From positions 911,501 to 975,500 of the forward strand of contig NZ_CP089538.1 in the NCBI RefSeq assembly GCF_021233055.1: a stretch of DNA of 64,000 bases, given 5' to 3'. This document shows positions 1 to 64,000 of this stretch, one piece after another. Position 1 is the first letter of the stretch, and each line of letters starts with the position of its first letter. The position numbers and the translations under genes were made by a program. A model generated the notes under the pieces. It was given only the letters and a program-made list of their open reading frames with translations. It was not told where the DNA came from and searched no databases. This DNA comes from Spirosoma oryzicola. GTDB lineage: Bacteria; Bacteroidota; Bacteroidia; Cytophagales; Spirosomataceae.

Positions 1-75
1 ATGCTGCCTAACAACGCTACGTACTCGCTAGCAGCTTCGCACTCGTGGTGTCGGCGGGGCCGCCCGCATGTCGTG

Positions 76-208
76 GTGTCGGTTTCTCAAAACCGACACA
101 TCACAGCAGCAATCAGTGTCGGTTTTGAGAAACCGACACCATCCTAGAAGGGCATCTGATTAGAGCAAATTCAACATTTCGGACAATACTGTTTCTCAAA
201 ACCGACAC
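76..208. repeat. Cluster of three near-identical palindromic repeats
   Basis: Two full 24-base palindromes (76-99 and 116-139) have arms GTGTCGGTTT/AAACCGACAC. They are reverse complements of each other in the central bases. A partial third copy (191-208) has lost its left arm. A shorter direct repeat, TCGTGGTGTCGG, occurs at 43-54 and 71-82. The cluster lies downstream of a minus-strand hydrolase. It looks like a dispersed REP-type element; no other copy was noticed in the window. Confidence 0.75.
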
Positions 209-246
209 TACTCATCACAGTAACTACAAAAAACGCGACTGACGAA

Positions 247-1824
247 TCAGGCTAGCAAACGGCCTTCCAGTACAGGACGGTCATCTTTCGTGGCTGGATT
301 AAGAATGGCCAGGCTTTTCTTGAATTGAACCTTTACCGTATCCTTATCGAAATTGCACGTTATCGTTTCGTAATGAGCAGTTTCAATGAAGCGAACCGTC
401 AGAACGAACGTGTTGTCGTCAGTCCACGTACCGCTGGACGCGATCTTGGTCTTGGTTTCACCCGGAATCAGGGTTGGCGTTAGCTTAAGCGGCAGTGCCG
501 ACAGATCCGTTTCCTTCTCGACCCAGCGACCCATTCCGCAGTTGATGCGGTGTTCGCCTTTGTCGTCCTGCATGGTAAAAATACCACCGTCTTTGCCAAA
601 GTTGAGCGCAACCGACTTCACATGCAGCGAGTTATCGGCGATGCTAAACGGCTTATTGTCAATTTGGGCAATGATCGGCGAGGTCGATTTTACGTTCTGG
701 ATCGGTAAGGCCAAAGCCGTTAGTTTTTGCTTTAGCTGAGCCTGCTCTTTGGCATCCGCTGGTAGCGTTTTCCCTTTTACGCTACCCAGAATATGCTCCC
801 AGACATTGTCCAGAATAGCCTGCATATCGCTGGTCTCGCTCGTAATAGCCACGACTATGTCTTCTTTGGGCATCACAATGCAGTATTGACCAAAGGCCCC
901 ATCGCCCCGGTACGCATCGTGCCGACAGCGCCAGAACTGATAACCGTAGCCCTGCAACCAATCATTCTCTTCTTTCTTGCGGGACCCACCTTTCGATTGG
1001 ATTTCGAACTTGGTGGCATCGTCGATCCAGTTGGCTGGCAATAGCTGTTTGCCTTTCCAGACACCCTTTTGCAGGTAAAGCTGCCCGAATTTGGCAATGT
1101 CTTCGGTTTTAACGCGAAGCCCCCAGCCTCCGGTATTGATACCCTGCGGATTAACTTCCCAGTCGGCCCCTTCGATACCGAGCGGATCGAACAGCCGGGG
1201 TTTCAGGTAAGCCAGAACGGTTTGACCGGTTAGCTTCTGCACAATAGCCGACAGCATGTACGTGGCTATGCTGTTGTAAAGGAAAAACGTTCCGGGCTGA
1301 TGCTCTACGGGTTGAGCCAGAAACGCCTTCGCCCAGTTCTTTTCCGAACGGACGGCTGGCTCCTTGTCGTGCCCGGTTGACATGGTAAGCAAATCTTTCA
1401 CCCGCATGGCCGCGAGGTTATCACTAACCGTGGCGGGTAAATCGTCCGGGAAAAACTTGGTTACTTTATCCTCAACGGTCAGGCGCTTTTCGGCGACAGC
1501 CATACCGACTGCGGTCGAAGTGAAACTTTTGCTTAGGGAATAAAGCGTGTGCTTCAACTGGGGGGCATAAGGAGCCCACCAGCCTTCAGCGACAACGTTA
1601 CCATGCCGCAGCACCATCATGCTGTGCAGGTTCAACTTTTGGGATTCGACGGCATTGGCAAACGCCAGCAAGGACGCCGAAGACATGCCCTGGGCCTCGG
1701 GCGTGGTGCGAAGAAGCGCTGAGGAGCCTTTAGCCCATACGTCGCCAGGAAGTGACGACAACAAGCTAATTCCGGCGGCACCAAAACCTAGTTGTTTTAG
1801 AAAAAGCCTGCGATTGAGCTGCAT
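247..1824 (-). CDS. Exported serine hydrolase, class C beta-lactamase family
   Basis: This 525-residue enzyme has the penicillin-binding-protein/class C beta-lactamase fold, a family that includes esterases, D-aminopeptidases and other hydrolases acting outside the cytoplasm. The N-terminus LNRRLFLKQLGFG is a twin-arginine type signal. The nucleophile motif SLSK is near residue 96-99 and YNS near 183-185, both at the usual spacing. A C-terminal segment of about 150 residues follows the catalytic domain. I use the ATG at 1824; the frame opens four codons earlier with TTG, which would only lengthen the signal. It follows lutC by about 55 bases on the same strand but has its own possible promoter. 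The substrate cannot be told. Confidence 0.85.
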   Translation of the reverse strand: MQLNRRLFLKQLGFGAAGISLLSSLPGDVWAKGSSALLRTTPEAQGMSSASLLAFANAVESQKLNLHSMMVLRHGNVVAEGWWAPYAPQLKHTLYSLSKSFTSTAVGMAVAEKRLTVEDKVTKFFPDDLPATVSDNLAAMRVKDLLTMSTGHDKEPAVRSEKNWAKAFLAQPVEHQPGTFFLYNSIATYMLSAIVQKLTGQTVLAYLKPRLFDPLGIEGADWEVNPQGINTGGWGLRVKTEDIAKFGQLYLQKGVWKGKQLLPANWIDDATKFEIQSKGGSRKKEENDWLQGYGYQFWRCRHDAYRGDGAFGQYCIVMPKEDIVVAITSETSDMQAILDNVWEHILGSVKGKTLPADAKEQAQLKQKLTALALPIQNVKSTSPIIAQIDNKPFSIADNSLHVKSVALNFGKDGGIFTMQDDKGEHRINCGMGRWVEKETDLSALPLKLTPTLIPGETKTKIASSGTWTDDNTFVLTVRFIETAHYETITCNFDKDTVKVQFKKSLAILNPATKDDRPVLEGRLLA

Positions 1825-1878
1825 AAGTGTTTTCAATACGTGTGCAGACTAAAGCATGTTCAGGCTGGATTCTCCTAT

Positions 1879-2469
1879 TCAGGGCAACAAAAATACGGTC
1901 AATGTTTTCGAACCGTGGGCACCGATAACCAGCGATTGTTCAATATCAGCGGTTTTGGACGGACCCGCGATAAACGTTCCGAAGCCGGTGTGTGTGTCAA
2001 TGAGTCGGTAAGCCTCGTGCATGTTGCCGACGAGGTTTTTCTCGGATAGTACCAGCGACAAGTTCAATGAAATGAACGGCAGCGCCCGAATACCGATGGC
2101 CGCTTCGTCGAGCCAGATAGCGGCATTTTCGGCAACGCCGACTTTGCCTTCCAGCACAACCAAGTGCAAATCGTCTAACAGCCGAAGCTCCGCTGCTGGC
2201 GTAAAGTTGCTGATGTCCAGCCCCGGAACATGACTGAGTATGGGTAGCGTCAGGTCGTACTCTTGGACCAGAAAGGCGTGTGCTTCAGACAGTGAGGTTA
2301 CTCGAATTGCCTGCCCGCCGTTTGTTTTTACCATCGCCATGAAGGCTTCGACGAGGTTTTCGGGCGTGATGGTAGGCGCGAAACCTATCGTTTCGGGGAG
2401 CGGGTGCAGGTCGGGTTTACCCTGTCGAATGGCCGCCAGAATGGTATCACGGGTGGTTGTTTCAGCCAT
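1879..2469 (-). CDS. lutC: Lactate utilization protein C (LUD domain)
   Basis: This 196-residue LUD-domain (former DUF162) protein is the third subunit of the LutABC complex, which oxidises L-lactate to pyruvate in the cytoplasm. The LUD fold fills most of the chain, with the conserved segment around VGVAENAAIWLDE and a C-terminal GPSKTADIEQSLVIGAHG typical of LutC. The length is normal for the family. The start overlaps the end of lutB by 8 bases (2462-2469), which indicates one transcript and translational coupling. The order lutA-lutB-lutC is the standard one. LUD proteins occur in other contexts, but the neighbouring lutA and lutB make this assignment firm. Confidence 0.93.
   Translation of the reverse strand: MAETTTRDTILAAIRQGKPDLHPLPETIGFAPTITPENLVEAFMAMVKTNGGQAIRVTSLSEAHAFLVQEYDLTLPILSHVPGLDISNFTPAAELRLLDDLHLVVLEGKVGVAENAAIWLDEAAIGIRALPFISLNLSLVLSEKNLVGNMHEAYRLIDTHTGFGTFIAGPSKTADIEQSLVIGAHGSKTLTVFLLP
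1888..1895 (-). promoter_or_regulatory. Possible -7 promoter element for the serine hydrolase
   Basis: Read on the minus strand the site is TATTTTTG, matching the Bacteroidota -7 pattern TAnnTTTG. It lies at the very end of lutC, about 65 bases upstream of the hydrolase start. No clear -33 TTG was identified, so the call rests on one short match. Confidence 0.3.
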
Positions 2470-3850
2470 TGTCTTTCTGGTTTTGTTGCGCGTACCAATC
2501 CCGGAAACTCTGAGCGGGCGGCTTCGGCATATCGCGGTGGATAGCCCAGGGGTTTAAACTCGATTTGTTGGCCAGCGAGGGAAATTTCTGCATGAACCAA
2601 CGGCCGGCCCTTCCAGCAAATCGGTACAGCCGTGGATGGCTGAACAGCACGTCCATGCCCGTCATGCCTATTTTTTTCGTGGGCTCAACAGCACCGGCTT
2701 CGCCCAGTACCTGCCGCCATTTATACAACTGCTGGTGAATGTCGATCTTGACTGGACAGACGTTGGTGCAGGAGCCGCAAAGGGTAGAGGCAAACGGCAA
2801 ATCGGCGTATTCCTTCATGTCGATATTCGGTGCCAGAATCGAGCCAATTGGTCCGGCTACCGCCGTGTGGTAGCTGTGCCCACCGCTACGCCGGTAGACC
2901 GGGCAGGTATTCATGCAGGCTCCGCAACGAATGCACTTCAGGGAGTTGCGGAAATCAGGGCTGGCCAGCTGACGCGTCCGACCGTTATCGACCAGCACGA
3001 GGTGCATTTCCTGACCGGGCGCGGGTTTGCGAAAATGACTGGAATAGGTTGTCGTGGCCTGACCCGTAGCGGAACGTGCCAGCAGCCGCAGAAACACGCC
3101 CAGATGTTCGGCCTTTGGAATGACTTTTTCGATACCCATGCAGGCAATGTGAACCTTGGCCAGATGTGCCCCCAGATCGGCGTTGCCTTCGTTGGTACAG
3201 ACCACAAAGCCACCTGTTTCGGCAATGGCGAAGTTAACGCCCGTAATCGCTACATCGGCCAGTAAAAACTTCTGGCGCAGGTGAATCCGGGCGGCTTCGG
3301 TAAGGTACTGCGGATCGTCGGCTCCGGCGTCGGTACCCAGGTGCAAGTGGAACAAATCACCAATGTGCCGCTTCTTGAGGTGAATAGCGGGCATCACGAT
3401 ATGACTTGGCGGCTCGTTGCGAAGCTGGATAATGCGCTCGCCCAAATCCGTGTCGATTACCTCAATCCCTTCTTTAATCAGGTACGGATTCAGATGACAC
3501 TCTTCGGTAAGCATGGATTTACTCTTGACGATTTTGGTCGCCTTGTGCTTCCGCATGATGTCGAGCACAATCCGGTTATGTTCATCGGCGTTAGCCGCCC
3601 AATGGACAATGACGCCGTTCTGCCGGGCGTTTTCTTCAAGCTGAATGAGGTAATCGTCCAGCTTTGAGAGGGAGTGCAGCTTGATCTGGGAAGCCTGCTC
3701 GCGCAAATCTTCCCACTCCGGCAGCGATTGGGCCGCCCGGTCGCGCTTACTACGGACAAACCAAAGGGTTTCGTTATGCCAATCGGCGTTTTCCTCATCG
3801 CGCAGGAAAGCCTCGGCGGCTTTGGCGTGTCTGGGAGAAGCAGTATCCAT
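2462..3850 (-). CDS. lutB: Lactate utilization iron-sulfur protein B
   Basis: This 462-residue protein joins an N-terminal LUD-type domain to a C-terminal ferredoxin-like domain. The iron-sulfur ligands are visible as CIRCGACMNTC (C306, C309, C312, C316) and CGSCTNVC (C358, C361, C365). It is the electron-transfer subunit of LutABC. The open frame extends 34 codons further upstream, but that extension would overlap lutA by about 90 bases and looks unlike the family. The ATG at 3850 leaves an 11-base gap after lutA and gives the expected N-terminus. It overlaps lutC by 8 bases. Confidence 0.93.
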   Translation of the reverse strand: MDTASPRHAKAAEAFLRDEENADWHNETLWFVRSKRDRAAQSLPEWEDLREQASQIKLHSLSKLDDYLIQLEENARQNGVIVHWAANADEHNRIVLDIMRKHKATKIVKSKSMLTEECHLNPYLIKEGIEVIDTDLGERIIQLRNEPPSHIVMPAIHLKKRHIGDLFHLHLGTDAGADDPQYLTEAARIHLRQKFLLADVAITGVNFAIAETGGFVVCTNEGNADLGAHLAKVHIACMGIEKVIPKAEHLGVFLRLLARSATGQATTTYSSHFRKPAPGQEMHLVLVDNGRTRQLASPDFRNSLKCIRCGACMNTCPVYRRSGGHSYHTAVAGPIGSILAPNIDMKEYADLPFASTLCGSCTNVCPVKIDIHQQLYKWRQVLGEAGAVEPTKKIGMTGMDVLFSHPRLYRFAGRAGRWFMQKFPSLANKSSLNPWAIHRDMPKPPAQSFRDWYAQQNQKDNG

Positions 3851-3861
3851 TCGTTTGTTGT

Positions 3862-4602
3862 TTAGTTGCCAGCCGTCAGAATTTCGGCGATGTGCATGAC
3901 GCGTACCGAACTTTTCTGACGATGTAATACGCCTTCCAATTGCATCAGGCATGACATGTCGCCCCCCGTAATCACTTCCGCCCCGTGCTGGACATGGTCG
4001 TACACGCGATCCTTACCCATTTTTGACGACAGGGCTTCTTCGAACACGCAAAATGTACCACCAAAACCGCAGCATTCATCGGGGTGGCTCAGCTGAATGA
4101 GATCAAGCCCGTCAACCAGCCGCAGGAGCTGCTCGGGTTTCGAGAATTTAGGTTCCATCCGTTCCGACATGGACGAAAGCCGCAAACCGCGCTGGCCGTG
4201 ACAACTGGTGTGTAAACCAACCCGGTACGGAAAGCGGGCTTTAGGAAGCTGTTCGACTTTCAATACGTCGGTCAGAAATTCGCAGAGTTCGTAGACGTTG
4301 TTACGCAGTCGCGCGGCTTCTTCGGGCTGGTCGTCGGAATGCAGGTGCTCTTTTAAGTGCAGGACGCAGCTACCCGAAGGCCCAACGACCACATCGCAGT
4401 TAGCAAAATTGCGGATAAAATTCTTGTCGCAACCTGCCGAAAGACGCTGAAAACCAGAGTTTGCCATTGGTTGCCCACAGCAAGTCTGCTCCATTGGAAA
4501 CACCACCCGAACGCCGAGGGATTCAAGTAATCGTAAGGTGGCAATACCGACCTGCGGATAAAACTGATCGACGTAACAGGGAATAAATAAGCCTACGTTC
4601 AT
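3862..4602 (-). CDS. lutA: Lactate utilization protein A (CCG-domain Fe-S oxidoreductase)
   Basis: This 246-residue protein has two cysteine-rich CCG domains, the first ending in EQTCCGQPMANSG and the second in HPDECCGFGGTF. That architecture is typical of LutA/GlcF-like subunits, which bind iron-sulfur clusters and take part in lactate oxidation. The frame could start three codons earlier at a GTG, but the ATG at 4602 gives the usual N-terminus MNVGLFIPCYVDQF. It is the first gene of lutABC. A repeat-rich gap of about 265 bases separates it from rhaT on the same strand. Confidence 0.93.
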   Translation of the reverse strand: MNVGLFIPCYVDQFYPQVGIATLRLLESLGVRVVFPMEQTCCGQPMANSGFQRLSAGCDKNFIRNFANCDVVVGPSGSCVLHLKEHLHSDDQPEEAARLRNNVYELCEFLTDVLKVEQLPKARFPYRVGLHTSCHGQRGLRLSSMSERMEPKFSKPEQLLRLVDGLDLIQLSHPDECCGFGGTFCVFEEALSSKMGKDRVYDHVQHGAEVITGGDMSCLMQLEGVLHRQKSSVRVMHIAEILTAGN

Positions 4603-4661
4603 CTTTAACACAAAATCACCTACGAAAATAACGAAGGCTGTTTAGAGTTCGGTCTTTTTTC

Positions 4662-4855
4662 GACAGGATTAGCAGAATTAATTAGCCTCTATAGATTGGT
4701 TACTAGACAGGATTGACAGGATTATCATGATTTTACTCGTGCTTTTTTGATAGCCTGTCAATTTAGTTAGCTGTTATAGGTCGGTGTTTTCGACAGGATT
4801 AACAGGATGGTAAAAAGAAGAATAGAAAAATCCTGTCAATCTTGTTAATCCTGTC
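4662..4855. repeat. GACAGGATT-type interspersed repeat cluster with hairpin
   Basis: The rhaT-lutA gap holds direct copies of GACAGGATTxxCAGGATT-like sequence at 4662-4679, 4706-4732 and 4792-4808, and inverted copies at 4754-4764 and 4830-4855. The last direct and inverted copies form a perfect 13-base stem (4792-4804 with 4843-4855) just past the rhaT stop. It may end the rhaT message or act as an attenuator in a rhaT-lut transcript. Similar GACAGGATTAACAGGAT sequences are familiar as dispersed repeats in Bacteroidota. Confidence 0.75.
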
Positions 4856-4867
4856 AAAAAAAAACAC

Positions 4868-5902
4868 TCAGGACGCCGTTCCCATACCAATCAATACGGT
4901 AGACAGTACGATTAGAAATAAGCCCGCGAATACTACGCCATACGTTCGCCGACTGGCTCCGCGCCACTCCCAGAGCACCAGACCCCACAGGGTACTAAAC
5001 GTGATGATGAACGCCATGTGCATCGTCCAGCCCGCGAACCGGATACCATCGGGTAAGTAATTGTCACCCATGCCGTAGAAAAAGAACTGGAAATACCAGG
5101 TTGTGCCAGCCAGCAGTGCCCAGGTGTAATTACGAAGCAACGGCGTCTGGCTGTCTGTATAGTCGCCAAAGGAACGGTTTCTACGATTCAGAATCATGCA
5201 CCAGATAAAATTGGTAAGAAAGCCGCCGAACATCAGTACCGGATAAATCGCGTTGTTTTGCCAAAGCGGATCAGTACCGTTCGTAACCGCCATTTGCGCT
5301 ATTGGGCGTCCGGCAGCGAGGGCGAAAGCAAAGCAGGCACTCAAAATACCCGAAATTGTAGCGATGATGATGCCTTTGCGCAGGTCAAACTCGGCAACGG
5401 TTGCTTTCTGCTGTTCAGGATTAAGCTCGCCTTCTTTCAACATGCCCGCCCAGCCACAAACCGCAATTCCAGCCAGGCATAAGGCCACTCCGCCCAGCGT
5501 GAAATGTCCCGTTCGGGTGTGGAGCAGCATGTCGAATTTTCCTTCCCAGATGGGTGGAATCAGCGTTCCGAACGCCGAGCAAAAGCCGAGGGCTACGGCC
5601 ATACCCAGCGAAATACCCAGGTAGCGCATGGTCAAACCGAAGGTTAAGCCGCCAATGCCCCACAGGACGCCAAAGAAAAATGTCCAGAAAAGGGTCGAAC
5701 TGTCGGCGGATGTGATGCTTGGGACCAGACCGTTGACCGTCAGGCCGCCCATAACCCAGGGGACAATGATCCACGACGCAAACCCGCCCACGATCCAGGC
5801 ACTTTCCCACGACCACTGCTTTACGTTACGGAAGGGCAAATAAAAACTGCCGGAAGCAAACCCGCCGACAGCATGATAGAAAACTCCCAAAATGGCATTC
5901 AT
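4868..5902 (-). CDS. rhaT: L-rhamnose/proton symporter RhaT
   Basis: This 344-residue integral membrane protein has about ten hydrophobic segments. Its N-terminus (GVFYHAVGGFASGSFYLPF) resembles the RhaT family, which imports L-rhamnose with protons across the inner membrane. The length matches the family. The next genes on the same strand are lutABC. Rhamnose breakdown yields lactaldehyde and then lactate, so uptake next to lactate oxidation makes metabolic sense. No rhaA, rhaB or rhaD is in the window. Specificity for rhamnose is inferred from family resemblance; a related deoxysugar is possible. Confidence 0.85.
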   Translation of the reverse strand: MNAILGVFYHAVGGFASGSFYLPFRNVKQWSWESAWIVGGFASWIIVPWVMGGLTVNGLVPSITSADSSTLFWTFFFGVLWGIGGLTFGLTMRYLGISLGMAVALGFCSAFGTLIPPIWEGKFDMLLHTRTGHFTLGGVALCLAGIAVCGWAGMLKEGELNPEQQKATVAEFDLRKGIIIATISGILSACFAFALAAGRPIAQMAVTNGTDPLWQNNAIYPVLMFGGFLTNFIWCMILNRRNRSFGDYTDSQTPLLRNYTWALLAGTTWYFQFFFYGMGDNYLPDGIRFAGWTMHMAFIITFSTLWGLVLWEWRGASRRTYGVVFAGLFLIVLSTVLIGMGTAS

Positions 5903-6244
5903 AGAGTAATGGTTTAGGAACTACAATTAGTGACCTCTTGACAGGCCGACCGTGATTTGTAAAGATGAGGGTCAACGATGACAGAACTTTCCTGCTCTCT
6001 CCTGCGCCTGGAAAGTCAGTACGCTTCGTCAATCGGTCAGATAAGAATCGCAACGTGGAAGCCTACTCATCGGATTGCGCAACAGTGGATTTGCTTTTGG
6101 GGTACTAAAAAACAAAAGCTATCGATACGCTCGGTACCAATAGCTTTTTCGGATTTGATGGTCGTCGTTGTGGGGCTACGTAGCCGTGCGTTTCGATTCC
6201 TGAACTGCTTTACCCATCAATTCACTAAGAGACAAATCAGGCAT
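5903..6244. other. Gene-free region between two minus-strand genes
   Basis: This 342-base stretch separates rhaT from the upstream serine hydrolase. It must hold the rhaT promoter, but I find no exact TAnnTTTG element. The only clear structure is the terminator-like hairpin at 6114-6148. Open frames here do not look like protein. Confidence 0.6.
6114..6148 (-). terminator. Putative terminator of the 6245-7528 hydrolase gene
   Basis: Arms AAAAGCTAT (6114-6122) and ATAGCTTTT (6140-6148) form a 9-base stem. On the minus strand it is followed by a T-rich run. It lies about 100 bases past the stop codon of the serine hydrolase. Confidence 0.45.
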
Positions 6245-7528
6245 TTATTCCAACGCCTGATAAACCGCAATACGGAATTTCTTTACAAAATCACTGTAGT
6301 ACGCGTACGGCTGAACGTTCGTGAAAATCAAAAGAATGAGTTCTTCTTTCGGATCGATGGTGAACTCGGAACAATACATGCCGCCCCATGTAAACGAACC
6401 CGGCGTCGCCTGATCGCCGTAGTGGGAGTTGTCGGTAATGAGCTGAAAACCTAAACCAAATTTGTCGTTCCGGTCCCAGACTTCAGCCGCGCCAATCTGA
6501 TTGCGCGTCATCAGTTCAATGGTTTTACGCCCAAGAATCCGTTTGTTATTGAATGTGCCACCGTTGAGCAGCATCTGACAAAGTTTCGCGTAATCTTCGA
6601 CCGTACTAATCAAACCCGCACCCCCCGAAAAATACGTCTTTGCGCCCGTCGTTGCCGAGTGTCGGTAGGCTTCGTTGGTGTGCAGGGTTAAGGGTTTATC
6701 CAGACTCGCTTTGCTGTACAGTTCGACCAGACGGCTGGCTTTGTTGCTGGGTAGATAAAAATACGTATCGTTCATGCCGAGTGGGTCCAGCACGCGTTCG
6801 CGCATGGCAACGTCAAGCGGTTTACCCGACAAAATCTCAACCAGCCGCCCAATAATGTCGGTGTTCAGGCCGTAGGTAAAGCCCGCGCCGGTTGAGTCCG
6901 TGCCGGGGTCGCGCAATAACGGACGTTTGGCTAGCTTGTTGATCACGTCTTCGAGCTTGTCGGGAGCCGTCGAGTTGAAAAAAGGGACCTTGAATTCGGG
7001 TCGCTGGTCAAGCGGGTGCTCGTACGGAATGCCGGAGTTATGGCTTAGCAACTGGCGGATGGTGATTTCGCTCTTGGCAGGCCGTGTATCGTAACTACCG
7101 CCCACCGGATCTTTTTTGTCGTACTTGACCAGCACTTTCGGATTTTTGAATGCCGGAATGTATTTCGAGATGGGATCGTCCAGCAAAAACTTCTCTTCCT
7201 CGAACAAGGTCATTAAGGTTGTCGTCGTGATGGCTTTCGACTGGGACGCAATCCGGTACATGTCGTCGCGCTTCAACGGCGTTTTCTTTTCCAGATTGTT
7301 GTACCCGAACGCTTTGTAGTGGACGATTTTACCCCGGTGCGCCACGAAGGTTACGGCGTTCGGAGCAATATCCTGGTCGATCAAGCCTTGCAGCCAGCTA
7401 TCGAGCCGTTTGAGCCGGTCCGCCGAAAAGCCAGCATCGGCAGGTGACTTTGCGGTCGAAAAGGTTTGGGGTACCGATTGGGCAAATAGTGAGGACGTAA
7501 CTAGTAGGAGGAGTACAAGGAAGCGCAT
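6245..7528 (-). CDS. Secreted serine hydrolase, class C beta-lactamase family
   Basis: A 427-residue protein with a cleavable signal peptide (MRFLVLLLLVTSSLFAQ). It belongs to the class C beta-lactamase/esterase family. The SxxK motif is SQSK at residues 95-98, and the family's tyrosine lies in FTYGLNTD near 219. GGAGLISTVEDYAKL and WGGMYCSEFTIDP match the C-terminal half of EstB-like serine hydrolases. It should act in the periplasm or outside the cell on an ester or amide. It is not closely similar to the hydrolase at 247-1824. A long hairpin repeat separates it from the next upstream gene, so it is probably monocistronic. Confidence 0.87.
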   Translation of the reverse strand: MRFLVLLLLVTSSLFAQSVPQTFSTAKSPADAGFSADRLKRLDSWLQGLIDQDIAPNAVTFVAHRGKIVHYKAFGYNNLEKKTPLKRDDMYRIASQSKAITTTTLMTLFEEEKFLLDDPISKYIPAFKNPKVLVKYDKKDPVGGSYDTRPAKSEITIRQLLSHNSGIPYEHPLDQRPEFKVPFFNSTAPDKLEDVINKLAKRPLLRDPGTDSTGAGFTYGLNTDIIGRLVEILSGKPLDVAMRERVLDPLGMNDTYFYLPSNKASRLVELYSKASLDKPLTLHTNEAYRHSATTGAKTYFSGGAGLISTVEDYAKLCQMLLNGGTFNNKRILGRKTIELMTRNQIGAAEVWDRNDKFGLGFQLITDNSHYGDQATPGSFTWGGMYCSEFTIDPKEELILLIFTNVQPYAYYSDFVKKFRIAVYQALE

Positions 7529-7590
7529 GGATAAGGGTGGAGTTTACATAACGGAAATTACAAGTTATATCAAGTAAGCGTGGGGCATGT

Positions 7591-7662
7591 TTTTGTCATC
7601 CCGACGCAGGAGGGATCTCTGGGGCAACTTCCGAAGATCCCTCCCGCGTCGGGATGACAAAA
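7591..7662. repeat. Long REP-like hairpin
   Basis: Two 28-base arms (7591-7618 and 7635-7662) pair at 27 of 28 positions around a 16-base loop. The arm core is GTCATCCCGACGCAGGAGGG. It lies between a serine hydrolase start and the stop of the upstream GNAT gene. The sequence resembles a widespread dispersed palindrome of Bacteroidota and may act as a terminator for the GNAT operon. Confidence 0.85.
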
Positions 7663-7718
7663 GAATCTTTACTCATACTTACGAACGACAAAGCTATAAA
7701 TCAAAAATTGGGTACTTT

Positions 7719-8279
7719 TTACTTTTGCCAGTCCCACAGAACAACCACCCAGGTTTCACCGATAGCTGGATCGTGGAACTCGTGCAGTGGTTCGAAACCA
7801 ACACGGGCGTGGGCGCGTAGGGACCGGCTATTATTAGCCGAGATATCGGTGATGAGTAGCTGGTAGCGGTTGCTGTACACATCGCGGTGATGTTGGTACA
7901 TCCGGTCGAATAGCTGCTGCCCCCGATAGCCTTCGGCCACGCAAACCTGCCCCATCACGTAATACGCGTACTCCCGAACCGGCTTACCGTTGTAGTCGAG
8001 CGCATCAATCAACGAAAAGAGAGGAACCAGTTCGGGAACGTCAGCGCCGAATTCGGGTAGCATGGTTAGGCAGTAGCCTACGACGGTATCATCCGCTTTG
8101 GCAATGACGCTGGGTGCGGCCTGATTCATATGGGTTAGTACCGTCGGGTCATGTTCAACGGTCACGAATCCTTGGTTAGCCTGTACCTCGACGGGAACAT
8201 TTTTACGAAGATTTGCTTGTTGCAGAGCCAGAATGCCCTGTACGTCTGCTTCGGATTGGACGGTGGTAATGGAAATCAT
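7719..8279 (-). CDS. GNAT-family N-acetyltransferase
   Basis: This 186-residue protein has the GNAT acyl-CoA fold. The acetyl-CoA binding motif A is VMGQVCVAEGYRGQQLFDRMY near residues 108-128, followed by ITDISANNSRSLRAHARVGF, the usual motif B with the N..S...A..GF pattern. It probably acetylates a small molecule or amine in the cytoplasm. The start codon directly abuts the stop of the epimerase gene at 8280, with no intervening base, so the two are co-transcribed. The substrate is unknown; the coupling suggests an amino-acid or dipeptide derivative. Confidence 0.85.
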   Translation of the reverse strand: MISITTVQSEADVQGILALQQANLRKNVPVEVQANQGFVTVEHDPTVLTHMNQAAPSVIAKADDTVVGYCLTMLPEFGADVPELVPLFSLIDALDYNGKPVREYAYYVMGQVCVAEGYRGQQLFDRMYQHHRDVYSNRYQLLITDISANNSRSLRAHARVGFEPLHEFHDPAIGETWVVVLWDWQK

Positions 8280-9413
8280 CTAGGCAATGGTTTTACGTTC
8301 CGACTGAGCCAGAAAAGCAGCATCTACTTCGGCCCCAATGCCGGGGGTATCGGGTAGTGTAATCTGGTAACCGTTGTAGGTAATGCCTCCATAAATTGGG
8401 TCAAGAGCGTGTTCGAAACAGCCGTCCAGGTCGTAGAAACGTACGTTTTGGCGGGCAGCTGCAAAGTGGGCGTTGGCGGTTAAGGCCAGCCGCGACTCCG
8501 ACATACAGCCGATCATGCAGGGAATGCCAGCCGCTTCGCCAATCGCGTTGATGTTGAGTGCTTCAAAAATACCCCCGCTTTTTGACAGTTTGATGTTGAA
8601 ATAGTCAACGGCTTCTTCCCGCACTAATCGAATCGCGTCCGTCGCGTCGAACAGACTTTCGTCAGCCATAATGGGGACATTACCCTCGGATTTAAGTTTA
8701 GCTAAATGATGTAAATCCTGCTTACGTACTGGCTGTTCGCAGTATTGAAATTGATGGTCAATAAAACGAGTTTGATAGAGGACTGCTGAAGCCGTAACAT
8801 AATCCCAGCCTTGGTTTGCGTCAATTCTATAAGGTACTTTATAGTAATCTCGACTATCATCGCCAAGCTCCATTAAAGCTTTTTCAATAGCATACAATCT
8901 GTCAATGTCAGCTTTAAGAGTCGTACCGAGTTTGATTTTGATAGCTTGAGCCCCGTTTTTGTAGATCCGTACAGCATCCTCAACCATCCGTTCGGGCGTA
9001 TTGATGTAAATCGTTTCGTCGGTCACCAGCGTCCGTTTGGAGCCGCCCAGGAACTGGTAAAGCGGCATCCGGGCAGCTTTAGCGGCAATATCGTACAAGG
9101 CCATATCGAAAGCCGAGCGCGTCGTCGGGTGACCGGGTAGGTAGCGCGTCAGGATCGTCAGACAACCTTCGATGTCGAGTGGGTTTTGACCGATCAAAAG
9201 CCGGGCCATGTCCTCAGCAGCCGCCAGACCCGATGCCTGCGTTTCCCCGACGATCATCCAGAACGGCGACCCTTCGCCCCAACCCGTAATGCTTTCGTCG
9301 GTCTGAATTTCGATCAGGATGTTCCGGGCGTGTTCAATCGTGCCGAGAGAAATGGTGATGGGTACTTTGAGCGGAATGTTGAACGGATAGATACGTATCT
9401 GCGTGATTTTCAT
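8280..9413 (-). CDS. Enolase-superfamily dipeptide epimerase-like enzyme
   Basis: The 377-residue chain shows all marks of the muconate-lactonizing-enzyme subgroup: the loop GEGSPFWMIVGETQ near residue 46, K159xK161, metal ligands D198, E226 and D251, and the second base K275 or K278 in NIKLSKSGG. The GETQ loop and KxK pattern are closest to dipeptide epimerases such as L-Ala-D/L-Glu epimerase, which work in murein peptide recycling. Other substrates (N-succinyl amino acids, cycloisomerisation) cannot be excluded. It is followed without a gap by a GNAT gene and preceded by a secreted amidohydrolase on the same strand. Confidence 0.82.
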   Translation of the reverse strand: MKITQIRIYPFNIPLKVPITISLGTIEHARNILIEIQTDESITGWGEGSPFWMIVGETQASGLAAAEDMARLLIGQNPLDIEGCLTILTRYLPGHPTTRSAFDMALYDIAAKAARMPLYQFLGGSKRTLVTDETIYINTPERMVEDAVRIYKNGAQAIKIKLGTTLKADIDRLYAIEKALMELGDDSRDYYKVPYRIDANQGWDYVTASAVLYQTRFIDHQFQYCEQPVRKQDLHHLAKLKSEGNVPIMADESLFDATDAIRLVREEAVDYFNIKLSKSGGIFEALNINAIGEAAGIPCMIGCMSESRLALTANAHFAAARQNVRFYDLDGCFEHALDPIYGGITYNGYQITLPDTPGIGAEVDAAFLAQSERKTIA

Positions 9414-9425
9414 GGCAGGGAGTTA

Positions 9426-9526
9426 AACACAGAGAAACAGAGGTTTCACGGAGAAAACAGAGAAACGGTCTGATGACACGAAGGAAAACCTCAGTGACCG
9501 CTGTGTATCCTCCGTTTCTCTGTGTT
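9426..9526. repeat. Inverted repeat of CACAGAGAAAC type
   Basis: Arms at 9426-9443 and 9509-9526 (core AACACAGAGAAAC) match at 17 of 18 positions around a 65-base loop that holds another AACAGAGAAACGG copy. It fills the gap between the amidohydrolase and the epimerase. Such CACAGAGAAAC elements are common dispersed intergenic repeats. A weaker trace (GACACAGAGAAAC) is seen at about 23621-23633. Confidence 0.7.
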
Positions 9527-9537
9527 CAAACCAGAAC

Positions 9538-10656
9538 TTACTTTGGAAACTGACTCTTATCGAGTCCGGGAATAAGGCGCAGGGCGTTTTTATAGTATAC
9601 CTTTTTCAACACCTCATCGGGAAGTCCCATGCCGTACATGCGCCAGAACGCGTGGTATTTTTTGTGATAAGGAAAATACTCGTCGTCGGTTTCGAGAACG
9701 CGGAAGTAAGTCGCATATTCGGAAGGCACCCAACTGTCTTTGCCAAATAGAATCCGGTCTTGATATTTCTCGAAAAACTTGCGGGCTGCGCGGGGTTGGC
9801 GACCTAGCTCCGCGATAACAGCGCCAATCTCAACGTTCATGTTTGGAAAAACCTTCATCAAACTGTCCAGCTTGTCCAGGTCGTTCGGAAACCAGCCCAT
9901 GTGAGCCGCAATGAACGTTGTTTTGGGATGCTTCCGAAACACATTATGCTGCTCGGCAATGAGTTGTTCCCAGGGGACAGGATCGTTCGGTGAGCGTTTG
10001 CGGCCACCGTGGAGTTTCAGCTCAAGCCAGCGTTCGTTGTACCGGTCCATCGGGTCCCAGAACGATTTAGGGTCGGCAGTATGAATCAGTACCGGAATGC
10101 CTAATTCACCGCATTTGTCCCAAATCGCGTCCAGACGCGAATCGTCCACGCGAACGCGCTGGCCCGATTCGTCTTTGTTATTGATACCGAGGTTTTTGTA
10201 GATTTTCAGCCCACGGGCTCCTTTCTTAACGTCTGCTTCCAGCATCGTCACGGCGTCTTCCGTCCAGCCTTTTTTACCGATATCGTCGAAGTTAAGATTC
10301 GTAAACAGCACCAACCGTTTGGGATTGGTTTTGGCGGTGTTCGCTAAGGCGTTATCGAAAAACTTGGTTCCCTGTTCTACGTTGCCGAAACCGCGTCCGC
10401 TCAGGTTCACCATGATTCCCATGTTCAGACTGTCCATCTGGGCCAGGAGGGGACGTAAGTTCGCGTTGTCCATGTTCCACTGGTGGTTATGAACATCAAT
10501 GAACGGGTACTTCGAGCGGGTGATTTTGTGCTCCGCCACTTTCAGGGTCGAAACGGGATCGTATTCTTCAAAGCCAAGCGGTTCGGCTGGTTTTGACTGA
10601 CCAAAGGCAACGATTCCCATCAGCAGGAGCGCCGGAAGGTAAAGCAGTTTTTTCAT
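9538..10656 (-). CDS. Secreted amidohydrolase-family protein
   Basis: The 372-residue protein begins with a signal peptide ending near AFGQ. The rest is a TIM-barrel of the amidohydrolase_2 type. Metal-binding residues are suggested by DVHNH at 54-58, IHTADP in the middle, AHMGW later and LFGKDSW near the end. The family contains metal-dependent hydrolases and decarboxylases; the reaction here is not known. It probably acts in the periplasm. It lies 20 bases after ispF on the same strand and may be the last gene of that transcript. Confidence 0.8.
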   Translation of the reverse strand: MKKLLYLPALLLMGIVAFGQSKPAEPLGFEEYDPVSTLKVAEHKITRSKYPFIDVHNHQWNMDNANLRPLLAQMDSLNMGIMVNLSGRGFGNVEQGTKFFDNALANTAKTNPKRLVLFTNLNFDDIGKKGWTEDAVTMLEADVKKGARGLKIYKNLGINNKDESGQRVRVDDSRLDAIWDKCGELGIPVLIHTADPKSFWDPMDRYNERWLELKLHGGRKRSPNDPVPWEQLIAEQHNVFRKHPKTTFIAAHMGWFPNDLDKLDSLMKVFPNMNVEIGAVIAELGRQPRAARKFFEKYQDRILFGKDSWVPSEYATYFRVLETDDEYFPYHKKYHAFWRMYGMGLPDEVLKKVYYKNALRLIPGLDKSQFPK

Positions 10657-10676
10657 AGACAGGTTGCGTTTACGAA

Positions 10677-11156
10677 CTAAGCCTTAAAGATAAGCGCCAC
10701 ACAATGAGCCGCAATACCTTCACCGCGCCCGACAAAGCCGATATGCTCGGATGTGGTGGCTTTAATCGAAATATCGTCCTCGGGAATAGCCATTACATCG
10801 GACAGACAGGTTTTCATGGCCGGGATGTGCGGATTGAGTTTCGGTTCCTGCAAAACAACCGTCACATCGACGTTCGAAATCTCGTAACCCGCACCGCGCA
10901 CCATGCGAAGTACCTCGGCCAGCAGCAGTTTACTATCCACTCCTTTCCAGCGCGGGTCTTTGTCGGAAAAATGGTAGCCGATGTTGCGCATGTTTGCCGC
11001 GCCCAATAGTGCATCGCACAGCACGTGGCAAACCACATCAGCGTCGGAATGGCCTACGGGACCAAATGTGCTTGGAATCTGAATGCCCCCTAGCCAGAAC
11101 GGACGTCCTTCTTCCAGGCGGTGAACGTCATAACCTTGACCTACTCGTATTTTCAT
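10677..11156 (-). CDS. ispF: 2-C-methyl-D-erythritol 2,4-cyclodiphosphate synthase
   Basis: The 159-residue protein is a full-length IspF, which converts CDP-methylerythritol phosphate to methylerythritol cyclodiphosphate in the non-mevalonate isoprenoid pathway. Zinc ligands D10, H12 and H44 are in place (GYDVHRL and GHSDADVVCHVLCDALLG). The C-terminal TTSEHIGFVGRGEGIAAH is characteristic. Its ATG overlaps the stop of the HEPN gene in an ATGA (11153-11156), so its translation may be coupled to that of the toxin-antitoxin pair upstream. That is an unusual place for an essential gene. Confidence 0.96.
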   Translation of the reverse strand: MKIRVGQGYDVHRLEEGRPFWLGGIQIPSTFGPVGHSDADVVCHVLCDALLGAANMRNIGYHFSDKDPRWKGVDSKLLLAEVLRMVRGAGYEISNVDVTVVLQEPKLNPHIPAMKTCLSDVMAIPEDDISIKATTSEHIGFVGRGEGIAAHCVALIFKA

Positions 11157-11542
11157 AAGGGAAAGCCGTTTTCTCGTAAATACGCTTCGGTTCGAAGCAA
11201 AAAGTCAGCAGCTTGGTGAACGGCTGATTGAGCATCATCAAGCGTGATCTCAAAATCGATTTCGTAATCACCACCTTGCCGTAAATTAAACAACTCTGAA
11301 ATCGCCACACTTATCGACTCCGCAAACAAGCCTGTCTTTATGAATTGCCTACGAAATTCGGTGTGCGCACCCGTATGTGTCTTGGGTATGGGATGATTGG
11401 TGAAGTGCAGCAGGGCCAAAATAGTATGAAACAATGAATAGTAAGCTCTATTGCAGGTACCATCAGGATAGTTTGCTGACAAGAGAGTTTGTGCTTCTCC
11501 CAAATCTTCATGGGCAGATACCATCTTTTTGAACGGCTTCAT
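11153..11542 (-). CDS. HEPN-domain protein (probable toxin of HEPN/MNT pair)
   Basis: This 129-residue helical protein fits the HEPN family. The segment NRAYYSLFHTIL has the RAYYxxFH signature, giving an R32-x6-H39 motif, the proposed RNase active site in many HEPN proteins. HEPN proteins pair with small nucleotidyltransferases to form type VII toxin-antitoxin systems, in which the MNT partner modifies and silences HEPN. Here the MNT gene is directly upstream with a 4-base overlap, and ispF follows with another 4-base overlap. The RAYY subtype is not the best studied HepT form, so toxicity is an inference. Confidence 0.85.
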   Translation of the reverse strand: MKPFKKMVSAHEDLGEAQTLLSANYPDGTCNRAYYSLFHTILALLHFTNHPIPKTHTGAHTEFRRQFIKTGLFAESISVAISELFNLRQGGDYEIDFEITLDDAQSAVHQAADFLLRTEAYLRENGFPL

Positions 11543-11847
11543 AAAAGGAAGTGTGCCCCCAGCGAGGGGGGAAAGACGGATATATCAACGTCATATTTCA
11601 ACGATAAAGGACCACTAACTTGCGACATCAACCTGACTTCTTGGCCCGCTTTCACCTCCGGATCGTTCAAAACGACCAGATAGTCGACGTCGGACTCGGC
11701 ATGGAAGTCGCCCCGCGCGTAGGAGCCGTACAGGATCACCCGGTTCAGGCGGTCGCCGTACAGTTCCGTGAGCGCTTGTTTGACTTCCTGCGACAAAGCG
11801 TGCAGTGCGTCGGGCGTAAGGGCTTTCGGTTGATAAGTCGTTTCCAT
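11539..11847 (-). CDS. MNT-type minimal nucleotidyltransferase (probable antitoxin)
   Basis: The 102-residue protein is a minimal nucleotidyltransferase. The motif GSYARGDFHAESDVDYLVVL (residues 41-60) carries the GSxxRG turn and the D53xD55 metal-binding pair. It probably transfers AMP to its HEPN partner. The stop overlaps the HEPN start in an ATGA. It begins 21 bases after the M16 peptidase stop. Length and order are standard for HEPN/MNT modules. Confidence 0.87.
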   Translation of the reverse strand: METTYQPKALTPDALHALSQEVKQALTELYGDRLNRVILYGSYARGDFHAESDVDYLVVLNDPEVKAGQEVRLMSQVSGPLSLKYDVDISVFPPSLGAHFLL

Positions 11848-11868
11848 AGCCGAGTCCGATAAGGGTGG

Positions 11869-13104
11869 TTAAGCCGCCCGGTAGTACAGTGTCGAAGCGT
11901 TGTCTTTGCGCAGCACATTACGCGCTGCGGCCTGAATGGAGTCGGGTGTGGCAACCTGTATGTGGTCGGCCTCCTGATTGATTAGGTCCGGGTTTCCGGC
12001 ATTGGCCGCATAGGCCAGATTCATTGCCCGGTTGAGCAGTTCCACCTCCGAGAACGCAAGCGTCGCTTCGGCCTGGTTTTTTACCTTCGCCAGTTCCTCT
12101 TCGGATACGGCCTGATCAATAAACTCCTGAACGATACTTTCAACGGCAGCATCCGCTTCTTCAAGGGCGACTCCTTGGTTCAGGGTTCCTTGAATAACTA
12201 GTAAACCGGGGTCAATCGATGAGGTGATGTACGCACCAATGTTACTAAATAATGGGTTGTCGCGCAGTAGTTTCTGATACAAACGCGAGGATTTACTCCG
12301 GCCCAGCATATCGCTCAGCAAATCGGTGGCGTAAAAATTGGTATCGAAACGACCGGGCATGTGATACGCTTTGTAAAGTCCATTCAACGGAACTTTCGCC
12401 GAAGCTTCCAGTTTCCGGGCCTCGGTCTGAATGGGTTCGGCGGGCAGTTGGCGAATGTATTGCTCCCCCGCCGGAATGGGTTCGAACCACTTGGCACAAA
12501 GCTGTTTGACCTGTTCAACCGTTACATTGCCCGCTACAACCAGAATGGCATTGTTGGGCAGGTAATACTTGAAGAAAAAGGCTTTAACGTCGTCCAGCGT
12601 GGCGTTTTCAATGTGACTGATGTCTTTGCCAATCGTTGCCCAGCGGTAAGGATGTTCTTTGTACGCGAGCGGACGCAGCTTGAGCCAGACATCACCGTAG
12701 GGCTGGTTTAGATACCGCTGCTTAAATTCTTCGATGACCACTTTCTGCTGTACATCAAGCACTTGTGGATCGAAAGAAAGGCTCAGCATTCGGTCCGATT
12801 CGAGCCAGAAAGCTGTTTCCAGATTAGCCGCCGGGAGGGTGATGTAGTAATTGGTAATATCGGGGCTGGTAAACGCGTTATTCTCACCGCCTACCTTCTG
12901 CAACGGTTCGTCGTAGCTCGGTATGTGCCGCGATCCACCGAACATCAGGTGTTCGAACAAGTGAGCAAACCCCGTGCGGGATGGATCTTCATCGCGGGAG
13001 CCAACATTATAAAGAATATTAACAGCCGCAATCGGCGTCGATTCGTCTTCGTGAACAAACACCCGTAGGCCATTGTCCAGCACAAATTGTTCGTAGTGAA
13101 TCAT
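11869..13104 (-). CDS. M16-family zinc metallopeptidase
   Basis: This 411-residue protein is a single-unit pitrilysin-family peptidase. The inverted zinc motif HLFEH (H48, E51, H52) is intact, and the third ligand lies in VIEEFKQRYLNQPYGD. The N-terminus YEQFVLDNGLRVFVHEDESTPIAAVNILYNVGS is typical. No signal peptide is seen, so it likely works in the cytoplasm on peptides. M16 enzymes often come as an active/inactive pair; no partner is adjacent. It is the first gene of a minus-strand cluster and has a good promoter. Confidence 0.9.
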   Translation of the reverse strand: MIHYEQFVLDNGLRVFVHEDESTPIAAVNILYNVGSRDEDPSRTGFAHLFEHLMFGGSRHIPSYDEPLQKVGGENNAFTSPDITNYYITLPAANLETAFWLESDRMLSLSFDPQVLDVQQKVVIEEFKQRYLNQPYGDVWLKLRPLAYKEHPYRWATIGKDISHIENATLDDVKAFFFKYYLPNNAILVVAGNVTVEQVKQLCAKWFEPIPAGEQYIRQLPAEPIQTEARKLEASAKVPLNGLYKAYHMPGRFDTNFYATDLLSDMLGRSKSSRLYQKLLRDNPLFSNIGAYITSSIDPGLLVIQGTLNQGVALEEADAAVESIVQEFIDQAVSEEELAKVKNQAEATLAFSEVELLNRAMNLAYAANAGNPDLINQEADHIQVATPDSIQAAARNVLRKDNASTLYYRAA

Positions 13105-13150
13105 GGATAAAACTTTTGCGTGTAACCGTTACTTGACAACACGCTGTTAA

Positions 13151-13182
13151 CAAAAGTACGTTCCTGCTTGTATAGAATCAAA
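13151..13182 (-). promoter_or_regulatory. Bacteroidota-type promoter of the M16-MNT-HEPN-ispF cluster
   Basis: On the minus strand a TTTG (13179-13182) is followed after 20 bases by TACTTTTG (13151-13158). This fits the Bacteroidota -33/-7 promoter. It predicts a start near 13145, about 40 bases before the M16 ATG. Confidence 0.6.
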
Positions 13183-13213
13183 CGCTTATTCGGACCACCA
13201 ACTATACTGAATT

Positions 13214-14317
13214 TTGAAAAAGGCCTTTTTACTTGTTCTGCTCATCTTGCCCCTGTTTGTACGCGCTCAGGTTTTAACTGACCCTAGCGTGCAGCAAACG
13301 ATCCTCCAGGCGATGGATAAGATCTACAATTGTGAGTTTAGCGAAGCGGACGGTCTGGTTCGGCAAATTCAGACGCGCTATCCGCAGCACCCGATTGGGC
13401 CTATCCTGCGGGCTACTCAGCTGGAGATTCAATACCTACCGCTTCATGAAAACAAAGCGGCTACGGCTCAATTCGTTCAGGCAGCTGATCAGGCACTTGG
13501 TCTGGCCAAGAAAATGCTCGATAGAAATGAAGAGGACCCCGAAGGAATCTTTTTTGCCCTGACTGCGCATAGCTATCTGGCTTCCCTGCATAACAGCAAA
13601 GGCGAATCGGTGAAGGCCGTCGGGGAATCGAAAAAAGCGTATAGTTTTCTGAAAGAAGGCTTCGGGCTGGTCAACAAAAGCCCTGATTTTTATTTTACGT
13701 CCGGCCTCTACAACTACTACATCGAACGCTACCCGATGGATCATTCAATTGTGCGACCGTTTATGTTTTTCTTTCAGGACGGCGATATGGAGCAGGGACT
13801 GAAACAAATTGACATAGCCTCTAGAAAAGGAATCTTCATGCGCCCGGTTGCCAATTACTATTTGGCGCACATTTACATCAAGCACGAAATGAATCCAAGC
13901 CGGGCCACGACGTACACCAAATACCTGACGGATAAGTACCCAAACAACCCGCTGTTCGGTATGATCAATGCCGAAGCGTTGCTATTAGCCGGACGGTATG
14001 GTGAAGCCCGTCCGTATGTGCAGCGGCTCAAGCAACAATCGAACAAGCTGGTGCCCCTGGCGGTCAACACTTTCGACGGAATCTTAGCCGAGTACGCTGA
14101 CAAAAACGATAAGCAGGCTGCCCAATACTACGAGGCTGCGTTGAAATTACCATCCAGCGAGTCGTATACCAAAGAATACCACGCCTTTGCCTATGCCGGT
14201 ATTGCGCGCATTGCCGCCCGCGCTAACGACCGTAACCGCGCTAAACAGTTTTACAAAAAAACCTTGGCCGTTGCCGAATACAAAGCACTGATTCGGGAGG
14301 CCAAGGCGTATAATTAA
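13214..14317 (+). CDS. Secreted TPR-like protein of unknown function
   Basis: The 367-residue protein starts with a clear signal peptide (KKAFLLVLLILPLFVRAQ). The rest is helical, with TPR-like pairs such as EADGLVRQIQTRYPQHPIGPI, ALLLAGRYGEARPYVQRL and AGIARIAARANDRNRAKQFYKKTL. It probably serves as a protein-binding scaffold in the periplasm. The only start that keeps the signal peptide is the TTG at 13214; no ATG or GTG lies nearby in frame. It diverges from the M16 gene and converges on dnaX, with a terminator hairpin between. No specific function is recognised. Confidence 0.82.
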   Translation: MKKAFLLVLLILPLFVRAQVLTDPSVQQTILQAMDKIYNCEFSEADGLVRQIQTRYPQHPIGPILRATQLEIQYLPLHENKAATAQFVQAADQALGLAKKMLDRNEEDPEGIFFALTAHSYLASLHNSKGESVKAVGESKKAYSFLKEGFGLVNKSPDFYFTSGLYNYYIERYPMDHSIVRPFMFFFQDGDMEQGLKQIDIASRKGIFMRPVANYYLAHIYIKHEMNPSRATTYTKYLTDKYPNNPLFGMINAEALLLAGRYGEARPYVQRLKQQSNKLVPLAVNTFDGILAEYADKNDKQAAQYYEAALKLPSSESYTKEYHAFAYAGIARIAARANDRNRAKQFYKKTLAVAEYKALIREAKAYN

Positions 14318-14334
14318 GCGGGGTCATTTGGCTT

Positions 14335-14378
14335 GATTAGCCTGATCCTTTTCTATGACAAAACAAATCAGGCTAATC
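14335..14378. terminator. Bidirectional terminator between the TPR gene and dnaX
   Basis: Perfect 12-base arms GATTAGCCTGAT (14335-14346) and ATCAGGCTAATC (14367-14378) enclose a 20-base loop. The hairpin lies between two convergent stop codons. Confidence 0.6.
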
Positions 14379-14400
14379 ACTAAAATCACGCAAAGCCGGG

Positions 14401-16308
14401 TTAGTAATCGACTTCGAGGTTTAGGGCTTTTCTTAGTTCGTGGAGAGCTGGGTTTTTCTCGGCCATATAATTAAATTTATCCAGCGAACTGTAAATCATC
14501 TTCTTGACTTCCTGCACCTGCACCGTGTGTTCCAACTGAATCTGGCTGTTCTGTAGCTCTCTGCGTAGATAACCTAGTAGGTCTGGTCTCAACTCCGTCA
14601 GGAATCCGACTTGCAGCGTGTTGTCCAGCGTTAGGCAAATCGTCGTACCGTTGAGCGTCAGCTCCCGGTTAAGAACCACCTGCTCCGACGTAATGTCGTT
14701 CTGCTGTCGGCGGAGTCGGGCAAACGTCGCCCAGGCATCCTGCAATTCTTCCAGCGTAAACGATTTGTCGGGCCGGGCCGGAGCCGTTACGACAGTTTCT
14801 TCTGGCGTAGCAGCCGAAGCCTGAGCCGGACCGCTTGTGAGCGCAACCGTAGAACGAAGCCGACTGGTAGCCGGTCGTGTTGGTGGCGCTATCTGTGGCT
14901 TCGCTGGTGCAGTAACCGGTGGGGCCGCTACTGCAGTGGCTACCTCGCTTTTCGCGCTGGCATAACCGTTTCCGTTGGGCTCGGCGGGAGCCTTTCCGTT
15001 TGTGCCGTTCGTTGGTAGTCGGTAGTCATGGACCGGCTCGCTCGTGATCGGTTGCGATTCGGTTAGCTGACTGCCGTTGTCAGACGAGGGCTGGGGAGGG
15101 CTGGGTATCGGTTCGGCGTTTTTTTTTTCGGAAGATGCCTGTTCAGCGATCCCATTGTCGGCGGTTTGCGCACCATTGAGCGGTAACTCAGGCAACGCTT
15201 CCCAGTTGAGCAGATTCCGAAGATTAGCCAGCTTCATCAGCCACAGTTCGGTGTGTAACCGCTGATCTTTGGCTTGCTTGTAGTTCATGTCGCATTGCCC
15301 ACCCAGACTAAGCGCCGATAGCAGGAACGACATGGGAGCCCGCGCTGACTGGTCGAGGTACTGCCGCCGTACGCTTTCCGTTACCTGCAACAGCTGAACC
15401 GTCGCGTTGTCTTTACAAACCAGCAGATCGCGGAAGTGACGACACAGACCAACGACGAACTGGTGGCCATCAAAACCCTTGCGCAGAATTTCGTCTACCG
15501 TCAGTAAGCTCTGGGGCAGATTGCCCGCCAGCAACAGATCCGTCAGTTTGAAGTAATAATCGTAATCGAGGATGTGCAGGTTGTCCAGCACCTCCTTATA
15601 GCGAATCACCCGATCCGCCGAGAACGTCACGTTCAGGTCGAACATCGACAGCGCATCCCGAAGGCCGCCGTCCGCTTTTTGGGCGATCAGGTCGAGCGCT
15701 TCGCTTTCGGCGGTGATGCTTTCTTTCTGCGCAATCCTTGCCAGATGGTCCGCGATATGCTGCGGCTGAATCCGGTTGAAGTCGAAAATCTGACAGCGGG
15801 ATAAAATCGTCGGCAGAATTTTGTGCTTCTCGGTCGTCGCCAGAATAAAAATTGCGTAGGAGGGCGGTTCTTCCAGCGTTTTCAGAAAGGCGTTGAAAGC
15901 TGCCGACGAAAGCATGTGCACCTCGTCAATGATGTAAATCTTGTACTTACCCGACTGGGGCGGATACCGAACCTGATCGATCAGGTTCCGAATATCTTCG
16001 ACGGAGTTGTTCGAAGCCGCATCCAGTTCATGAATATTAAAGGAAGCACTTTGGTTGAAGCTCACGCACGACTCACAAGTGTCGCAGGCTTCGCCCTCGG
16101 CAGTTAAATGTTGACAGTTGATTGTTTTCGCCAGAATGCGGGCGCAGGTGGTCTTGCCAACCCCACGCGGTCCGCAAAACAGAAATGCCGACGCTAAGTG
16201 GTTCGTCTTGATGGCGTTCTGAAGCGTAGTGGTGATATGCTCCTGGCCGACGACGGTGTCGAAGGTGGCAGGGCGGTACTTGCGGGCCGAGACCACGAAA
16301 TTTTCCAT
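14401..16308 (-). CDS. dnaX: DNA polymerase III subunit tau/gamma
   Basis: The 635-residue protein is the clamp-loader ATPase of the replicase. Domain I-II AAA+ features are present: Walker A GPRGVGKTT (46-54), a zinc-binding set C65, C75, C78, C81, Walker B IYIIDEVHMLS and the sensor region LATTEKHKILPTILSRCQ. A low-complexity Pro/Ala/Thr linker spans roughly residues 380-520, followed by the tau-specific C-terminal domain. The frame can be read 11 codons further upstream to a TTG, but the ATG at 16308 gives the conserved MENFVVSARKYRPATFD. A run of ten A residues at the linker start may produce a truncated gamma form. A promoter abuts the start codon. Confidence 0.95.
   Translation of the reverse strand: MENFVVSARKYRPATFDTVVGQEHITTTLQNAIKTNHLASAFLFCGPRGVGKTTCARILAKTINCQHLTAEGEACDTCESCVSFNQSASFNIHELDAASNNSVEDIRNLIDQVRYPPQSGKYKIYIIDEVHMLSSAAFNAFLKTLEEPPSYAIFILATTEKHKILPTILSRCQIFDFNRIQPQHIADHLARIAQKESITAESEALDLIAQKADGGLRDALSMFDLNVTFSADRVIRYKEVLDNLHILDYDYYFKLTDLLLAGNLPQSLLTVDEILRKGFDGHQFVVGLCRHFRDLLVCKDNATVQLLQVTESVRRQYLDQSARAPMSFLLSALSLGGQCDMNYKQAKDQRLHTELWLMKLANLRNLLNWEALPELPLNGAQTADNGIAEQASSEKKNAEPIPSPPQPSSDNGSQLTESQPITSEPVHDYRLPTNGTNGKAPAEPNGNGYASAKSEVATAVAAPPVTAPAKPQIAPPTRPATSRLRSTVALTSGPAQASAATPEETVVTAPARPDKSFTLEELQDAWATFARLRRQQNDITSEQVVLNRELTLNGTTICLTLDNTLQVGFLTELRPDLLGYLRRELQNSQIQLEHTVQVQEVKKMIYSSLDKFNYMAEKNPALHELRKALNLEVDY
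15119..15128 (-). other. A10 slippage tract inside dnaX
   Basis: On the coding strand the sequence GAA AAA AAA AAC holds ten consecutive A residues at codons 394-397, directly after domain III. A -1 shift reads 12 new codons starting with CGC and then meets TGA. A +1 shift also meets a stop within 20 codons. Either would give a protein of about 410 residues, the size of a gamma subunit. Thermus dnaX uses an A9 tract by transcript slippage and E. coli dnaX uses ribosomal -1 shifting. That this tract works is inference. Confidence 0.6.
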
Positions 16309-16311
16309 ACT

Positions 16312-16342
16312 CAAAGTTAACAAGGCGGGGGCGGATTTCAAA
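16312..16342 (-). promoter_or_regulatory. dnaX promoter placed for a leaderless or very short-leader mRNA
   Basis: On the minus strand TTTG (16339-16342), a 19-base spacer and TAACTTTG (16312-16319) match the Bacteroidota promoter. The last G is only 4 bases upstream of the dnaX ATG at 16308. Transcription would start at or next to the start codon. Confidence 0.5.
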
Positions 16343-16449
16343 CGGCGGTTAGGGCAGTTCGGTGCTTAAATCGTGTGCGAATTGGTCCGTGAGCACTTAG
16401 TTGCCGTTTTTAATTTTCTCAAAAGATAACGGTCCGAAGCGCCGTGCCG

Positions 16450-16483
16450 ATGCAAATACAATTGTTTATAGGTTTATTTGCAT
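16450..16483 (+). promoter_or_regulatory. Operator-like inverted repeat upstream of the ABC importer operon
   Basis: Arms ATGCAAATA (16450-16458) and TATTTGCAT (16475-16483) are perfect inverted repeats separated by 16 bases. The site lies 27 bases upstream of the substrate-binding protein gene, where a regulator of sugar uptake would bind. No exact TAnnTTTG was found here, so the promoter itself is unclear. Confidence 0.4.
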
Positions 16484-16509
16484 TTTAGGCTGTAGTAGGT
16501 GGTGTAACG

Positions 16510-17826
16510 ATGAGAAGTATCCGTAAGCTGCGACAGGTTGTACGTCTTGGACTAGGCGCTTTGCTGCTGGCGGGGTGTACGCAACGGATGGACACCGACC
16601 GTTCGCTGACATTCTGGTGCTCCAACAACGCCGGAGAAATTGCCTTTGCGAATGAGTTTGTCCAGCGCTGGCAACAGCAGCGACCCGATAAGCCACTGCG
16701 CTACCAACCCATTCCCGAAGGACAGTCGAGCGAAGAAATTATTCTGGCGTCGGTTGTCGGAAAAACCACGCCCGACATATACGCCAATATGTGGCAGGGT
16801 AGTGTCGAGATGTACGCTAAAGCCGGTGTGCTGGTGCCGCTGGATACGCTGAAAGGATTCCGGGAGTTCATAACGGCCCGGTGCGATAGTGCCGTTATTG
16901 GGGAAATTACCTCGTCGGATGGGCATATTTATCAGGTGCCCTGGAAAGTCAACCCGATTATGTTGCTGTTCAATACGCGTCTGGCTAATGCGCTCAACGG
17001 GCAAAAGCCACCGTACACCTACGCGGGCTATCTCGATGCGGGCAAACAAATTCAGCGCGACAACAACGGCGATGGCTACGTTGATCAATGGCTTGGCTAC
17101 ACAGAGGTCAAAGCGATCTGGTACGAACGACTGTTCAATTTTTACCCGCTGTATCTGGCCGCTTCGAACGGTGCTCCGCTGATCAAACGAGACGCCAACG
17201 GACGGATGCGGGCCGCCTTCGATAATCCGTCCGCCGTTGGGGTGTTTCGATTTTTGCAGACCTTGTACCGCGACAATTACTTTGCCCGTGAGCGACTATC
17301 GGCCACCCGCGATCCGTTTATGGCGCAGCGCATTGCGAGCCAGTTCACCGGTCCCTGGACAATTGGATTTGTGGAGAAATTTAAAGATCCCGGCTTTGAA
17401 TACGGTACGTACACAATGCCTGTCCCCGATACTCACCAGGGACCGATTTACACGTATGGCGATCCGAAAAACATTGTGATTTTCAACACGTGCCGCGATC
17501 CACAGGCTGCCTGGGAGTTTGTCAGAACACTGGTTGACAAGGCTGGCGATTTACGACTTATGGAGTTGACCGCTCAGTTTCCGCGCCGGAAGGCTATCGA
17601 CAGCGATCCTTTTTTTAAGGTTTTTCTCGCTCAGAACCCCCGCCTGGTGCCGTTTGCCCGACAAACGCGCTATATTAAAGGTGTAGATAACAGCGAGGTG
17701 ATTGTCGAAGTGTTCGATATTATTTCGCAGGAGTACGAAGCCTGTGTCATCTTTAACAAAAAAACGCCCGAAGCGGCCATCCACGATGCTGCTGAAGCGG
17801 TCAACGTCTTATTAATGAGTGAATAA
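16510..17826 (+). CDS. Sugar ABC transporter substrate-binding lipoprotein
   Basis: This 438-residue protein is a family 1 extracellular solute-binding protein. The lipobox LLAGC puts the lipid-anchored cysteine at C23. SLTFWCSNNAG, GKTTPDIYANMWQG and the Trp/Tyr-rich middle are like other sugar-binding proteins. It should capture an oligosaccharide or glycoside in the periplasm and deliver it to the two permeases downstream. It is the first gene of a plus-strand operon with permease, permease, a glycosidase-like protein and an ATPase. The sugar cannot be told from sequence. Confidence 0.88.
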   Translation: MRSIRKLRQVVRLGLGALLLAGCTQRMDTDRSLTFWCSNNAGEIAFANEFVQRWQQQRPDKPLRYQPIPEGQSSEEIILASVVGKTTPDIYANMWQGSVEMYAKAGVLVPLDTLKGFREFITARCDSAVIGEITSSDGHIYQVPWKVNPIMLLFNTRLANALNGQKPPYTYAGYLDAGKQIQRDNNGDGYVDQWLGYTEVKAIWYERLFNFYPLYLAASNGAPLIKRDANGRMRAAFDNPSAVGVFRFLQTLYRDNYFARERLSATRDPFMAQRIASQFTGPWTIGFVEKFKDPGFEYGTYTMPVPDTHQGPIYTYGDPKNIVIFNTCRDPQAAWEFVRTLVDKAGDLRLMELTAQFPRRKAIDSDPFFKVFLAQNPRLVPFARQTRYIKGVDNSEVIVEVFDIISQEYEACVIFNKKTPEAAIHDAAEAVNVLLMSE

Positions 17827-17879
17827 GTGAACGATTGGCCGGGACTTGGCCTAAATTTTTCATTCACCAATTGCTGCCT

Positions 17880-18731
17880 ATGAAAAAATGGACGCCTTAC
17901 CTGCTCGTTGCGCCTTACATCCTGCACTTTATGGTGTTTGTCCTGTTTCCGGTGGTGTTCTCGGTCGTGCTGACGTTTCACAGCTGGAACATCATTGCGC
18001 CGATGAAATACGTCGGGTTGGCGAACTACACACACGTATTTCAGGATCGGTTGTTCTGGCAAGCCGTCTGGAATACGCTTCGGTTTCTGATCGTTCATAT
18101 TCCGTTGCAGATTATCGTCGCGTTGGGGCTGGCCGAACTGTTGAACCGAACCGTGAAAGGCGCGTCGTTTTTCAGGGCGGCTTTCTTTTTGCCCGTCATT
18201 GTGTCGGGCGTGGTCGTCACGATTTTGTGGCAGCAACTGCTTAGTTTCAATTCGGGAATCCTGAACCGCATGCTGACCGCCTTAGCCTTACCACGTGTGG
18301 CCTGGCTCGACGATCTGGCAATCGCCATGTATTCGATTGCGGTAATGGCTACCTGGAAAAACGTCGGTCTTTACATCATCCTGTTTCTGGTGGGTTTGCA
18401 GTCGGTGCCCACGCAGTATTACGAAGCGGCTGATCTGGAAGGGGCGTCGAACTGGCAGAAATTTCGGTATATCACGCTGCCGATGATCAACCCGACGATG
18501 TTTACGGTGGTGGTTCTTTCGACCATCGGCGGCTTTTCGCTTTTCGTTGAACCGTATATCATGACCCAGGGTGGCCCGATGAACACGACGCTTTCGGCGG
18601 TGATGTACATTTACCGGCAAGCGTTTCAATATTACCACATGGGTTATTCGGCCACGCTGGGCTTTTGTTTCGCCTTGATTATTCTAATGGTGGTCGTCCT
18701 TCAACGGCGGTATGTCGAGCAGGAAGTCTAG
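17880..18731 (+). CDS. Sugar ABC transporter permease (MalF/UgpA type)
   Basis: A 283-residue inner-membrane protein with about six membrane segments. The EAA loop that contacts the ATPase reads YYEAADLEGASNWQKFRYITLP. The frame opens earlier with a TTG at 17835, but the ATG at 17880 gives MKKWTPYLLVAPYILHF, the usual first membrane helix. It follows the substrate-binding gene by about 50 bases and forms the channel together with the next permease. Confidence 0.9.
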   Translation: MKKWTPYLLVAPYILHFMVFVLFPVVFSVVLTFHSWNIIAPMKYVGLANYTHVFQDRLFWQAVWNTLRFLIVHIPLQIIVALGLAELLNRTVKGASFFRAAFFLPVIVSGVVVTILWQQLLSFNSGILNRMLTALALPRVAWLDDLAIAMYSIAVMATWKNVGLYIILFLVGLQSVPTQYYEAADLEGASNWQKFRYITLPMINPTMFTVVVLSTIGGFSLFVEPYIMTQGGPMNTTLSAVMYIYRQAFQYYHMGYSATLGFCFALIILMVVVLQRRYVEQEV

Positions 18732-18794
18732 CGTGTTTCGGTCAACCGGCTTCCTAAACGGAAAATCATAAACAGTAACCTTTAAACGAAAGGC

Positions 18795-19604
18795 ATGTCT
18801 TCTTTTTTGCGGTATGGTCTTCTCATGTTGGCGGCATTATCGTTTATCTATCCGTTTATCTGGATGGTTAGTGCATCGTTGTCGTCGGAGCGGGGATTGA
18901 GCGAGATGACCTTACTACCCATCGGCTTCACGCTTAGCAACTACGCCACCGTATTCACAAAGATTCCGCTCGACCGGGCGTTTCTGAACAGCGCGTTCGT
19001 AGCCCTGCTGACAACGGGTTTGGTTTTAGTGTCGGGAGCGATGGTCGGCTATGCGCTGGCCCGGATGGAATTTGTTGGGCGAAGCCTGATCTTCTACCTG
19101 ATCATTTTTACAATGACGTTGCCGTTCCAGATCACGCTGATCCCGAATTACATCACCATGGTTCGGTTCGGCTGGGTCGATACGTATCTTGCGCTCATTG
19201 TCCCGTTTGCGCTTAATTCCTTGTCGATTCTCTTGTTTCGGCAGGCGTTTCAAAGCTTACCACAGGCACTTATCGACGCTGCCCGCATCGACGGAGCCGG
19301 GGAGTTACGAATCATTTTTCAAATCCTGGTGCCGAACGTACTACCGACGGTCTTGACCATTACCATTTTGACATTCATGGGCTTGTGGAACGAAGCGTTG
19401 TGGCCCCTGATCGTTATTCGTGATGAAGAAACGATGACCATGCCGCAGTTGGTGACACTGTTTTCGGTGGGCGGACGGGCCGAAGGGCAGTTAGGCGTTA
19501 AGATTGCCGCTGCCGTTATGCTGGCCATTCCGATCGTGATTTTGTACCTCTTTTTTCAGAAACACTTTATCCGGAGCATGGCGTCTTCGGGTTTGAAAGA
19601 TTAA
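18795..19604 (+). CDS. Sugar ABC transporter permease (MalG/UgpE type)
   Basis: A 269-residue inner-membrane protein, second channel subunit of the importer. The first helix MLAALSFIYPFIWMVSASL and the EAA loop ALIDAARIDGAGELRIIFQ are typical of MalG-type permeases. It lies 63 bases after the first permease, and the next gene begins 3 bases after its stop, which indicates tight co-expression with the glycosidase-like protein. Confidence 0.92.
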   Translation: MSSFLRYGLLMLAALSFIYPFIWMVSASLSSERGLSEMTLLPIGFTLSNYATVFTKIPLDRAFLNSAFVALLTTGLVLVSGAMVGYALARMEFVGRSLIFYLIIFTMTLPFQITLIPNYITMVRFGWVDTYLALIVPFALNSLSILLFRQAFQSLPQALIDAARIDGAGELRIIFQILVPNVLPTVLTITILTFMGLWNEALWPLIVIRDEETMTMPQLVTLFSVGGRAEGQLGVKIAAAVMLAIPIVILYLFFQKHFIRSMASSGLKD

Positions 19605-19607
19605 TTC

Positions 19608-20960
19608 ATGCGCTTATTCTTACTCGTTCTGCTATCGTTTGTCTCGGCGGACCTGATCGGGCAGCGTTCTGTTGGGCAGCATCCTGTCGGGCAGCGCTCT
19701 GTCAGGCGGCAAGCCGTTGCCCGGCGTCCGTTTCCGAAGCGGTACGTGAATGTCAGTCACCTCAATCACCTGTACCAGCCGTTTACCCTGGCTAACGGTA
19801 CCGAAGTTGGAACGGTATTTATTTACAGTGAAGCCCCGACTTACACGCTGGTGGCCGACTCCGATGAGGGGTTTACCTGCGTGGACGACGTGGCGCGGGC
19901 GGGTCTGTTTTTGCTCCACGAACCGGATCTGCCGACGGACACCGACAAGCAGAATAAATTGATGAAACTGACCGAAATGGTCCTTCAGATGCAGGCGACG
20001 GAACCGGATAGCGTTGCCGGATATTTTTATAATTTTCTATTCAAACGATCCGTAGAGCCGATCAATAAACGATTTCGCACCAGCGTGGCCAGTCCTAATT
20101 TCTGGTCGTGGCGGGCGTTCTGGTTTTTGACGGAAGTCTACTCGTACTTCCATAGAACCAGCCCGGCGCTGGCCGACCGTATTGAGCAGGCTAACCAGCG
20201 GTTACAGGCGGTTATGCTGCGCGATTTTGGCAGTAAGCCACGCACGTTTGTAACAGTCCGAGGAGTTCAGGTTCCTACATGGTTACCGTTTGGATCTGGT
20301 TCGGATCAGGCGGCTATCATGCTGCTTGGCTTGCTGAACCGCTACCAGCAGAAACCCGATTCAGCTGTAGTTCACTTGATTGAACAGCTTGGCGACGGTA
20401 TTGTGGCGATGCGGCAGGGTGGTCCGGGGCAGTTCCCGTACGGAGCTATTCTAAGTTACGAAAATAACTGGCACGCTTACGCCAGTGATCAGTCGTATGC
20501 CCTGCAACGCGCCGGAAAAATCCTGAATAAACCGGAGTGGCAGGCCGTAGCCCGCCAGGAGATTAACAACTTTTACCCTTACCTGCTGAAACAAGGATTT
20601 CTCGAATCGTTTGAATTGAAACAGGTTGGTAACGAACGTCGGTTGTTCAAGCGGGGGCAGTTCCCGCAGATCGCCTACGGCATACGACCGATGATCTGGG
20701 CTGCTCTGGAAGCCTACGAGCAGACTAAAGAAATGAAATACGCCGATCTGGCTGGTCGATTGTCCAGCTGGTTTCTAGGACGGAATGCTGCCAAAACGCC
20801 CCTGTACGATCCGGCGACGGGTAGGGGGTATGACGGTATTATATCGGCGGGGAAACTCAATCGCAACTCGGGAGCCGAATCGACCATTGAAGCACTTTGG
20901 GCTTTTCAGAAACTTGAACAATACCCGGCTGCGATCAAGGCGTTGGAAAATTATAAATAG
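19608..20960 (+). CDS. Secreted six-hairpin glycosidase-like protein
   Basis: This 450-residue protein has an N-terminal signal peptide, then a short repeat region (GQRSV/GQHPV/GQRSV), then a helical domain with features of alpha/alpha-barrel glycosidases: TCVDDVARAGLF, SPNFWSWRAFWFLTEVYSYF, GSGSDQAAIMLLGLL and NWHAYASDQSYALQRAG. The acidic and Trp-rich motifs suggest carbohydrate binding. It lies inside the ABC operon between the second permease and the ATPase, so it likely trims the imported glycan. Family membership (near GH88/GH105-like folds) is a fold-level guess; I do not recognise an exact family. Confidence 0.65.
   Translation: MRLFLLVLLSFVSADLIGQRSVGQHPVGQRSVRRQAVARRPFPKRYVNVSHLNHLYQPFTLANGTEVGTVFIYSEAPTYTLVADSDEGFTCVDDVARAGLFLLHEPDLPTDTDKQNKLMKLTEMVLQMQATEPDSVAGYFYNFLFKRSVEPINKRFRTSVASPNFWSWRAFWFLTEVYSYFHRTSPALADRIEQANQRLQAVMLRDFGSKPRTFVTVRGVQVPTWLPFGSGSDQAAIMLLGLLNRYQQKPDSAVVHLIEQLGDGIVAMRQGGPGQFPYGAILSYENNWHAYASDQSYALQRAGKILNKPEWQAVARQEINNFYPYLLKQGFLESFELKQVGNERRLFKRGQFPQIAYGIRPMIWAALEAYEQTKEMKYADLAGRLSSWFLGRNAAKTPLYDPATGRGYDGIISAGKLNRNSGAESTIEALWAFQKLEQYPAAIKALENYK
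19659..19718 (+). repeat. 15-base tandem repeat within a coding region
   Basis: Three close copies of GGGCAGCGTTCTGTT (19659-19673, 19674-19688, 19689-19703) are followed by a degenerate fourth (19704-19718). They encode pentapeptides of the GQRSV type just after the signal peptide. Being in frame, copy-number change would only alter linker length. Confidence 0.85.
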
Positions 20961-20975
20961 GACGAAATTACAGGT

Positions 20976-22091
20976 ATGGCCGAAGTTATACTGCGTCACA
21001 TTGCCAAAGCCTACGCCAGCGGGCCAAAGGTGATCAAAGACGTTTCGATAGACGTAAAGGATCGGGAATTCGTCGTGCTCGTTGGCCCATCGGGTTGTGG
21101 TAAATCGACACTATTGCGGATGATCGCTGGTCTGGAAGAAATAACCGACGGTGATTTGCTGCTTGACGGACAACGGATTAACGACCGCCCGCCGAAAGAT
21201 CGCGACATTGCGATGGTGTTTCAGAACTACGCCCTGTATCCGCACATGACCGTTTTTGATAACATGGCGTTTGGGTTAAAGCTGCGCAACCTGGCGAAGG
21301 ACCAGATTCGGCAGCGCGTCACGCAGGCGGCTAAAATTCTGGAAATCGAAAATTTGCTGGACCGAAAGCCTAAAGACATGTCGGGTGGGCAACGGCAGCG
21401 GGTTGCGATTGGCCGAGCCATTGTGCGTAATCCGAAAGTGTTTTTGTTTGATGAGCCACTTAGCAATCTGGACGCCAAACTACGCGGCCAAACTCGCATT
21501 GAATTGCAAAAGCTCCACCGCGATCTTCAGGCGACGATGATTTACGTGACGCACGATCAGGTGGAAGCCATGACCCTCGGCGACCGCATTGTGGTGCTTC
21601 GGAATGGTGATGTGATGCAGTACGATACCCCACTGACGCTTTATAATCAACCCGCTAACCTATTTGTCGCGGGGTTTATCGGGACACCACCGATGAATCT
21701 TCTACCTGGTCGGATAGTGAGTAGCAACGATAAACTGTTCTTCGAAAGCGCAGGGGGTAGCGTTCAACTGGATCTCGAAGGGATTGCTCAGGCCAATGCG
21801 CTGAAACGATACGAAGGCCGCGAGATCGTGTTTGGCATCCGCGCCGAAGCGATTCATCTTCAAGTGGAGGGTTCGTCTCCTGATTCTCAACTACCCAACA
21901 TGGGCGTAACAATTGAGGCTGTCGAACATATGGGAAGCGAGATTCTGATCTATTTTACCGTTGAAGCGCGTCGACTGGTTGCTAAGTTACCAGGAACCAC
22001 GTCTGTAAATTTTGGTCAAACGGTACAGTTGAGCTTGGCTATTGACAGCGCACATTTTTTCGATGCACAAACCGAACTGGCGATACGCTGA
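20976..22091 (+). CDS. ugpC: Sugar ABC transporter ATPase (MalK/UgpC family)
   Basis: A 371-residue ATPase that powers the importer. Walker A is GPSGCGKST (37-45), the signature SGGQR (136-140), Walker B FLFDE (156-160), and the H-loop YVTHDQVEAM follows. The C-terminal 130 residues form the TOBE/OB-fold regulatory domain of MalK-type subunits. It is the last gene of the operon, 15 bases after the glycosidase-like gene. In many bacteria one such ATPase serves several importers; here the operon is complete and it need not be shared. Confidence 0.93.
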   Translation: MAEVILRHIAKAYASGPKVIKDVSIDVKDREFVVLVGPSGCGKSTLLRMIAGLEEITDGDLLLDGQRINDRPPKDRDIAMVFQNYALYPHMTVFDNMAFGLKLRNLAKDQIRQRVTQAAKILEIENLLDRKPKDMSGGQRQRVAIGRAIVRNPKVFLFDEPLSNLDAKLRGQTRIELQKLHRDLQATMIYVTHDQVEAMTLGDRIVVLRNGDVMQYDTPLTLYNQPANLFVAGFIGTPPMNLLPGRIVSSNDKLFFESAGGSVQLDLEGIAQANALKRYEGREIVFGIRAEAIHLQVEGSSPDSQLPNMGVTIEAVEHMGSEILIYFTVEARRLVAKLPGTTSVNFGQTVQLSLAIDSAHFFDAQTELAIR

Positions 22092-22161
22092 ATGATCTAG
22101 CCTGGGCTTTCTCTTCGCTCTCTGTACTAACGGAGCTACTACGTATGAACTACGATTAGTT

Positions 22162-23493
22162 TCAGGATGGTTGTTCGCGTGACGTTGAATAATAGCGCAA
22201 GGTAGCGAAGGCGCAAAGCAACGCTATACCCGCTAAGCCACCCGCCAGCAAACCAATGGTCGGAGCCTGAACGTACGTTAGCGCGTGACCAGCTACGTAC
22301 GATCCGGCAATGTCCGACAAATTGACGAAGGCCATATACGTTGTGAACTGAGAGCCTTCAACACCGGGTCGGCAGATGGCCATCAACACGGGCATGGCAG
22401 CCACGCTAATGCTGGGGTCCATAAAATACAGCGCGACCAGACCGGTTTGCGCCAGCGTCGGTTTACTCCACAGCGCGTCAATTAGGTTGAAGCCAATCAA
22501 ATAGACGGTCACCATCGCGAGGACGATAATAAGCAAACGGCGTGGGCCAATGCGGTCGGCAATATAACCCCCGATCAGGGCTGCAGCCGTAGCGACTAGC
22601 ATACCATACGTACCGGTCAGGAGTGAGACAGACGTATCGGCCCAGCCCAGCCGCTGGATTAAGTGGTAGTTGAACGCGCGCGAAAAAAGACTGACGCTTA
22701 CGTAAGCCGCAGCCGTCGCTCCGAACAATAGCAGACTTCGTTTCGAGAACAAGCCTTTGAATAATTCAGTAAACAACCACCGAAAATCGTGGTCGGGTGT
22801 TACTTGCTGTTCATCAACTGGTTTGAACGACGCTGGAACAGCAATGTTCCCAAAGGGCAGCAGCCGATCCCCTGGTTTCTCCCGGATGAAACAGGTTAGT
22901 ATCGTCAGGGTCAGGAGGCAGAGGGACTGCGTGAGAGCGGCATCGAAAAAGCCGTAATTGCGCAGTATCTGCGAAAAGACAGCGGCTCCTACGCCCGTCC
23001 CGATCAGGAAGCCACCCCGCATAAAGGCGTTGACACGCCCTCGTTCGTCGTCCGGGATAACCGTAATGGCCATCGCGTCAACGCTGGCGTCCTGAATAGC
23101 CGCAAAAATACTATGGCCGAAAAAGACCCACCCAAGGGCTTGTATTTGCGTCAGTGGATTATGGATGGAAAGAATTCCCAACGATGCCAGAAAGGCCATG
23201 AACTGTGCACCAACCACCCACGGTTTCCGCCGACCCATCGCTGAACCCTGGTACCGGTCAATAAGGGGTCCCCAGACAAACTGAAATGCCCAGGGCAAAC
23301 CGACAACAGCGGCAAATGAGCCAATGGCTGCCGGTTTTATGCCTTCCGCCGTGAGGTAATTGGCCAGGGCCGTCAGCGAAAAACCGGCTGGGATGCCCTG
23401 CATGACGTACAGATAAAAAAAGACAAAATAGCGTAGTGGGCGGCTCCTGCTTAGCGTCAACGGATAAGAAGAGGAGGGTAGCATAGAGATCAT
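22162..23493 (-). CDS. AmpG-like MFS transporter
   Basis: A 443-residue membrane protein with about twelve helices. The N-terminal YVMQGIPAGFSLTALANYL and the loop GPLIDRYQGSAMGRRKPWV resemble the AmpG/PAT branch, which imports muropeptides or related compounds. The open frame extends 13 codons upstream to a TTG; I use the ATG at 23493 (another ATG lies at 23484). It converges on the ABC operon and is not part of it. Muropeptide transport is a family-level suggestion. Confidence 0.78.
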   Translation of the reverse strand: MISMLPSSSYPLTLSRSRPLRYFVFFYLYVMQGIPAGFSLTALANYLTAEGIKPAAIGSFAAVVGLPWAFQFVWGPLIDRYQGSAMGRRKPWVVGAQFMAFLASLGILSIHNPLTQIQALGWVFFGHSIFAAIQDASVDAMAITVIPDDERGRVNAFMRGGFLIGTGVGAAVFSQILRNYGFFDAALTQSLCLLTLTILTCFIREKPGDRLLPFGNIAVPASFKPVDEQQVTPDHDFRWLFTELFKGLFSKRSLLLFGATAAAYVSVSLFSRAFNYHLIQRLGWADTSVSLLTGTYGMLVATAAALIGGYIADRIGPRRLLIIVLAMVTVYLIGFNLIDALWSKPTLAQTGLVALYFMDPSISVAAMPVLMAICRPGVEGSQFTTYMAFVNLSDIAGSYVAGHALTYVQAPTIGLLAGGLAGIALLCAFATLRYYSTSREQPS

Positions 23494-23853
23494 ACAGGAG
23501 TGGCATTTCGCCAACGTATAAGGAAGGTTCAAGAGGTAGATGTATATGACTGACCGATTAATAATAATGTTTTCATGGTTGCTGAAACTATATCAAAAAA
23601 AAACCGTTATTCTATTGCAAGACACAGAGAAACTCTCTAACATTGCTCCGCGTTTCCAACGCAACACCGATGGCTAAGCTCGTATACATACCGACCTTCT
23701 TCCATACTACGCCATTTCGGTTTAGGTCCGAAAGGACTACATCATTTTGTTTGCCTATGTGGTAAACCTTTCCGTCTTTTTCTCGTTTTATTCATCTTAA
23801 CAAACAGCACGGATTACGCCGTCTCCGTTTGCGGTTAACTAACCGCCGTATTA
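23494..23853. other. Divergent gene-free region
   Basis: This 360-base gap separates the divergent AmpG-like and GNAT genes and should hold both promoters, but no exact TAnnTTTG was found on either strand. It has a run of nine A bases near 23596 and a trace of the CACAGAGAAAC repeat near 23621. No coding sequence is supported. Confidence 0.6.
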
Positions 23854-24570
23854 ATGACGATGATTACGCCCGAAGTAGTAAACGATCAATATATTGTTCA
23901 GGTCGCCAACGAAAATCACCTGCGGTTGGCAGAGACCATTTGCCGTGAAATGGAAGAAAGCGCGAAAGCCCGTGGAACGGGTATCGCTAAGCGCTCACCC
24001 ATTTACGTTATGGAGAAAATGCTTGAAGGAAAAGCAATTATCGCCATGACGCTGTCAGGTGAATGGGTTGGATTTTGCTACATTGAAACGTGGGAGCACG
24101 GTAAATTTGTTGCCAACTCCGGCCTGATTGTTCATCCTGAGCACCGCAAAAGCGGGATTGCTACGCGCATCAAAGCGAAAGCGTTTGAACTGTCCCGAAC
24201 GATGTTTCCGGCGGCCAAAATCATTGGCATTACTACCAGCTTGGCCGTGATGAAAATTAATTCCGATCTGGGCTATCATCCGGTGACACTGAACGAGTTA
24301 CCAGGCGATGATGCTTTCTGGAAAGGATGTTCAAGCTGCACGAATTTTGATATTCTGACCCGTACGGGCCGCAAGCATTGCCTGTGCACGGGAATGCTTT
24401 ACGATCCCGAAGAACATAAGAAAGAAGAGAAAAAAGAGAAATGGAATTTTCTCAAAGAATCAAGTCTATACGAACGTTGGATGCGCATCAAGAAACGTAT
24501 TTTACTTCGCATAAGTCCATCGGAGCGTTCTCGTGGCCGCAAAACGGAACGCGAGCTGGAAACGGCATAA
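23854..24570 (+). CDS. GNAT acetyltransferase with C-terminal cysteine cluster
   Basis: This 238-residue protein has a GNAT domain (SGLIVHPEHRKSGIATRIKAKAF near residues 89-111; ITTSLAVMKINSDLGY) followed by a cluster GCSSCTNFDILTRTGRKHCLC (C159, C162, C176, C178) that could bind zinc. The same arrangement occurs in the Bacteroidota GNAT usually encoded next to argG, a candidate N-acyl-glutamate synthase for arginine synthesis. No arginine gene is adjacent here. The last 50 residues are very basic and lysine-rich. A paralog is at 60564-61175. A terminator follows. Confidence 0.8.
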   Translation: MTMITPEVVNDQYIVQVANENHLRLAETICREMEESAKARGTGIAKRSPIYVMEKMLEGKAIIAMTLSGEWVGFCYIETWEHGKFVANSGLIVHPEHRKSGIATRIKAKAFELSRTMFPAAKIIGITTSLAVMKINSDLGYHPVTLNELPGDDAFWKGCSSCTNFDILTRTGRKHCLCTGMLYDPEEHKKEEKKEKWNFLKESSLYERWMRIKKRILLRISPSERSRGRKTERELETA

Positions 24571-24594
24571 CGAACCGATAACGATTAAAGATAG

Positions 24595-24630
24595 AAGCCC
24601 TCAACGACCTAGTTGGGGGCTTTGCTGTTT
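24595..24630 (+). terminator. Rho-independent terminator of the GNAT gene
   Basis: Arms AAGCCCTCAAC (24595-24605) and GTTGGGGGCTT (24612-24622) form an 11-pair stem with one G-U pair around a 6-base loop, followed by a T-rich stretch. It lies 25 bases past the stop codon. Confidence 0.8.
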
Positions 24631-24646
24631 TACAGGAAATCAAAAG

Positions 24647-25633
24647 TCAAAGATCGGTATGTTGGCGAAACCAGTCGAACGTCTGCCTGACCGCGTCCCG
24701 AATCGGGGTTTGTTGCAAATCCAGTGCTTGAATTGCTTTCGTAACGGTAAAGTAGTGCTTGTCATTAGCCACACGAGCCATGGCCCCATTAAGTCGAGCC
24801 GGTCGGCCAAACAAGCGATAAGGCAGTTCGCTTAATTGACCAATTAGCGAGGCCGCTATCGGTGGAATGGACAATGCGGGCGGGCTAACGTTTGTTTCAT
24901 CGGCAACCAGTGAGAAAAACTCGCGATAGCTTAGATTCTCGTGGCCGAGAATGTACGACTGCCCCACTGTTCCTTTTGTCAACGCATTGACGGTTGCCTT
25001 GGCTACGTCCGTGACGTGAACGTAATTTTTGCCACCGGCGGGAATACCCACCATCTGTCGTCGAAAGAGGGCCAGCAGTAAGGCGTTGGATGTAACTCGG
25101 TAATCCAGCGGACCAAGCATAAATGTCGGATGGACGAGTACCGCAGGTAGTTCATCGTTACGAACAGCGTCGAGGACCAGGTCCGTGGCGGCTCGTTTAC
25201 TATCCATGTAATCCAGACCGTAGCGCGCACCCGCGTACGGAGAGTTCTCGTCACCAGGCTTACTTCTGGAACCGAAGCCAAAAACGTTGGCCGTGCCTAC
25301 AAACACCAACCGTTCCACATTGGCCTGTATAGCAGCGGCCAGAACAGCCGCTGTCCCTCCGATATTAACGTCGACTACTTTCCGCGAACGGGCCGGATTG
25401 ACTTGCGCTAAAGCACCGGCATGGATCACGTAATCGCAGCCATAGGTAGCGGCCCGGACATTGGCGGCTTCCCGAATATCACCCGTCCAGATGTCTACTG
25501 GCAAACCGTCGAGTGCCCGATTGTCGCTATCCCGGCGAACAAAAGCGCGAACGGCATAATTACGGTGGAGCAATTCACGACATAAATGTCCGCCTAAAAA
25601 GCCGTTTGCACCTGTTAGTAATACCGTTTTCAT
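24647..25633 (-). CDS. NAD(P)-dependent epimerase/dehydratase (extended SDR)
   Basis: This 328-residue protein is an extended short-chain dehydrogenase. The nucleotide site is TGANGFLGGH (residues 6-15) and the catalytic YxxxK is likely YMDSK. DYVIHAGALAQVNPARS and VHPTFMLGP are in the usual places. Members modify sugar nucleotides, dihydroflavonols or sterol-like substrates. The frame runs 12 codons further upstream to a TTG, but MKTVLLTGANGF at 25633 is the normal start. It converges on the GNAT gene and has no operon partner. Confidence 0.85.
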   Translation of the reverse strand: MKTVLLTGANGFLGGHLCRELLHRNYAVRAFVRRDSDNRALDGLPVDIWTGDIREAANVRAATYGCDYVIHAGALAQVNPARSRKVVDVNIGGTAAVLAAAIQANVERLVFVGTANVFGFGSRSKPGDENSPYAGARYGLDYMDSKRAATDLVLDAVRNDELPAVLVHPTFMLGPLDYRVTSNALLLALFRRQMVGIPAGGKNYVHVTDVAKATVNALTKGTVGQSYILGHENLSYREFFSLVADETNVSPPALSIPPIAASLIGQLSELPYRLFGRPARLNGAMARVANDKHYFTVTKAIQALDLQQTPIRDAVRQTFDWFRQHTDL

Positions 25634-25786
25634 ACGCTCTGTCCTTGCATGACGTTGCAAAGTGCTCAACTCTACTTACGAGATAGTGAATGGATGAGAT
25701 TGCTTTGACGACTCTGTCATGTATCGGATGAGTAATAATAACACTAATTACAATAGTAAAGCCCATTAAGAGCCGAGATTAAATAA

Positions 25787-25819
25787 AAAGGTCTTCATGC
25801 GTAGCGCATAAAGACCTTT
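25787..25819 (-). terminator. Terminator of the SusCD-DUF4397 operon
   Basis: Arms 25787-25801 and 25805-25819 pair at 14 of 15 positions (core AAAGGTCTT/AAGACCTTT) around a 3-base loop. On the minus strand the stem is followed by CTTTTTATTT-like sequence. It is 20 bases past the DUF4397 stop. Confidence 0.88.
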
Positions 25820-25838
25820 CTTTATCTATCACCTGTTT

Positions 25839-26603
25839 TTAGCGATTCGTTGAAATGGTTAGATTAGGGGCTCTGGTTCCGGTACCGCCTACTACACCTC
25901 GCGCAATGAATGTATAAAAACGACCGGCATACGGCTGGATGGTGTAGGCCGTTCCTACAACGGTTGTGGTGCCTGTCAGTCTGAGCTGAGCGGGTACAGC
26001 GGTGGTCGCGAAGGCAATCGATGGGATCGCTGTGAAGGCTGCACTACCTTTCAAAGGAGCAATGCCCGATGCCACCACGACACCGTTAATCGCTAAATCG
26101 TAGGTAGCGCTGGCATCGGCCCCTGATACAAAGTTAATGAGCCGGACGTACGCTTTCGTGGGGTCAGCAGCGGTAAGATTGTCGGTGAGTACTAAGCTGT
26201 TGTACGTTGGCGAATTTCCGTAAAAAAACACAGAGGTGTACGTATTATCCTGAACGGTAAGATCTGTCGTCGCCAACGTAGCGTCCGAACTAGCCGTTGT
26301 ACTGGCGGGAGCGACAGCGCGTACTTTAGCCGTACCCGGTGTTATGGTTGCGTAATCCTGGTTTGGAAAAGAATTCGTGTAACTCAACGGAAGCGACGTG
26401 GCCGGGGGCACCGTATTGACACCCGAAAACTTTTGATCGTTTACGTAGATATCGATACCCGCAGCATCGGGGGCTAGGTGATAGAATTTCACCCGGGCGC
26501 CCGTTGCGGGAGCTACTGAATTCAGGAAGTTCGCTTCATCGCCACAGGCGAGCAGGAGCAGGCCAGCGCTAACGAGCAAAAGTGTTGTTAGAATAGATCT
26601 CAT
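25839..26603 (-). CDS. DUF4397-like lipoprotein downstream of SusD
   Basis: The 254-residue protein has a lipobox (LLLAC, C20) and two beta-rich repeats of the DUF4397 type: GARVKFYHLAPDAAGIDIYVND and KAYVRLINFVSGADASATYDLAING. DUF4397 proteins are surface or periplasmic and often accompany SusC/SusD systems, possibly as extra ligand-binding subunits. I use the ATG at 26603; the frame extends 27 codons further upstream into the end of the SusD gene, where the lipobox would be buried. It is the last gene of the SusCD operon, with a hairpin in the gap. Confidence 0.82.
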   Translation of the reverse strand: MRSILTTLLLVSAGLLLLACGDEANFLNSVAPATGARVKFYHLAPDAAGIDIYVNDQKFSGVNTVPPATSLPLSYTNSFPNQDYATITPGTAKVRAVAPASTTASSDATLATTDLTVQDNTYTSVFFYGNSPTYNSLVLTDNLTAADPTKAYVRLINFVSGADASATYDLAINGVVVASGIAPLKGSAAFTAIPSIAFATTAVPAQLRLTGTTTVVGTAYTIQPYAGRFYTFIARGVVGGTGTRAPNLTISTNR

Positions 26604-26631
26604 TGATGGACGGGGTCTTTGGGTGCTTGTG

Positions 26632-26659
26632 TGCTGGCGGTTCCTGAGAACCGCCAGCA
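26632..26659 (-). promoter_or_regulatory. Intercistronic hairpin between SusD and DUF4397 genes
   Basis: Perfect 12-base arms (TGCTGGCGGTTC, 26632-26643; GAACCGCCAGCA, 26648-26659) around a 4-base loop. There is no T run on the minus strand. It may stabilise the SusCD message or lower read-through into the lipoprotein gene. Confidence 0.65.
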
Positions 26660-26665
26660 TCGTCT

Positions 26666-28189
26666 TTATTTCAGAGAAAACCACTGTTCGACAGTGTGAT
26701 AATCAATTGCATTACCGCCGTATTTATCCAGTGAAGCCCGGTTCCAGACATACTCGGAATTGTAGCGGGGCCGCACCCGATACACCAGTTTACCGTTGTT
26801 GTCGGGATAAAGCTGCTCGGTTGATGGGGGTGTAAAACCGGTATAAACACTTGATGAGTAGTGATACCGACGCAGATCTACCCAACTTTCGATGATCCCG
26901 TGACCGACCAGCGCCAGGTACTTTTGCAGCATAATATCATTGATCTTCAGCGCGCTGGCCGATTGCGCTACGGCGGCACTCGCCAGATACTTTGCCTTGT
27001 CGGCTCCGGATACAGCCGCGTAGTCGAGGGCTGCCCCGATGCCCGCCTGGTAGGCGCTTAGTGCTGTTGCTTTGTCGCCCTTGATAAAAGCGGCTTCCGC
27101 TTTAATAAACTGAATCTCGGCGTAAGTCAGGATTGGGAATGAAGCGCCGTCTCGGTAGATGTACTTACCGGGTGTTGTGCCCGATACAACCAGGTTAGCC
27201 ACTTCGCCCCAGACCGTTGGAATGCGCTTCGTATTGTTATTTACGTTGTTTGGGTCACCCTGTGTTACGGTTACACCCCTGTATACACCATCGGGAGAGG
27301 CCGATGTTAGAATCGACTGACGAGGATCGACTACACCGTTGAAAACACGACCGTCCAGCAGGCTCACCAGAAAATCAGTTTGCCGATAGGTACCCAGGTT
27401 GCTGCGGGAAGGACCAAAGAAATTAGCCAGCGATGAGTTGCCCCCTGCGGTAAACGGTACGTTGAAGTTGTCGGCATTGCTGGCCAGCGACTTGTTGCAG
27501 AAGTCAATAACCGCATCCGGGTTGTAGGTGCTTTTGTTGCTGAGGTGGTTGGCATTGCGGGCCAGTACACCATACACAAACTTAATCCATTTGCTGCGGT
27601 CGCCACCGTAGGCCAGATCACCCCGCGCCAGCGATGCCTGTGAGACGGCCCCATCGGTGCGGTTAAGATCCGTCAGTGCGTCGTTGGCTAACTGACGAAC
27701 GTACGCGTAAACTTCCTCCTGCGTGTCGTAATCGAATACGTAGCGGTTAGGCTCGAAGGCTTGTTTCAAGATCATTTCGCCGTGGTAATCGGTCGTTGTC
27801 TGCCAGCTCCAGGCAAAGATCGCTTTGGCCGCTCCGCTGTAGTCCCATTTCTGTTTAGCCTTGGCATCGTCCAACACCAGACGAATATTCTCGCCCAGGT
27901 TCCAGTAATGCGTCCGCCAGATGTTACCGGCATTGTCGGAACCCGGTGCGTAACCCATCCGGTCCCAGGTATCATTGGCCGTAGCTTCGCCCCAGTTCTG
28001 AATGTATTTGCCGATAAAGCGCGAATCGAACTGTTCGCCGAAGGCCATATTGGCAAACATAGGCGGCAGCAGAACGTAACCCTCAGCAACCTGTGGATTG
28101 GAAGGATCACGGTTTATGTCGAGGTATTTTTCACAGCTACTGAGCGTAAACAAACCCAGTAAGAGTGTGAGTATTGTGATTCGTTTCAT
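26666..28189 (-). CDS. SusD/RagB-family outer-membrane nutrient-binding lipoprotein
   Basis: The 507-residue protein begins MKRITILTLLLGLFTLSSC, with the lipid-anchored cysteine at C19. EKYLDINRDPSNPQ directly after it, and the helical TPR-like middle, are typical of SusD-like proteins, which cap a SusC barrel at the cell surface and bind glycans or peptides. The frame can be read 22 codons upstream, but that would remove the lipobox from the N-terminus. It follows the SusC gene by 79 bases. The ligand is unknown; there are no glycosidases or sulfatases nearby. Confidence 0.9.
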   Translation of the reverse strand: MKRITILTLLLGLFTLSSCEKYLDINRDPSNPQVAEGYVLLPPMFANMAFGEQFDSRFIGKYIQNWGEATANDTWDRMGYAPGSDNAGNIWRTHYWNLGENIRLVLDDAKAKQKWDYSGAAKAIFAWSWQTTTDYHGEMILKQAFEPNRYVFDYDTQEEVYAYVRQLANDALTDLNRTDGAVSQASLARGDLAYGGDRSKWIKFVYGVLARNANHLSNKSTYNPDAVIDFCNKSLASNADNFNVPFTAGGNSSLANFFGPSRSNLGTYRQTDFLVSLLDGRVFNGVVDPRQSILTSASPDGVYRGVTVTQGDPNNVNNNTKRIPTVWGEVANLVVSGTTPGKYIYRDGASFPILTYAEIQFIKAEAAFIKGDKATALSAYQAGIGAALDYAAVSGADKAKYLASAAVAQSASALKINDIMLQKYLALVGHGIIESWVDLRRYHYSSSVYTGFTPPSTEQLYPDNNGKLVYRVRPRYNSEYVWNRASLDKYGGNAIDYHTVEQWFSLK

Positions 28190-28268
28190 TGATACTAGAA
28201 GATAGGTATGATAGATCAGCAGGAGACCGCTTCTAACGTGTATGGGCGACCTCATGCGTTGTTTCTAA

Positions 28269-31200
28269 TTAGAATCCAATCCGGAAACCGGCAGACAAAC
28301 CGCGAGGAACAGACAGTGTACCGTAGTCGATACCTCCCGCGCCAACGCCCCCGGAGGTTGCCGTTGTACCGTTTACGTTCGGGTCAGCGCCCGTGTAATT
28401 GGTCAGCAGGAATAGATCCGTACCGTTCACAAAAACGCTGGCCTGCTTAAATACCTTATTGCCATTCAAAAGCGAAGAAGGTAGTACGTAGCTGATCGTC
28501 ACATCGCGCAGCCGCAGCCAGTTGATGTCTTTTTCGACGAACTCCGATTCGGGAATCGAGTTGTAATAATCGGCTGAGCGAAGAGATGGAATAACCTGTA
28601 TCGTGTTGGCCGTTGGCGCGTCGGTATCTTCTTTGCCGTCGCGTAGCACGCCTTTGAACGTTACGGGTGTATCGCGGTCGAGCGATTTCTTGCTTAAGCC
28701 ATTCCGCCAGAGGTACATCGCTGTACCATTGAACACGTCGCCCCCTTTCCGAATGTCGAGCAGGAACGACAGGCTCAGCGATTTGTACCGGAACGAGTTT
28801 GTCAGACCAATCGAGAAATCGGGGTTCCGATCGCCGATGGGCAAGAAGTTCGTGTTGGTGATGGGCAATCCGTTGAGCGGATTGATCAGGATGTCGCCGT
28901 TTTTGTTCCGCGCGTAACTGTAGCCCCCAATCGCTGTAGCCGAACCGCTGCCCCGTTGATAGTAGTCGAAGTTGTAGCTTCGGTACGCTGGGTTGGTACT
29001 GGGGAAATAATTCGGCAAGTTGTTGACAAACGCACTAGAACGAGCGTTCAGGTACACCCAGGTGTCGGAGTTATAATATTCCGGTACGTCAGCGGGCAGG
29101 TTTTTTACGTCGGTGTTCAACTTCGTAAAGTTCAGAATCACGTCCCAGCCATAATCGGCTTTCTTAATCGGCGACCCTTTCAATTGCAGCTCAATCCCCT
29201 GGTTATTGAACGTACCGCCGTTGAGCAGCCCGAAGATGTAGCCCGTGCCGTAGCTCAGCCGTTGCGTAACGATCTGCTGTGACAGCGTTTTGTTGTAGTA
29301 GGCAAAGTCAAGACCGAACCGACCGCCCCAGAACATCAACTCGGTACCGAATTCGTAGCTTTCGCCCCGCTCTGGTTTTAAGTTTGGGTTGCTCCCGTAA
29401 AAACCGTAGGCAAAACCACCGCCCGTTGTCGTCTGCGGAACCAGCGTCGAATTAACCTGATACGGTGGTGCATCGCGTCCGGTTTGTCCGTAACTGGCTC
29501 GTAGCTTACCGTAGTAGAATGTGTTTCCCCGGTTTTTCAGAGCAGGCAGATCCGAGAAATTGAAGGCCAGGGAAGCGGCTGGGTAGAAGAAGCTCCGGTT
29601 GGCAGCTGGTAGCGTCGACGACCAGTCATTACGTCCTGTCAGGGTCAGAATTAGCAAGTCGTCGTAGTTCAGCGTCAGACTTCCCAGCACGCTCTGCAAG
29701 CGCTGCATGGTCTGTGTGTATTTGTTGCGTTGTGTAGTCGGGTCTGTATTGTTAACCGAATTAAAGTCAGGCAGATACAGCTTTTCGCCGTACGCCGTCG
29801 TAACCTTGTAGTTACGGTCATCGACGGTAGTACCCAATAGTAGCGATGTACTCAGCTTGCCGAAGTTTTTCTTCAGCGTGGCCAGGAAGTTAGCGTTCAG
29901 TAGCTGGCTGTTTTCGAGCGCATTTTCAACTGACCCTCGGGTCGAATAACCGCCGAGCGTTACGTCGGTTCCCTGCCACGATTCAGGACTCAGAAACAAA
30001 TTGCTCTGAGTCGAATAAATGTCCGCTCCGAAACGCCCTGTCAGGCTTAACCACGCCGTCGGATTGTAATTGAGCTGAAAGTTGCTGATGGTCCGGTTTG
30101 TAATATCGCCGTTTCTATTCTTGTTGACCGAGAAGAAGGGGTTGTCCGCTTCGCCCTGGTTGATACTTCCCAGCAAAATCCGTCGTGTTCCATCGGGGTT
30201 CAGGTAATTGGTGATGTCGTCGTTGGCTGGCCAGCTCAACAGACCCAGCAAAAAGCCGTTATTTCCGCGAATGGCCTTGTCAACCTGCGTATTTACGTAG
30301 TTGAACGAACTCATCACGTCTAGCTTAGGCCCAATTTTAGCCGTTCCGGTTAGTCGTACTGACAGACGTTTGTAGCCGGTAGTGGGTACTACGCCCGATT
30401 GATTGGTGTAATTGGTCGATAAGCGGTACGTTGCGTTGTCACTTCCCCCTTCGATACCCAGATTGTGAACCTGCGTAAACCCCTTTTTGAAGAAGCTCCG
30501 CACGTTGTCATAAATGGGCGCATCAGCTGCGTATCTTGGACCGAAGTACGTCGTCGCGTTTGCGTTGCTATAGCTTTGTGTACCTCGTCCGTATACAGTT
30601 TGCGCTTCGGGAAAACGATATACTTCTGTGCTCTGAAAGCGGTTGTCATACGTTACGCGACCGGGACCTTTCGTTCCTTTTTTCGTTGTGATAACAATGG
30701 CTCCCGACGAGGCATCGATACCGTAAAGAGCGGCTGCTTCGGGGCCTTTGAGGACCGTAATGCTTTCAATGTCGTTAGGGTTAATGTCAGCCGCCCGGTT
30801 CAGGTAATCGTTGTCGCGGTTGGGCCGGTTCGACACCAGCGCGCCTTGATTAAACGTGCGGTTATCAATGGGTAGACCGTCTACTACGAATAAAGGTTGG
30901 TTGTTGCCGCCAATCGAGCTGGCACCCCGCAGTTGAATCGAGGCCGATGCGCCGGGGGTTCCCGAGGTGGTGGTCATGGTCAGACCCGCCACGCGTCCCT
31001 GCATCCCGACCAGAAAATTATCGCGCTGGGCATTGGAAATATCGGCACCCTTTACTTCGCCAACCGAGTAGCCCAAATTGCGTTTTTCCTGGCGGATACC
31101 CAATGCCGTTACTACAACTTCGTTTAGTTCTGACGACGATTCTGCCAAACTAACGTCTACCTGATTCTTGGAACCAACGTCAACGGTTTGGCTTATCATA

Positions 31201-31436
31201 CCAATCAAGCTGACAACCAGCGTTGCGTTTGGACCGACCGAGATTTTGTAATTCCCGTTCCCGTCCGTTGTCGTTCCCCGGCTTGAGCCTTTAACCTGGA
31301 TGTTTGCTCCGGGTAATACTGTACCATCGGTGGCTGACGTGACCTTCCCCGTGATCATCCGATCTTGGGCATAGGCACCTGTCATCACTGATAACCCAAT
31401 CAACAGCAGCAAGAAACTGCGTATAAATGATTGCAT
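28269..31436 (-). CDS. SusC/RagA-family TonB-linked outer-membrane transporter
   Basis: The 1055-residue protein has a signal peptide, then a carboxypeptidase-D-like domain (ITGKVTSATDGTVLPGANIQVKG near residues 28-50), a TonB plug (EVVVTALGIRQEKRNLGYSV, then SIQLRGASSIGGNNQPLFVVDG) and a 22-strand barrel ending in aromatic-terminal GLSAGFRIGF. It imports a ligand across the outer membrane using TonB energy, in complex with the SusD-like protein. Length and order are standard. It is the first gene of a SusC-SusD-DUF4397 operon. Confidence 0.95.
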   Translation of the reverse strand: MQSFIRSFLLLLIGLSVMTGAYAQDRMITGKVTSATDGTVLPGANIQVKGSSRGTTTDGNGNYKISVGPNATLVVSLIGMISQTVDVGSKNQVDVSLAESSSELNEVVVTALGIRQEKRNLGYSVGEVKGADISNAQRDNFLVGMQGRVAGLTMTTTSGTPGASASIQLRGASSIGGNNQPLFVVDGLPIDNRTFNQGALVSNRPNRDNDYLNRAADINPNDIESITVLKGPEAAALYGIDASSGAIVITTKKGTKGPGRVTYDNRFQSTEVYRFPEAQTVYGRGTQSYSNANATTYFGPRYAADAPIYDNVRSFFKKGFTQVHNLGIEGGSDNATYRLSTNYTNQSGVVPTTGYKRLSVRLTGTAKIGPKLDVMSSFNYVNTQVDKAIRGNNGFLLGLLSWPANDDITNYLNPDGTRRILLGSINQGEADNPFFSVNKNRNGDITNRTISNFQLNYNPTAWLSLTGRFGADIYSTQSNLFLSPESWQGTDVTLGGYSTRGSVENALENSQLLNANFLATLKKNFGKLSTSLLLGTTVDDRNYKVTTAYGEKLYLPDFNSVNNTDPTTQRNKYTQTMQRLQSVLGSLTLNYDDLLILTLTGRNDWSSTLPAANRSFFYPAASLAFNFSDLPALKNRGNTFYYGKLRASYGQTGRDAPPYQVNSTLVPQTTTGGGFAYGFYGSNPNLKPERGESYEFGTELMFWGGRFGLDFAYYNKTLSQQIVTQRLSYGTGYIFGLLNGGTFNNQGIELQLKGSPIKKADYGWDVILNFTKLNTDVKNLPADVPEYYNSDTWVYLNARSSAFVNNLPNYFPSTNPAYRSYNFDYYQRGSGSATAIGGYSYARNKNGDILINPLNGLPITNTNFLPIGDRNPDFSIGLTNSFRYKSLSLSFLLDIRKGGDVFNGTAMYLWRNGLSKKSLDRDTPVTFKGVLRDGKEDTDAPTANTIQVIPSLRSADYYNSIPESEFVEKDINWLRLRDVTISYVLPSSLLNGNKVFKQASVFVNGTDLFLLTNYTGADPNVNGTTATSGGVGAGGIDYGTLSVPRGLSAGFRIGF

Positions 31437-31814
31437 AAGCAGAAAAGGTTAAGAAAATAGTAAAGAAAATTACCTCAAAATTGACCTAAAAAAGACAAAG
31501 ACGCAACTAACTGGTAAGAATTGGCTTACAGAAATCTTTTTTTGACTTATATAATGAAAAAATAGACTTTCATCTTTATCGGTAATTTTACTTAATATGT
31601 ATTTGGTAGAATTTTATTGCGTATAAAAATATTAAATCAGAATAATATTTGATTTTTTAAGTAGTTATCTATCTTTGTTGCGTTGGTGTTTATGCCTTTA
31701 GGCAAGCTTTGCGAACAGATTTATAACTGACTGATCGCAGACTATGCCGCCAATTAATCAACGTATTCATACATAGTTTCAACATCCCTTTTGTCTTACT
31801 ATCAACGCTCACTT
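31437..31814. other. AT-rich divergent regulatory region
   Basis: This roughly 380-base gap lies between the divergent SusC and aminotransferase genes and is clearly more AT-rich than its surroundings. It contains the plus-strand promoter at 31648-31677. A SusC promoter must also be here, but no exact match was found on the minus strand. No coding sequence is supported. Confidence 0.7.
31648..31677 (+). promoter_or_regulatory. Promoter of the exported aminotransferase gene
   Basis: TTTG (31648-31651), an 18-base spacer and TATCTTTG (31670-31677) match the Bacteroidota -33/-7 pattern. The predicted start near 31682 leaves a leader of about 130 bases. Confidence 0.55.
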
Positions 31815-32957
31815 ATGTCAATCAACCGTCGAGACTGGCTCCGCGCCAGTGTATTATCGGGACTAAGTCTGGCTGCTGCTCCGGCTGCCTTCTGCGAACC
31901 AGAATTAGAAGTACCTGCGGGCTACGCTCCCCCCAAAAGTGGTGCATTGAAGGCGCGGCTTTCGGCAAACGAGAATCCGTATGGTCCTTCGCCCAAGGCG
32001 CTTAAAACCATCACGGAAGCGGCTCCCGATGGATACCTGTACGCGATGGAGTACGCCCGGCAATTTCGCAAGATGGTAGCTGATACAGAAGGCGTTCCGG
32101 AGGAGTATGTGTTACTGGGTGCTGGCTCGGGTGAGTTGCTGACGGCGGCTGCGCTTTGGGCAGCTTACCGACCAAATGCTGGTCGCACGATTGTTGCCCC
32201 CGATCCGACGTTCGATGCGCTACCTCGTTCGGCGGTAAAGCACGGCATCACGATGGATCGAGTGCCGCTCGTGGCTGCCGATGGGTACGACATCAACCTG
32301 AACAAGCTGAACGAACGGGTGGGGAGCCAGACCGGGATGGTTTACCTCTGCAATCCTAACAACCCAACGGCCATCACCGTAGACCCTGCCAAACTACGGG
32401 CCTTCTGCGAAGCTGTAGGAGCCAAAACGCCGATTCTGGTTGACGAAGCCTACATCGACTATACTCCCGACCCAAAAGCCTACACGATGGTGGATATGGT
32501 CAAGAAAGGGAGCAACGTCATTATTACCAAGACCTTCTCGAAAGTACACGGTTTTGCTGGTCTGCGGACGGGGTACATGATTGCCAAGCCTGAGCTACTG
32601 GAGCAAATCAGCAAGTTTGCGACGGGGGGGGGCTGCCTGAGCATGACTACCTTGCGGGCAGCCATGGTTAGCTTACAGGACAAAGATTTTATCAAATTCT
32701 CGCTGGGAAAAACGCAGGAGTCAAAAGATTATCTCTACGGTGTGTTAAAGCAGCATAACTATGAGCCGTTGCCGTCGGGCGCGAACTTCGTTATGTTCCC
32801 AATTCGGATGAAGGGCGAGGATTTTGTTGGTCGCATGATGGACCAGGGCGTAAGTATCCGTCAATGGAAATTTGACGGGCAATATTGGTGCCGGGTTAGT
32901 CTCGGGACGATGGACCAGATGAAATCGTTTGCGGATGGTTTGAAAACCATCTCGTAG
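31815..32957 (+). CDS. Tat-exported class I/II aminotransferase (HisC-like)
   Basis: The 380-residue protein has the PLP aminotransferase fold of the histidinol-phosphate aminotransferase family. The cofactor lysine is in TKTFSKVHGFAGLRTGYM. LSANENPYGPSPKAL and YLCNPNNPTAI are typical. The N-terminus SINRRDWLRASVLSGLSLAAAPAAF is a twin-arginine signal, so the enzyme is exported with its cofactor, which is unusual for this family. The frame starts eight codons earlier with a TTG; I use the ATG at 31815. A run of nine G bases lies at about 32624-32632. Real substrate unknown. Confidence 0.85.
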   Translation: MSINRRDWLRASVLSGLSLAAAPAAFCEPELEVPAGYAPPKSGALKARLSANENPYGPSPKALKTITEAAPDGYLYAMEYARQFRKMVADTEGVPEEYVLLGAGSGELLTAAALWAAYRPNAGRTIVAPDPTFDALPRSAVKHGITMDRVPLVAADGYDINLNKLNERVGSQTGMVYLCNPNNPTAITVDPAKLRAFCEAVGAKTPILVDEAYIDYTPDPKAYTMVDMVKKGSNVIITKTFSKVHGFAGLRTGYMIAKPELLEQISKFATGGGCLSMTTLRAAMVSLQDKDFIKFSLGKTQESKDYLYGVLKQHNYEPLPSGANFVMFPIRMKGEDFVGRMMDQGVSIRQWKFDGQYWCRVSLGTMDQMKSFADGLKTIS

Positions 32958-32972
32958 CTAGTAGATACAACG

Positions 32973-33024
32973 AAAGGCTGGAATCGAGAAGGAGGCATAA
33001 CCCTCTTCCTTGATTCCAGCCTTT
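32973..33024. terminator. Bidirectional terminator between aminotransferase and Mn-catalase
   Basis: Perfect 13-base arms AAAGGCTGGAATC (32973-32985) and GATTCCAGCCTTT (33012-33024), with further partial pairing inside and a T run on each outer side. It sits 15 bases from each of the two convergent stop codons. Confidence 0.88.
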
Positions 33025-33039
33025 TCTATAGTCTGACAC

Positions 33040-33948
33040 TTAGTATTTATAATCGATTCCCATTTTTTTCGCCATATCCGCAAACATCTGCGGATCGAAG
33101 TCGTCGGCGCCGGGAGCGTTGAGTTGCGGTTCTTCGTCCAGATCGGGTGGTGTATGGCCGGGAATAGCTCCTTCGATAACGACACACTCCTGCCCATCTT
33201 CCGGGTGCGGACCATTCCAGATCAGACCCGCCTGCTTGTAATCGTTCTGGCTGAAGGTATACAGTTGCAGGTGCAACTTTTGCTCCATGAATTTCTTCGC
33301 TTCTGGAAACTTGTCATTACTCAAGTCCGGAATGGGCAGCAATTTAGTCACCTCCACACCAGTCAATTTCTCCAGCGCTTTGGCGTAAGCAACTACGTGC
33401 AATCCTCCCCGAACCAGCAGATAACCGACCATCGTTCGGGCCGTTGGGGTATCGACCATTTCGTAAACCCGCATTTTGTTGGCCCGCGCTCCGCACTCCA
33501 GAAAGAAATTGTGCAGTAAGTCCAGCTTGAGATTACCGCTGTTGAACACGTTTTCACCAGACCAGAATCGTCCCATCGAATCCATCGGAAGGGCTGACTG
33601 ACCACTGGCAATGAAATGGCTTGTGTTACGCGCATCCACACCGTTCGCCAGTGGGGTCGTCGTCGGGTCCATACCTCGTTTGCTGGTACCTGTCAGCAGC
33701 AGGTTGGTTGTGTAAGCTACGACTTCAATATGCCCGTATTCTTCCCCGGCAATACTACAGATCAGATCGTAGAAAGGCCGCAGCTTCTTCCGACCCCGAA
33801 AATTGAACGACTGAAACGTGTAGTTCATCAGGGTCGACATCTCGCCAAACTTGCCACCCAGTAATTCTTGAACAGCCGCTGCGTTATTGGCAGAGGGATT
33901 AGTGGGAACTGGTAGCTCGATAGGGAGCTGATCCATTTTTAGAATCAT
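33040..33948 (-). CDS. Manganese catalase
   Basis: A 302-residue di-manganese catalase that splits hydrogen peroxide. The ligands are all present at the expected places: E36, E70, H73, E151 and H184 (GGKFGEMSTLMNYTFQSFNF; AGEEYGHIEVV; FFLECGARANKMRVYEM; GGLHVVAYA). The C-terminal tail is acidic and rich in Pro. It is monocistronic and converges on the aminotransferase gene. An ATG four codons inside the frame is an alternative start. Confidence 0.94.
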   Translation of the reverse strand: MILKMDQLPIELPVPTNPSANNAAAVQELLGGKFGEMSTLMNYTFQSFNFRGRKKLRPFYDLICSIAGEEYGHIEVVAYTTNLLLTGTSKRGMDPTTTPLANGVDARNTSHFIASGQSALPMDSMGRFWSGENVFNSGNLKLDLLHNFFLECGARANKMRVYEMVDTPTARTMVGYLLVRGGLHVVAYAKALEKLTGVEVTKLLPIPDLSNDKFPEAKKFMEQKLHLQLYTFSQNDYKQAGLIWNGPHPEDGQECVVIEGAIPGHTPPDLDEEPQLNAPGADDFDPQMFADMAKKMGIDYKY

Positions 33949-34096
33949 AGCCTTGTGGTTTTAGGGAGCGATTTGCTTTCCTAAATACCAACCCAATCTA
34001 TAGAGATTAGTTAGATTAAACGGTTAATGAGTGAAGGTTGTAAGTAAACGGCCTTAAACCGAATAATAATCAGCGTTTTACAAACAATATGGGGTG

Positions 34097-35356
34097 TTAC
34101 GCGTTTGGCTCGCTTTTTACGAGGGTTACCGGTTTAGTAGGATCAATCCGGAGCCAGAGCAGGGCGCTTACCAGCAGACAACCCGAGATCATGAAGAGTG
34201 GGTAATTGAAATTCTTTGTTTGCTCGACGATGATGCCAAACAGGATGGTGATGAAAAAGCCACCCAGTTGCCCGGCAAAGTTCATGGCACCGGCCACAAT
34301 ACCTGCGTTACGCTGCCCGATATCGACGCATACGGCAAACGCAACGGGTAACGCCAGATCTTTGAGCAATACACACAGAGCGAGCAAGTAGGCGGCTGTT
34401 TGGTTATTGGTGGCGAGTCCAGCCAGCAGAAAGAATAAACTCGACAATCCCAGGCCACCGATACCGACGACCCGACGCCCGAATTTCAATCCGTAATGTT
34501 TGCTCAGTAAATCGCTCAGCGCGCCACCCAGCAGGCAGCCTACAGCACCCAGGAAATAGGAGAGCGAGATAAACGTCTTTGTGTCGGATTCGGTCAGGCC
34601 ACGACCTTCCTGAAAATAAACCGACGACCAGTTCGTAAAAAAGTACGATCCGTAGAAGAACAGGTGACACATTAGCATCAACGCCCACAGGTCGGGGTTT
34701 CGCAGAATCGCTTTCCAGGGAATCTGGTGATCCGAATATTTGATCTTACGCCCCTTCTCAATTTCCCGAACTTCTTCGTCGCTGATTCCAGGCTGGGCCG
34801 CTGGTTCATCGCGGAAGGAAATAAACCAGCCAATCGCCCACAAAACGCCGACAACACCCAGCATAACAAAAGCCCAGCGCCAACCCGCCCAGTGTACCAA
34901 CGGGATGACAATCAACGGCGTCAAGGCCCCGCCCAATCGTCCGGCAGCCCAGATAACCGACTGCGCCCGGCCTATCTCAACAGTTGGAAACCAGCGGGCA
35001 ATGACGATGGATGCGTTGGGATAGGCACCGGCTTCACCCGCACCGAAAAGAAATCGAATTACCAGAAGATACAGAAAGTTGAAGGCCGTACCGGTAAGTG
35101 CCGTAAAAGCCGACCACCACACCACCACTCGTGTCAGAACCCGGCGCGGACCAATCCTGTCTCCGAGAGAACCCGTTGGCATTTCAAACAAAGCGTAGGC
35201 CAATGAGAACGCGCCTAGAATGTAGCCAAATTGTTGGTTATCAAGATTTAAATCGGCTTTGACGTATTTGCTTACCACGTTCATACAAACCCGGTCGAGG
35301 TAAGTAATGGTAGATAGCAAGAACAGGCCGCTCAGCACACGGTGACGGAACTTCAT
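34097..35356 (-). CDS. MFS transporter, anion:cation symporter type
   Basis: This 419-residue transporter has twelve predicted helices. TYLDRVCMNVVSKYVKADLNLDNQQFGYILGAFSLAYALFEMPTG and GDRIGPRRVLT are typical of the ACS family, which takes up sugar acids (hexuronates, galactonate) or other organic anions with protons. It diverges from aroB with a shared 97-base promoter region. No catabolic genes accompany it, so the substrate is open. Confidence 0.87.
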   Translation of the reverse strand: MKFRHRVLSGLFLLSTITYLDRVCMNVVSKYVKADLNLDNQQFGYILGAFSLAYALFEMPTGSLGDRIGPRRVLTRVVVWWSAFTALTGTAFNFLYLLVIRFLFGAGEAGAYPNASIVIARWFPTVEIGRAQSVIWAAGRLGGALTPLIVIPLVHWAGWRWAFVMLGVVGVLWAIGWFISFRDEPAAQPGISDEEVREIEKGRKIKYSDHQIPWKAILRNPDLWALMLMCHLFFYGSYFFTNWSSVYFQEGRGLTESDTKTFISLSYFLGAVGCLLGGALSDLLSKHYGLKFGRRVVGIGGLGLSSLFFLLAGLATNNQTAAYLLALCVLLKDLALPVAFAVCVDIGQRNAGIVAGAMNFAGQLGGFFITILFGIIVEQTKNFNYPLFMISGCLLVSALLWLRIDPTKPVTLVKSEPNA

Positions 35357-35392
35357 GAATAGATCGATGTAGGTTAAGTTTATTAGGAGTTA

Positions 35393-35400
35393 CAAAGCTA
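35393..35400 (-). promoter_or_regulatory. -7 element for the MFS gene
   Basis: TAGCTTTG on the minus strand matches TAnnTTTG, about 37 bases upstream of the MFS start. No clear -33 TTG at the right distance. Confidence 0.35.
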
Positions 35401-35453
35401 TAATTTCGGTTGAGATTAAAAATACTTACCGTTGGCTACCGTATTTTTACAGC

Positions 35454-36494
35454 ATGTCAACTGTAACGATTGCCCCACTCGCTGAAAGCCTCCCTGCTTT
35501 CTTAGACGCTAACGATTTTTCGGCCATTGCTGTCATCGCCGACAACCATACCTTCCGTTTCTGCTATCCCGACCTAAAAGCGGTGCTACCCAAGCACACA
35601 CTCGTTCGGATCAAGGCCGGGGAAGAACAAAAACACATTGCTACCTGTGAATTGATCTGGGATGCATTGACGCGCGCTAATTTTGACCGTCATGCGTTGG
35701 TCATCAATCTCGGTGGCGGTGTTATTGGGGATATGGGCGGCTTCTGCGCGGCTACTTACAAGCGCGGTATTGCCTTCGCGCAGGTTCCTACAACGCTGCT
35801 CTCGCAAGTTGACGCCAGTGTCGGCGGTAAACTCGGTATTGATTTTCGCGGTTTTAAAAACCACATCGGGGTATTTCAGCAACCCAATACGGTACTGATC
35901 GATACGGCGTTTCTGGCTACGCTGCCCGAACGCGAGCTTCGTTCGGGCTTTGCCGAGATTATTAAACACTGTCTTATTGCCGATGCGGCCATGTGGGACG
36001 AAATTCGTCGGCGCGATCTCGACGAACAGGACTGGTCGGCTCTGGTCGCTCACTCGGTTGCGGTAAAGCAGCGGGTAGTGGAGCAGGACCCGACGGAGAA
36101 GGGACTACGTAAAATTCTGAACTTCGGCCATACGCTGGGTCATGCCGTCGAAACCTACTTTTTGACCCAACCCCGGAAGCGGCTGTTACACGGTGAAGCC
36201 ATTGCGGTGGGTATGGTCGCCGAAGCGTACATCGCTTTTCACAAAAAGATGATCGACGAAAATTTGCTGACTCAAATCGAAGAATACGTGTTTGCCGTAT
36301 ATGGAAATATCCGACTAACTGATGCAGACATTGAACCGATTCTGGCGCTTACGTTGCAGGACAAAAAAAACCGGGGAAATCAGGTTCGCATGGCCCTGCT
36401 GGATGGACCCGGCAGTTGTGCATTCGATGTGTCGGTTACCGCTGCCGAAATGCGCCGTGGGGTCGAGTTTTACCGGGGGGTAAATAAGCATTAA
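35454..36494 (+). CDS. aroB: 3-dehydroquinate synthase
   Basis: The 346-residue enzyme makes the second shikimate-pathway intermediate from DAHP. The NAD site GGGVIGDMGGFCAATYKRG (residues 87-104) and the metal ligands E168, H230 and H246 (GFAEIIKHCLI; NFGHTLGHAVE; LLHGEAIAVGM) are present. The length is normal. It is alone on its strand between the MFS gene and a DUF4136 lipoprotein gene. A run of eight A bases (codons for DKKN, near 36363) is a minor slippage risk. Confidence 0.96.
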   Translation: MSTVTIAPLAESLPAFLDANDFSAIAVIADNHTFRFCYPDLKAVLPKHTLVRIKAGEEQKHIATCELIWDALTRANFDRHALVINLGGGVIGDMGGFCAATYKRGIAFAQVPTTLLSQVDASVGGKLGIDFRGFKNHIGVFQQPNTVLIDTAFLATLPERELRSGFAEIIKHCLIADAAMWDEIRRRDLDEQDWSALVAHSVAVKQRVVEQDPTEKGLRKILNFGHTLGHAVETYFLTQPRKRLLHGEAIAVGMVAEAYIAFHKKMIDENLLTQIEEYVFAVYGNIRLTDADIEPILALTLQDKKNRGNQVRMALLDGPGSCAFDVSVTAAEMRRGVEFYRGVNKH

Positions 36495-36511
36495 AATTTG
36501 GCAATATCCAG

Positions 36512-36541
36512 TTGCTTACCAAACATTTACGATTATATTTG
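36512..36541 (+). promoter_or_regulatory. Promoter of the DUF4136 lipoprotein gene
   Basis: TTG (36512-36514), a 19-base spacer and TATATTTG (36534-36541) match the Bacteroidota promoter. The predicted start near 36546 leaves a leader of about 70 bases. Confidence 0.6.
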
Positions 36542-36615
36542 GGTTCGACCAGAAGATTGATTCCGCTACTAATTATTCCTAGTATTTCATTGAAAAAACT
36601 TTTACGAGCTGGTGT

Positions 36616-37149
36616 ATGAAAAAGTGCGTTGGTGTTTTGTTTGTACTAGCTATTGTGGCTATGGCGGGCTGTTCGCCCAGTAGGTTGTTTGTGGAGCATG
36701 ATTATAGCTACGAGGGCCATTTCAAGAACTACGAATCGTTTAATTTTTTAGAGTGTGAATTTGTCGATTCAACGTTGCTTTGCTCCGATATCCAGGATGC
36801 AATCCGTCACCAGATGGAAGCACGTGGCTACCGGGTCAGCAACCGCAATCCGAACCTGCTAATCTCGTATAACATCTTCCGTTCCGACCTGCGGTTCCGG
36901 GGCTATCAACAGCCGGTTATCAAAGACTGGGTGGTTCGGGAAGATGATGATGCAACGTACAAGCGTATTGATTACAACCTGGATGAAGGAACATTGATGA
37001 TTTCGTTGATCGACGCAGAGTCGTATCAGGTTATCTGGAAAGGCTACGCGTCGAAGATGATGCGTAATCCGAACTTCAAGAATAATTATTTCAAAGGGAT
37101 CGTTCGATCTATCTTCGACCAGTATCCTTTGATGGCAACGGTGAAATAA
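36616..37149 (+). CDS. DUF4136-like lipoprotein
   Basis: A 177-residue lipoprotein with the lipobox MAGC (C19). The rest resembles DUF4136: the YSYEGHFKNYESFNFLE beginning, IQDAIRHQMEARGYRVSNRNPNLLISYNI in the middle and a final strand with IWKGYASKMM. The family is common in Bacteroidota and probably periplasmic, of unknown function. It has its own promoter and is followed by a strong hairpin. Confidence 0.82.
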   Translation: MKKCVGVLFVLAIVAMAGCSPSRLFVEHDYSYEGHFKNYESFNFLECEFVDSTLLCSDIQDAIRHQMEARGYRVSNRNPNLLISYNIFRSDLRFRGYQQPVIKDWVVREDDDATYKRIDYNLDEGTLMISLIDAESYQVIWKGYASKMMRNPNFKNNYFKGIVRSIFDQYPLMATVK

Positions 37150-37186
37150 GCAACGCGAACAGAGTGTTCGTATATCGATAACAAAC

Positions 37187-37215
37187 GAACGGCGAGACAC
37201 ACTGTCTCGCCGTTC
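37187..37215. terminator. Terminator-like hairpin between DUF4136 gene and gldA
   Basis: Perfect 13-base GC-rich arms GAACGGCGAGACA (37187-37199) and TGTCTCGCCGTTC (37203-37215) around a 3-base loop. There is no T tract, so it may be a barrier rather than a classic terminator. Confidence 0.7.
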
Positions 37216-37295
37216 TGCATTCCATACGCTTACTCGTTCTTCTATAGGACAGTTCTTCTATTGCGGACAGGATGTCGGTATACCACGTCACCGCG

Positions 37296-38216
37296 TTACT
37301 TGGTGAGTTCTTTAAAGATTCCTTCCAATGAGTTTTCCTGTTGACGCAAGCCAACAAGTGTTAGGTTCTGGTCGGCGGCCAGTCGAAAAATTGATGCCCG
37401 TAGATCGGTGTTCGCGACGGCTGTAATCCGGTATTGTCCCTGGCCTAGCGGCTCTACCCGTTGCACTCCCGTGACAGTCGTCAGTACATCAGAACTGGCT
37501 AATTCATCTTCAAACTCGGCAACGACAACGATTACACCTTCTCCCGCTGATGCGCTTCTCAGCTGATTCAACGAGCCATCCGCGACAATCTGACCCCGGT
37601 TGATAATGACGACACGGTCACAAACGGCTTCGACTTCCTGCATGATGTGCGTGGAGAAAAGTACGGTTTTGTCGCGACCGGCTTCACGGATCACCTGACG
37701 AATCTCAGCTAGTTGATTTGGGTCCAGACCCGTTGTTGGTTCATCTAGGATTAGTACGGGTGGGTTGTGAAGCAGGGCCTGGGCTAAGCCAACCCGCTGC
37801 CGGTACCCTTTTGACAGTTGTCCAATCTTTTTATGCTGCTCGCGTCCTAAACCAACCAGGTCGATCATATCGGAAATGCGCCGGGTCAGGTTTGCGCCAT
37901 GTAGACCGTGGAGGGAACCCGCAAAGCGCAGGTACTCCTTGACGTATAAATCGAGATAAAGTGGGTTGTGCTCGGGTAAATAACCTACACTCCGACGGAC
38001 GTCCATCGGGTTCGTTCGCACGTCAAAGCCATTCACTTCGACCGTGCCATCGGTTGGGGGCAGGTAGCCAGTGGCAATTTTCATGGTGGTCGATTTTCCC
38101 GCACCATTGGGTCCCAGGAAGCCGACAATTTCGCCCGGCTGTACGGTCAGCGAAATCTGGTTGACAGCCCGCTGGCTATTGTATTCTTTCGTAAGGTTCT
38201 GAACTCGAATGGACAT
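37296..38216 (-). CDS. gldA: Gliding-motility ABC transporter ATPase GldA
   Basis: The 306-residue ATPase has Walker A GPNGAGKST near residue 35, the signature LSKGYRQRVGLAQAL and Walker B VLILDEP. The N-terminus MSIRVQNLTKEYNSQRAVN and the C-terminal extension after FSTHIMQEVEAVCDRVVIINRG fit GldA, which with GldF and GldG forms an ABC transporter needed for gliding in Flavobacterium-like species. gldF and gldG are not in the window. A general ABC-2 export ATPase is the alternative. Confidence 0.82.
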   Translation of the reverse strand: MSIRVQNLTKEYNSQRAVNQISLTVQPGEIVGFLGPNGAGKSTTMKIATGYLPPTDGTVEVNGFDVRTNPMDVRRSVGYLPEHNPLYLDLYVKEYLRFAGSLHGLHGANLTRRISDMIDLVGLGREQHKKIGQLSKGYRQRVGLAQALLHNPPVLILDEPTTGLDPNQLAEIRQVIREAGRDKTVLFSTHIMQEVEAVCDRVVIINRGQIVADGSLNQLRSASAGEGVIVVVAEFEDELASSDVLTTVTGVQRVEPLGQGQYRITAVANTDLRASIFRLAADQNLTLVGLRQQENSLEGIFKELTK

Positions 38217-38415
38217 GGTATCGCTGAATTATTGGACAACTGACCAAGGCGGATGCTACAGACAGGACTGTTGCCGATAGTATGTGTATTGTCCAACATC
38301 CTGTATCTAACGTCCAAAGTCCTGTATTGAATGTGAAAGCAACGTACAAAAAACCGGAAAGAATTTCTATTTTTAGCGTTTAACGGGAATAGACACCGTT
38401 TTTTATAACCTGTAC

Positions 38416-40098
38416 ATGTCCATTTTTCGCAAAAAGACCGTCCGGCAAATTTTGAGCGATGCCGAAGAGGGCGAGTCGAGCAAGCTGGTAAAGACACTGG
38501 GTGTTCGTGATTTGACGTCGTTTGGTATTGCCGCTATCATTGGTGCTGGTATTTTCAGTACAATCGGGTTGGCCAGCTACAACGGCGGACCCGCGGTGTC
38601 CCTGCTTTTTGTTTTTACGGCAATTGCCTGCGTGTTTACGGCGCTTAGTTACGCACAGTTTGCCAGCACAGTACCCGTGAGCGGTAGTGCCTACACCTAC
38701 GCATATGTCGCGTTCGGTGAGATTTTTGCCTGGGTAATCGGTTGGGCGCTGATTCTGGAATATGCGGTTAGTAACATGGTCGTGGCGATTTCGTGGTCCG
38801 AATATTTCACGTCCATGCTCAGCGGTTTCGGTATTACGTTTCCTAAATATTTGGCGACCGATTACGGCTCGGCAACTGCCGCGTTCGAACTGGTTCAGCA
38901 GGCAAAACAAAGTGGTACGGCCCTGAGCGAGATCCCTGAAAATACACGGCTGCTGGCTGATGCGTACCTAAATGCCCCCGCACTCGGTAGTTTGAAACTG
39001 ATCGCTAATCTTCCCGCCGGAGCCGTTACCGTCCTGATTACGGCGCTGGTTTACATCGGTATTAAAGAATCGCGGACGGCCAGCAATATTCTGGTTGTAC
39101 TGAAGCTGGCGGTTATCGGACTGGTAATCGGCGTAGGGGCTTTTTACGTGAAACCCGCCAACTGGTCGCCCTTTGCGCCAAACGGCATGTCGGGTGTACT
39201 GAGTGGGGTCGCATCGGTATTTTTCGCCTTTATTGGCTTCGATTCCATTTCAACGACCGCCGAAGAGTGTAAAAATCCACAACGCGACATGCCCCGCGCT
39301 ATGTTGTACTGTTTGACCATCTGTACGGTTCTGTACGTGTTAATTACGCTGGTCTTGACCGGTATGGTCAATTACAAAGAGCTGGGGGTAAGCGATCCTC
39401 TCGCGTACGTGTTCCAGAAAGTCAACCTCGATTTTGTGGCCGGTATCATATCCGTAAGCGCCGTCGTTGCCATCACCAGCGCGTTGCTTGTGTATCAGCT
39501 CGGCCAGCCGCGCATCTGGATGACCATGAGCCGTGATGGTTTGCTCTGGAAACGATTTGCCACTATCCACCCCAAGTTCAAAACCCCATCCTTTGCGACC
39601 ATCATTACGGGCGTTATCGTTGCTATTCCGTCCATGTTCATGGATCTTAAGTTTTTTGTCGATCTGACGAGCGTAGGGACGTTTTTCGCGTTTATTCTAG
39701 TCTGCGCAGGTATCCTGTTTCTGGATGCGAAAGGATTATCGGCACAGTCCAAGTTCAAGGTTCCGTACGTAAACGGGAAATACATCATTGGTTTGGTTTT
39801 GCTAGCCGCCTTCACTTATTCGCTGACGGGGTCCAACTTGCTGGAAACCCTCGAAAGCAAACCACTCCTGTTTGTGTTCTGGGGCGTGTGGGTGGTGCTA
39901 GCCGTGCAGGGATTCCGGCATAATTTTTCGCTGCTTCCTGTGATCGGCATTTTAACGAACCTGTACCTGATGACCGAACTTGGCGCAAGTAACTGGCAGA
40001 TCTTCGGAATCTGGCTTGCTATTGGCTTGGTCATCTATTTCTCGTACGGATTTCGAAGAAGCAAGCTGGCGAAGCAGGAAGATAGCGTCGGTGTGTAA
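38416..40098 (+). CDS. Amino-acid permease (APC superfamily, cationic type)
   Basis: The 560-residue protein has about 12-14 helices. GIAAIIGAGIFSTIGLASYNGGPAVSLLF, then SAYTYAYVAFGEIFAWVIGW and FFAFIGFDSISTTAEECKNPQRDMPRAML, are hallmarks of the CAT-type amino-acid transporters. It should bring amino acids into the cell. It diverges from gldA, and its stop codon directly abuts the TonB stop codon of the opposite strand. Confidence 0.9.
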   Translation: MSIFRKKTVRQILSDAEEGESSKLVKTLGVRDLTSFGIAAIIGAGIFSTIGLASYNGGPAVSLLFVFTAIACVFTALSYAQFASTVPVSGSAYTYAYVAFGEIFAWVIGWALILEYAVSNMVVAISWSEYFTSMLSGFGITFPKYLATDYGSATAAFELVQQAKQSGTALSEIPENTRLLADAYLNAPALGSLKLIANLPAGAVTVLITALVYIGIKESRTASNILVVLKLAVIGLVIGVGAFYVKPANWSPFAPNGMSGVLSGVASVFFAFIGFDSISTTAEECKNPQRDMPRAMLYCLTICTVLYVLITLVLTGMVNYKELGVSDPLAYVFQKVNLDFVAGIISVSAVVAITSALLVYQLGQPRIWMTMSRDGLLWKRFATIHPKFKTPSFATIITGVIVAIPSMFMDLKFFVDLTSVGTFFAFILVCAGILFLDAKGLSAQSKFKVPYVNGKYIIGLVLLAAFTYSLTGSNLLETLESKPLLFVFWGVWVVLAVQGFRHNFSLLPVIGILTNLYLMTELGASNWQIFGIWLAIGLVIYFSYGFRRSKLAKQEDSVGV

Positions 40099-40920
40099 TC
40101 ATTCCAGTGTAAAAGCGATGGGCAAGTTGTACTTAACCCGGACCGGGCGGCCCGACTGTTTCCCCGGTTTCCAGCGGGGCATCTTCTGAACAACCCGAAT
40201 GGCTTCTTCATCGCAGCCGAAGCCAATTCCTTTCAGAAGCTGTACGTCCGTGAGACTACCGTCGGAATTGACCACGAAGCTCACGAAAACACGACCCGAA
40301 ACACCTGCCGAAGCCGCCGAGCGAGGATACTGTAAATTTTTTGATAAAAAGCTACGCATCGCTTCGAGGCCGCCGGGGTATTCGGGTTGCTGCTCGACGC
40401 CAATAAAAATTTCCTCTGTCTTTGGGGCGACTTCGAGTGCGTGTTCAACGATAGTAGGAGCGCTGGCTTCGGGAGCGGTAATCACTTCCACATCACCGGT
40501 TCCCTCGGCGGTTTGGGTGCCAGACGTTGCGTTCTGAAGCTCGTCCGTTGTTGGGGGTAAGGTTTCCTCCACGACCTCTGCCTCGGGCATGACCACCAGT
40601 GGCAAATTACGAACCGTATTCACGGCGGGAGCCTGCTCCACGGGTGGCAATTGAATCGGCGGTTCGACGGGCGGCTCCGCTAGTTTTGTCAGCGTAACTT
40701 CCGTTTCTACGTGCTGATCAGCCAGCAGATTTTTTGGCCAGAACCGGTTGTATAAAACGGGAGCCGACAAACCGATTACAAACAAGCCAATACCGACCCC
40801 CAGCGCGCGGGTAAGCGTTGATCGGTACGTCTGGCGTAAGTTGAAAGCGCCGTATGCCTGGTTGCGAGTCTGAAAAATGATCTCGTCGAATGTAAGTGCA
40901 GTCGCATTGGATTGATGCAT
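40099..40920 (-). CDS. Energy transducer TonB
   Basis: The 273-residue protein has one membrane helix near residues 38-58 (GVGIGLFVIGLSAPVLY), a Pro/Glu-rich periplasmic linker and a C-terminal TonB domain (QQPEYPGGLEAMRSFLSKNL, GRVFVSFVVNSDGSLTDV, MPRWKPGKQSGRPVRVKY). It passes inner-membrane energy to SusC-like receptors such as those at 28269 and possibly 56923. The start of the chain (TFDEIIFQTRNQAYGAFNLRQTY) is typical of Bacteroidota TonB. No exbB/exbD nearby. No base separates its stop from that of the permease gene. Confidence 0.92.
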   Translation of the reverse strand: MHQSNATALTFDEIIFQTRNQAYGAFNLRQTYRSTLTRALGVGIGLFVIGLSAPVLYNRFWPKNLLADQHVETEVTLTKLAEPPVEPPIQLPPVEQAPAVNTVRNLPLVVMPEAEVVEETLPPTTDELQNATSGTQTAEGTGDVEVITAPEASAPTIVEHALEVAPKTEEIFIGVEQQPEYPGGLEAMRSFLSKNLQYPRSAASAGVSGRVFVSFVVNSDGSLTDVQLLKGIGFGCDEEAIRVVQKMPRWKPGKQSGRPVRVKYNLPIAFTLE

Positions 40921-40982
40921 GACCTTGTGCGGTTTGGTGTATACCGCATAGATGGCCAGCTATACTGAATTCCATAACAGCT

Positions 40983-41768
40983 CTACAGACTGTCGTACTG
41001 CTTCATCACGAGCACTGCATCCGCTTCGGTATTGACAGAAAGGTTTTCGGCCTTCACATAAGCTTTTAACGCGTTCTTATGGTCGCCCAGCGAATCGAGC
41101 AAGGCTTTCTGTGATAATTTGATTTTACTCAGCGTTTGGTCAGGTTTCAGAATGTAATACGAATAAACATCCTTGAATGAGTCGTAGCGTACTCCGGTCG
41201 AATAAGGGTCTTTATAATCGGCTTGCTTAAATCGCTTCAGAACCCGTTTCAGAAGTGCGCTTTTACCCTGGTACAGAACTAGGAAATACCCTTCCTTTAA
41301 TGTTTCATCATCGGTTTTAACGGCTGGCAAGCGTTTGAACAGGTACGATTGACCATCATTATCGTTTAATCGGAACGACTTCACCTGATCCGCGTTGACA
41401 ATGATTGAATCGTTACCGACCCACGTCCGCAGCAGGATCAAATGCTGGCGAAAGGCGTCAAACTTAATCGGCACTTCCGTGTAGTTCTGCCCAGCTGTCA
41501 TTTCAATTTGCCCTTTGTGCCACGCTGGCAAAAAATACGGCGTTCCGCGTAATCCTTCGTATCGATGATCGATGGTAATAACCGTTGTTGGCCCTGTTCC
41601 AGCACCAACAATCTGATCACTATTGGAGAAGGTTTCGTAGCCGTTGCGCCGGGTATTTGGGTTCAATACTACTACACCCCGATTTTTTGTTTTTGTTGTA
41701 TCGCGGATCTGGGCGTCTGCATTTGTGTACAGAAGCGCAAGCAACATAGGGAACAGCAACAATTTCAT
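40983..41768 (-). CDS. Secreted protein of unknown function, paralog 1
   Basis: A 261-residue protein with a signal peptide (MKLLLFPMLLALLYTNADAQ). No family is recognised. It shares its layout and much sequence with the next gene upstream (41845-42567): RYEGLRGTPYFLPAWHKGQ, then LKEGYFLVLYQGKSALLKRVLKRFKQADYK, SYYILKPDQTLSKIKLSQKALLDSLGDHK and the final VMKQYDSL. It is probably periplasmic or outer-membrane linked. The two genes lie 76 bases apart on the same strand and follow the TonB gene's promoter region, but any link to TonB is only by position. Confidence 0.75.
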   Translation of the reverse strand: MKLLLFPMLLALLYTNADAQIRDTTKTKNRGVVVLNPNTRRNGYETFSNSDQIVGAGTGPTTVITIDHRYEGLRGTPYFLPAWHKGQIEMTAGQNYTEVPIKFDAFRQHLILLRTWVGNDSIIVNADQVKSFRLNDNDGQSYLFKRLPAVKTDDETLKEGYFLVLYQGKSALLKRVLKRFKQADYKDPYSTGVRYDSFKDVYSYYILKPDQTLSKIKLSQKALLDSLGDHKNALKAYVKAENLSVNTEADAVLVMKQYDSL

Positions 41769-41844
41769 GGGGATAGGAATAATTACTGTTCAATATAACT
41801 AATCAGTAAATAAATAGCAATTAATAAAGCCGAGTTAGCCTATT

Positions 41845-42567
41845 TTATAAACTATCGTACTGCTTAACAAGCGTTATCGCGTCTTCTTCCGATTTGAAGC
41901 TAAGCTTTTGCTGATCGATAAACGCTTTGAGGCCGCTTTCTTTGTCGCTCAGCGCGTCGAGAAAGGCTTTTTTTGAGAGTTTAATCTTGGTTAATGTCTG
42001 ATCCGGTTTGAGCAGATAGTAGGAGAACGCGTCGCCGTACGAATCATACCGTATGTCTGCCGAGTAGCCGCCTTTGTAATCAGCGGGCTTGAATGTTTTT
42101 GCAATTCGCTTAAGCAGGGCTGTTTTTCCTTCGTACAAGATTAGAAAATAGCCGTCTTTTACGTCATTGTCAGTGACTTTAGCTGATGGGTATCGGCTAA
42201 ACAAATACGGTTGTCCGTTGGAAGTGGTCAACAAAAACCGGTTTACGGTCTGGCGGTCGATAATGATCGAATCATTACCCGATTTAGGTCGGAGGAGGAG
42301 CAGCGCCTGCCGGTAAGCATCAAACTTAAGCGGTACATCTTTGTACTGGCGACCATCGCGCAGGCTAACCTGGCCGTTGGACCAACCGGGCAAAAAGTAA
42401 GGCGACCCGTGCTGACCCTCGTAGCGGGCATCGACCTTGAAGATCAGCGGTCCGGTAGACGGGTTGTTCAGGTTGTTAAGACGCAGGTCAACAGTAGGGT
42501 CAGTGACTGCCTGCGCCCGGGCGACTTCGCTTAGCACGACCAGAAAGCAGATGGATAGATAGTTCAT
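41845..42567 (-). CDS. Secreted protein of unknown function, paralog 2
   Basis: A 240-residue protein with a signal peptide (MNYLSICFLVVLSEVARAQ). It is the tandem paralog of the gene at 40983-41768, sharing RYEGQHGSPYFLPGWSNGQ, DGYFLILYEGKTALLKR, SYYLLKPDQTLTKIKLSKKAFLDAL and the identical end KQYDSL. The main difference is a shorter N-terminal region. Strong conservation of the lysine-rich C-terminal half suggests a common function, which I cannot name. Confidence 0.75.
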   Translation of the reverse strand: MNYLSICFLVVLSEVARAQAVTDPTVDLRLNNLNNPSTGPLIFKVDARYEGQHGSPYFLPGWSNGQVSLRDGRQYKDVPLKFDAYRQALLLLRPKSGNDSIIIDRQTVNRFLLTTSNGQPYLFSRYPSAKVTDNDVKDGYFLILYEGKTALLKRIAKTFKPADYKGGYSADIRYDSYGDAFSYYLLKPDQTLTKIKLSKKAFLDALSDKESGLKAFIDQQKLSFKSEEDAITLVKQYDSL

Positions 42568-42605
42568 ACGTTACAGCGCAGTAGCGTTCGAAATGATAAT
42601 AAACA

Positions 42606-42658
42606 GAAAGCCGTGCCAGGCTTCTGATGTCACTCAAAATAACCATAGCACGGCTTTC
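42606..42658 (-). terminator. Terminator of the carboxynorspermidine synthase-like gene
   Basis: Perfect 11-base arms GAAAGCCGTGC (42606-42616) and GCACGGCTTTC (42648-42658) around a 31-base loop, with a T-rich run after it on the minus strand. It is 18 bases past the stop. Confidence 0.65.
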
Positions 42659-42676
42659 AATGCAAGCGATCAGGCA

Positions 42677-43885
42677 CTAATACTCGTGCGGCAGCGGTAC
42701 ATCGACGCGCTCATTGACCGGTAAACCTTGCTTGTTCATTTGCTCGATGAACGGATCTGGGTCCAGTTCTTCGCAGTTCCAGACGCCGGGTTTCAGCCAA
42801 ACGCCTGTAACGATCAACATAGCGCCGATCATGGCCGGGACGCCCGTCGTGTAACTAACGGCTTGGCCCCGCACTTCGCGGTAGGTTTCAGCATGATCGC
42901 AGTTGTTCCAGATGTAGTACGTGCGGTCAGCACCGTCTTTTACGCCTTTGATCTGGCAGCCGATGCTGGTCTGACCCGTATAGTTTTCACCAAGCGTGTC
43001 GGGAGCTGGTAGAACCGCTTTCAGAAATTCAAGCGGTACGATGTCCATTCCGTTGAATTTCACCGGGTCGATGCGGGTCATTCCCACATTTTGCAGCACT
43101 TCGAGGTGGGTCAGGTAAGCCTGTCCGAAGGTCATCCAGAACCGCGCCCGTTTCAGCGTCGGAAAATTTTTGACCAGCGATTCCAATTCTTCGTGATACA
43201 GAACATACGACTCACGCGGACCGATTTCGGGGTAATCGATTGGCTTGTGAATGCTCATGGCTGGAATCTCGACCCATTCACCATTTTCCCAGTAACGACC
43301 CGGTTGTGTAATCTCGCGAATGTTGATTTCGGGGTTGAAATTCGTCGCAAACGCTTTTCCGTGATTACCGGCGTTGCAGTCAACAATGTCCAGGTAATCC
43401 ATCCGGTCGAAGTGATGCTTGTTGGCATAAGCCGTGAACACCTGCGTAGCGCCGGGGTCGAAGCCACAGCCCAGCAGGGCCATTAAGCCGGCTTGTTCAA
43501 ACCGCTCTTTGTAAGCCCACTGCCAGCTATACTCAAATTTAGCGACATCTTTAGGTTCGTAGTTTGCCGTGTCCATGTAATGAACACCCGCTTCCAGACA
43601 GGCATCCATGATCGGTAAGTCCTGATAGGGTAGGGCTACGTTGATAACCAAAAACGGGTTAAACGACCGAATGAGCGATACCACTTCCGCAACGACATCG
43701 GCGTCTACCTGAGCCGTCTGCACCGTTACGCCGTGCATCTCCTGAATTTCGGCTGCAATTCGGTCGCATTTGGACTTGGTGCGACTAGCCAGCATTATAT
43801 TCGTGAAGACTTCGTTGTTCATTGCGCACTTATGCGCAACGACACTACCAACTCCGCCCGCTCCAATAATGAGCACATTTGCCAT
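42677..43885 (-). CDS. Saccharopine dehydrogenase-family enzyme, probable carboxynorspermidine synthase
   Basis: The 402-residue protein has an N-terminal Rossmann fold (ANVLIIGAGGVGSVVAHKCAM) and the C-terminal domain of saccharopine dehydrogenase relatives. VINVALPYQDLPIMDACLEAGVHYMDTANYEP and LLGCGFDPGATQVFTAYA are close to the carboxynorspermidine (carboxyspermidine) synthases that make polyamines in many Bacteroidota. The decarboxylase partner (nspC) is not in the window. The frame opens 26 codons earlier, but MANVLII at 43885 is the usual start, just past a promoter element. Confidence 0.82.
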   Translation of the reverse strand: MANVLIIGAGGVGSVVAHKCAMNNEVFTNIMLASRTKSKCDRIAAEIQEMHGVTVQTAQVDADVVAEVVSLIRSFNPFLVINVALPYQDLPIMDACLEAGVHYMDTANYEPKDVAKFEYSWQWAYKERFEQAGLMALLGCGFDPGATQVFTAYANKHHFDRMDYLDIVDCNAGNHGKAFATNFNPEINIREITQPGRYWENGEWVEIPAMSIHKPIDYPEIGPRESYVLYHEELESLVKNFPTLKRARFWMTFGQAYLTHLEVLQNVGMTRIDPVKFNGMDIVPLEFLKAVLPAPDTLGENYTGQTSIGCQIKGVKDGADRTYYIWNNCDHAETYREVRGQAVSYTTGVPAMIGAMLIVTGVWLKPGVWNCEELDPDPFIEQMNKQGLPVNERVDVPLPHEY

Positions 43886-43910
43886 ATTGTTATGATCAGA
43901 TTTTTGGCCG

Positions 43911-43918
43911 CAAAGATA
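43911..43918 (-). promoter_or_regulatory. -7 element for the 42677-43885 gene
   Basis: TATCTTTG on the minus strand, 26 bases upstream of the ATG at 43885, matches TAnnTTTG. It supports that ATG over an upstream start. No good -33 element seen. Confidence 0.42.
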
Positions 43919-44084
43919 AAGAAAGTCGGGCAGAGAGTCGGTTAATAGATTGTGATCTCGCACAAACCGGACTAGCGGACGACTTCACTCTACCTCTAAT
44001 TACTCGCTGACGAATTTGTCGGCAAACAAACTGCCGGTTTATTTGTTTATTAACTTACTAAGCTGTTGTAAGCTGCTCTTTATT

Positions 44085-44516
44085 ATGAAATTTATCTCTT
44101 CTGCCGGCTCTTTCGAATTTTCCATAGTGGGTTATGGTGCCAAGACCACAAACTGGCGCGAACGTAACAATTTGCAGTGCCAGGTATCAACGATCTGGCG
44201 GCAGCACCACGATTCGCAGGCGACCCCGTTGCAAACGTGGGAGGTTCAGCGTCTGCTGAGCGGCTTGCGTTCGCTCTCGCACAAAGCAGCCAATCATATT
44301 ACCCTGACGTTCTCTCAGTCTGGGCTAAGCCTTGACGCGACGGCGTTGCCCGGTGATAAATATCGGTTGCAGATTCAACTGGACCATGCTTTGACGCCAG
44401 CCTGGCATCCTTACCCCGATTTTCCGCTGGAAATGGATATGGTGCTCAACCGAAAACAACTGGATGAAGCGATCCGGGATCTGTCGGGACAGCTGGCTAC
44501 GTATCCGGAGCGGTAG
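44085..44516 (+). CDS. Small protein, possibly WapI-like immunity family, paralog 1
   Basis: A 143-residue cytoplasmic protein of unknown function. The layout (strand, TNWRERNNLQCQVSTIW, PLQTWEVQRLLSGLRSL, a beta-rich half and an ending helix RKQLDEAIRDLSGQLATYPER) recalls the small immunity-like WapI family. That resemblance is from pattern only. The frame extends 23 codons further upstream; MKFISS at 44085 is the more natural start. The next gene encodes a diverged paralog. Confidence 0.6.
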   Translation: MKFISSAGSFEFSIVGYGAKTTNWRERNNLQCQVSTIWRQHHDSQATPLQTWEVQRLLSGLRSLSHKAANHITLTFSQSGLSLDATALPGDKYRLQIQLDHALTPAWHPYPDFPLEMDMVLNRKQLDEAIRDLSGQLATYPER

Positions 44517-44661
44517 ACCAAACTGCCCAGAGAGAAACCTTTTTGTAAGTACGCGAGCTTGTTAAGTTTTGCTTTCTATACGTTCGGATCTACTTTTGAC
44601 GTATATACATGGCGTTAGATACGCTCATGTTTTCATGTCTTGCTAAATAGACCCTGAGCTT

Positions 44662-45105
44662 ATGCTTTTGGTTGGCCAAAGCAGCTTTTTTGAGCTAAAT
44701 CTTTTAAACTACAGCAATCCTTCTACCAGCGTTTCGGTTGCTGATCGGAATTTGTTGCAGGTAGCCGTTCGGTCTGGTTGGCAGCATCACCGATCAGTAT
44801 CTACCGCTGCTATTATCTACACCTACGAAATTGACTTGCTGATCAAGTGGTTACGGCATCTGCACAAAACAGGACGGCCTGAGCCACGGCTGCTTTTTTC
44901 CCAGCCTTCTCTGAGCATCGAGTGCCTTTCGGCAGGTACTAATGAGTATTTACTTCAGGTCAAGCTGGCCCACGATGTGGCTCCGGTATGGCATCACGAC
45001 CCTTATTCCCCTTTTTGGCTCCCCGTAGTAATCCCCAAACTCAAAGTTGCTGAGGCTGTCAGGCAATTAGAGCAACAATTTTCGGAATTTCCTGTACGTT
45101 GGTAA
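44662..45105 (+). CDS. Small protein, possibly WapI-like immunity family, paralog 2
   Basis: A 147-residue protein with the same layout as the gene before it: VADRNLLQVAVRSGWQHHRS, TYEIDLLIKWLRHLHK, LLFSQPSLSIECLS, VKLAHDVAPVWHHDPY and an ending VRQLEQQFSEFPVRW. Sequence identity is low but motif order is the same. The 145-base gap suggests a separate or weakly coupled transcript. No toxin-like gene is adjacent. Confidence 0.6.
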   Translation: MLLVGQSSFFELNLLNYSNPSTSVSVADRNLLQVAVRSGWQHHRSVSTAAIIYTYEIDLLIKWLRHLHKTGRPEPRLLFSQPSLSIECLSAGTNEYLLQVKLAHDVAPVWHHDPYSPFWLPVVIPKLKVAEAVRQLEQQFSEFPVRW

Positions 45106-45239
45106 GATTATTGCTTGGTAACATCATTAGTTATTTTCATATTTGTCGCCAGATGGAGAATTCAGTAGATTTCTTTGTTGGTCTCTTCGCGAAATCCAAC
45201 GACATCTTTATCCCTCTTTAACACAAAAACTTTAACGAA

Positions 45240-45890
45240 ATGAAAATTGTCAAGCGTAGGAACCGTCAGATGACTATGGAGCGCATCTTGCGGGCGATGG
45301 GTGATGTAATGGCCGAACGGGGAACCGAGAAGGCTGGTATTAACGCTGTAGCCGAAAAAGCAGGTGTTAATAAAGTGCTCATCTACCGGTATTTTGGCGG
45401 TTGGAATGGATTGTTAGAAGCTTATGTCCAACGCGGCTTCTTCCTGTCAATGTTCAACGAGAAGTTTATGGAGTCTGTACCCGAAAAACTTCCCGCTGAA
45501 ACGCGTAGTAAAATATGGTCGGAGTATACGATCCAGTTTATGCGGGAGTTTCGCACTCGCAAGCCATCGCAGGAGCTTATCCGTTGGGAGATGAGCAATG
45601 GCGAAACTGAACTGGCCCGTCGACTGGCTGAATTTCGTGATAATTCGTACAAAAAACTGGTTGATCGCCTGGCACCGTACTCCGACTATGACCCTATCGC
45701 TATAACAAGCCTGATGGTTGCCGCCGTAACGAACATTGTGCTGACCAGCACCCAGCGCGACCACATTGTTGATATCGACTTAACGTCCGACGCGGGCTGG
45801 GAACGTCTGGAAACCGCAGTCCGTCGTATTTATTCGAGCTTGAGTATTGCACTCGAGCTGGAAGAAACCAAAAAAGTGGAAGCGAAATAG
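45240..45890 (+). CDS. TetR-family transcriptional regulator
   Basis: The 216-residue protein begins with a basic stretch and a TetR DNA-binding domain (residues about 10-60): MERILRAMGDVMAERGTEKAGINAVAEKAGVNKVLIYRYFGGWNGLLEAY. The C-terminal helical domain would sense a small ligand. It has no obvious divergent target gene. It converges on pepP, with a long palindrome between. Family assignment is firm; the target is unknown. Confidence 0.92.
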   Translation: MKIVKRRNRQMTMERILRAMGDVMAERGTEKAGINAVAEKAGVNKVLIYRYFGGWNGLLEAYVQRGFFLSMFNEKFMESVPEKLPAETRSKIWSEYTIQFMREFRTRKPSQELIRWEMSNGETELARRLAEFRDNSYKKLVDRLAPYSDYDPIAITSLMVAAVTNIVLTSTQRDHIVDIDLTSDAGWERLETAVRRIYSSLSIALELEETKKVEAK

Positions 45891-45897
45891 CTTTACT

Positions 45898-45963
45898 GTT
45901 TGTCGTTTATACGGTATGAACGCTTGGTTAACAAACACAGGACATACCGTATAAACGACAAAC
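45898..45963. terminator. Long bidirectional terminator between tetR and pepP
   Basis: Perfect 21-base arms (45898-45918 and 45943-45963; core GTTTGTCGTTTATACGG) enclose a 24-base loop. The palindrome fills the gap between two convergent stops. Its length exceeds what a terminator needs. Confidence 0.7.
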
Positions 45964-45972
45964 TAAGCAACA

Positions 45973-47268
45973 TTACGCATTCATCAATTCCTCAATTTCC
46001 GCTGCTTCAACCGGAATATTCGCCATCAGGTCTACGTTGCCTGATTCGGTAATCAACACATTGTTTTCAAGCCTGATGCCTAGCTTTTCGCTTGGAATGT
46101 AAATGCCTGGCTCAACGGTAAAGACCATACCCGGCTCCATTCGGCGGTATTTGTTGCCGACATCGTGTACATCGAGTCCCAGAAAATGAGATGTGCCGTG
46201 CATGAAATATTTTTTGTACAACGGTGCGTCGGGGTCCTGCTTTTCTACTTCACTACGGTCAAGCAAACCAAGGCCAATCAATTCCGACTCCATGATTTTG
46301 CCCACTTCACGGTGGTATTCATCCCAAAGATTTCCCGGACGAAGCATCTGTGTCGCTTCTCTCATAACACGTAGTACGGCGTCGTACACTGCCCGCTGGC
46401 GTTGCGTGTATCGGCCATTGACAGGAACGGAACGGGTCATATCGGCATTGTAATTCGCGTATTCGGCACCAATGTCGAGCAGAATCACATCACCGTCCTG
46501 ACACTGCTGGCTGTTGTCGATGTAGTGCAACACGCAGGCGTTGGCTCCCGACGCAATAATCGGTGAATAAGCGGCCCCCCGCGATCGGTTGCGCAGGTAC
46601 TCGTGCATCATTTCGGCCTCAATCTCGTATTCCCACACCCCCGGCTTGATAAAACCAAGCAACCGACGGAACATTTTGTCCGTAATGTCAATGGCTGTTT
46701 GGATAAGTGGTAACTCCTGCGGCTGCTTGATAGCCCGTAGATAGTGCATCAGCGGAGCCAACCGCTCCAGATGGTGCAATGGGTATTTCTGTTTAAATTC
46801 TTCGATGAAGCGGGCATCGCGGGTTTGCACGTCCACGGTAGCACGGGTGTGTTCGTTTGTGTTCAGATACACATGTTCGGCTTCGAAGATCATTTGCTGG
46901 AAGATCTGCTCAAACTGATGCGTCCAGTAAACTTGCTTTTGCGAAATACCCGATGTTTGTTCGGCTTCCGCTTTGGTCAGTTTATGCCCTTCCCAGATTT
47001 CAATCAGCTCGCTGGTTTCGCGCAGAAATAAGACCTCCCGAAACTTCGGGTCCGGGTGCGTTGGGAACAAAACAAGCCGGGTTTCTTCCTGATCAACGCC
47101 GGTCAGGTAAAATAAATCGTTGTTTTGGCGAAAGGTCATCGTGCCATCGGCATTGGTCGGCAGGATGTCATTGGCATTCAGTACCACCAGCGATTTTGGT
47201 TTCAGGAGCTGGGCAAGCCGCTGGCGGTTGTGAACGAATAGTTGGTTGTCAATGGGCAAGTATCGCAT
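45973..47268 (-). CDS. pepP: Xaa-Pro aminopeptidase (aminopeptidase P, M24B)
   Basis: The 431-residue enzyme removes N-terminal residues before proline. The N-terminal AMP_N domain (FRQNNDLFYLTGVDQEETRLVLFP) is followed by the pita-bread domain with metal ligands in LLDIGAEYANYNADMTRSV, HGTSHFLGLDVHDVG, FTVEPGIYIP and IRLENNVLIT. No signal peptide, so cytoplasmic. Own promoter element at 47315-47322. Full length. Confidence 0.95.
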   Translation of the reverse strand: MRYLPIDNQLFVHNRQRLAQLLKPKSLVVLNANDILPTNADGTMTFRQNNDLFYLTGVDQEETRLVLFPTHPDPKFREVLFLRETSELIEIWEGHKLTKAEAEQTSGISQKQVYWTHQFEQIFQQMIFEAEHVYLNTNEHTRATVDVQTRDARFIEEFKQKYPLHHLERLAPLMHYLRAIKQPQELPLIQTAIDITDKMFRRLLGFIKPGVWEYEIEAEMMHEYLRNRSRGAAYSPIIASGANACVLHYIDNSQQCQDGDVILLDIGAEYANYNADMTRSVPVNGRYTQRQRAVYDAVLRVMREATQMLRPGNLWDEYHREVGKIMESELIGLGLLDRSEVEKQDPDAPLYKKYFMHGTSHFLGLDVHDVGNKYRRMEPGMVFTVEPGIYIPSEKLGIRLENNVLITESGNVDLMANIPVEAAEIEELMNA

Positions 47269-47314
47269 ATGGGGACGTTGAAACTGCTTTTCTAACTAAA
47301 TTGCAAAGAAAACT

Positions 47315-47322
47315 CAAAGCTA
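47315..47322 (-). promoter_or_regulatory. -7 element for pepP
   Basis: TAGCTTTG on the minus strand matches TAnnTTTG, 47 bases upstream of the pepP ATG. No convincing -33 element. Confidence 0.38.
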
Positions 47323-47402
47323 TAAGAGTTTTCGCGTGTTTTTGCGTTTAGCTTTCTATACAACGCTTACTACAAAACACGTTTAACGGCTTTCATTCGT
47401 TC

Positions 47403-48995
47403 ATGACGTTTCGCTTAACCTCATTCATTTGCCTGGTTGCCCTGTTGATTCAGGCGAATTCGGGGGTGTCGTCGCCCCAACCAACTGGACCAAACACGAG
47501 TAAACAAAACTCCGATAAACCAAAGTATTGGATTCTGTTCAACGCTAAAGATCAAGGTACTCAGCCCGCCTTATCGGAAGCCGCTCTATTACGGAGACGG
47601 TCGCAGAATCTACCGCTGGACGATACAGATCAACCGGTTTCTGCTCATTACGTTAGCCGTTTACAACACGAAGGTATTCAGTCGATTACGCAATCACGCT
47701 GGTTAAACGCGGTGTCGGCCCGGCTTTCGGCTGACGAGTACGCTCGGGTAGCGGCCTTACCTTTTGTCGCAGGCATTCAGGCGATTGATCCGGCAATTAT
47801 CATTACATCAATAGGGGGGCAGGACCAGGGTATCAGCCCGCACATGGCACCAGTGATGACGCAGATTCAGGCACCTGATTTTATGCAGGCTGGATTGACA
47901 GGCCGTTTCGTGAACGTTGGTGTTATCGACGCCGGATTTTTTGGCGCTGATTCGGCGAATGCGCTGAAGCATGTATTTACGCGTGACGGGGTAAAGCGAG
48001 TCCGCGATTACGTGAATGACAAAAAGACGCGCGGTGACTTATTTCATACGCTCGAAACCATGTCCGATTTTCACGGTACGGAAGTATTGGCCGCCATTGC
48101 GGGTAATGATCCTATTGAAAAAACGCAGTACGGTCTGGCTACCGATGCGACGTTTTATCTGGCGAGAACCGATCAGGGCAATCGCGAATACCGAGGAGAA
48201 GAGGATAACTGGGTAGCTGCGATGGAATGGATGGATAGTCTTGGCGTTCGGCTCATCAACACATCGCTGGGCTACGCCAAAGGCATGAGCAACCCAAAGG
48301 AAAACTACCAGCCGAGTCAGATGGACGGTCACACAAGCCTCATTAGCCGGGCCGCGCAGATTGCCGCTGATAAGAAAGGAATTTTAATTGTCGTGTCCGC
48401 TGGTAACGAGGGCGACGACCGCTCGTGGCGCATCATTAGCACACCCGCCGATGCGCAAGGGGTATTAGCGATTGGCGCTACTAACGCCAAGCTTTGGAAT
48501 CGTATTGGCTACAGCAGCATTGGCCCGGAGAGTCTACCTTATCTGAAACCCAATGTTTCGTGCTTCTCGCTTTATGGAACGTCCCTGTCGGCTCCGGTGA
48601 TTACGGGTTTTGCGGCTTGTATCATGCAGGCAAATCCCAAACTGACGAATAAGGAAGTGATGGCTATTATCGAGAAGTCGTCGCACTTATACCCGTACGG
48701 CAATAATTATGTGGGGTATGGCGTCCCTCAGGCTTCGCGGGCTATTGCTTTACTGCGCAACCAACCCTTGCCACCCACGGCCCGATCCGTGAAAGCGTCG
48801 GGTAAATCGTTCTCGTTACCGGTTTCTACCGATGACACTGTTGTGTCCGTTTTTCACAAAAAAGATGCGACGCATATCTTGCAGCAGGAAGCCATGAAAG
48901 TTAACAACGGGAAGCTGGCGCTTCGTCGGTCGGCAACGGAAAAGCAGACAACCGTGGATCTGAAAAAAGAAGTAATCGAAGTGATCTGGGAATAA
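47403..48995 (+). CDS. Secreted S8-family (subtilisin-like) serine protease
   Basis: The 530-residue protein has a signal peptide, a propeptide-like region with LSADEYARVAALPFVAGI (residues about 109-126) and a subtilase catalytic domain. The triad is D176 (VGVIDAGFFG), H224 (DFHGTEVL) and S394 (GTSLSAP), with the oxyanion N335 (SAGNEGDD). The order is standard for S8. About 100 C-terminal residues follow the domain and contain no obvious sorting signal. It should digest proteins outside the cell or in the periplasm. Confidence 0.93.
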   Translation: MTFRLTSFICLVALLIQANSGVSSPQPTGPNTSKQNSDKPKYWILFNAKDQGTQPALSEAALLRRRSQNLPLDDTDQPVSAHYVSRLQHEGIQSITQSRWLNAVSARLSADEYARVAALPFVAGIQAIDPAIIITSIGGQDQGISPHMAPVMTQIQAPDFMQAGLTGRFVNVGVIDAGFFGADSANALKHVFTRDGVKRVRDYVNDKKTRGDLFHTLETMSDFHGTEVLAAIAGNDPIEKTQYGLATDATFYLARTDQGNREYRGEEDNWVAAMEWMDSLGVRLINTSLGYAKGMSNPKENYQPSQMDGHTSLISRAAQIAADKKGILIVVSAGNEGDDRSWRIISTPADAQGVLAIGATNAKLWNRIGYSSIGPESLPYLKPNVSCFSLYGTSLSAPVITGFAACIMQANPKLTNKEVMAIIEKSSHLYPYGNNYVGYGVPQASRAIALLRNQPLPPTARSVKASGKSFSLPVSTDDTVVSVFHKKDATHILQQEAMKVNNGKLALRRSATEKQTTVDLKKEVIEVIWE

Positions 48996-49047
48996 AATCG
49001 CCCGAAGAGTAAAAGGCGTCTATTACCTCATCAACTAACTTTACGAG

Positions 49048-49090
49048 GCTAGCCTGAACTATTGCTTCACGCGCAGTAACCCAGGCTAGC
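49048..49090 (+). terminator. Putative terminator of the subtilase gene
   Basis: Perfect 9-base arms GCTAGCCTG (49048-49056) and CAGGCTAGC (49082-49090), 25-base loop, then a TTGTTGCT stretch. It is about 50 bases past the stop. Confidence 0.45.
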
Positions 49091-49177
49091 TTGTTGCTCT
49101 ATTGCAGAGCGTCTTTCTGTCTTGAAAAAAGTAAACCGAGGCTTCTATAAACAGCGTTGAGACAGCTTGGCGAATAC

Positions 49178-50143
49178 TTATAAATACTTCCCTTCTTTCA
49201 GGTAATTTTTTACGTAGTCTGAAATGCCTTCCTCTAATGTACAGAATGGGCGATCATAGCCAATGGAGCGAAGCTTGGCCATATTGGCCTGCGTGAAATA
49301 CTGGTACTTATCGCGAATATCGACGGGGGTATCGATGAATTCAATCTGTGGATCGCTACCCATCGCGCGGAAGGTGAGAGTCGCCAGATCGAGGAAGGTT
49401 CGAGCCTTGCCGCTACCCAGGTTATAGATGCCCGAGTTACGGCGGTGATGCATTAGGAATGAACAGACATTGATAACATCTTTCACGTAAATGAAATCAC
49501 GCATCTGCCCACCGTCCGTGAAATCGGGATTGTGTGAGCGGAACAGCTTCATGTGGCTCGTCTGACCAATCTGGTTGTACGCGTGAAAGATTACGGACGC
49601 CATCCGGTCTTTGTGGTACTCATTCGGACCGTAGACGTTAAAGAATTTCAATCCGGCCCAGAAGAAAGGTTTACGCTCCTGTTCCAGCGCCCAGATGTCG
49701 AACTCGTTCTTCGAATCGCCGTAGGGATTTAGCGGTTTCAGGTGCGGGATTACAGATTCGTTGTCGTCGTAACCAAACTCGCCCAAGCCGTAGGTTGCCG
49801 CCGATGACGCATATACGAGGGGAATCTGGTAGTCGATGCAGCGATTCCAGATTTGCTTCGAATACTCGACGTTCAGGTGCTCGAAAATCTCCCGGTCAAA
49901 TTCGGTCGTATCGGTACGCGCACCGATATGAAAAATAAATTCGACTTCCTGATAGTTATCGTCCAGCCAACTGAAAAACTCTTCGCGGTCAACCCGTTCC
50001 TGGATGCGTTTACCCGTCAGATTAGCTTCTTTAAGAGGGTCTGAGAAGTCATCGACAGCAATGATAAAATTGAAATTTTCCTGATTCAACTTGCTGATTA
50101 AACAGCTTCCGATAAAGCCAGCGGCCCCCGTAACAATAATCAT
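49178..50143 (-). CDS. hldD: ADP-L-glycero-D-manno-heptose-6-epimerase
   Basis: The 321-residue protein is an extended SDR of the HldD (RfaD) type: TGAAGFIGSCLISKLN at the start, FHIGARTDTTEFDR, YASSAATYGLGEFGYDD, and the YxxxK motif in NPYGDSK. It inverts C6 of ADP-glycero-manno-heptose, the sugar donor for the LPS inner core. lpxB, a second LPS gene, is nearby. It is divergent from queD. Confidence 0.93.
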   Translation of the reverse strand: MIIVTGAAGFIGSCLISKLNQENFNFIIAVDDFSDPLKEANLTGKRIQERVDREEFFSWLDDNYQEVEFIFHIGARTDTTEFDREIFEHLNVEYSKQIWNRCIDYQIPLVYASSAATYGLGEFGYDDNESVIPHLKPLNPYGDSKNEFDIWALEQERKPFFWAGLKFFNVYGPNEYHKDRMASVIFHAYNQIGQTSHMKLFRSHNPDFTDGGQMRDFIYVKDVINVCSFLMHHRRNSGIYNLGSGKARTFLDLATLTFRAMGSDPQIEFIDTPVDIRDKYQYFTQANMAKLRSIGYDRPFCTLEEGISDYVKNYLKEGKYL

Positions 50144-50349
50144 AAAATGCTAGGAGTAAACGTATTAACTGCGATAATAAATTAAGTTTCGGCCGGGACG
50201 AAGTGAAAGAGGGTGTAAAGATACAGCATTTAAAACGAACAAAGGAATAGCGTTTTTTAGGATTAAATTGTATTTTTCTTATTTTAACCTAAGCGCTAAA
50301 CTCGAACTCTTTCTGCTGGCAAATGGTTTTATAACGCCTAAAGAGTTCG

Positions 50350-50357
50350 TACCTTTG
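50350..50357 (+). promoter_or_regulatory. -7 element for queD
   Basis: TACCTTTG matches TAnnTTTG, 54 bases upstream of the queD ATG, in an AT-rich divergent region. The -33 element is weak. Confidence 0.42.
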
Positions 50358-50411
50358 CGGCTTGTTTTACAAATCGGCGTTTCTGGCAACCGCCCCATCT
50401 AAACCAGAAAA

Positions 50412-50828
50412 ATGGTCTATATCAACAGAATCGAACATTTCAACGCTGCCCACCGGCTCTACAATCCGGCCTGGTCTGAGGAGCGGAATAAGGAAGTTTT
50501 TGGTCCTTGCGCCAACATAAACTGGCATGGCCACAACTTTGAATTAATTGTGACGGTAAAAGGAGAGCCCGATCCCGACACCGGCTTCGTCATTGATTTA
50601 AAAGTGCTGGGCGATATTATTAAGCGCGAAGTCATCGAGAAAGTTGACCACAAAAACCTAAACCTTGATGTTGATTTTATGCAAGGCAAAATGGCCAGTT
50701 GTGAAATCTTTATCATGGAGATCTGGAAAATTCTCGAGCGGGCACTGGCTCCCGTAACCGAAGCGCATCTGCACCAACTTCGACTGTACGAAACACCGAA
50801 AAATTTTGTCGATTATTTCGGAGAATAG
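50412..50828 (+). CDS. queD: 6-carboxy-tetrahydropterin synthase (PTPS family)
   Basis: A 138-residue tunnelling-fold enzyme. Zinc ligands H14 (FNAAHRL), H39 and H41 (NWHGH), catalytic C33, D79-H80 and E127 (RLYETPK) are all present. It makes 6-carboxytetrahydropterin for queuosine, or 6-pyruvoyltetrahydropterin in the sister family. The presence of the cysteine at C33 fits both; queuosine is more common in bacteria. It precedes lpxB by about 110 bases. Confidence 0.9.
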   Translation: MVYINRIEHFNAAHRLYNPAWSEERNKEVFGPCANINWHGHNFELIVTVKGEPDPDTGFVIDLKVLGDIIKREVIEKVDHKNLNLDVDFMQGKMASCEIFIMEIWKILERALAPVTEAHLHQLRLYETPKNFVDYFGE

Positions 50829-50834
50829 GCAATG

Positions 50835-50928
50835 ATTGTCATTCGTGGTCATTGATCGTTACGGTCAGCAATGTGTTGTCAGTAACATTAAATGACTTTA
50901 TGCCATATCAATGACTACCGATGACAAC
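50835..50928. repeat. Imperfect inverted repeat between queD and lpxB
   Basis: Arms at about 50835-50856 and 50907-50928 (cores TTGTCAT and GTCATTGAT) pair with a few mismatches around a 50-base loop. It fills the gap and may be a dispersed repeat or a loose terminator. Confidence 0.5.
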
Positions 50929-50940
50929 TTACGACTGTAG

Positions 50941-52065
50941 ATGAAATACTATCTAATTGCTGGTGAGCGCTCCGGCGATCTACATGGAGCCAATCTGATC
51001 CGGGCTATTCGGCGTCATGATCCCGCTGCGCAGTGTCGGGCTTATGGCGGTGAGCAGATGGAGGAGGCTGGGACTGTGCTGGTCCGCCACTACCGCGAGA
51101 TGGCGTTTATGGGCTTTCTGGAAGTCGCTAAAAATTTGGGTACTATCCGTCGGATCTTGCGCGAGTGCCAGGCCGATGTGCTCCAGCATCGCCCGGATGC
51201 GTTGATTCTAATCGACTACGCCGGGTTTAATCTACGCATGGCGCGCTTTGCCAAGAAGCACGGAATTCGGGTGTTCTATTACATTTCGCCAAAGGTTTGG
51301 GCCTGGAATCAACGGCGTGCGCTGAAAATCAAAGCTACGGTGGATCGGCTCTTCACGATTCTACCGTTCGAAACTGAGTTTTTTGCCAAGTACGATTACG
51401 ACGTATCGTACGTTGGCAATCCGTTGCTGGATGCGCTTGCGGATTTCAAACCCAATCCTTCGTTTCGGTCAACGCTAAAGCTTGATGATCGGCCGGTTAT
51501 TGCCTTGCTTCCCGGCAGCCGTCGGCAGGAAATCACCTCGATACTTCCCGTTATGCTGGCGGCAACGCGTCAGTTCCCGAATTATCAGTTCGTAGTCGGG
51601 ACGGTCAGTAATCTGCCTTCGCCCCTGTACAGTAATTTGATGGCTGGTTATCCAACTGTTAAACGGGTCAATGATGCGGCTTACGATCTGCTTCACATTG
51701 CTACCGCTGCGCTTGTTACATCGGGTACCGCCACGCTCGAAACGGCGCTGCTAAACATCCCGCAGGTCGTATGTTACAGAACGACAACAATATCTTACGC
51801 CATTGCCAAAAGCCTGATTGCGGTACCGTTCATATCGCTCGTCAATCTGATCGCCAACCGGGAAGTAGTAACGGAACTGATCCAGAGCAATTTGAACACA
51901 GAGCGGGTTACCGATGCATTGCAGGCCATTTTACCGGGCGACAAACGGCGGGAAATACAATTGGCAGGTTACGCAGAAGTACAAGCGAAAATGGGGGAGC
52001 CGGGCGCGTCGGAGCGGGCCGGACAGCAAATGGTTGAGTTGGCAGAAGCGAACAAAAACGGATAG
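50941..52065 (+). CDS. lpxB: Lipid-A-disaccharide synthase
   Basis: The 374-residue glycosyltransferase joins two acylated glucosamine units in lipid A synthesis. MKYYLIAGERSGDLHGANLI, MAFMGFLEVAKNL, ISPKVWAWNQRRALKI, LPGSRRQEI and VTSGTATLETAL are hallmark LpxB segments. The length is normal. It follows queD on the same strand and converges on the acyltransferase gene 8 bases away. Confidence 0.96.
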   Translation: MKYYLIAGERSGDLHGANLIRAIRRHDPAAQCRAYGGEQMEEAGTVLVRHYREMAFMGFLEVAKNLGTIRRILRECQADVLQHRPDALILIDYAGFNLRMARFAKKHGIRVFYYISPKVWAWNQRRALKIKATVDRLFTILPFETEFFAKYDYDVSYVGNPLLDALADFKPNPSFRSTLKLDDRPVIALLPGSRRQEITSILPVMLAATRQFPNYQFVVGTVSNLPSPLYSNLMAGYPTVKRVNDAAYDLLHIATAALVTSGTATLETALLNIPQVVCYRTTTISYAIAKSLIAVPFISLVNLIANREVVTELIQSNLNTERVTDALQAILPGDKRREIQLAGYAEVQAKMGEPGASERAGQQMVELAEANKNG

Positions 52066-52073
52066 GAAGGCTA

Positions 52074-52640
52074 TTACTGCATGACTCCTGTTTCTTCCCA
52101 TTTCTTCAACCAGTCCTTCTTGATACCGTGAACCTGGGCGAAAAATTCGTAGAAAGGAATCATGTCTTTCTCGTAGTCGCCTGTCACGTAGATGGGATCG
52201 CCAAGAATTGCAAGTTTGCGGGGCCAGTCGAAACCAACCGGAATGATAGGTACGTTGGCTTCGAGAGCAATGTAATAGAAGCCCGTTTTTAGCTTTTCCA
52301 CATTGCTGCGAGTCCCCTCGGGTGCAATGCAAATATGAAGTTGTTCGTTCTGGTTAAACACGTTAACCACCGAATCAACCATGTTACGCGATTTGTCGCG
52401 ATAAACAGGTTTGCCGCCTAACAGGCGAAAAAGCCAGCCCGCATACCACGTAAAAAGCGAGCTTTTAGCCAGATATTGAATCCAGATGTGAATGGTAGGG
52501 CGAATCCCCAGACCAATCAAAAAGTCCCAGTTGGTCGTATGAGGAGCAACCGCCCAGATACCTTTGGGTAAATGCGGTATAGGACCAACTACCCGCCATC
52601 CGGCAATTTTAAATAACCAACGGGTTAGAGCACTTAGCAT
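52074..52640 (-). CDS. 1-acyl-glycerol-3-phosphate acyltransferase-like protein
   Basis: This 188-residue acyltransferase of the PlsC family has the HxxxxD motif in APHTTNWDFLIG and the EGTRS motif in IAPEGTRSNVEKLKTG. It likely adds a fatty acyl chain to a lysophospholipid or another lipid. The open frame extends upstream to a distant ATG (52844), but that extension passes through a palindrome and another small ORF; MLSALTRWLFKIAGW at 52640 is the natural start. It is convergent with lpxB. Confidence 0.88.
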   Translation of the reverse strand: MLSALTRWLFKIAGWRVVGPIPHLPKGIWAVAPHTTNWDFLIGLGIRPTIHIWIQYLAKSSLFTWYAGWLFRLLGGKPVYRDKSRNMVDSVVNVFNQNEQLHICIAPEGTRSNVEKLKTGFYYIALEANVPIIPVGFDWPRKLAILGDPIYVTGDYEKDMIPFYEFFAQVHGIKKDWLKKWEETGVMQ

Positions 52641-52658
52641 CAGTTGATGTGTGGTTTC

Positions 52659-52705
52659 CAATTTATAGTTTTCAGTGGGTGTCGCTGGCTGAAAACTATA
52701 AATTG
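52659..52705. repeat. 17-base perfect hairpin upstream of the acyltransferase
   Basis: Arms 52659-52675 and 52689-52705 (core AATTTATAGTTTTCAG) pair perfectly around a 13-base loop. It sits between the small membrane ORF and the acyltransferase start, in the mRNA of both if they are co-transcribed. Confidence 0.8.
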
Positions 52706-52714
52706 AAAACGTAT

Positions 52715-52816
52715 TTAGTACTTCCGGTCTTTGCGCTCTAACCAGCGACCCGTAACGAAGGCTGCTGAGAGTAAAACAACGTAGAACAGAATAGTTAGCG
52801 GAGTTGATAAATCCAT
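52715..52816 (-). CDS. 33-residue small membrane protein (candidate)
   Basis: A short frame encodes one hydrophobic helix (PLTILFYVVLLSAAFVTG) followed by a basic tail ending RWLERKDRKY. The ATG is 26 bases downstream of a TAnnTTTG-type element on the same strand. The gene would be first in a unit with the acyltransferase, separated by the 17-base hairpin. Small size makes the call uncertain, but the membrane-helix-plus-basic-tail composition is unlike random sequence. Confidence 0.5.
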   Translation of the reverse strand: MDLSTPLTILFYVVLLSAAFVTGRWLERKDRKY

Positions 52817-52841
52817 GTCGGTATTCAGTTGAATTCGGATG

Positions 52842-52849
52842 CAAAAATA
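52842..52849 (-). promoter_or_regulatory. -7 element for the small membrane ORF and acyltransferase
   Basis: TATTTTTG on the minus strand matches TAnnTTTG, 26 bases before the small ORF ATG. No clear -33 element. Confidence 0.4.
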
Positions 52850-52928
52850 CGATAGACGTTGGATATTAAGCACCGGGAGTCAGACAAAAAGTAAAAATCG
52901 TCTGCTGGGTTCTAAAATCAACGACTTA

Positions 52929-54077
52929 TTACAGAACGCCCTTCGTACTCGGAAGGTTGTCAAGTTCTTTAATATCGCGTCCAACGGCCATTTTTATGGC
53001 TTTGGCAAACGCTTTAAAAATCGCTTCAATCTTATGATGCTCATTGTCACCTTCTACTTTGATGTTCAGGTTGCACAAGGCCGCATCGGAGAATGATTTA
53101 AAGAAGTGAAAGAACATTTCGGTTGGCATATCGCCGACTTTTTCGCGCCGGAATTCGGCCTCCCACACCAGCCAGGGCCTGCCCGAAAAGTCAATAGCTA
53201 CCTGAGCAAGTGCTTCATCCATAGGGAGTAAGAAACCGTAGCGGCTGATTCCCCGTTTGTCGCCCAGCGCACGTCGGTACGCTTCGCCCAGCGCGAGGGC
53301 CGTATCCTCGATGGTATGGTGTTCATCAATGTGCAGATCGCCTTTTACATGAATGGAAAGATCCGCCCCTGAATGCTTGGCTACCTGATCGAGCATGTGG
53401 TCGAAGAAGCCAAGACCCGTATGCATGTCGGCCTGACCCCGGCCATCAAGGTTTAGATCGACCCGAATCTGCGTTTCTTTTGTATTGCGTTCAACGGTAG
53501 CGACGCGGGCGGGCAAGCGCAAAAATTCGTAAATCTTATCCCAATCGTCGGTTGTGAAGGCAATCACCTGTTTCATTTCGTCGGTTAGGCCCGTAACATC
53601 GGCAGCTTGTACCGTGGCTAATCCGTTCGGCGGCAAAAACAGAATGGCTTTAGCCCCCAGATTAACGGCTAGTTGTACGTCGGTCAGGCGGTCGCCGATA
53701 ACGTAGCTGTTGGCAAGGTCGTATGCATCGCTTAAATACTGCGTGAGCATTCCGATACCGGGTTTGCGGGTAAGCGAGTTCTCGTGGGGAAAATGGCGGT
53801 CGATGTGTACCGCAGAGAACGAAATATTCTCGCTCGAGAACGTAGCCAGCATTTTGTTATGTGCCGGCCAGAACGTATCTTCCGGAAACGAACTGGTGCC
53901 GAGGCCATCCTGGTTAGTAACCATCACCAACTCATAGTCGGTCTCCTCGGCAATTTTACGCATCGCCGAAATCGCTTTAGGAATATAATCGAGTTTCGCT
54001 AGGGAATCGACCTGCTGATCGGGTTGAGGCTCAATAATAAGTGTACCGTCACGGTCAATGAATAATATTTTTCGCAT
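52929..54077 (-). CDS. hisB: Bifunctional histidinol-phosphatase/imidazoleglycerol-phosphate dehydratase
   Basis: A 382-residue fusion of two histidine-synthesis enzymes. The N-terminal HAD phosphatase has D8 and D10 in FIDRDGT and [12 protein letters not shown]. The C-terminal dehydratase (from about residue 190) has [20 protein letters not shown] and the metal-binding histidines of the family. The fused form is normal in gamma-proteobacteria and many Bacteroidota. No other his gene is in the window. Confidence 0.96.
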
Positions 54078-54096
54078 AAAAAGAATATCTGGCTGA

Positions 54097-54104
54097 CAAA
54101 GATA
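54097..54104 (-). promoter_or_regulatory. -7 element for hisB
   Basis: TATCTTTG on the minus strand, 20 bases upstream of the hisB ATG, matches TAnnTTTG. The implied leader would be very short. No good -33 seen. Confidence 0.4.
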
Positions 54105-54136
54105 CCTTACCGACCGTATTGTAAGCGAAAACCTAT

Positions 54137-54144
54137 TAATTTTG
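54137..54144 (+). promoter_or_regulatory. Possible -7 element for the NYN-pabB pair
   Basis: TAATTTTG matches TAnnTTTG, about 190 bases upstream of the NYN gene. A TTG lies only 15 bases before it, which is short for a -33 element. Confidence 0.3.
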
Positions 54145-54331
54145 CGGTGTCTTAGCGTTTTCGATACTCTTACAAAAAGGATTCTGTTACACCCTCTCTG
54201 GTTTTATACGTTTAAAGTCCTATCAGTTCGTAACTCGCTTTACTGGTAAAAAAGTAAGCTATCTATCCCATCATAGAAAACGATATTAATAAAAGTGCAT
54301 TTCGTACCATACATATACTGCAAGATAAACT

Positions 54332-55354
54332 ATGCCTACAACAGCATCCAGATTGACCCGTATTGGGGTTTTTTATGACGGAAACTATTTTTTACACGTA
54401 AGCAATTATTATAATTATTCTCACGAACGACGTAGTCGAATCAGTATATCCGGTTTACACGCATTTATACGCCGTCAGGTTGCCGAAGAAGAAGGGGTCA
54501 ATGAGCGTTTATGTCAGATTGTAGATGCGCATTATTTTAGAGGACGCCTGAATGCCCACGAAGCCAACCAGCGGGGGAATCAATTATTCTACGACCGTTT
54601 ATTCGACGACATTCTGATGTCGGAGGGGGTTGTTACGCATTATCTGCCCGTAAAAACCTACCAGGGGTATCGCCAGGAGAAAGGCATCGATGTCTGGCTG
54701 GCTCTCGAAGCCTTTGAATTGGCGCAGTACAAGAAGTTTGACGTAGTTGTGTTGATAACTTCCGACGGCGATTATGTGCCGCTGATCCGTAAGCTGAATA
54801 CGCTTGGCTCACGGATTATGGTGCTGAGTTGGGACTTTGAGTTCCTGAACGAGCAGGGCGAAAAGCAGGTAACCCGTACGTCGCAGGATCTGCTCGAAGA
54901 AGTATCCTATCCGGTAGCTATGCACGGCCTGATCGACGACCGGAGCCGTCGAAACGATATCGTTATCCAAAACTTGTTTGTCAAGCCGCAACAGCAGCAG
55001 GCCCGCCCGACATTCACGGCAGTAACCAGCAATAGTGGAAGCTACACCAATGGCTTCAGCGGTGGGATTCCCGAAGAAGGATACGACGATTATTTACAGT
55101 CCGATGAGCCTAATTATAACATCGCGGACGGCATAGACCCCGATCCGGAAGGTCGTAAAATCAGTACCATTCGTAGTTTAAAGACGGGTTACGGTTTCGT
55201 GAATTTTCCGCCCAACAACTTGTTCTTTCACTACACAAGCCTGATTGATACCGATTTCAACGAATTGCAGGTAGACGACGAAGTTGAGTTCACCGTTGGT
55301 CAGAACGCCGAAGGGAAAGATATCGCGGTTGACGTACGGCTATTACGCTCGTAA
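54332..55354 (+). CDS. NYN-domain (PIN-like) nuclease with C-terminal cold-shock domain
   Basis: A 340-residue protein. Residues 9-195 form a NYN/LabA-type PIN fold with the expected acidic residues D16, D120, D145 and D147 (VFYDGNYF; GIDVWLALEAFEL; TSDGDYVPL). A low-complexity linker (200-270) leads to a cold-shock domain at 275-338 with RNP-like motifs TGYGFVNF and LFFHY. NYN proteins are predicted RNases and the cold-shock domain would bind single-stranded nucleic acid. The pabB gene starts only 2 bases after its stop, so the two are coupled. Confidence 0.88.
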   Translation: MPTTASRLTRIGVFYDGNYFLHVSNYYNYSHERRSRISISGLHAFIRRQVAEEEGVNERLCQIVDAHYFRGRLNAHEANQRGNQLFYDRLFDDILMSEGVVTHYLPVKTYQGYRQEKGIDVWLALEAFELAQYKKFDVVVLITSDGDYVPLIRKLNTLGSRIMVLSWDFEFLNEQGEKQVTRTSQDLLEEVSYPVAMHGLIDDRSRRNDIVIQNLFVKPQQQQARPTFTAVTSNSGSYTNGFSGGIPEEGYDDYLQSDEPNYNIADGIDPDPEGRKISTIRSLKTGYGFVNFPPNNLFFHYTSLIDTDFNELQVDDEVEFTVGQNAEGKDIAVDVRLLRS

Positions 55355-55356
55355 GT

Positions 55357-56682
55357 ATGAACACAAAGCGCGTGGCCATTGATGATGCACTGGCGTTTCG
55401 GTGGAAAGCACTAGCGTGGGCTTTGGACCAGCAGGCGCACCAGCACGGCTTCGTGGCTTTTCTAAACAGTAATAAGATTGCTTATCCCAATGACCCGTTT
55501 CCCAATCGACTGTTTGTCGGGGCGAAACGGGTCGTTTCATTTTCAGATACGGACACGTTTCAGGAGTTGTACAAAGCGTACACGGAGCAGCCAGGATTTT
55601 TGGTTGGTTACTTAGGGTACGACCTGAAGAATGAGCTTGAAACGCTAGGCAGCCGTAATCCGAACCGACTGGGTCTGCCTAATGCTTATTTTGTCGAACC
55701 CGAGTGGGTCATTGATTTTGAAGAAGATGGCATAATCGTCTGGGGTGGCAATGATCCTGATTCGCTAATTGAAGCGATCAAGCTTACGGGTTTCCAAAAA
55801 GAGTACGCAGACAAGACAGCTCAACGCACCAGCAAGGGTGTCCAATGCCGTGTTTCGCCTGAAGAATACCAGGCGAATGTCCGTCGGATTCAGCAGCATA
55901 TTCGAGCTGGTGATGTGTATGAACTAAACTACTGCATCGAGTTTTTCGTCGAGCAGGTCCTACTTGATCCTTTAACTGTCTACCGAGCGTTGAATGAACG
56001 GTCGCCCATGCCGTTTTCAAGCCTACTCAAACTAGGCGATCAGTATAGCATCGGTGCTTCACCGGAGCGATTTTTAAAGAAGCAGGGACCAAAAATTCTG
56101 TCGCAGCCCATCAAAGGAACCATTCGGCGGGGGCGTAACGCGCAAGAAGACGTCATGCTGCGCGAGCAGTTGGTTCATTCCGAAAAAGAACGGGCCGAAA
56201 ACCTGATGATTGTCGATCTGGTGCGTAACGATCTGGCCCGTAGCGCTCAAACGGGTTCTGTACAGGTCGATGAACTCTTCGGTATTTATGGCTTTCAGCA
56301 GGTCTATCAGATGATCTCCACCGTTTCGGCAACCTTACGCGATACAGTTACCTGGGCCGATGCTATTCGCCACGCTTTCCCGATGGGTAGTATGACGGGT
56401 GCACCCAAAATTCGGTCGATGGAACTGATCGACAAGTTGGAAGTCAGTCGGCGGGGGCTCTACTCGGGGGCCATTGGGTTCATCACGCCTGAGGGTGATT
56501 TTGATTTCAGCGTTGTCATTCGAACGCTGTTGTATGATGCCCAGCGTCAGTACGCATCTTTTTCGGTAGGAAGCGCAATAACCTACGATGCGATCCCTGA
56601 ACAGGAATGGGAGGAATGCCTGCTAAAAGCACGAGCCATTCGAGAAGTAGTCGAGAGCTATCTGCACGCCAAGCGCACTTAG
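55357..56682 (+). CDS. pabB: Aminodeoxychorismate synthase component I
   Basis: The 441-residue protein is a chorismate-binding enzyme. The catalytic core has YSIGASPERFL, QPIKGTIRRGRN, ENLMIVDLVRNDL, MGSMTGAPKIRSMELID and the final YSGAIGFITPEGDFDFSV. It makes the pABA precursor for folate, with an amidotransferase partner not seen here. Anthranilate synthase is the alternative, but the trpE-specific features and trpG neighbour are absent. Two bases separate it from the NYN gene. Confidence 0.87.
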   Translation: MNTKRVAIDDALAFRWKALAWALDQQAHQHGFVAFLNSNKIAYPNDPFPNRLFVGAKRVVSFSDTDTFQELYKAYTEQPGFLVGYLGYDLKNELETLGSRNPNRLGLPNAYFVEPEWVIDFEEDGIIVWGGNDPDSLIEAIKLTGFQKEYADKTAQRTSKGVQCRVSPEEYQANVRRIQQHIRAGDVYELNYCIEFFVEQVLLDPLTVYRALNERSPMPFSSLLKLGDQYSIGASPERFLKKQGPKILSQPIKGTIRRGRNAQEDVMLREQLVHSEKERAENLMIVDLVRNDLARSAQTGSVQVDELFGIYGFQQVYQMISTVSATLRDTVTWADAIRHAFPMGSMTGAPKIRSMELIDKLEVSRRGLYSGAIGFITPEGDFDFSVVIRTLLYDAQRQYASFSVGSAITYDAIPEQEWEECLLKARAIREVVESYLHAKRT

Positions 56683-56853
56683 TCAAGCAGCTACCGTTTA
56701 AAATATTATTGCCTTTTCCGTGTGGAATCCACCCAAATTTCGCTCCTTCTTCTATGAGCAAAGTGCCGTTTTTTAACAAAATGCGCTTGTTGTAAGTCCG
56801 GTATACCGCTTACTAAATACGCTACTATAAAAATAGTTAAAAAACGTTAACCG

Positions 56854-56885
56854 TATAACCGGCCATTCGAAGCCGGTTATATTTG
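56854..56885 (+). promoter_or_regulatory. Operator-like palindrome overlapping the promoter of the outer-membrane barrel gene
   Basis: Perfect 10-base arms TATAACCGGC (56854-56863) and GCCGGTTATA (56872-56881) are separated by 8 bases. The right arm overlaps a TATATTTG element (56878-56885) of the TAnnTTTG type, 37 bases upstream of the ATG. A repressor bound here would block transcription of the barrel-GLPGLI pair. Confidence 0.55.
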
Positions 56886-56922
56886 CCCGTAATACACCCG
56901 TTCAACCTTTACCTATTCCCTA

Positions 56923-59781
56923 ATGAAAAACCTTTTCGTCATGGCCGTGCTATGGCTATTTGCGGCCGTTGTCTACGCCCAAAACCCGGCAGCACCGTCG
57001 CGCTTTACGTTACAGGGGCAAGCCGTTGATACCGCTGCCGCTCCGCTACCTTCGTCAACAGTCATGTTGCTAAGCCCCAAAGATTCGTCGCTTGTTAATT
57101 TTACCCGAACCGACGAAAAAGGGGCTTTCTCATTCAAGAATGTTAAATCGGGGACGTACGTGCTGAAAATTTCGTTCGTCGGCTTTATCCCCTACAATCA
57201 GGTGATTAAGTCAGGCAGTGAATCGGTTGTCAACCTGGGCGCGCTAAAGCTGAAACCGATCACGAAAGAGCTATTCGAAGTAGTCGTCAGAACGGCCAAG
57301 GCTCCACTCACAATCAAAGGGGACACGATTGAGTATAATGCCAGTTCGTTTAAAGTGCCCCCCGGTTCGACCGTCGAAGATTTGCTGCGTAAACTGCCGG
57401 GCGTGCAGATCGATCAGGATGGCAATATTCGGGCGCAGGGGGAGGAAGTAAAAAAGGTGACGGTTGATGGGAAAAGTTTCTTTGGCAATGACCCGAAGCT
57501 GGCTACCAAGAACTTACAAGCCGAATCCATCTCGAAAGTTCAGGTGTTCAACGATAAAACCGAACAGTCCAAACTGACGGGCGTACAAGACGGTAAAAAG
57601 GAAAAAACCGTAAATCTGGAACTGAAAGAACAGTTCAAAAAAGGAGGGTTCGGAAAGTTGACCGCTGGTGGCGGACCGGCATCCAACGATGTATCGGCGC
57701 GCGGGGAAATCAAAGGCAATTACAACAAGTTTGATTCGAAGCGGCAGTTTTCGGTTATCGGACTCGCCAACAATACGAATCAGGACGGTTTATCTTTCAA
57801 CGATTATCAGGACTTTCGGGGTAGCAATTCGTTCAACTGGAACGACAATGCCGACTTTGGATTCGGAGGAAGTGGCCGGTCTATTTACTTTGGCAATGAC
57901 GATGAAACGCTCGGAATACCCGTCGGCGGGGGCGATGGTCGGGGTTTTTCAAACAATGTGGCGGGGGGCGTCAACTACAACTACGACACAAAAAAGACCA
58001 AGCTCAGTACCAGTTATTACTACAATCAGAGTCGAATTGAGCTGGATGCGGAGCGCAACCGGAGAAACCTTCTGGAAGCTAGCTCGTACCGGACCGAAGA
58101 GAACAGCAACCAGATCAACTTCAATGGCAATCATCGGGTAAGCCTGCGTTACGAACAGATGCTCGATTCGACTAATACGCTGGTTGTGTTGAGCAATGCT
58201 CGTCTAAACAACGGAAACACGAATCTGCTGACGTTTCAGGATCTGTACCGGAGCGCCGGAGCCAACGGTGGAGAAGCGCTTTCGACGCGCAACCGAACCA
58301 AGAACTTCAGTACAGCGCGGCAGTTTGGTATGGCGAATACAGCGCTTTACCGCTTGAAATTTAAGAAAATGGGGCGTTCGTTTGCCGCCAGTGCTACGTA
58401 TCAGATCAATACGAACGATGCGACGCTTGATCTCGATGCGCGCAACGAGTTCTTACAGGCAACGAGCGTAAACGACATGTTGCGGGTGATTCGGCAGGAC
58501 CAGAATACCAATAGCCTGCGTAACGAGTATAAGGTTAGCTTGCAGTACGTAGAGCCGTTTGCCAAAAAGTTTTTCTGGGAGACGTTTTACAATTTCAGCC
58601 TCCGGTACGATGAAGTTGATCGCAACGTATTGAACGTAGGTGATGCCGGTATGAGTCGCAATGACTCGCTGAGCCGCTATTACAAAAATAATTACCTCTA
58701 CAACCGGCTTGGCTCCAGCATCCGCTATTCGTTCAAAGGAATGAACGTATCGGCCGGTTTGGCTGGTCAGCAATTTACACTCGACGGGGAGTACGCGCCG
58801 GATCAGACATCGACTCAATTTAACCGGATCAATCGAACCTTTACCACCTTGGTGCCGAATCTGTCGCTCAACTATGACATGAAGAAAAATCGGTACCTCT
58901 ACGGTGGTTATGGGCTCAACGTCCGTATTCCTTCGTCGCGCGATCTGCAACCGATTATCAACAACAGCAATCCTTTGTTTATCAACGAAGGAAACCCTGA
59001 CTTGCTGCCTCAGCTGGAACATAACCTGAACGCAGGATTTTATTACTTTAACCCCGGAAACTTTACCAACGTAAACGTCAACCTCTACGGATCGTATTTC
59101 GAAAATCAGATTGTCTACAGCCAAACGGTAGATCCACAGACGCTGATTACGAGAACGCGGCCCGAAAACCTCACTGGTGGCCGTAGCATTGGTTCGTACC
59201 TAAATTTTGGCTTCCCCCTCAAGAAAACCAAAGCGACGCTGAACCTCAACACACAACTAAACTTCGGGAAGAATCTGACGAGAATCAACCAGGTGTTGAA
59301 CGAGACAAATAATCAGAATTACAACATCGGTACGCGGCTGGACCTGACGCCCACCGAATGGCTAACCTTTTACGCGAACGCCAATTGGGGGATCATCGAT
59401 ACGCGCTACTCGATCAACACAGCGCAGAACCAGATTATTATCAATAACAACTACCGGGGCGACTTAAACCTGAAGCTGCCCGCTGATTTTTACGTGAACA
59501 CATCGCTGAACTACCGGACTTACAGAAACGACCGATTGGATTTCCATCAGCAAATCCCCATCTGGAATGCGTCTGTGTACAAAATCATGGGTAAGGCTAA
59601 GAAAGCAGAAGTGCGTTTGACGGCTGTCGATATGCTGAACCGAAACGTAGTGGTGTCGCAGTACGCGGGGCAAAACTATGTGCAGGATGAACGGATTGCG
59701 ACGCTGGCCCGGTATTTTATGCTCAGCTTTACTTACAACATGCGTGGCGTTCAGGCAAAGATGCGCCGGGATGGATATTAA
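56923..59781 (+). CDS. Outer-membrane beta-barrel protein with carboxypeptidase-like domain
   Basis: A 952-residue TonB-dependent-receptor-like protein. A signal peptide is followed by a carboxypeptidase-regulatory domain (residues about 28-105), a plug-like domain (LRKLPGVQIDQDGNIRAQGEEVKKVTVDGKSFFGNDP) and a large barrel with many aromatic Asn/Tyr strands. It belongs to the barrel proteins paired with GLPGLI genes, and indeed a GLPGLI gene follows. The exported or imported ligand is unknown. No N-terminal signalling domain is seen. Confidence 0.9.
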   Translation: MKNLFVMAVLWLFAAVVYAQNPAAPSRFTLQGQAVDTAAAPLPSSTVMLLSPKDSSLVNFTRTDEKGAFSFKNVKSGTYVLKISFVGFIPYNQVIKSGSESVVNLGALKLKPITKELFEVVVRTAKAPLTIKGDTIEYNASSFKVPPGSTVEDLLRKLPGVQIDQDGNIRAQGEEVKKVTVDGKSFFGNDPKLATKNLQAESISKVQVFNDKTEQSKLTGVQDGKKEKTVNLELKEQFKKGGFGKLTAGGGPASNDVSARGEIKGNYNKFDSKRQFSVIGLANNTNQDGLSFNDYQDFRGSNSFNWNDNADFGFGGSGRSIYFGNDDETLGIPVGGGDGRGFSNNVAGGVNYNYDTKKTKLSTSYYYNQSRIELDAERNRRNLLEASSYRTEENSNQINFNGNHRVSLRYEQMLDSTNTLVVLSNARLNNGNTNLLTFQDLYRSAGANGGEALSTRNRTKNFSTARQFGMANTALYRLKFKKMGRSFAASATYQINTNDATLDLDARNEFLQATSVNDMLRVIRQDQNTNSLRNEYKVSLQYVEPFAKKFFWETFYNFSLRYDEVDRNVLNVGDAGMSRNDSLSRYYKNNYLYNRLGSSIRYSFKGMNVSAGLAGQQFTLDGEYAPDQTSTQFNRINRTFTTLVPNLSLNYDMKKNRYLYGGYGLNVRIPSSRDLQPIINNSNPLFINEGNPDLLPQLEHNLNAGFYYFNPGNFTNVNVNLYGSYFENQIVYSQTVDPQTLITRTRPENLTGGRSIGSYLNFGFPLKKTKATLNLNTQLNFGKNLTRINQVLNETNNQNYNIGTRLDLTPTEWLTFYANANWGIIDTRYSINTAQNQIIINNNYRGDLNLKLPADFYVNTSLNYRTYRNDRLDFHQQIPIWNASVYKIMGKAKKAEVRLTAVDMLNRNVVVSQYAGQNYVQDERIATLARYFMLSFTYNMRGVQAKMRRDGY

Positions 59782-59823
59782 CGACTACGAACCCTGAAGC
59801 CATAAACCCAAACCGAAATAATT

Positions 59824-60567
59824 ATGAACCGCCTTCTTGTTTTACTTTTTGCTATACTGGCTACGGTAACAGCCCAGGCCCAGAAAACCGAGGGTATCGC
59901 GACGTACGAACGAAAAACGTACTGGACTAAACTCATCAATCGCATGTCGTTTTTGAGTCAGGAAGAGAAGGATCGGGCCGCTCAAACCTGGAAAAACGAT
60001 GATGAATCCAAAGAAAAAATGAAGCTGGCGTTTAACGCCAACGAAAGCATCTACACATACAGCAGTGATGAGCCTTCCGAGAGCGGTTACTCATGGCGCA
60101 GATCGGAGTTCTTACTGTATCGAAACTTCGAGAAAGACAAGAAAACCGACATCATCGAAATGCTTGGTAAAACGTACGTTATCGACGATTCGCTGCACAC
60201 CCCAACCTGGAAAATTGGTAACCAGATCAAAGAAGTCGCTGGTTATATCTGCATGAAAGCCGAAGCCGAAGACCCTATCAAAAAGCAGAAAATTGTAGCC
60301 TGGTTCGCGCAGGATATTCCGGTTCCGGCAGGCCCCGAGCGCTACACGGGGCTACCGGGCCTGATTCTGGAACTGAATGTGAACGATGGCGATGTTGTTG
60401 TCGAAGCAACGAACGTCAACTTCAAAACGTTGACGCCCGAAGACTTGAAACTCCCAAAAACAAAAGGCAAAAAGATAACTGACGCTCAGTACGATACCAT
60501 AATCCGCCAGCATATTGCCGAAAGCATGACCGCTCATCGTAATCCGTACTGGACAATCCGGTATTAA
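59824..60567 (+). CDS. GLPGLI-family secreted protein
   Basis: A 247-residue protein with a signal peptide (MNRLLVLLFAILATVTAQAQ). The family motif appears as RYTGLPGLILELN. GLPGLI proteins are of unknown function, very common in Bacteroidota, and nearly always follow an outer-membrane barrel gene, as here (42-base gap). The stop codon overlaps the stop of the GNAT gene on the other strand in TTAA. Confidence 0.9.
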   Translation: MNRLLVLLFAILATVTAQAQKTEGIATYERKTYWTKLINRMSFLSQEEKDRAAQTWKNDDESKEKMKLAFNANESIYTYSSDEPSESGYSWRRSEFLLYRNFEKDKKTDIIEMLGKTYVIDDSLHTPTWKIGNQIKEVAGYICMKAEAEDPIKKQKIVAWFAQDIPVPAGPERYTGLPGLILELNVNDGDVVVEATNVNFKTLTPEDLKLPKTKGKKITDAQYDTIIRQHIAESMTAHRNPYWTIRY

Positions 60568-61175
60568 CAAAGACCGTCAACCCGTGGATTGGATGCCGTT
60601 GCCGGGTCATATAACATACCGGTGCAGAGGCAATATTTTCGATCCGTTCTGGCCAGAATATCGCAGTTTTGACAGGATGAACACTGATTCCAGAAGCGTT
60701 CATCCTGTGGTAATTCGCTGAAGGCAACGGGGCGAAAACCTAGTTGACTGTTAAGATTCATCACCGCCTGACCCGTTGTAATGCTGAATAGTTTCGCGTT
60801 TGGAAAAAGGCAGCGGCTTAAGTCAAACAAGGCTCGCTTGGTGTGCTGCGCAACACCGTGTCGGCGAAAATCTGGTGCCACGATCAGACCGGAATGCGAA
60901 ATGTATTGACCATTTTCCCAAACGTCCAGATAAGCAAATCCAGCCCACTGGCCGTCTGGCAGCAGGGCGATGATGGCTCTACCATCCTGTATTTTCTGGC
61001 GCAAATAAGCCGGAGAGCGCCCGGCAATACCCGTTCCTCGGGCGTGGGCGCTCTCGGCTATTGTACGACAGATCGATTCTACGTGAATCAGGTGGGCATC
61101 CGATGCAACTACAACCGTTAAGCCACTGGCCACCGTTGCGTTTTCGTTGATTCGGCTATCTGAAAAGGCTATCAT
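60564..61175 (-). CDS. GNAT acetyltransferase with C-terminal cysteine cluster, paralog
   Basis: A 203-residue paralog of the protein at 23854-24570. It keeps the same GNAT core (SGLIVAPDFRRHGVAQHTKRALF; QAVMNLNSQLGF) and the same cysteine cluster CSSCQNCDILARTDRKYCLC (C165, C168, C171, C182, C184), with one more cysteine. It ends in YDP then a short tail and lacks the basic extension of the other copy. The gene starts within the stop of a small helical protein gene (ATGA, 61172-61175), so the two are translationally coupled. Confidence 0.78.
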   Translation of the reverse strand: MIAFSDSRINENATVASGLTVVVASDAHLIHVESICRTIAESAHARGTGIAGRSPAYLRQKIQDGRAIIALLPDGQWAGFAYLDVWENGQYISHSGLIVAPDFRRHGVAQHTKRALFDLSRCLFPNAKLFSITTGQAVMNLNSQLGFRPVAFSELPQDERFWNQCSSCQNCDILARTDRKYCLCTGMLYDPATASNPRVDGLC

Positions 61176-61540
61176 GGAATACAGGCATTTAGTTGGCGAT
61201 GGTATTCGGTGCGTAGACTGCGTGGCAACAGGTAGTGAATCACTTCCGAGCGGTCGTCCCGTTTATCCATCAGCATAGCCAGTCGGTAGATGAAAACCGT
61301 ACAGACTGCGTTGCTTACTTGTTTGTCGCCATCTTTCAAGAGTTCTTCAGCGGCCAGCAAACAGCGTTTTACGGCTCTGAACTTATTCTGGTGGGCCAAG
61401 ACGGAAGTGACTTCGCAAAGTTTATGCAGTGTTGTATAGATACTGGTTTCGCGCGGTAAGCACATAAATTCTCGCCGGGCTTCTGGTATCCGATTGATCA
61501 GTAGGTTGAGCAAATCGGCTTTACTAATCACATCATTCAT
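61172..61540 (-). CDS. Small helical protein of unknown function, coupled to a GNAT
   Basis: A 122-residue helical protein with no clear family. The pattern EVTSVLAHQNKFRAVKRCLLAAEELLKDGDKQVSNAVCTVFIYRLAML recalls small proteins of the DUF7674 type, but I cannot confirm this. It has no signal peptide or membrane helix. Its stop overlaps the start of the cysteine-cluster GNAT by 4 bases, a strong sign of joint function or regulation. Confidence 0.7.
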   Translation of the reverse strand: MNDVISKADLLNLLINRIPEARREFMCLPRETSIYTTLHKLCEVTSVLAHQNKFRAVKRCLLAAEELLKDGDKQVSNAVCTVFIYRLAMLMDKRDDRSEVIHYLLPRSLRTEYHRQLNACIP

Positions 61541-61834
61541 AGCGATGATTATTGACGTTCTTTCCGACTAATTAGCAATTTCGTGCCACATTATTTAGGC
61601 TTAAGAGCACCGTTGATAATCAACCAATTACTGGGAAAGCGAACTTAGGATGCTAATAATAGTGCGTCATTCTGATAAAATGGCTTATCATAATAGAAGG
61701 GTATGTCCTCCAAAATAGCTAAATAGGATTGGATAGGGGATGGGAGGAGTATGGCTTTCGCTAGCCGGATGCCAACAGAGCTCGTGAACCAACGTTTTAT
61801 GTATCTTGGAGCTGTGCCAATTTGCTAGTAAGGA

Positions 61835-62542
61835 ATGAAAATTAAGCTTAGAACTACTGCCGTTTTTTTTATCATTGGTGCTGCGGTACCCTACCTTCTT
61901 TTGGCTTTTGGGGGGCGGCTAATTGGTCCTTTTCTCTTTGCCTTTCTATTGCTTCTGTCGCTCATCCTATTGATTCTTTCGGCGATCAGACTTACCATTA
62001 CAGAAACGGGTAATCCCCATAGATTCTACTATCTACCGATAGCGATAGGTGCTATCGTGTTGTTTTGGTACAGCCGTGGCTTGCTGGCTCACATAAGTGA
62101 TTTTATTTATTTTAAGCTTAACGAGAGTGCGCTGAATAAGATGGTCAGCGACATAAAAAGCTATGGGAAAATCGAAAAGATGTCAGATGGACAGCGATCC
62201 TGGAAGATCCTTAACGGTACGGCTTATGAGTTCAATAGCAAAGACACCGTCCGCGAATTCGAAACGTCTCCCAAAAAATACCTGCTCAACGAAGCATTGG
62301 CTCGGGAAGGCGTTGATCGACAGCATTTTGAAGCCATTCGGCAAGGTTTGATTGAAACGGAGTACATGAGTTTTGCCATTTTGCCAGATGGAACCATCTC
62401 GTTTACAGAGGATGGGCTGATTGACAACTGTTACGGTATAGCCTATTCAGAAACCGGAACGATGCCTACCTACAACGATTGTGGCGAACTGATCCGATGG
62501 GCCAAGATCAGTGGCCATTGGTACGCCTGGGGCACAACCTGA
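61835..62542 (+). CDS. Membrane protein of unknown function
   Basis: A 235-residue protein with three hydrophobic helices in the first 90 residues (FFIIGAAVPYLLLAFGG; PFLFAFLLLLSLILLIL; FYYLPIAIGAIVLFWYS) and a soluble C-terminal half that begins with an amphipathic region and contains ILPDGTISFTEDGLIDNCYG. No family is recognised. It is followed by a strong terminator. Confidence 0.75.
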   Translation: MKIKLRTTAVFFIIGAAVPYLLLAFGGRLIGPFLFAFLLLLSLILLILSAIRLTITETGNPHRFYYLPIAIGAIVLFWYSRGLLAHISDFIYFKLNESALNKMVSDIKSYGKIEKMSDGQRSWKILNGTAYEFNSKDTVREFETSPKKYLLNEALAREGVDRQHFEAIRQGLIETEYMSFAILPDGTISFTEDGLIDNCYGIAYSETGTMPTYNDCGELIRWAKISGHWYAWGTT

Positions 62543-62548
62543 AAAAGA

Positions 62549-62575
62549 GTAAGGCGGCTTTCAAAGCCGCCTTAC
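62549..62575. terminator. Terminator between the membrane protein and phosphotransferase genes
   Basis: Perfect 12-base arms GTAAGGCGGCTT (62549-62560) and AAGCCGCCTTAC (62564-62575) with a 3-base loop, and an A/T run on the minus-strand exit side. It serves convergent genes and lies 3 bases from the phosphotransferase stop. Confidence 0.9.
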
Positions 62576-62578
62576 TGA

Positions 62579-63664
62579 TCAAATGCCTAACGCTCTGAGA
62601 ATTTTATCGGCGTCGAAGGTTTCGATAGACGGGAAATACGTTTGGTAGGCTTCCCGCTGAAGTTTCGTGGCGTAGGTGCGGTGAAAGAAATACCGACCGT
62701 ACTTAATGACGTAGTTGAGAATAAAGAAGCGGTAAACTTCGGGCAGAAAGCGGATTTCGTTTTCCGTCAACGGATATACCTTGTGATATTCTTGTAGAAA
62801 CATCAGGAAACGGTCTTCCATGAGTGGCCCAATGACGTAACTAAATACCGTACGGTCGCCAATGTTGGAGGTAACCCGACTGAAAAAGTAAAAATCCATC
62901 ACGCGATAACTGATTCTGAACCAATCGTAATCCCAACGGGAATACAACTCCAGATTCTCCGTTACCGAGAAATTACCGATATTCCAGTCAACAAACACAG
63001 GCATGGTTTCAACCGTCTTGGCGACCAGCTTTTGCCGGTTTTCCAGAAACAGATGACACTGCCTTTTTAGCTCCTCGATGTGCAGCCGGTGTTCAAACTG
63101 GCCGTTTTCCGTTTCCAGCATATCCAGCAAATCCCATACGTCGGAGCGCAAGGTTTTCGACGATTGGGGCAGGACCGTGCTAACGCGTGAACAGGCTTTA
63201 TGAAATTTAGCGATCTGCGACCCCATCTTTCGGATATGCTCCTCTTCCAGCCGACGCGGTAATTTGTACTGACTACGGATTGGATTGTAAAACACGACCC
63301 AGGCGTCGACCATGCCTTCTTTGTGGCGATACGTATACACCTGACCATCACGCACCAGCGATTTAGCGAGCACATTCTCAAACGGATATAGTAAATTGTT
63401 TGAGAGGGCGTGAATAATGCGATGATCTTCGACAAAGTGTTCGTACTTGCCAAAGTAGGAGAGCTTCGCAATAATGCTTTCACCATCCTCAAAGACAACT
63501 TTAAAAACGTGATTGGTCGAAACCTTGGCACTTATATCCGTAATGGTTTGAATCTGGACCGACGGATCGAAACTCGCCCAGGCTTTTTTTATAATAGAGG
63601 GATAATCGACAAGACGCATGAACGAATTATAGCTTTCAATTTTTGTTTCCGGACTGTGTACCAT
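62579..63664 (-). CDS. APH/choline-kinase-like phosphotransferase
   Basis: The 361-residue protein has the aminoglycoside-phosphotransferase/choline-kinase fold. The nucleotide lysine is likely in ESIIAKLSYFGKYEHFVEDHR; the catalytic loop reads VFVDWNIGNF (D and N of the HGDxxxxN motif) and the metal-binding DFG-like step is YSRWDYDWF. It would phosphorylate a small hydroxyl or amino compound. It follows a glutamine-synthetase-like gene by 47 bases on the same strand, suggesting one pathway. An ATG 15 codons inside the frame is an alternative start. Confidence 0.78.
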   Translation of the reverse strand: MVHSPETKIESYNSFMRLVDYPSIIKKAWASFDPSVQIQTITDISAKVSTNHVFKVVFEDGESIIAKLSYFGKYEHFVEDHRIIHALSNNLLYPFENVLAKSLVRDGQVYTYRHKEGMVDAWVVFYNPIRSQYKLPRRLEEEHIRKMGSQIAKFHKACSRVSTVLPQSSKTLRSDVWDLLDMLETENGQFEHRLHIEELKRQCHLFLENRQKLVAKTVETMPVFVDWNIGNFSVTENLELYSRWDYDWFRISYRVMDFYFFSRVTSNIGDRTVFSYVIGPLMEDRFLMFLQEYHKVYPLTENEIRFLPEVYRFFILNYVIKYGRYFFHRTYATKLQREAYQTYFPSIETFDADKILRALGI

Positions 63665-63711
63665 GCAGGAGAAGTACTAAACAGATATGGAAAGCAAAGG
63701 ACTAAAAACTT

Positions 63712-64000
63712 TTATATAATTTCAAAATATCGTTTTAATTCCCAATCACTGACCTGACCGACGTATTGCCGCCATTCCCAGTCACGCGAGCGGGTGAAAT
63801 GGTCAACAAATTCGGCCCCAAACAGTTCATTTGCCACCGAAGATTTTGCCATTGCCCGCGTCGCTTCGGATAAGTTGGCGGGTATAACGCCGTGTTGTTT
63901 ATCGACGTAGCCATTCCCGACGGAAGCCGGAATGTCGAGAGTTAGCTGGTGACGGATACCATATAGGCCGGACGCCAGAGCCGCAGCAATGGCCAGATAA
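63712..64000 (-). CDS. Glutamine-synthetase-like enzyme, C-terminal fragment (cut by window edge)
   Basis: The last 95 residues of a gene that enters from beyond the window. YLAIAAALASGLYGIRHQL matches the end of the GS catalytic domain, and SEATRAMAKSSVANELFGAEFV and DWELKRYFEII match the conserved GS C-terminus. Family members join ammonia or amines to glutamate: glutamine synthetase proper or gamma-glutamylpolyamine-type synthetases. The sequence in hand cannot tell which. The gene is followed by the phosphotransferase gene with a 47-base gap. Confidence 0.8.
   Translation of the reverse strand, partial: YLAIAAALASGLYGIRHQLTLDIPASVGNGYVDKQHGVIPANLSEATRAMAKSSVANELFGAEFVDHFTRSRDWEWRQYVGQVSDWELKRYFEII

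Follow-up and report, generated by a model that had tools for sequence, protein, structure and literature searches.

The dnaX gene and its A10 run

The window, by which is meant the whole 64-kb stretch of DNA that was analyzed, contains a dnaX gene (DNA polymerase III gamma/tau) at positions 14401 to 16308 on the minus strand. The likely start is the ATG at 16308 (MENF...), and the open reading frame (ORF) could be extended to a TTG at 16341. The zero frame encodes tau, a protein of 635 amino acids, which scored 938 bits against NCBIfam NF011531 (cut-off, 685) over residues 1 to 634. The Pfam clamp-loader domains fall inside residues 21 to 367, with residue 367 being the end of domain III. A run of exactly ten A's is present at 15119 to 15128 on the minus strand, where codons 394 to 397 read GAA AAA AAA AAC; on that strand the run is bordered by a G (15129) and a C (15118). 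The initial annotation, which had placed ten A's at these codons just after the clamp-loader domains, was confirmed on both points. The rest of the gene (14401 to 15118, minus strand) encodes a variable linker and a C-terminal domain that are absent from gamma, and a tau C-terminal profile made from in-frame relatives matched the window gene in the zero frame.

In the −1 frame, which would be read from transcripts with 11 A's, a TGA at 15080 to 15082 on the minus strand lies 12 codons past the run, giving a predicted product of 409 amino acids with the tail KRRTDTQPSPALV after EKK. In the +1 frame (A9 transcripts), a TAA at 15063 to 15065, also on the minus strand, lies 17 codons past the run-ending codon, and the predicted tail of the 414-amino-acid product after EKK is TPNRYPALPSPRLTTAVS. 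The annotation had been correct in proposing 12 new codons and a TGA after a −1 shift, a stop within 20 codons after a +1 shift and two products of about 410 residues. Both predicted products retain domains I to III and lose the tau C terminus, making them gamma-sized relative to the 635-amino-acid tau.

Taking the sequence of the site together with the comparisons described below, we consider it probable that the A10 run serves as a programmed site of transcriptional slippage, yielding gamma in addition to tau. A short gamma made by slippage had been the central proposal of the initial annotation, and comparison of relatives supports it. According to this model, RNA polymerase would slip on the ten A's, producing a pool of dnaX mRNAs with A9, A10, A11 and other tracts. 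Transcripts with 10 A's (or 10 ± 3) would specify the 635-amino-acid tau, and the others would be read in the −1 or +1 frame, reach a stop codon 12 or 17 codons on and specify a gamma of 409 or 414 amino acids, which would be expected to enter the clamp loader.

Retention of the run in the genus and the phylum

Within the 64-kb window alone, words of nine A's were unremarkable, with 4 matches being detected against a mean of 2.88 and with 33 of 100 shuffles having at least 4. The whole 7.33-Mb genome contained five A or T runs of at least 10, as against the roughly 71 (34.8 + 36.7) that a first-order Markov model built on the window predicts. Two of the five fall in no ORF of more than 100 codons, one is an A16 in an ORF just ahead of the apparent gene start, and dnaX is the sole sense-strand A run among the five that was read as lying inside a gene. 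A T10 run is found in the sense strand of another gene of this genome (C9:26380-26389; L063), presumably a histidine-kinase-like one, at the motif NPHFFFN; this run could slip too.

Searches of 36 same-genus genomes, including the window's own, detected a strong DnaX match in 35, all of which were fetched (30 + 5); the draft G026 (80% complete) had only a weak, paralogue-like match. An exact A10 run was present in 35/35 of these dnaX genes, the window's own included, ruling out an assembly artefact as its source. By the annotation's own criterion, synonymous interruptions of the run in closely related genes would have counted against the proposal, and no broken run was found among these 35 loci. 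When the region was aligned across the genus (829 columns), the A10 run was the only invariant stretch of at least 6 columns (it spans 9 columns, since its last bases were split by the aligner), and pairwise identity was 40% across the 60 columns before the run and 56% across the 60 after it. This retention in 35/35 loci within a hypervariable linker, combined with the genome-wide shortage of such runs, indicates that the dnaX A10 is not due to chance. One member of the genus (L307, from G032) has a whole A10 and a frame that is broken some 90 to 100 codons past the run, by error or decay.

The second feature for which conservation had been proposed as a check, the out-of-frame stops, behaved differently from the run. 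Stop distances in the genus ranged from 4 to 18 codons in the −1 frame and from 6 to 27 codons in the +1 frame, and 7 of 30 loci (23%) had both stops within 12 codons, versus 22% of linker controls. As the stops are no closer than in the controls, the genus alone does not decide the mechanism.

A wider sample of 270 Bacteroidota dnaX loci was assembled from the genus (30), family (40), order (80), class (20), named Bacteroidia (80, a sample consisting of the best 80 of 592 candidates) and other classes of the phylum (20). At the family, order, class and phylum levels, genomes were sampled automatically, and the loci to be fetched were chosen by hand. The interval examined for runs extended from 8 codons ahead of the domain III end to 60 codons past it; runs of 7 to 8 and longer runs further downstream (e.g., L166, L176 and L194) were scored as no run. 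A run of at least 9 A's, mostly 10, was present at the site in 225 of the 270 loci: 30/30 in the genus, 28/40 in the family, 71/80 in the order, 20/20 in the class, 66/80 among the named Bacteroidia (best 80 of 592) and 10/20 in the other classes. The 225 runs comprised 190 of A10, 20 of A9, 13 of A11 and one each of A12 and A13. Carriers among the best 80 of 592 named candidates included Dyadobacter, Hymenobacter, Rufibacter, Pedobacter, Mucilaginibacter, Sphingobacterium, Chitinophaga, Aquimarina and Muricauda.

No run was found in 45 of the 270 loci, including 14 of the 80 named loci (best 80 of 592) and 10 of the 20 other-class loci. A Bacteroides sp., a Prevotellaceae and two Bacteroidaceae records were among the run-less named loci in the best 80 of 592. 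Five loci from Prevotellaceae, Bacteroides, Bacteroidaceae and one other Bacteroidales (L199, L207, L210, L222 and L246) have no A run and have tau in frame; in these, gamma may have been lost or may be made otherwise. A further locus, L102 (G099, C802; a 71%-complete draft), has a zero-frame TAA directly before its A10 (GCT TAA AAA AAA AAC), which may reflect either an erroneous base or another arrangement.

Probable slippage and possible ribosomal frameshifting at the dnaX site

The frame of tau was assigned in the 225 run loci with the tau C-terminal profile. The C terminus was in frame in 143 and lay in the −1 frame in another 70; five loci (L111 and L294, of the same genus, and L173, L286 and L303) had it in the +1 frame, and in 7 it was not found. 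For 74 of the 75 out-of-frame loci, the exception being L225, one shift at the run opens a path to the tau C terminus and the zero frame stops within 10 codons. The runs occupied all three codon phases (24, 113 and 88 in phases 0, 1 and 2, respectively). Stops were scored in 36 other genera, each represented by one hand-picked locus: the −1 frame was closed within 12 codons in 36/36 and the +1 frame in 34/36, with controls of 0.49 and 0.51 (P values, which ignore relatedness, of 5e-12 and 2e-8). Of the 113 in-frame run loci from beyond the genus, 107 had both stops within 12 codons, compared to 21 to 44% of controls depending on the group. Among the 70 loci with tau in the −1 frame, 68 likewise had the third frame closed within 12 codons.

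An alternative is that gamma is generated by a −1 ribosomal frameshift on the run (at A_AAA_AAA or A_AAA_AAC), as in dnaX of E. coli, with polymerase slippage being minor or absent. Both heptamers are in frame within the window run, as possible ribosomal shift sites, and A_AAA_AAG is absent. The predominance of −1 over +1 tau frames (70 versus 5) and the nearer position of the −1 stops are counterpoints to slippage; this −1 bias would be explained by slippage that mostly adds one A and also by a ribosomal contribution. The window site, however, has none of the Shine-Dalgarno (SD)-like 4-mers GGAG, GAGG, AGGA, AGGG and GGGA at −20 to −6 and no hairpin in the 60 nucleotides after the run (−5.9 kcal/mol; z, +1.2). 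Across the A-run loci, mean downstream hairpin z-scores ranged from −0.15 to −0.70 by group, with 10 to 15% below −2, and SD-like words were present upstream in 0 to 23% by group versus 9 to 12% of controls; where the proportion was 23%, controls gave 10 to 11%. Hence, there was no consistent stimulator at these loci, although stimulators were not nil, and ribosomal aid at some of them is possible. A ribosomal shift is also at odds with retention of a length of 10, rather than 7, in 190 of the 225 runs, and the five loci with tau in the +1 frame could not be produced by a −1 shift. Polymerase slippage is, therefore, favoured over an E. coli-type shift, given the three phases, the close stops in both directions, the cases of +1 tau and the paucity of SD and hairpin stimulators. 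We regard the ribosomal alternative as unlikely, and a pure −1 shift on the run was rejected because of the +1 stops, the phases and the +1 tau loci.

A ribosomal route also drew support from the family itself, in part of which genuine ribosomal-type signals occupy the same site. Twelve of the 40 family loci lacked a run, and 11 of these (genera g12, g5, g36, g2 and g28) had G_GGA_AAG or A_AAA_AAG at the same place. Locus L098 (g6, G040), also of the family, has neither an A run nor a recognized heptamer. Beyond the 40 family loci, 15 were added on the grounds that their genera had earlier proved to be of the ribosomal type, along with 5 genus loci (60 in all). The sequence GGAGGG was located exactly 9 nucleotides before the heptamer in 26/26 ribosomal-type loci (11 + 15). 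G_GGA_AAG was carried by L084 to L089, L316 and L317 (g36), L092 and L318 to L321 (g2) and L097 (g28). The E. coli-like A_AAA_AAG, with a −1 stop one codon on, was carried by L083, L100, L309 to L315, L322 and L323 (g12) and L091 (g5). Stem-loops were present downstream in g12 and g2 loci (z, −3.2 for L083 and −2.1 for L100, with stem-loops being drawn for others) and in L088 (z, −5.0). Seven of the ten ribosomal-type loci with z-scores had none below −2. In g36, gamma is in the zero frame in seven loci, ending GGA AAG TAG, and L089 alone has tau in frame; the tau C terminus of the seven was in the −1 frame in six, with L087 being unreadable because the contig ends.

These sites differ from the A runs in two respects that bear on mechanism. 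The heptamers were in phase at 19/19 ribosomal-type sites, and the −1 stop lay within 6 codons in 19/19 whereas the +1 stop lay within 12 codons in only 7/19 (control, 0.62), as against the 34 of 36 genera with close +1 stops behind A runs. A search of Rfam with L001, L083, L084, L092, L100 and L318, at E values of up to 1, produced two matches far under the gathering scores, neither of them a dnaX element. Ribosomal protein bS21 failed to separate the two kinds of genome, being present in 18/18 of those chosen (6 A-run, 11 ribosomal-type and 1 with neither). Bacteroidia ribosomes, which are said to disregard SD sequences, are reported to sequester the anti-SD sequence (PMC9976891), and the SD-driven prfB shift is described as inefficient in Flavobacterium johnsoniae (PMC12421855). 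These two observations make slippage a sensible default and the SD-bearing dnaX sites a puzzle.

The frame of tau, other explanations and known systems

The distribution of arrangements was examined on single-gene trees, so that the numbers of changes are approximate. A FastTree phylogeny of 263 loci (without L307 and with the genus thinned by omission of L005 to L030; 14 of the 263 rows had no arrangement state) required a minimum of 37 changes with three states and 35 with two. A quick IQ-TREE phylogeny of 115 loci of the order, without L112, L164, L165, L166, L171, L172, L176 and rows lacking an arrangement, required 19 (three-state) or 18 (two-state) changes, as compared to 35 to 42 two-state changes in 20 label shuffles. 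Differences within genera provided tree-independent examples, with A9/A10 in g46 and g18, A10/A11 in g66 and a change at the G_GGA_AAG site in g36. We lean towards the view that Bacteroidia dnaX has long been frame-indifferent, slippage on A10 being so efficient that the encoded frame has flipped repeatedly (a minimum of 18 switches between the in-frame and out-of-frame states across the 115 loci of the order), with tau in frame, in −1 or sometimes in +1. Run length and the non-tau stops would have been held throughout and part of the family would have a ribosomal-type signal instead, such that the output was conserved while mechanism and encoding were exchanged.

It is very improbable that tau alone is made and that the A10 run is a tolerated, functionless accident or is held because the EKKN peptide matters. 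EKK is present in all genus loci compared, and the chance-like stop distances of the genus would fit such an explanation. Lysine codons within the run, however, were 60 AAA to 1 AAG in 30 genus loci, compared to 501 to 385 in the remainder of those genes, so that the synonymous AAG is shunned, and L024 has replaced Asn with Lys (AAG) and kept its A10 intact. Outside the genus, both peptide and frame vary while the A run persists. Retention for the peptide was rejected on the basis of this codon bias and of the peptide change outside the genus. Runs of this length are, moreover, depleted in the genome; the only other A or T runs of at least 7 in the 30 genus ORFs were four A7 and one A8. The presence of tau out of frame behind the same run in 70 + 5 of the 225 loci is a further difficulty for a tau-only product. 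The avoidance of AAG, the L024 substitution and the invariance of the run indicate that it is the homopolymer, rather than the peptide, that looks to be under selection.

A phase-variable switch, in which replication slippage toggles tau on and off within the population, would account for the A9/A10 and A10/A11 differences within single genera but is scarcely credible given the exact length of 10 in 35/35 genus loci, the presumably essential nature of dnaX as the core clamp loader gene and the open path to the tau C terminus after one shift in 74 of 75 out-of-frame loci, which indicates that the out-of-frame state is maintained and not decaying.

Transcriptional slippage as the source of gamma is established in Thermus thermophilus, where it is reported to occur on an A9 run and to produce a 1:1 ratio (PMC1088944). 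The window gene resembles that described there in having a homopolymeric A tract within dnaX, a zero frame that specifies tau, stop codons closing the two other frames and gamma as the shifted product. It differs in having A10 rather than A9 and in belonging to another phylum, and slippage and the 1:1 ratio were demonstrated in Thermus whereas the window gene is known from its sequence. Antonov et al. (2013) describe 17 dnaX genes of a two-ORF type, distributed over 12 genera and including nine with A10, for which slippage was proposed; three Chlorobi with A9, A8 and A7 are named, and all 17 genes are of the −1 type (PMC3711429). This two-ORF architecture is the same as that of the 70 run loci with tau in the −1 frame. 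A zero frame ending after the run, with the tau C terminus in another frame, was found in 74 related run loci, while the window gene has tau in frame and hence would be missed by a split-gene search; the five +1 loci also depart from the type described.

The E. coli dnaX gene undergoes a −1 ribosomal frameshift at A_AAA_AAG with an upstream SD sequence and a downstream hairpin (PMC3711429 and PMC5009743). The window shares with it the gene, the place and gamma as the shifted product but has neither the SD sequence nor the hairpin; it is the g12, g5, g36, g2 and g28 sites that resemble this system. The frameshifted dnaX of Blochmannia likewise contains a poly-A tract with proposed transcriptional slippage (PMC3017870). 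That tract differs from the window's in its position, past the tau/gamma site and within the part specific to tau, where slippage may correct a frameshift instead of producing gamma.

Slippage-type dnaX is thus already known from Thermus and from Antonov et al. (2013), and the window site adds an instance. In a literature search that was short on subscription journals and covered main texts rather than supplements (among them the species list of Antonov et al.), we found no report of class-wide retention of A10, of the +1 arrangement, of the number of toggles or of the exchange for an E. coli-like signal. If the proposal is true, many Bacteroidota dnaX genes are likely to be read as encoding gamma only or tau only though both are made. 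Sequestration of the anti-SD sequence (PMC9976891) and the weak prfB shift of F. johnsoniae (PMC12421855), as reported in those studies, would provide a testable reason for slippage being the usual route. The importance of gamma has long been debated in studies of replication, and a class that guards the gamma signal while changing frames and mechanism would be comparative evidence that gamma matters.
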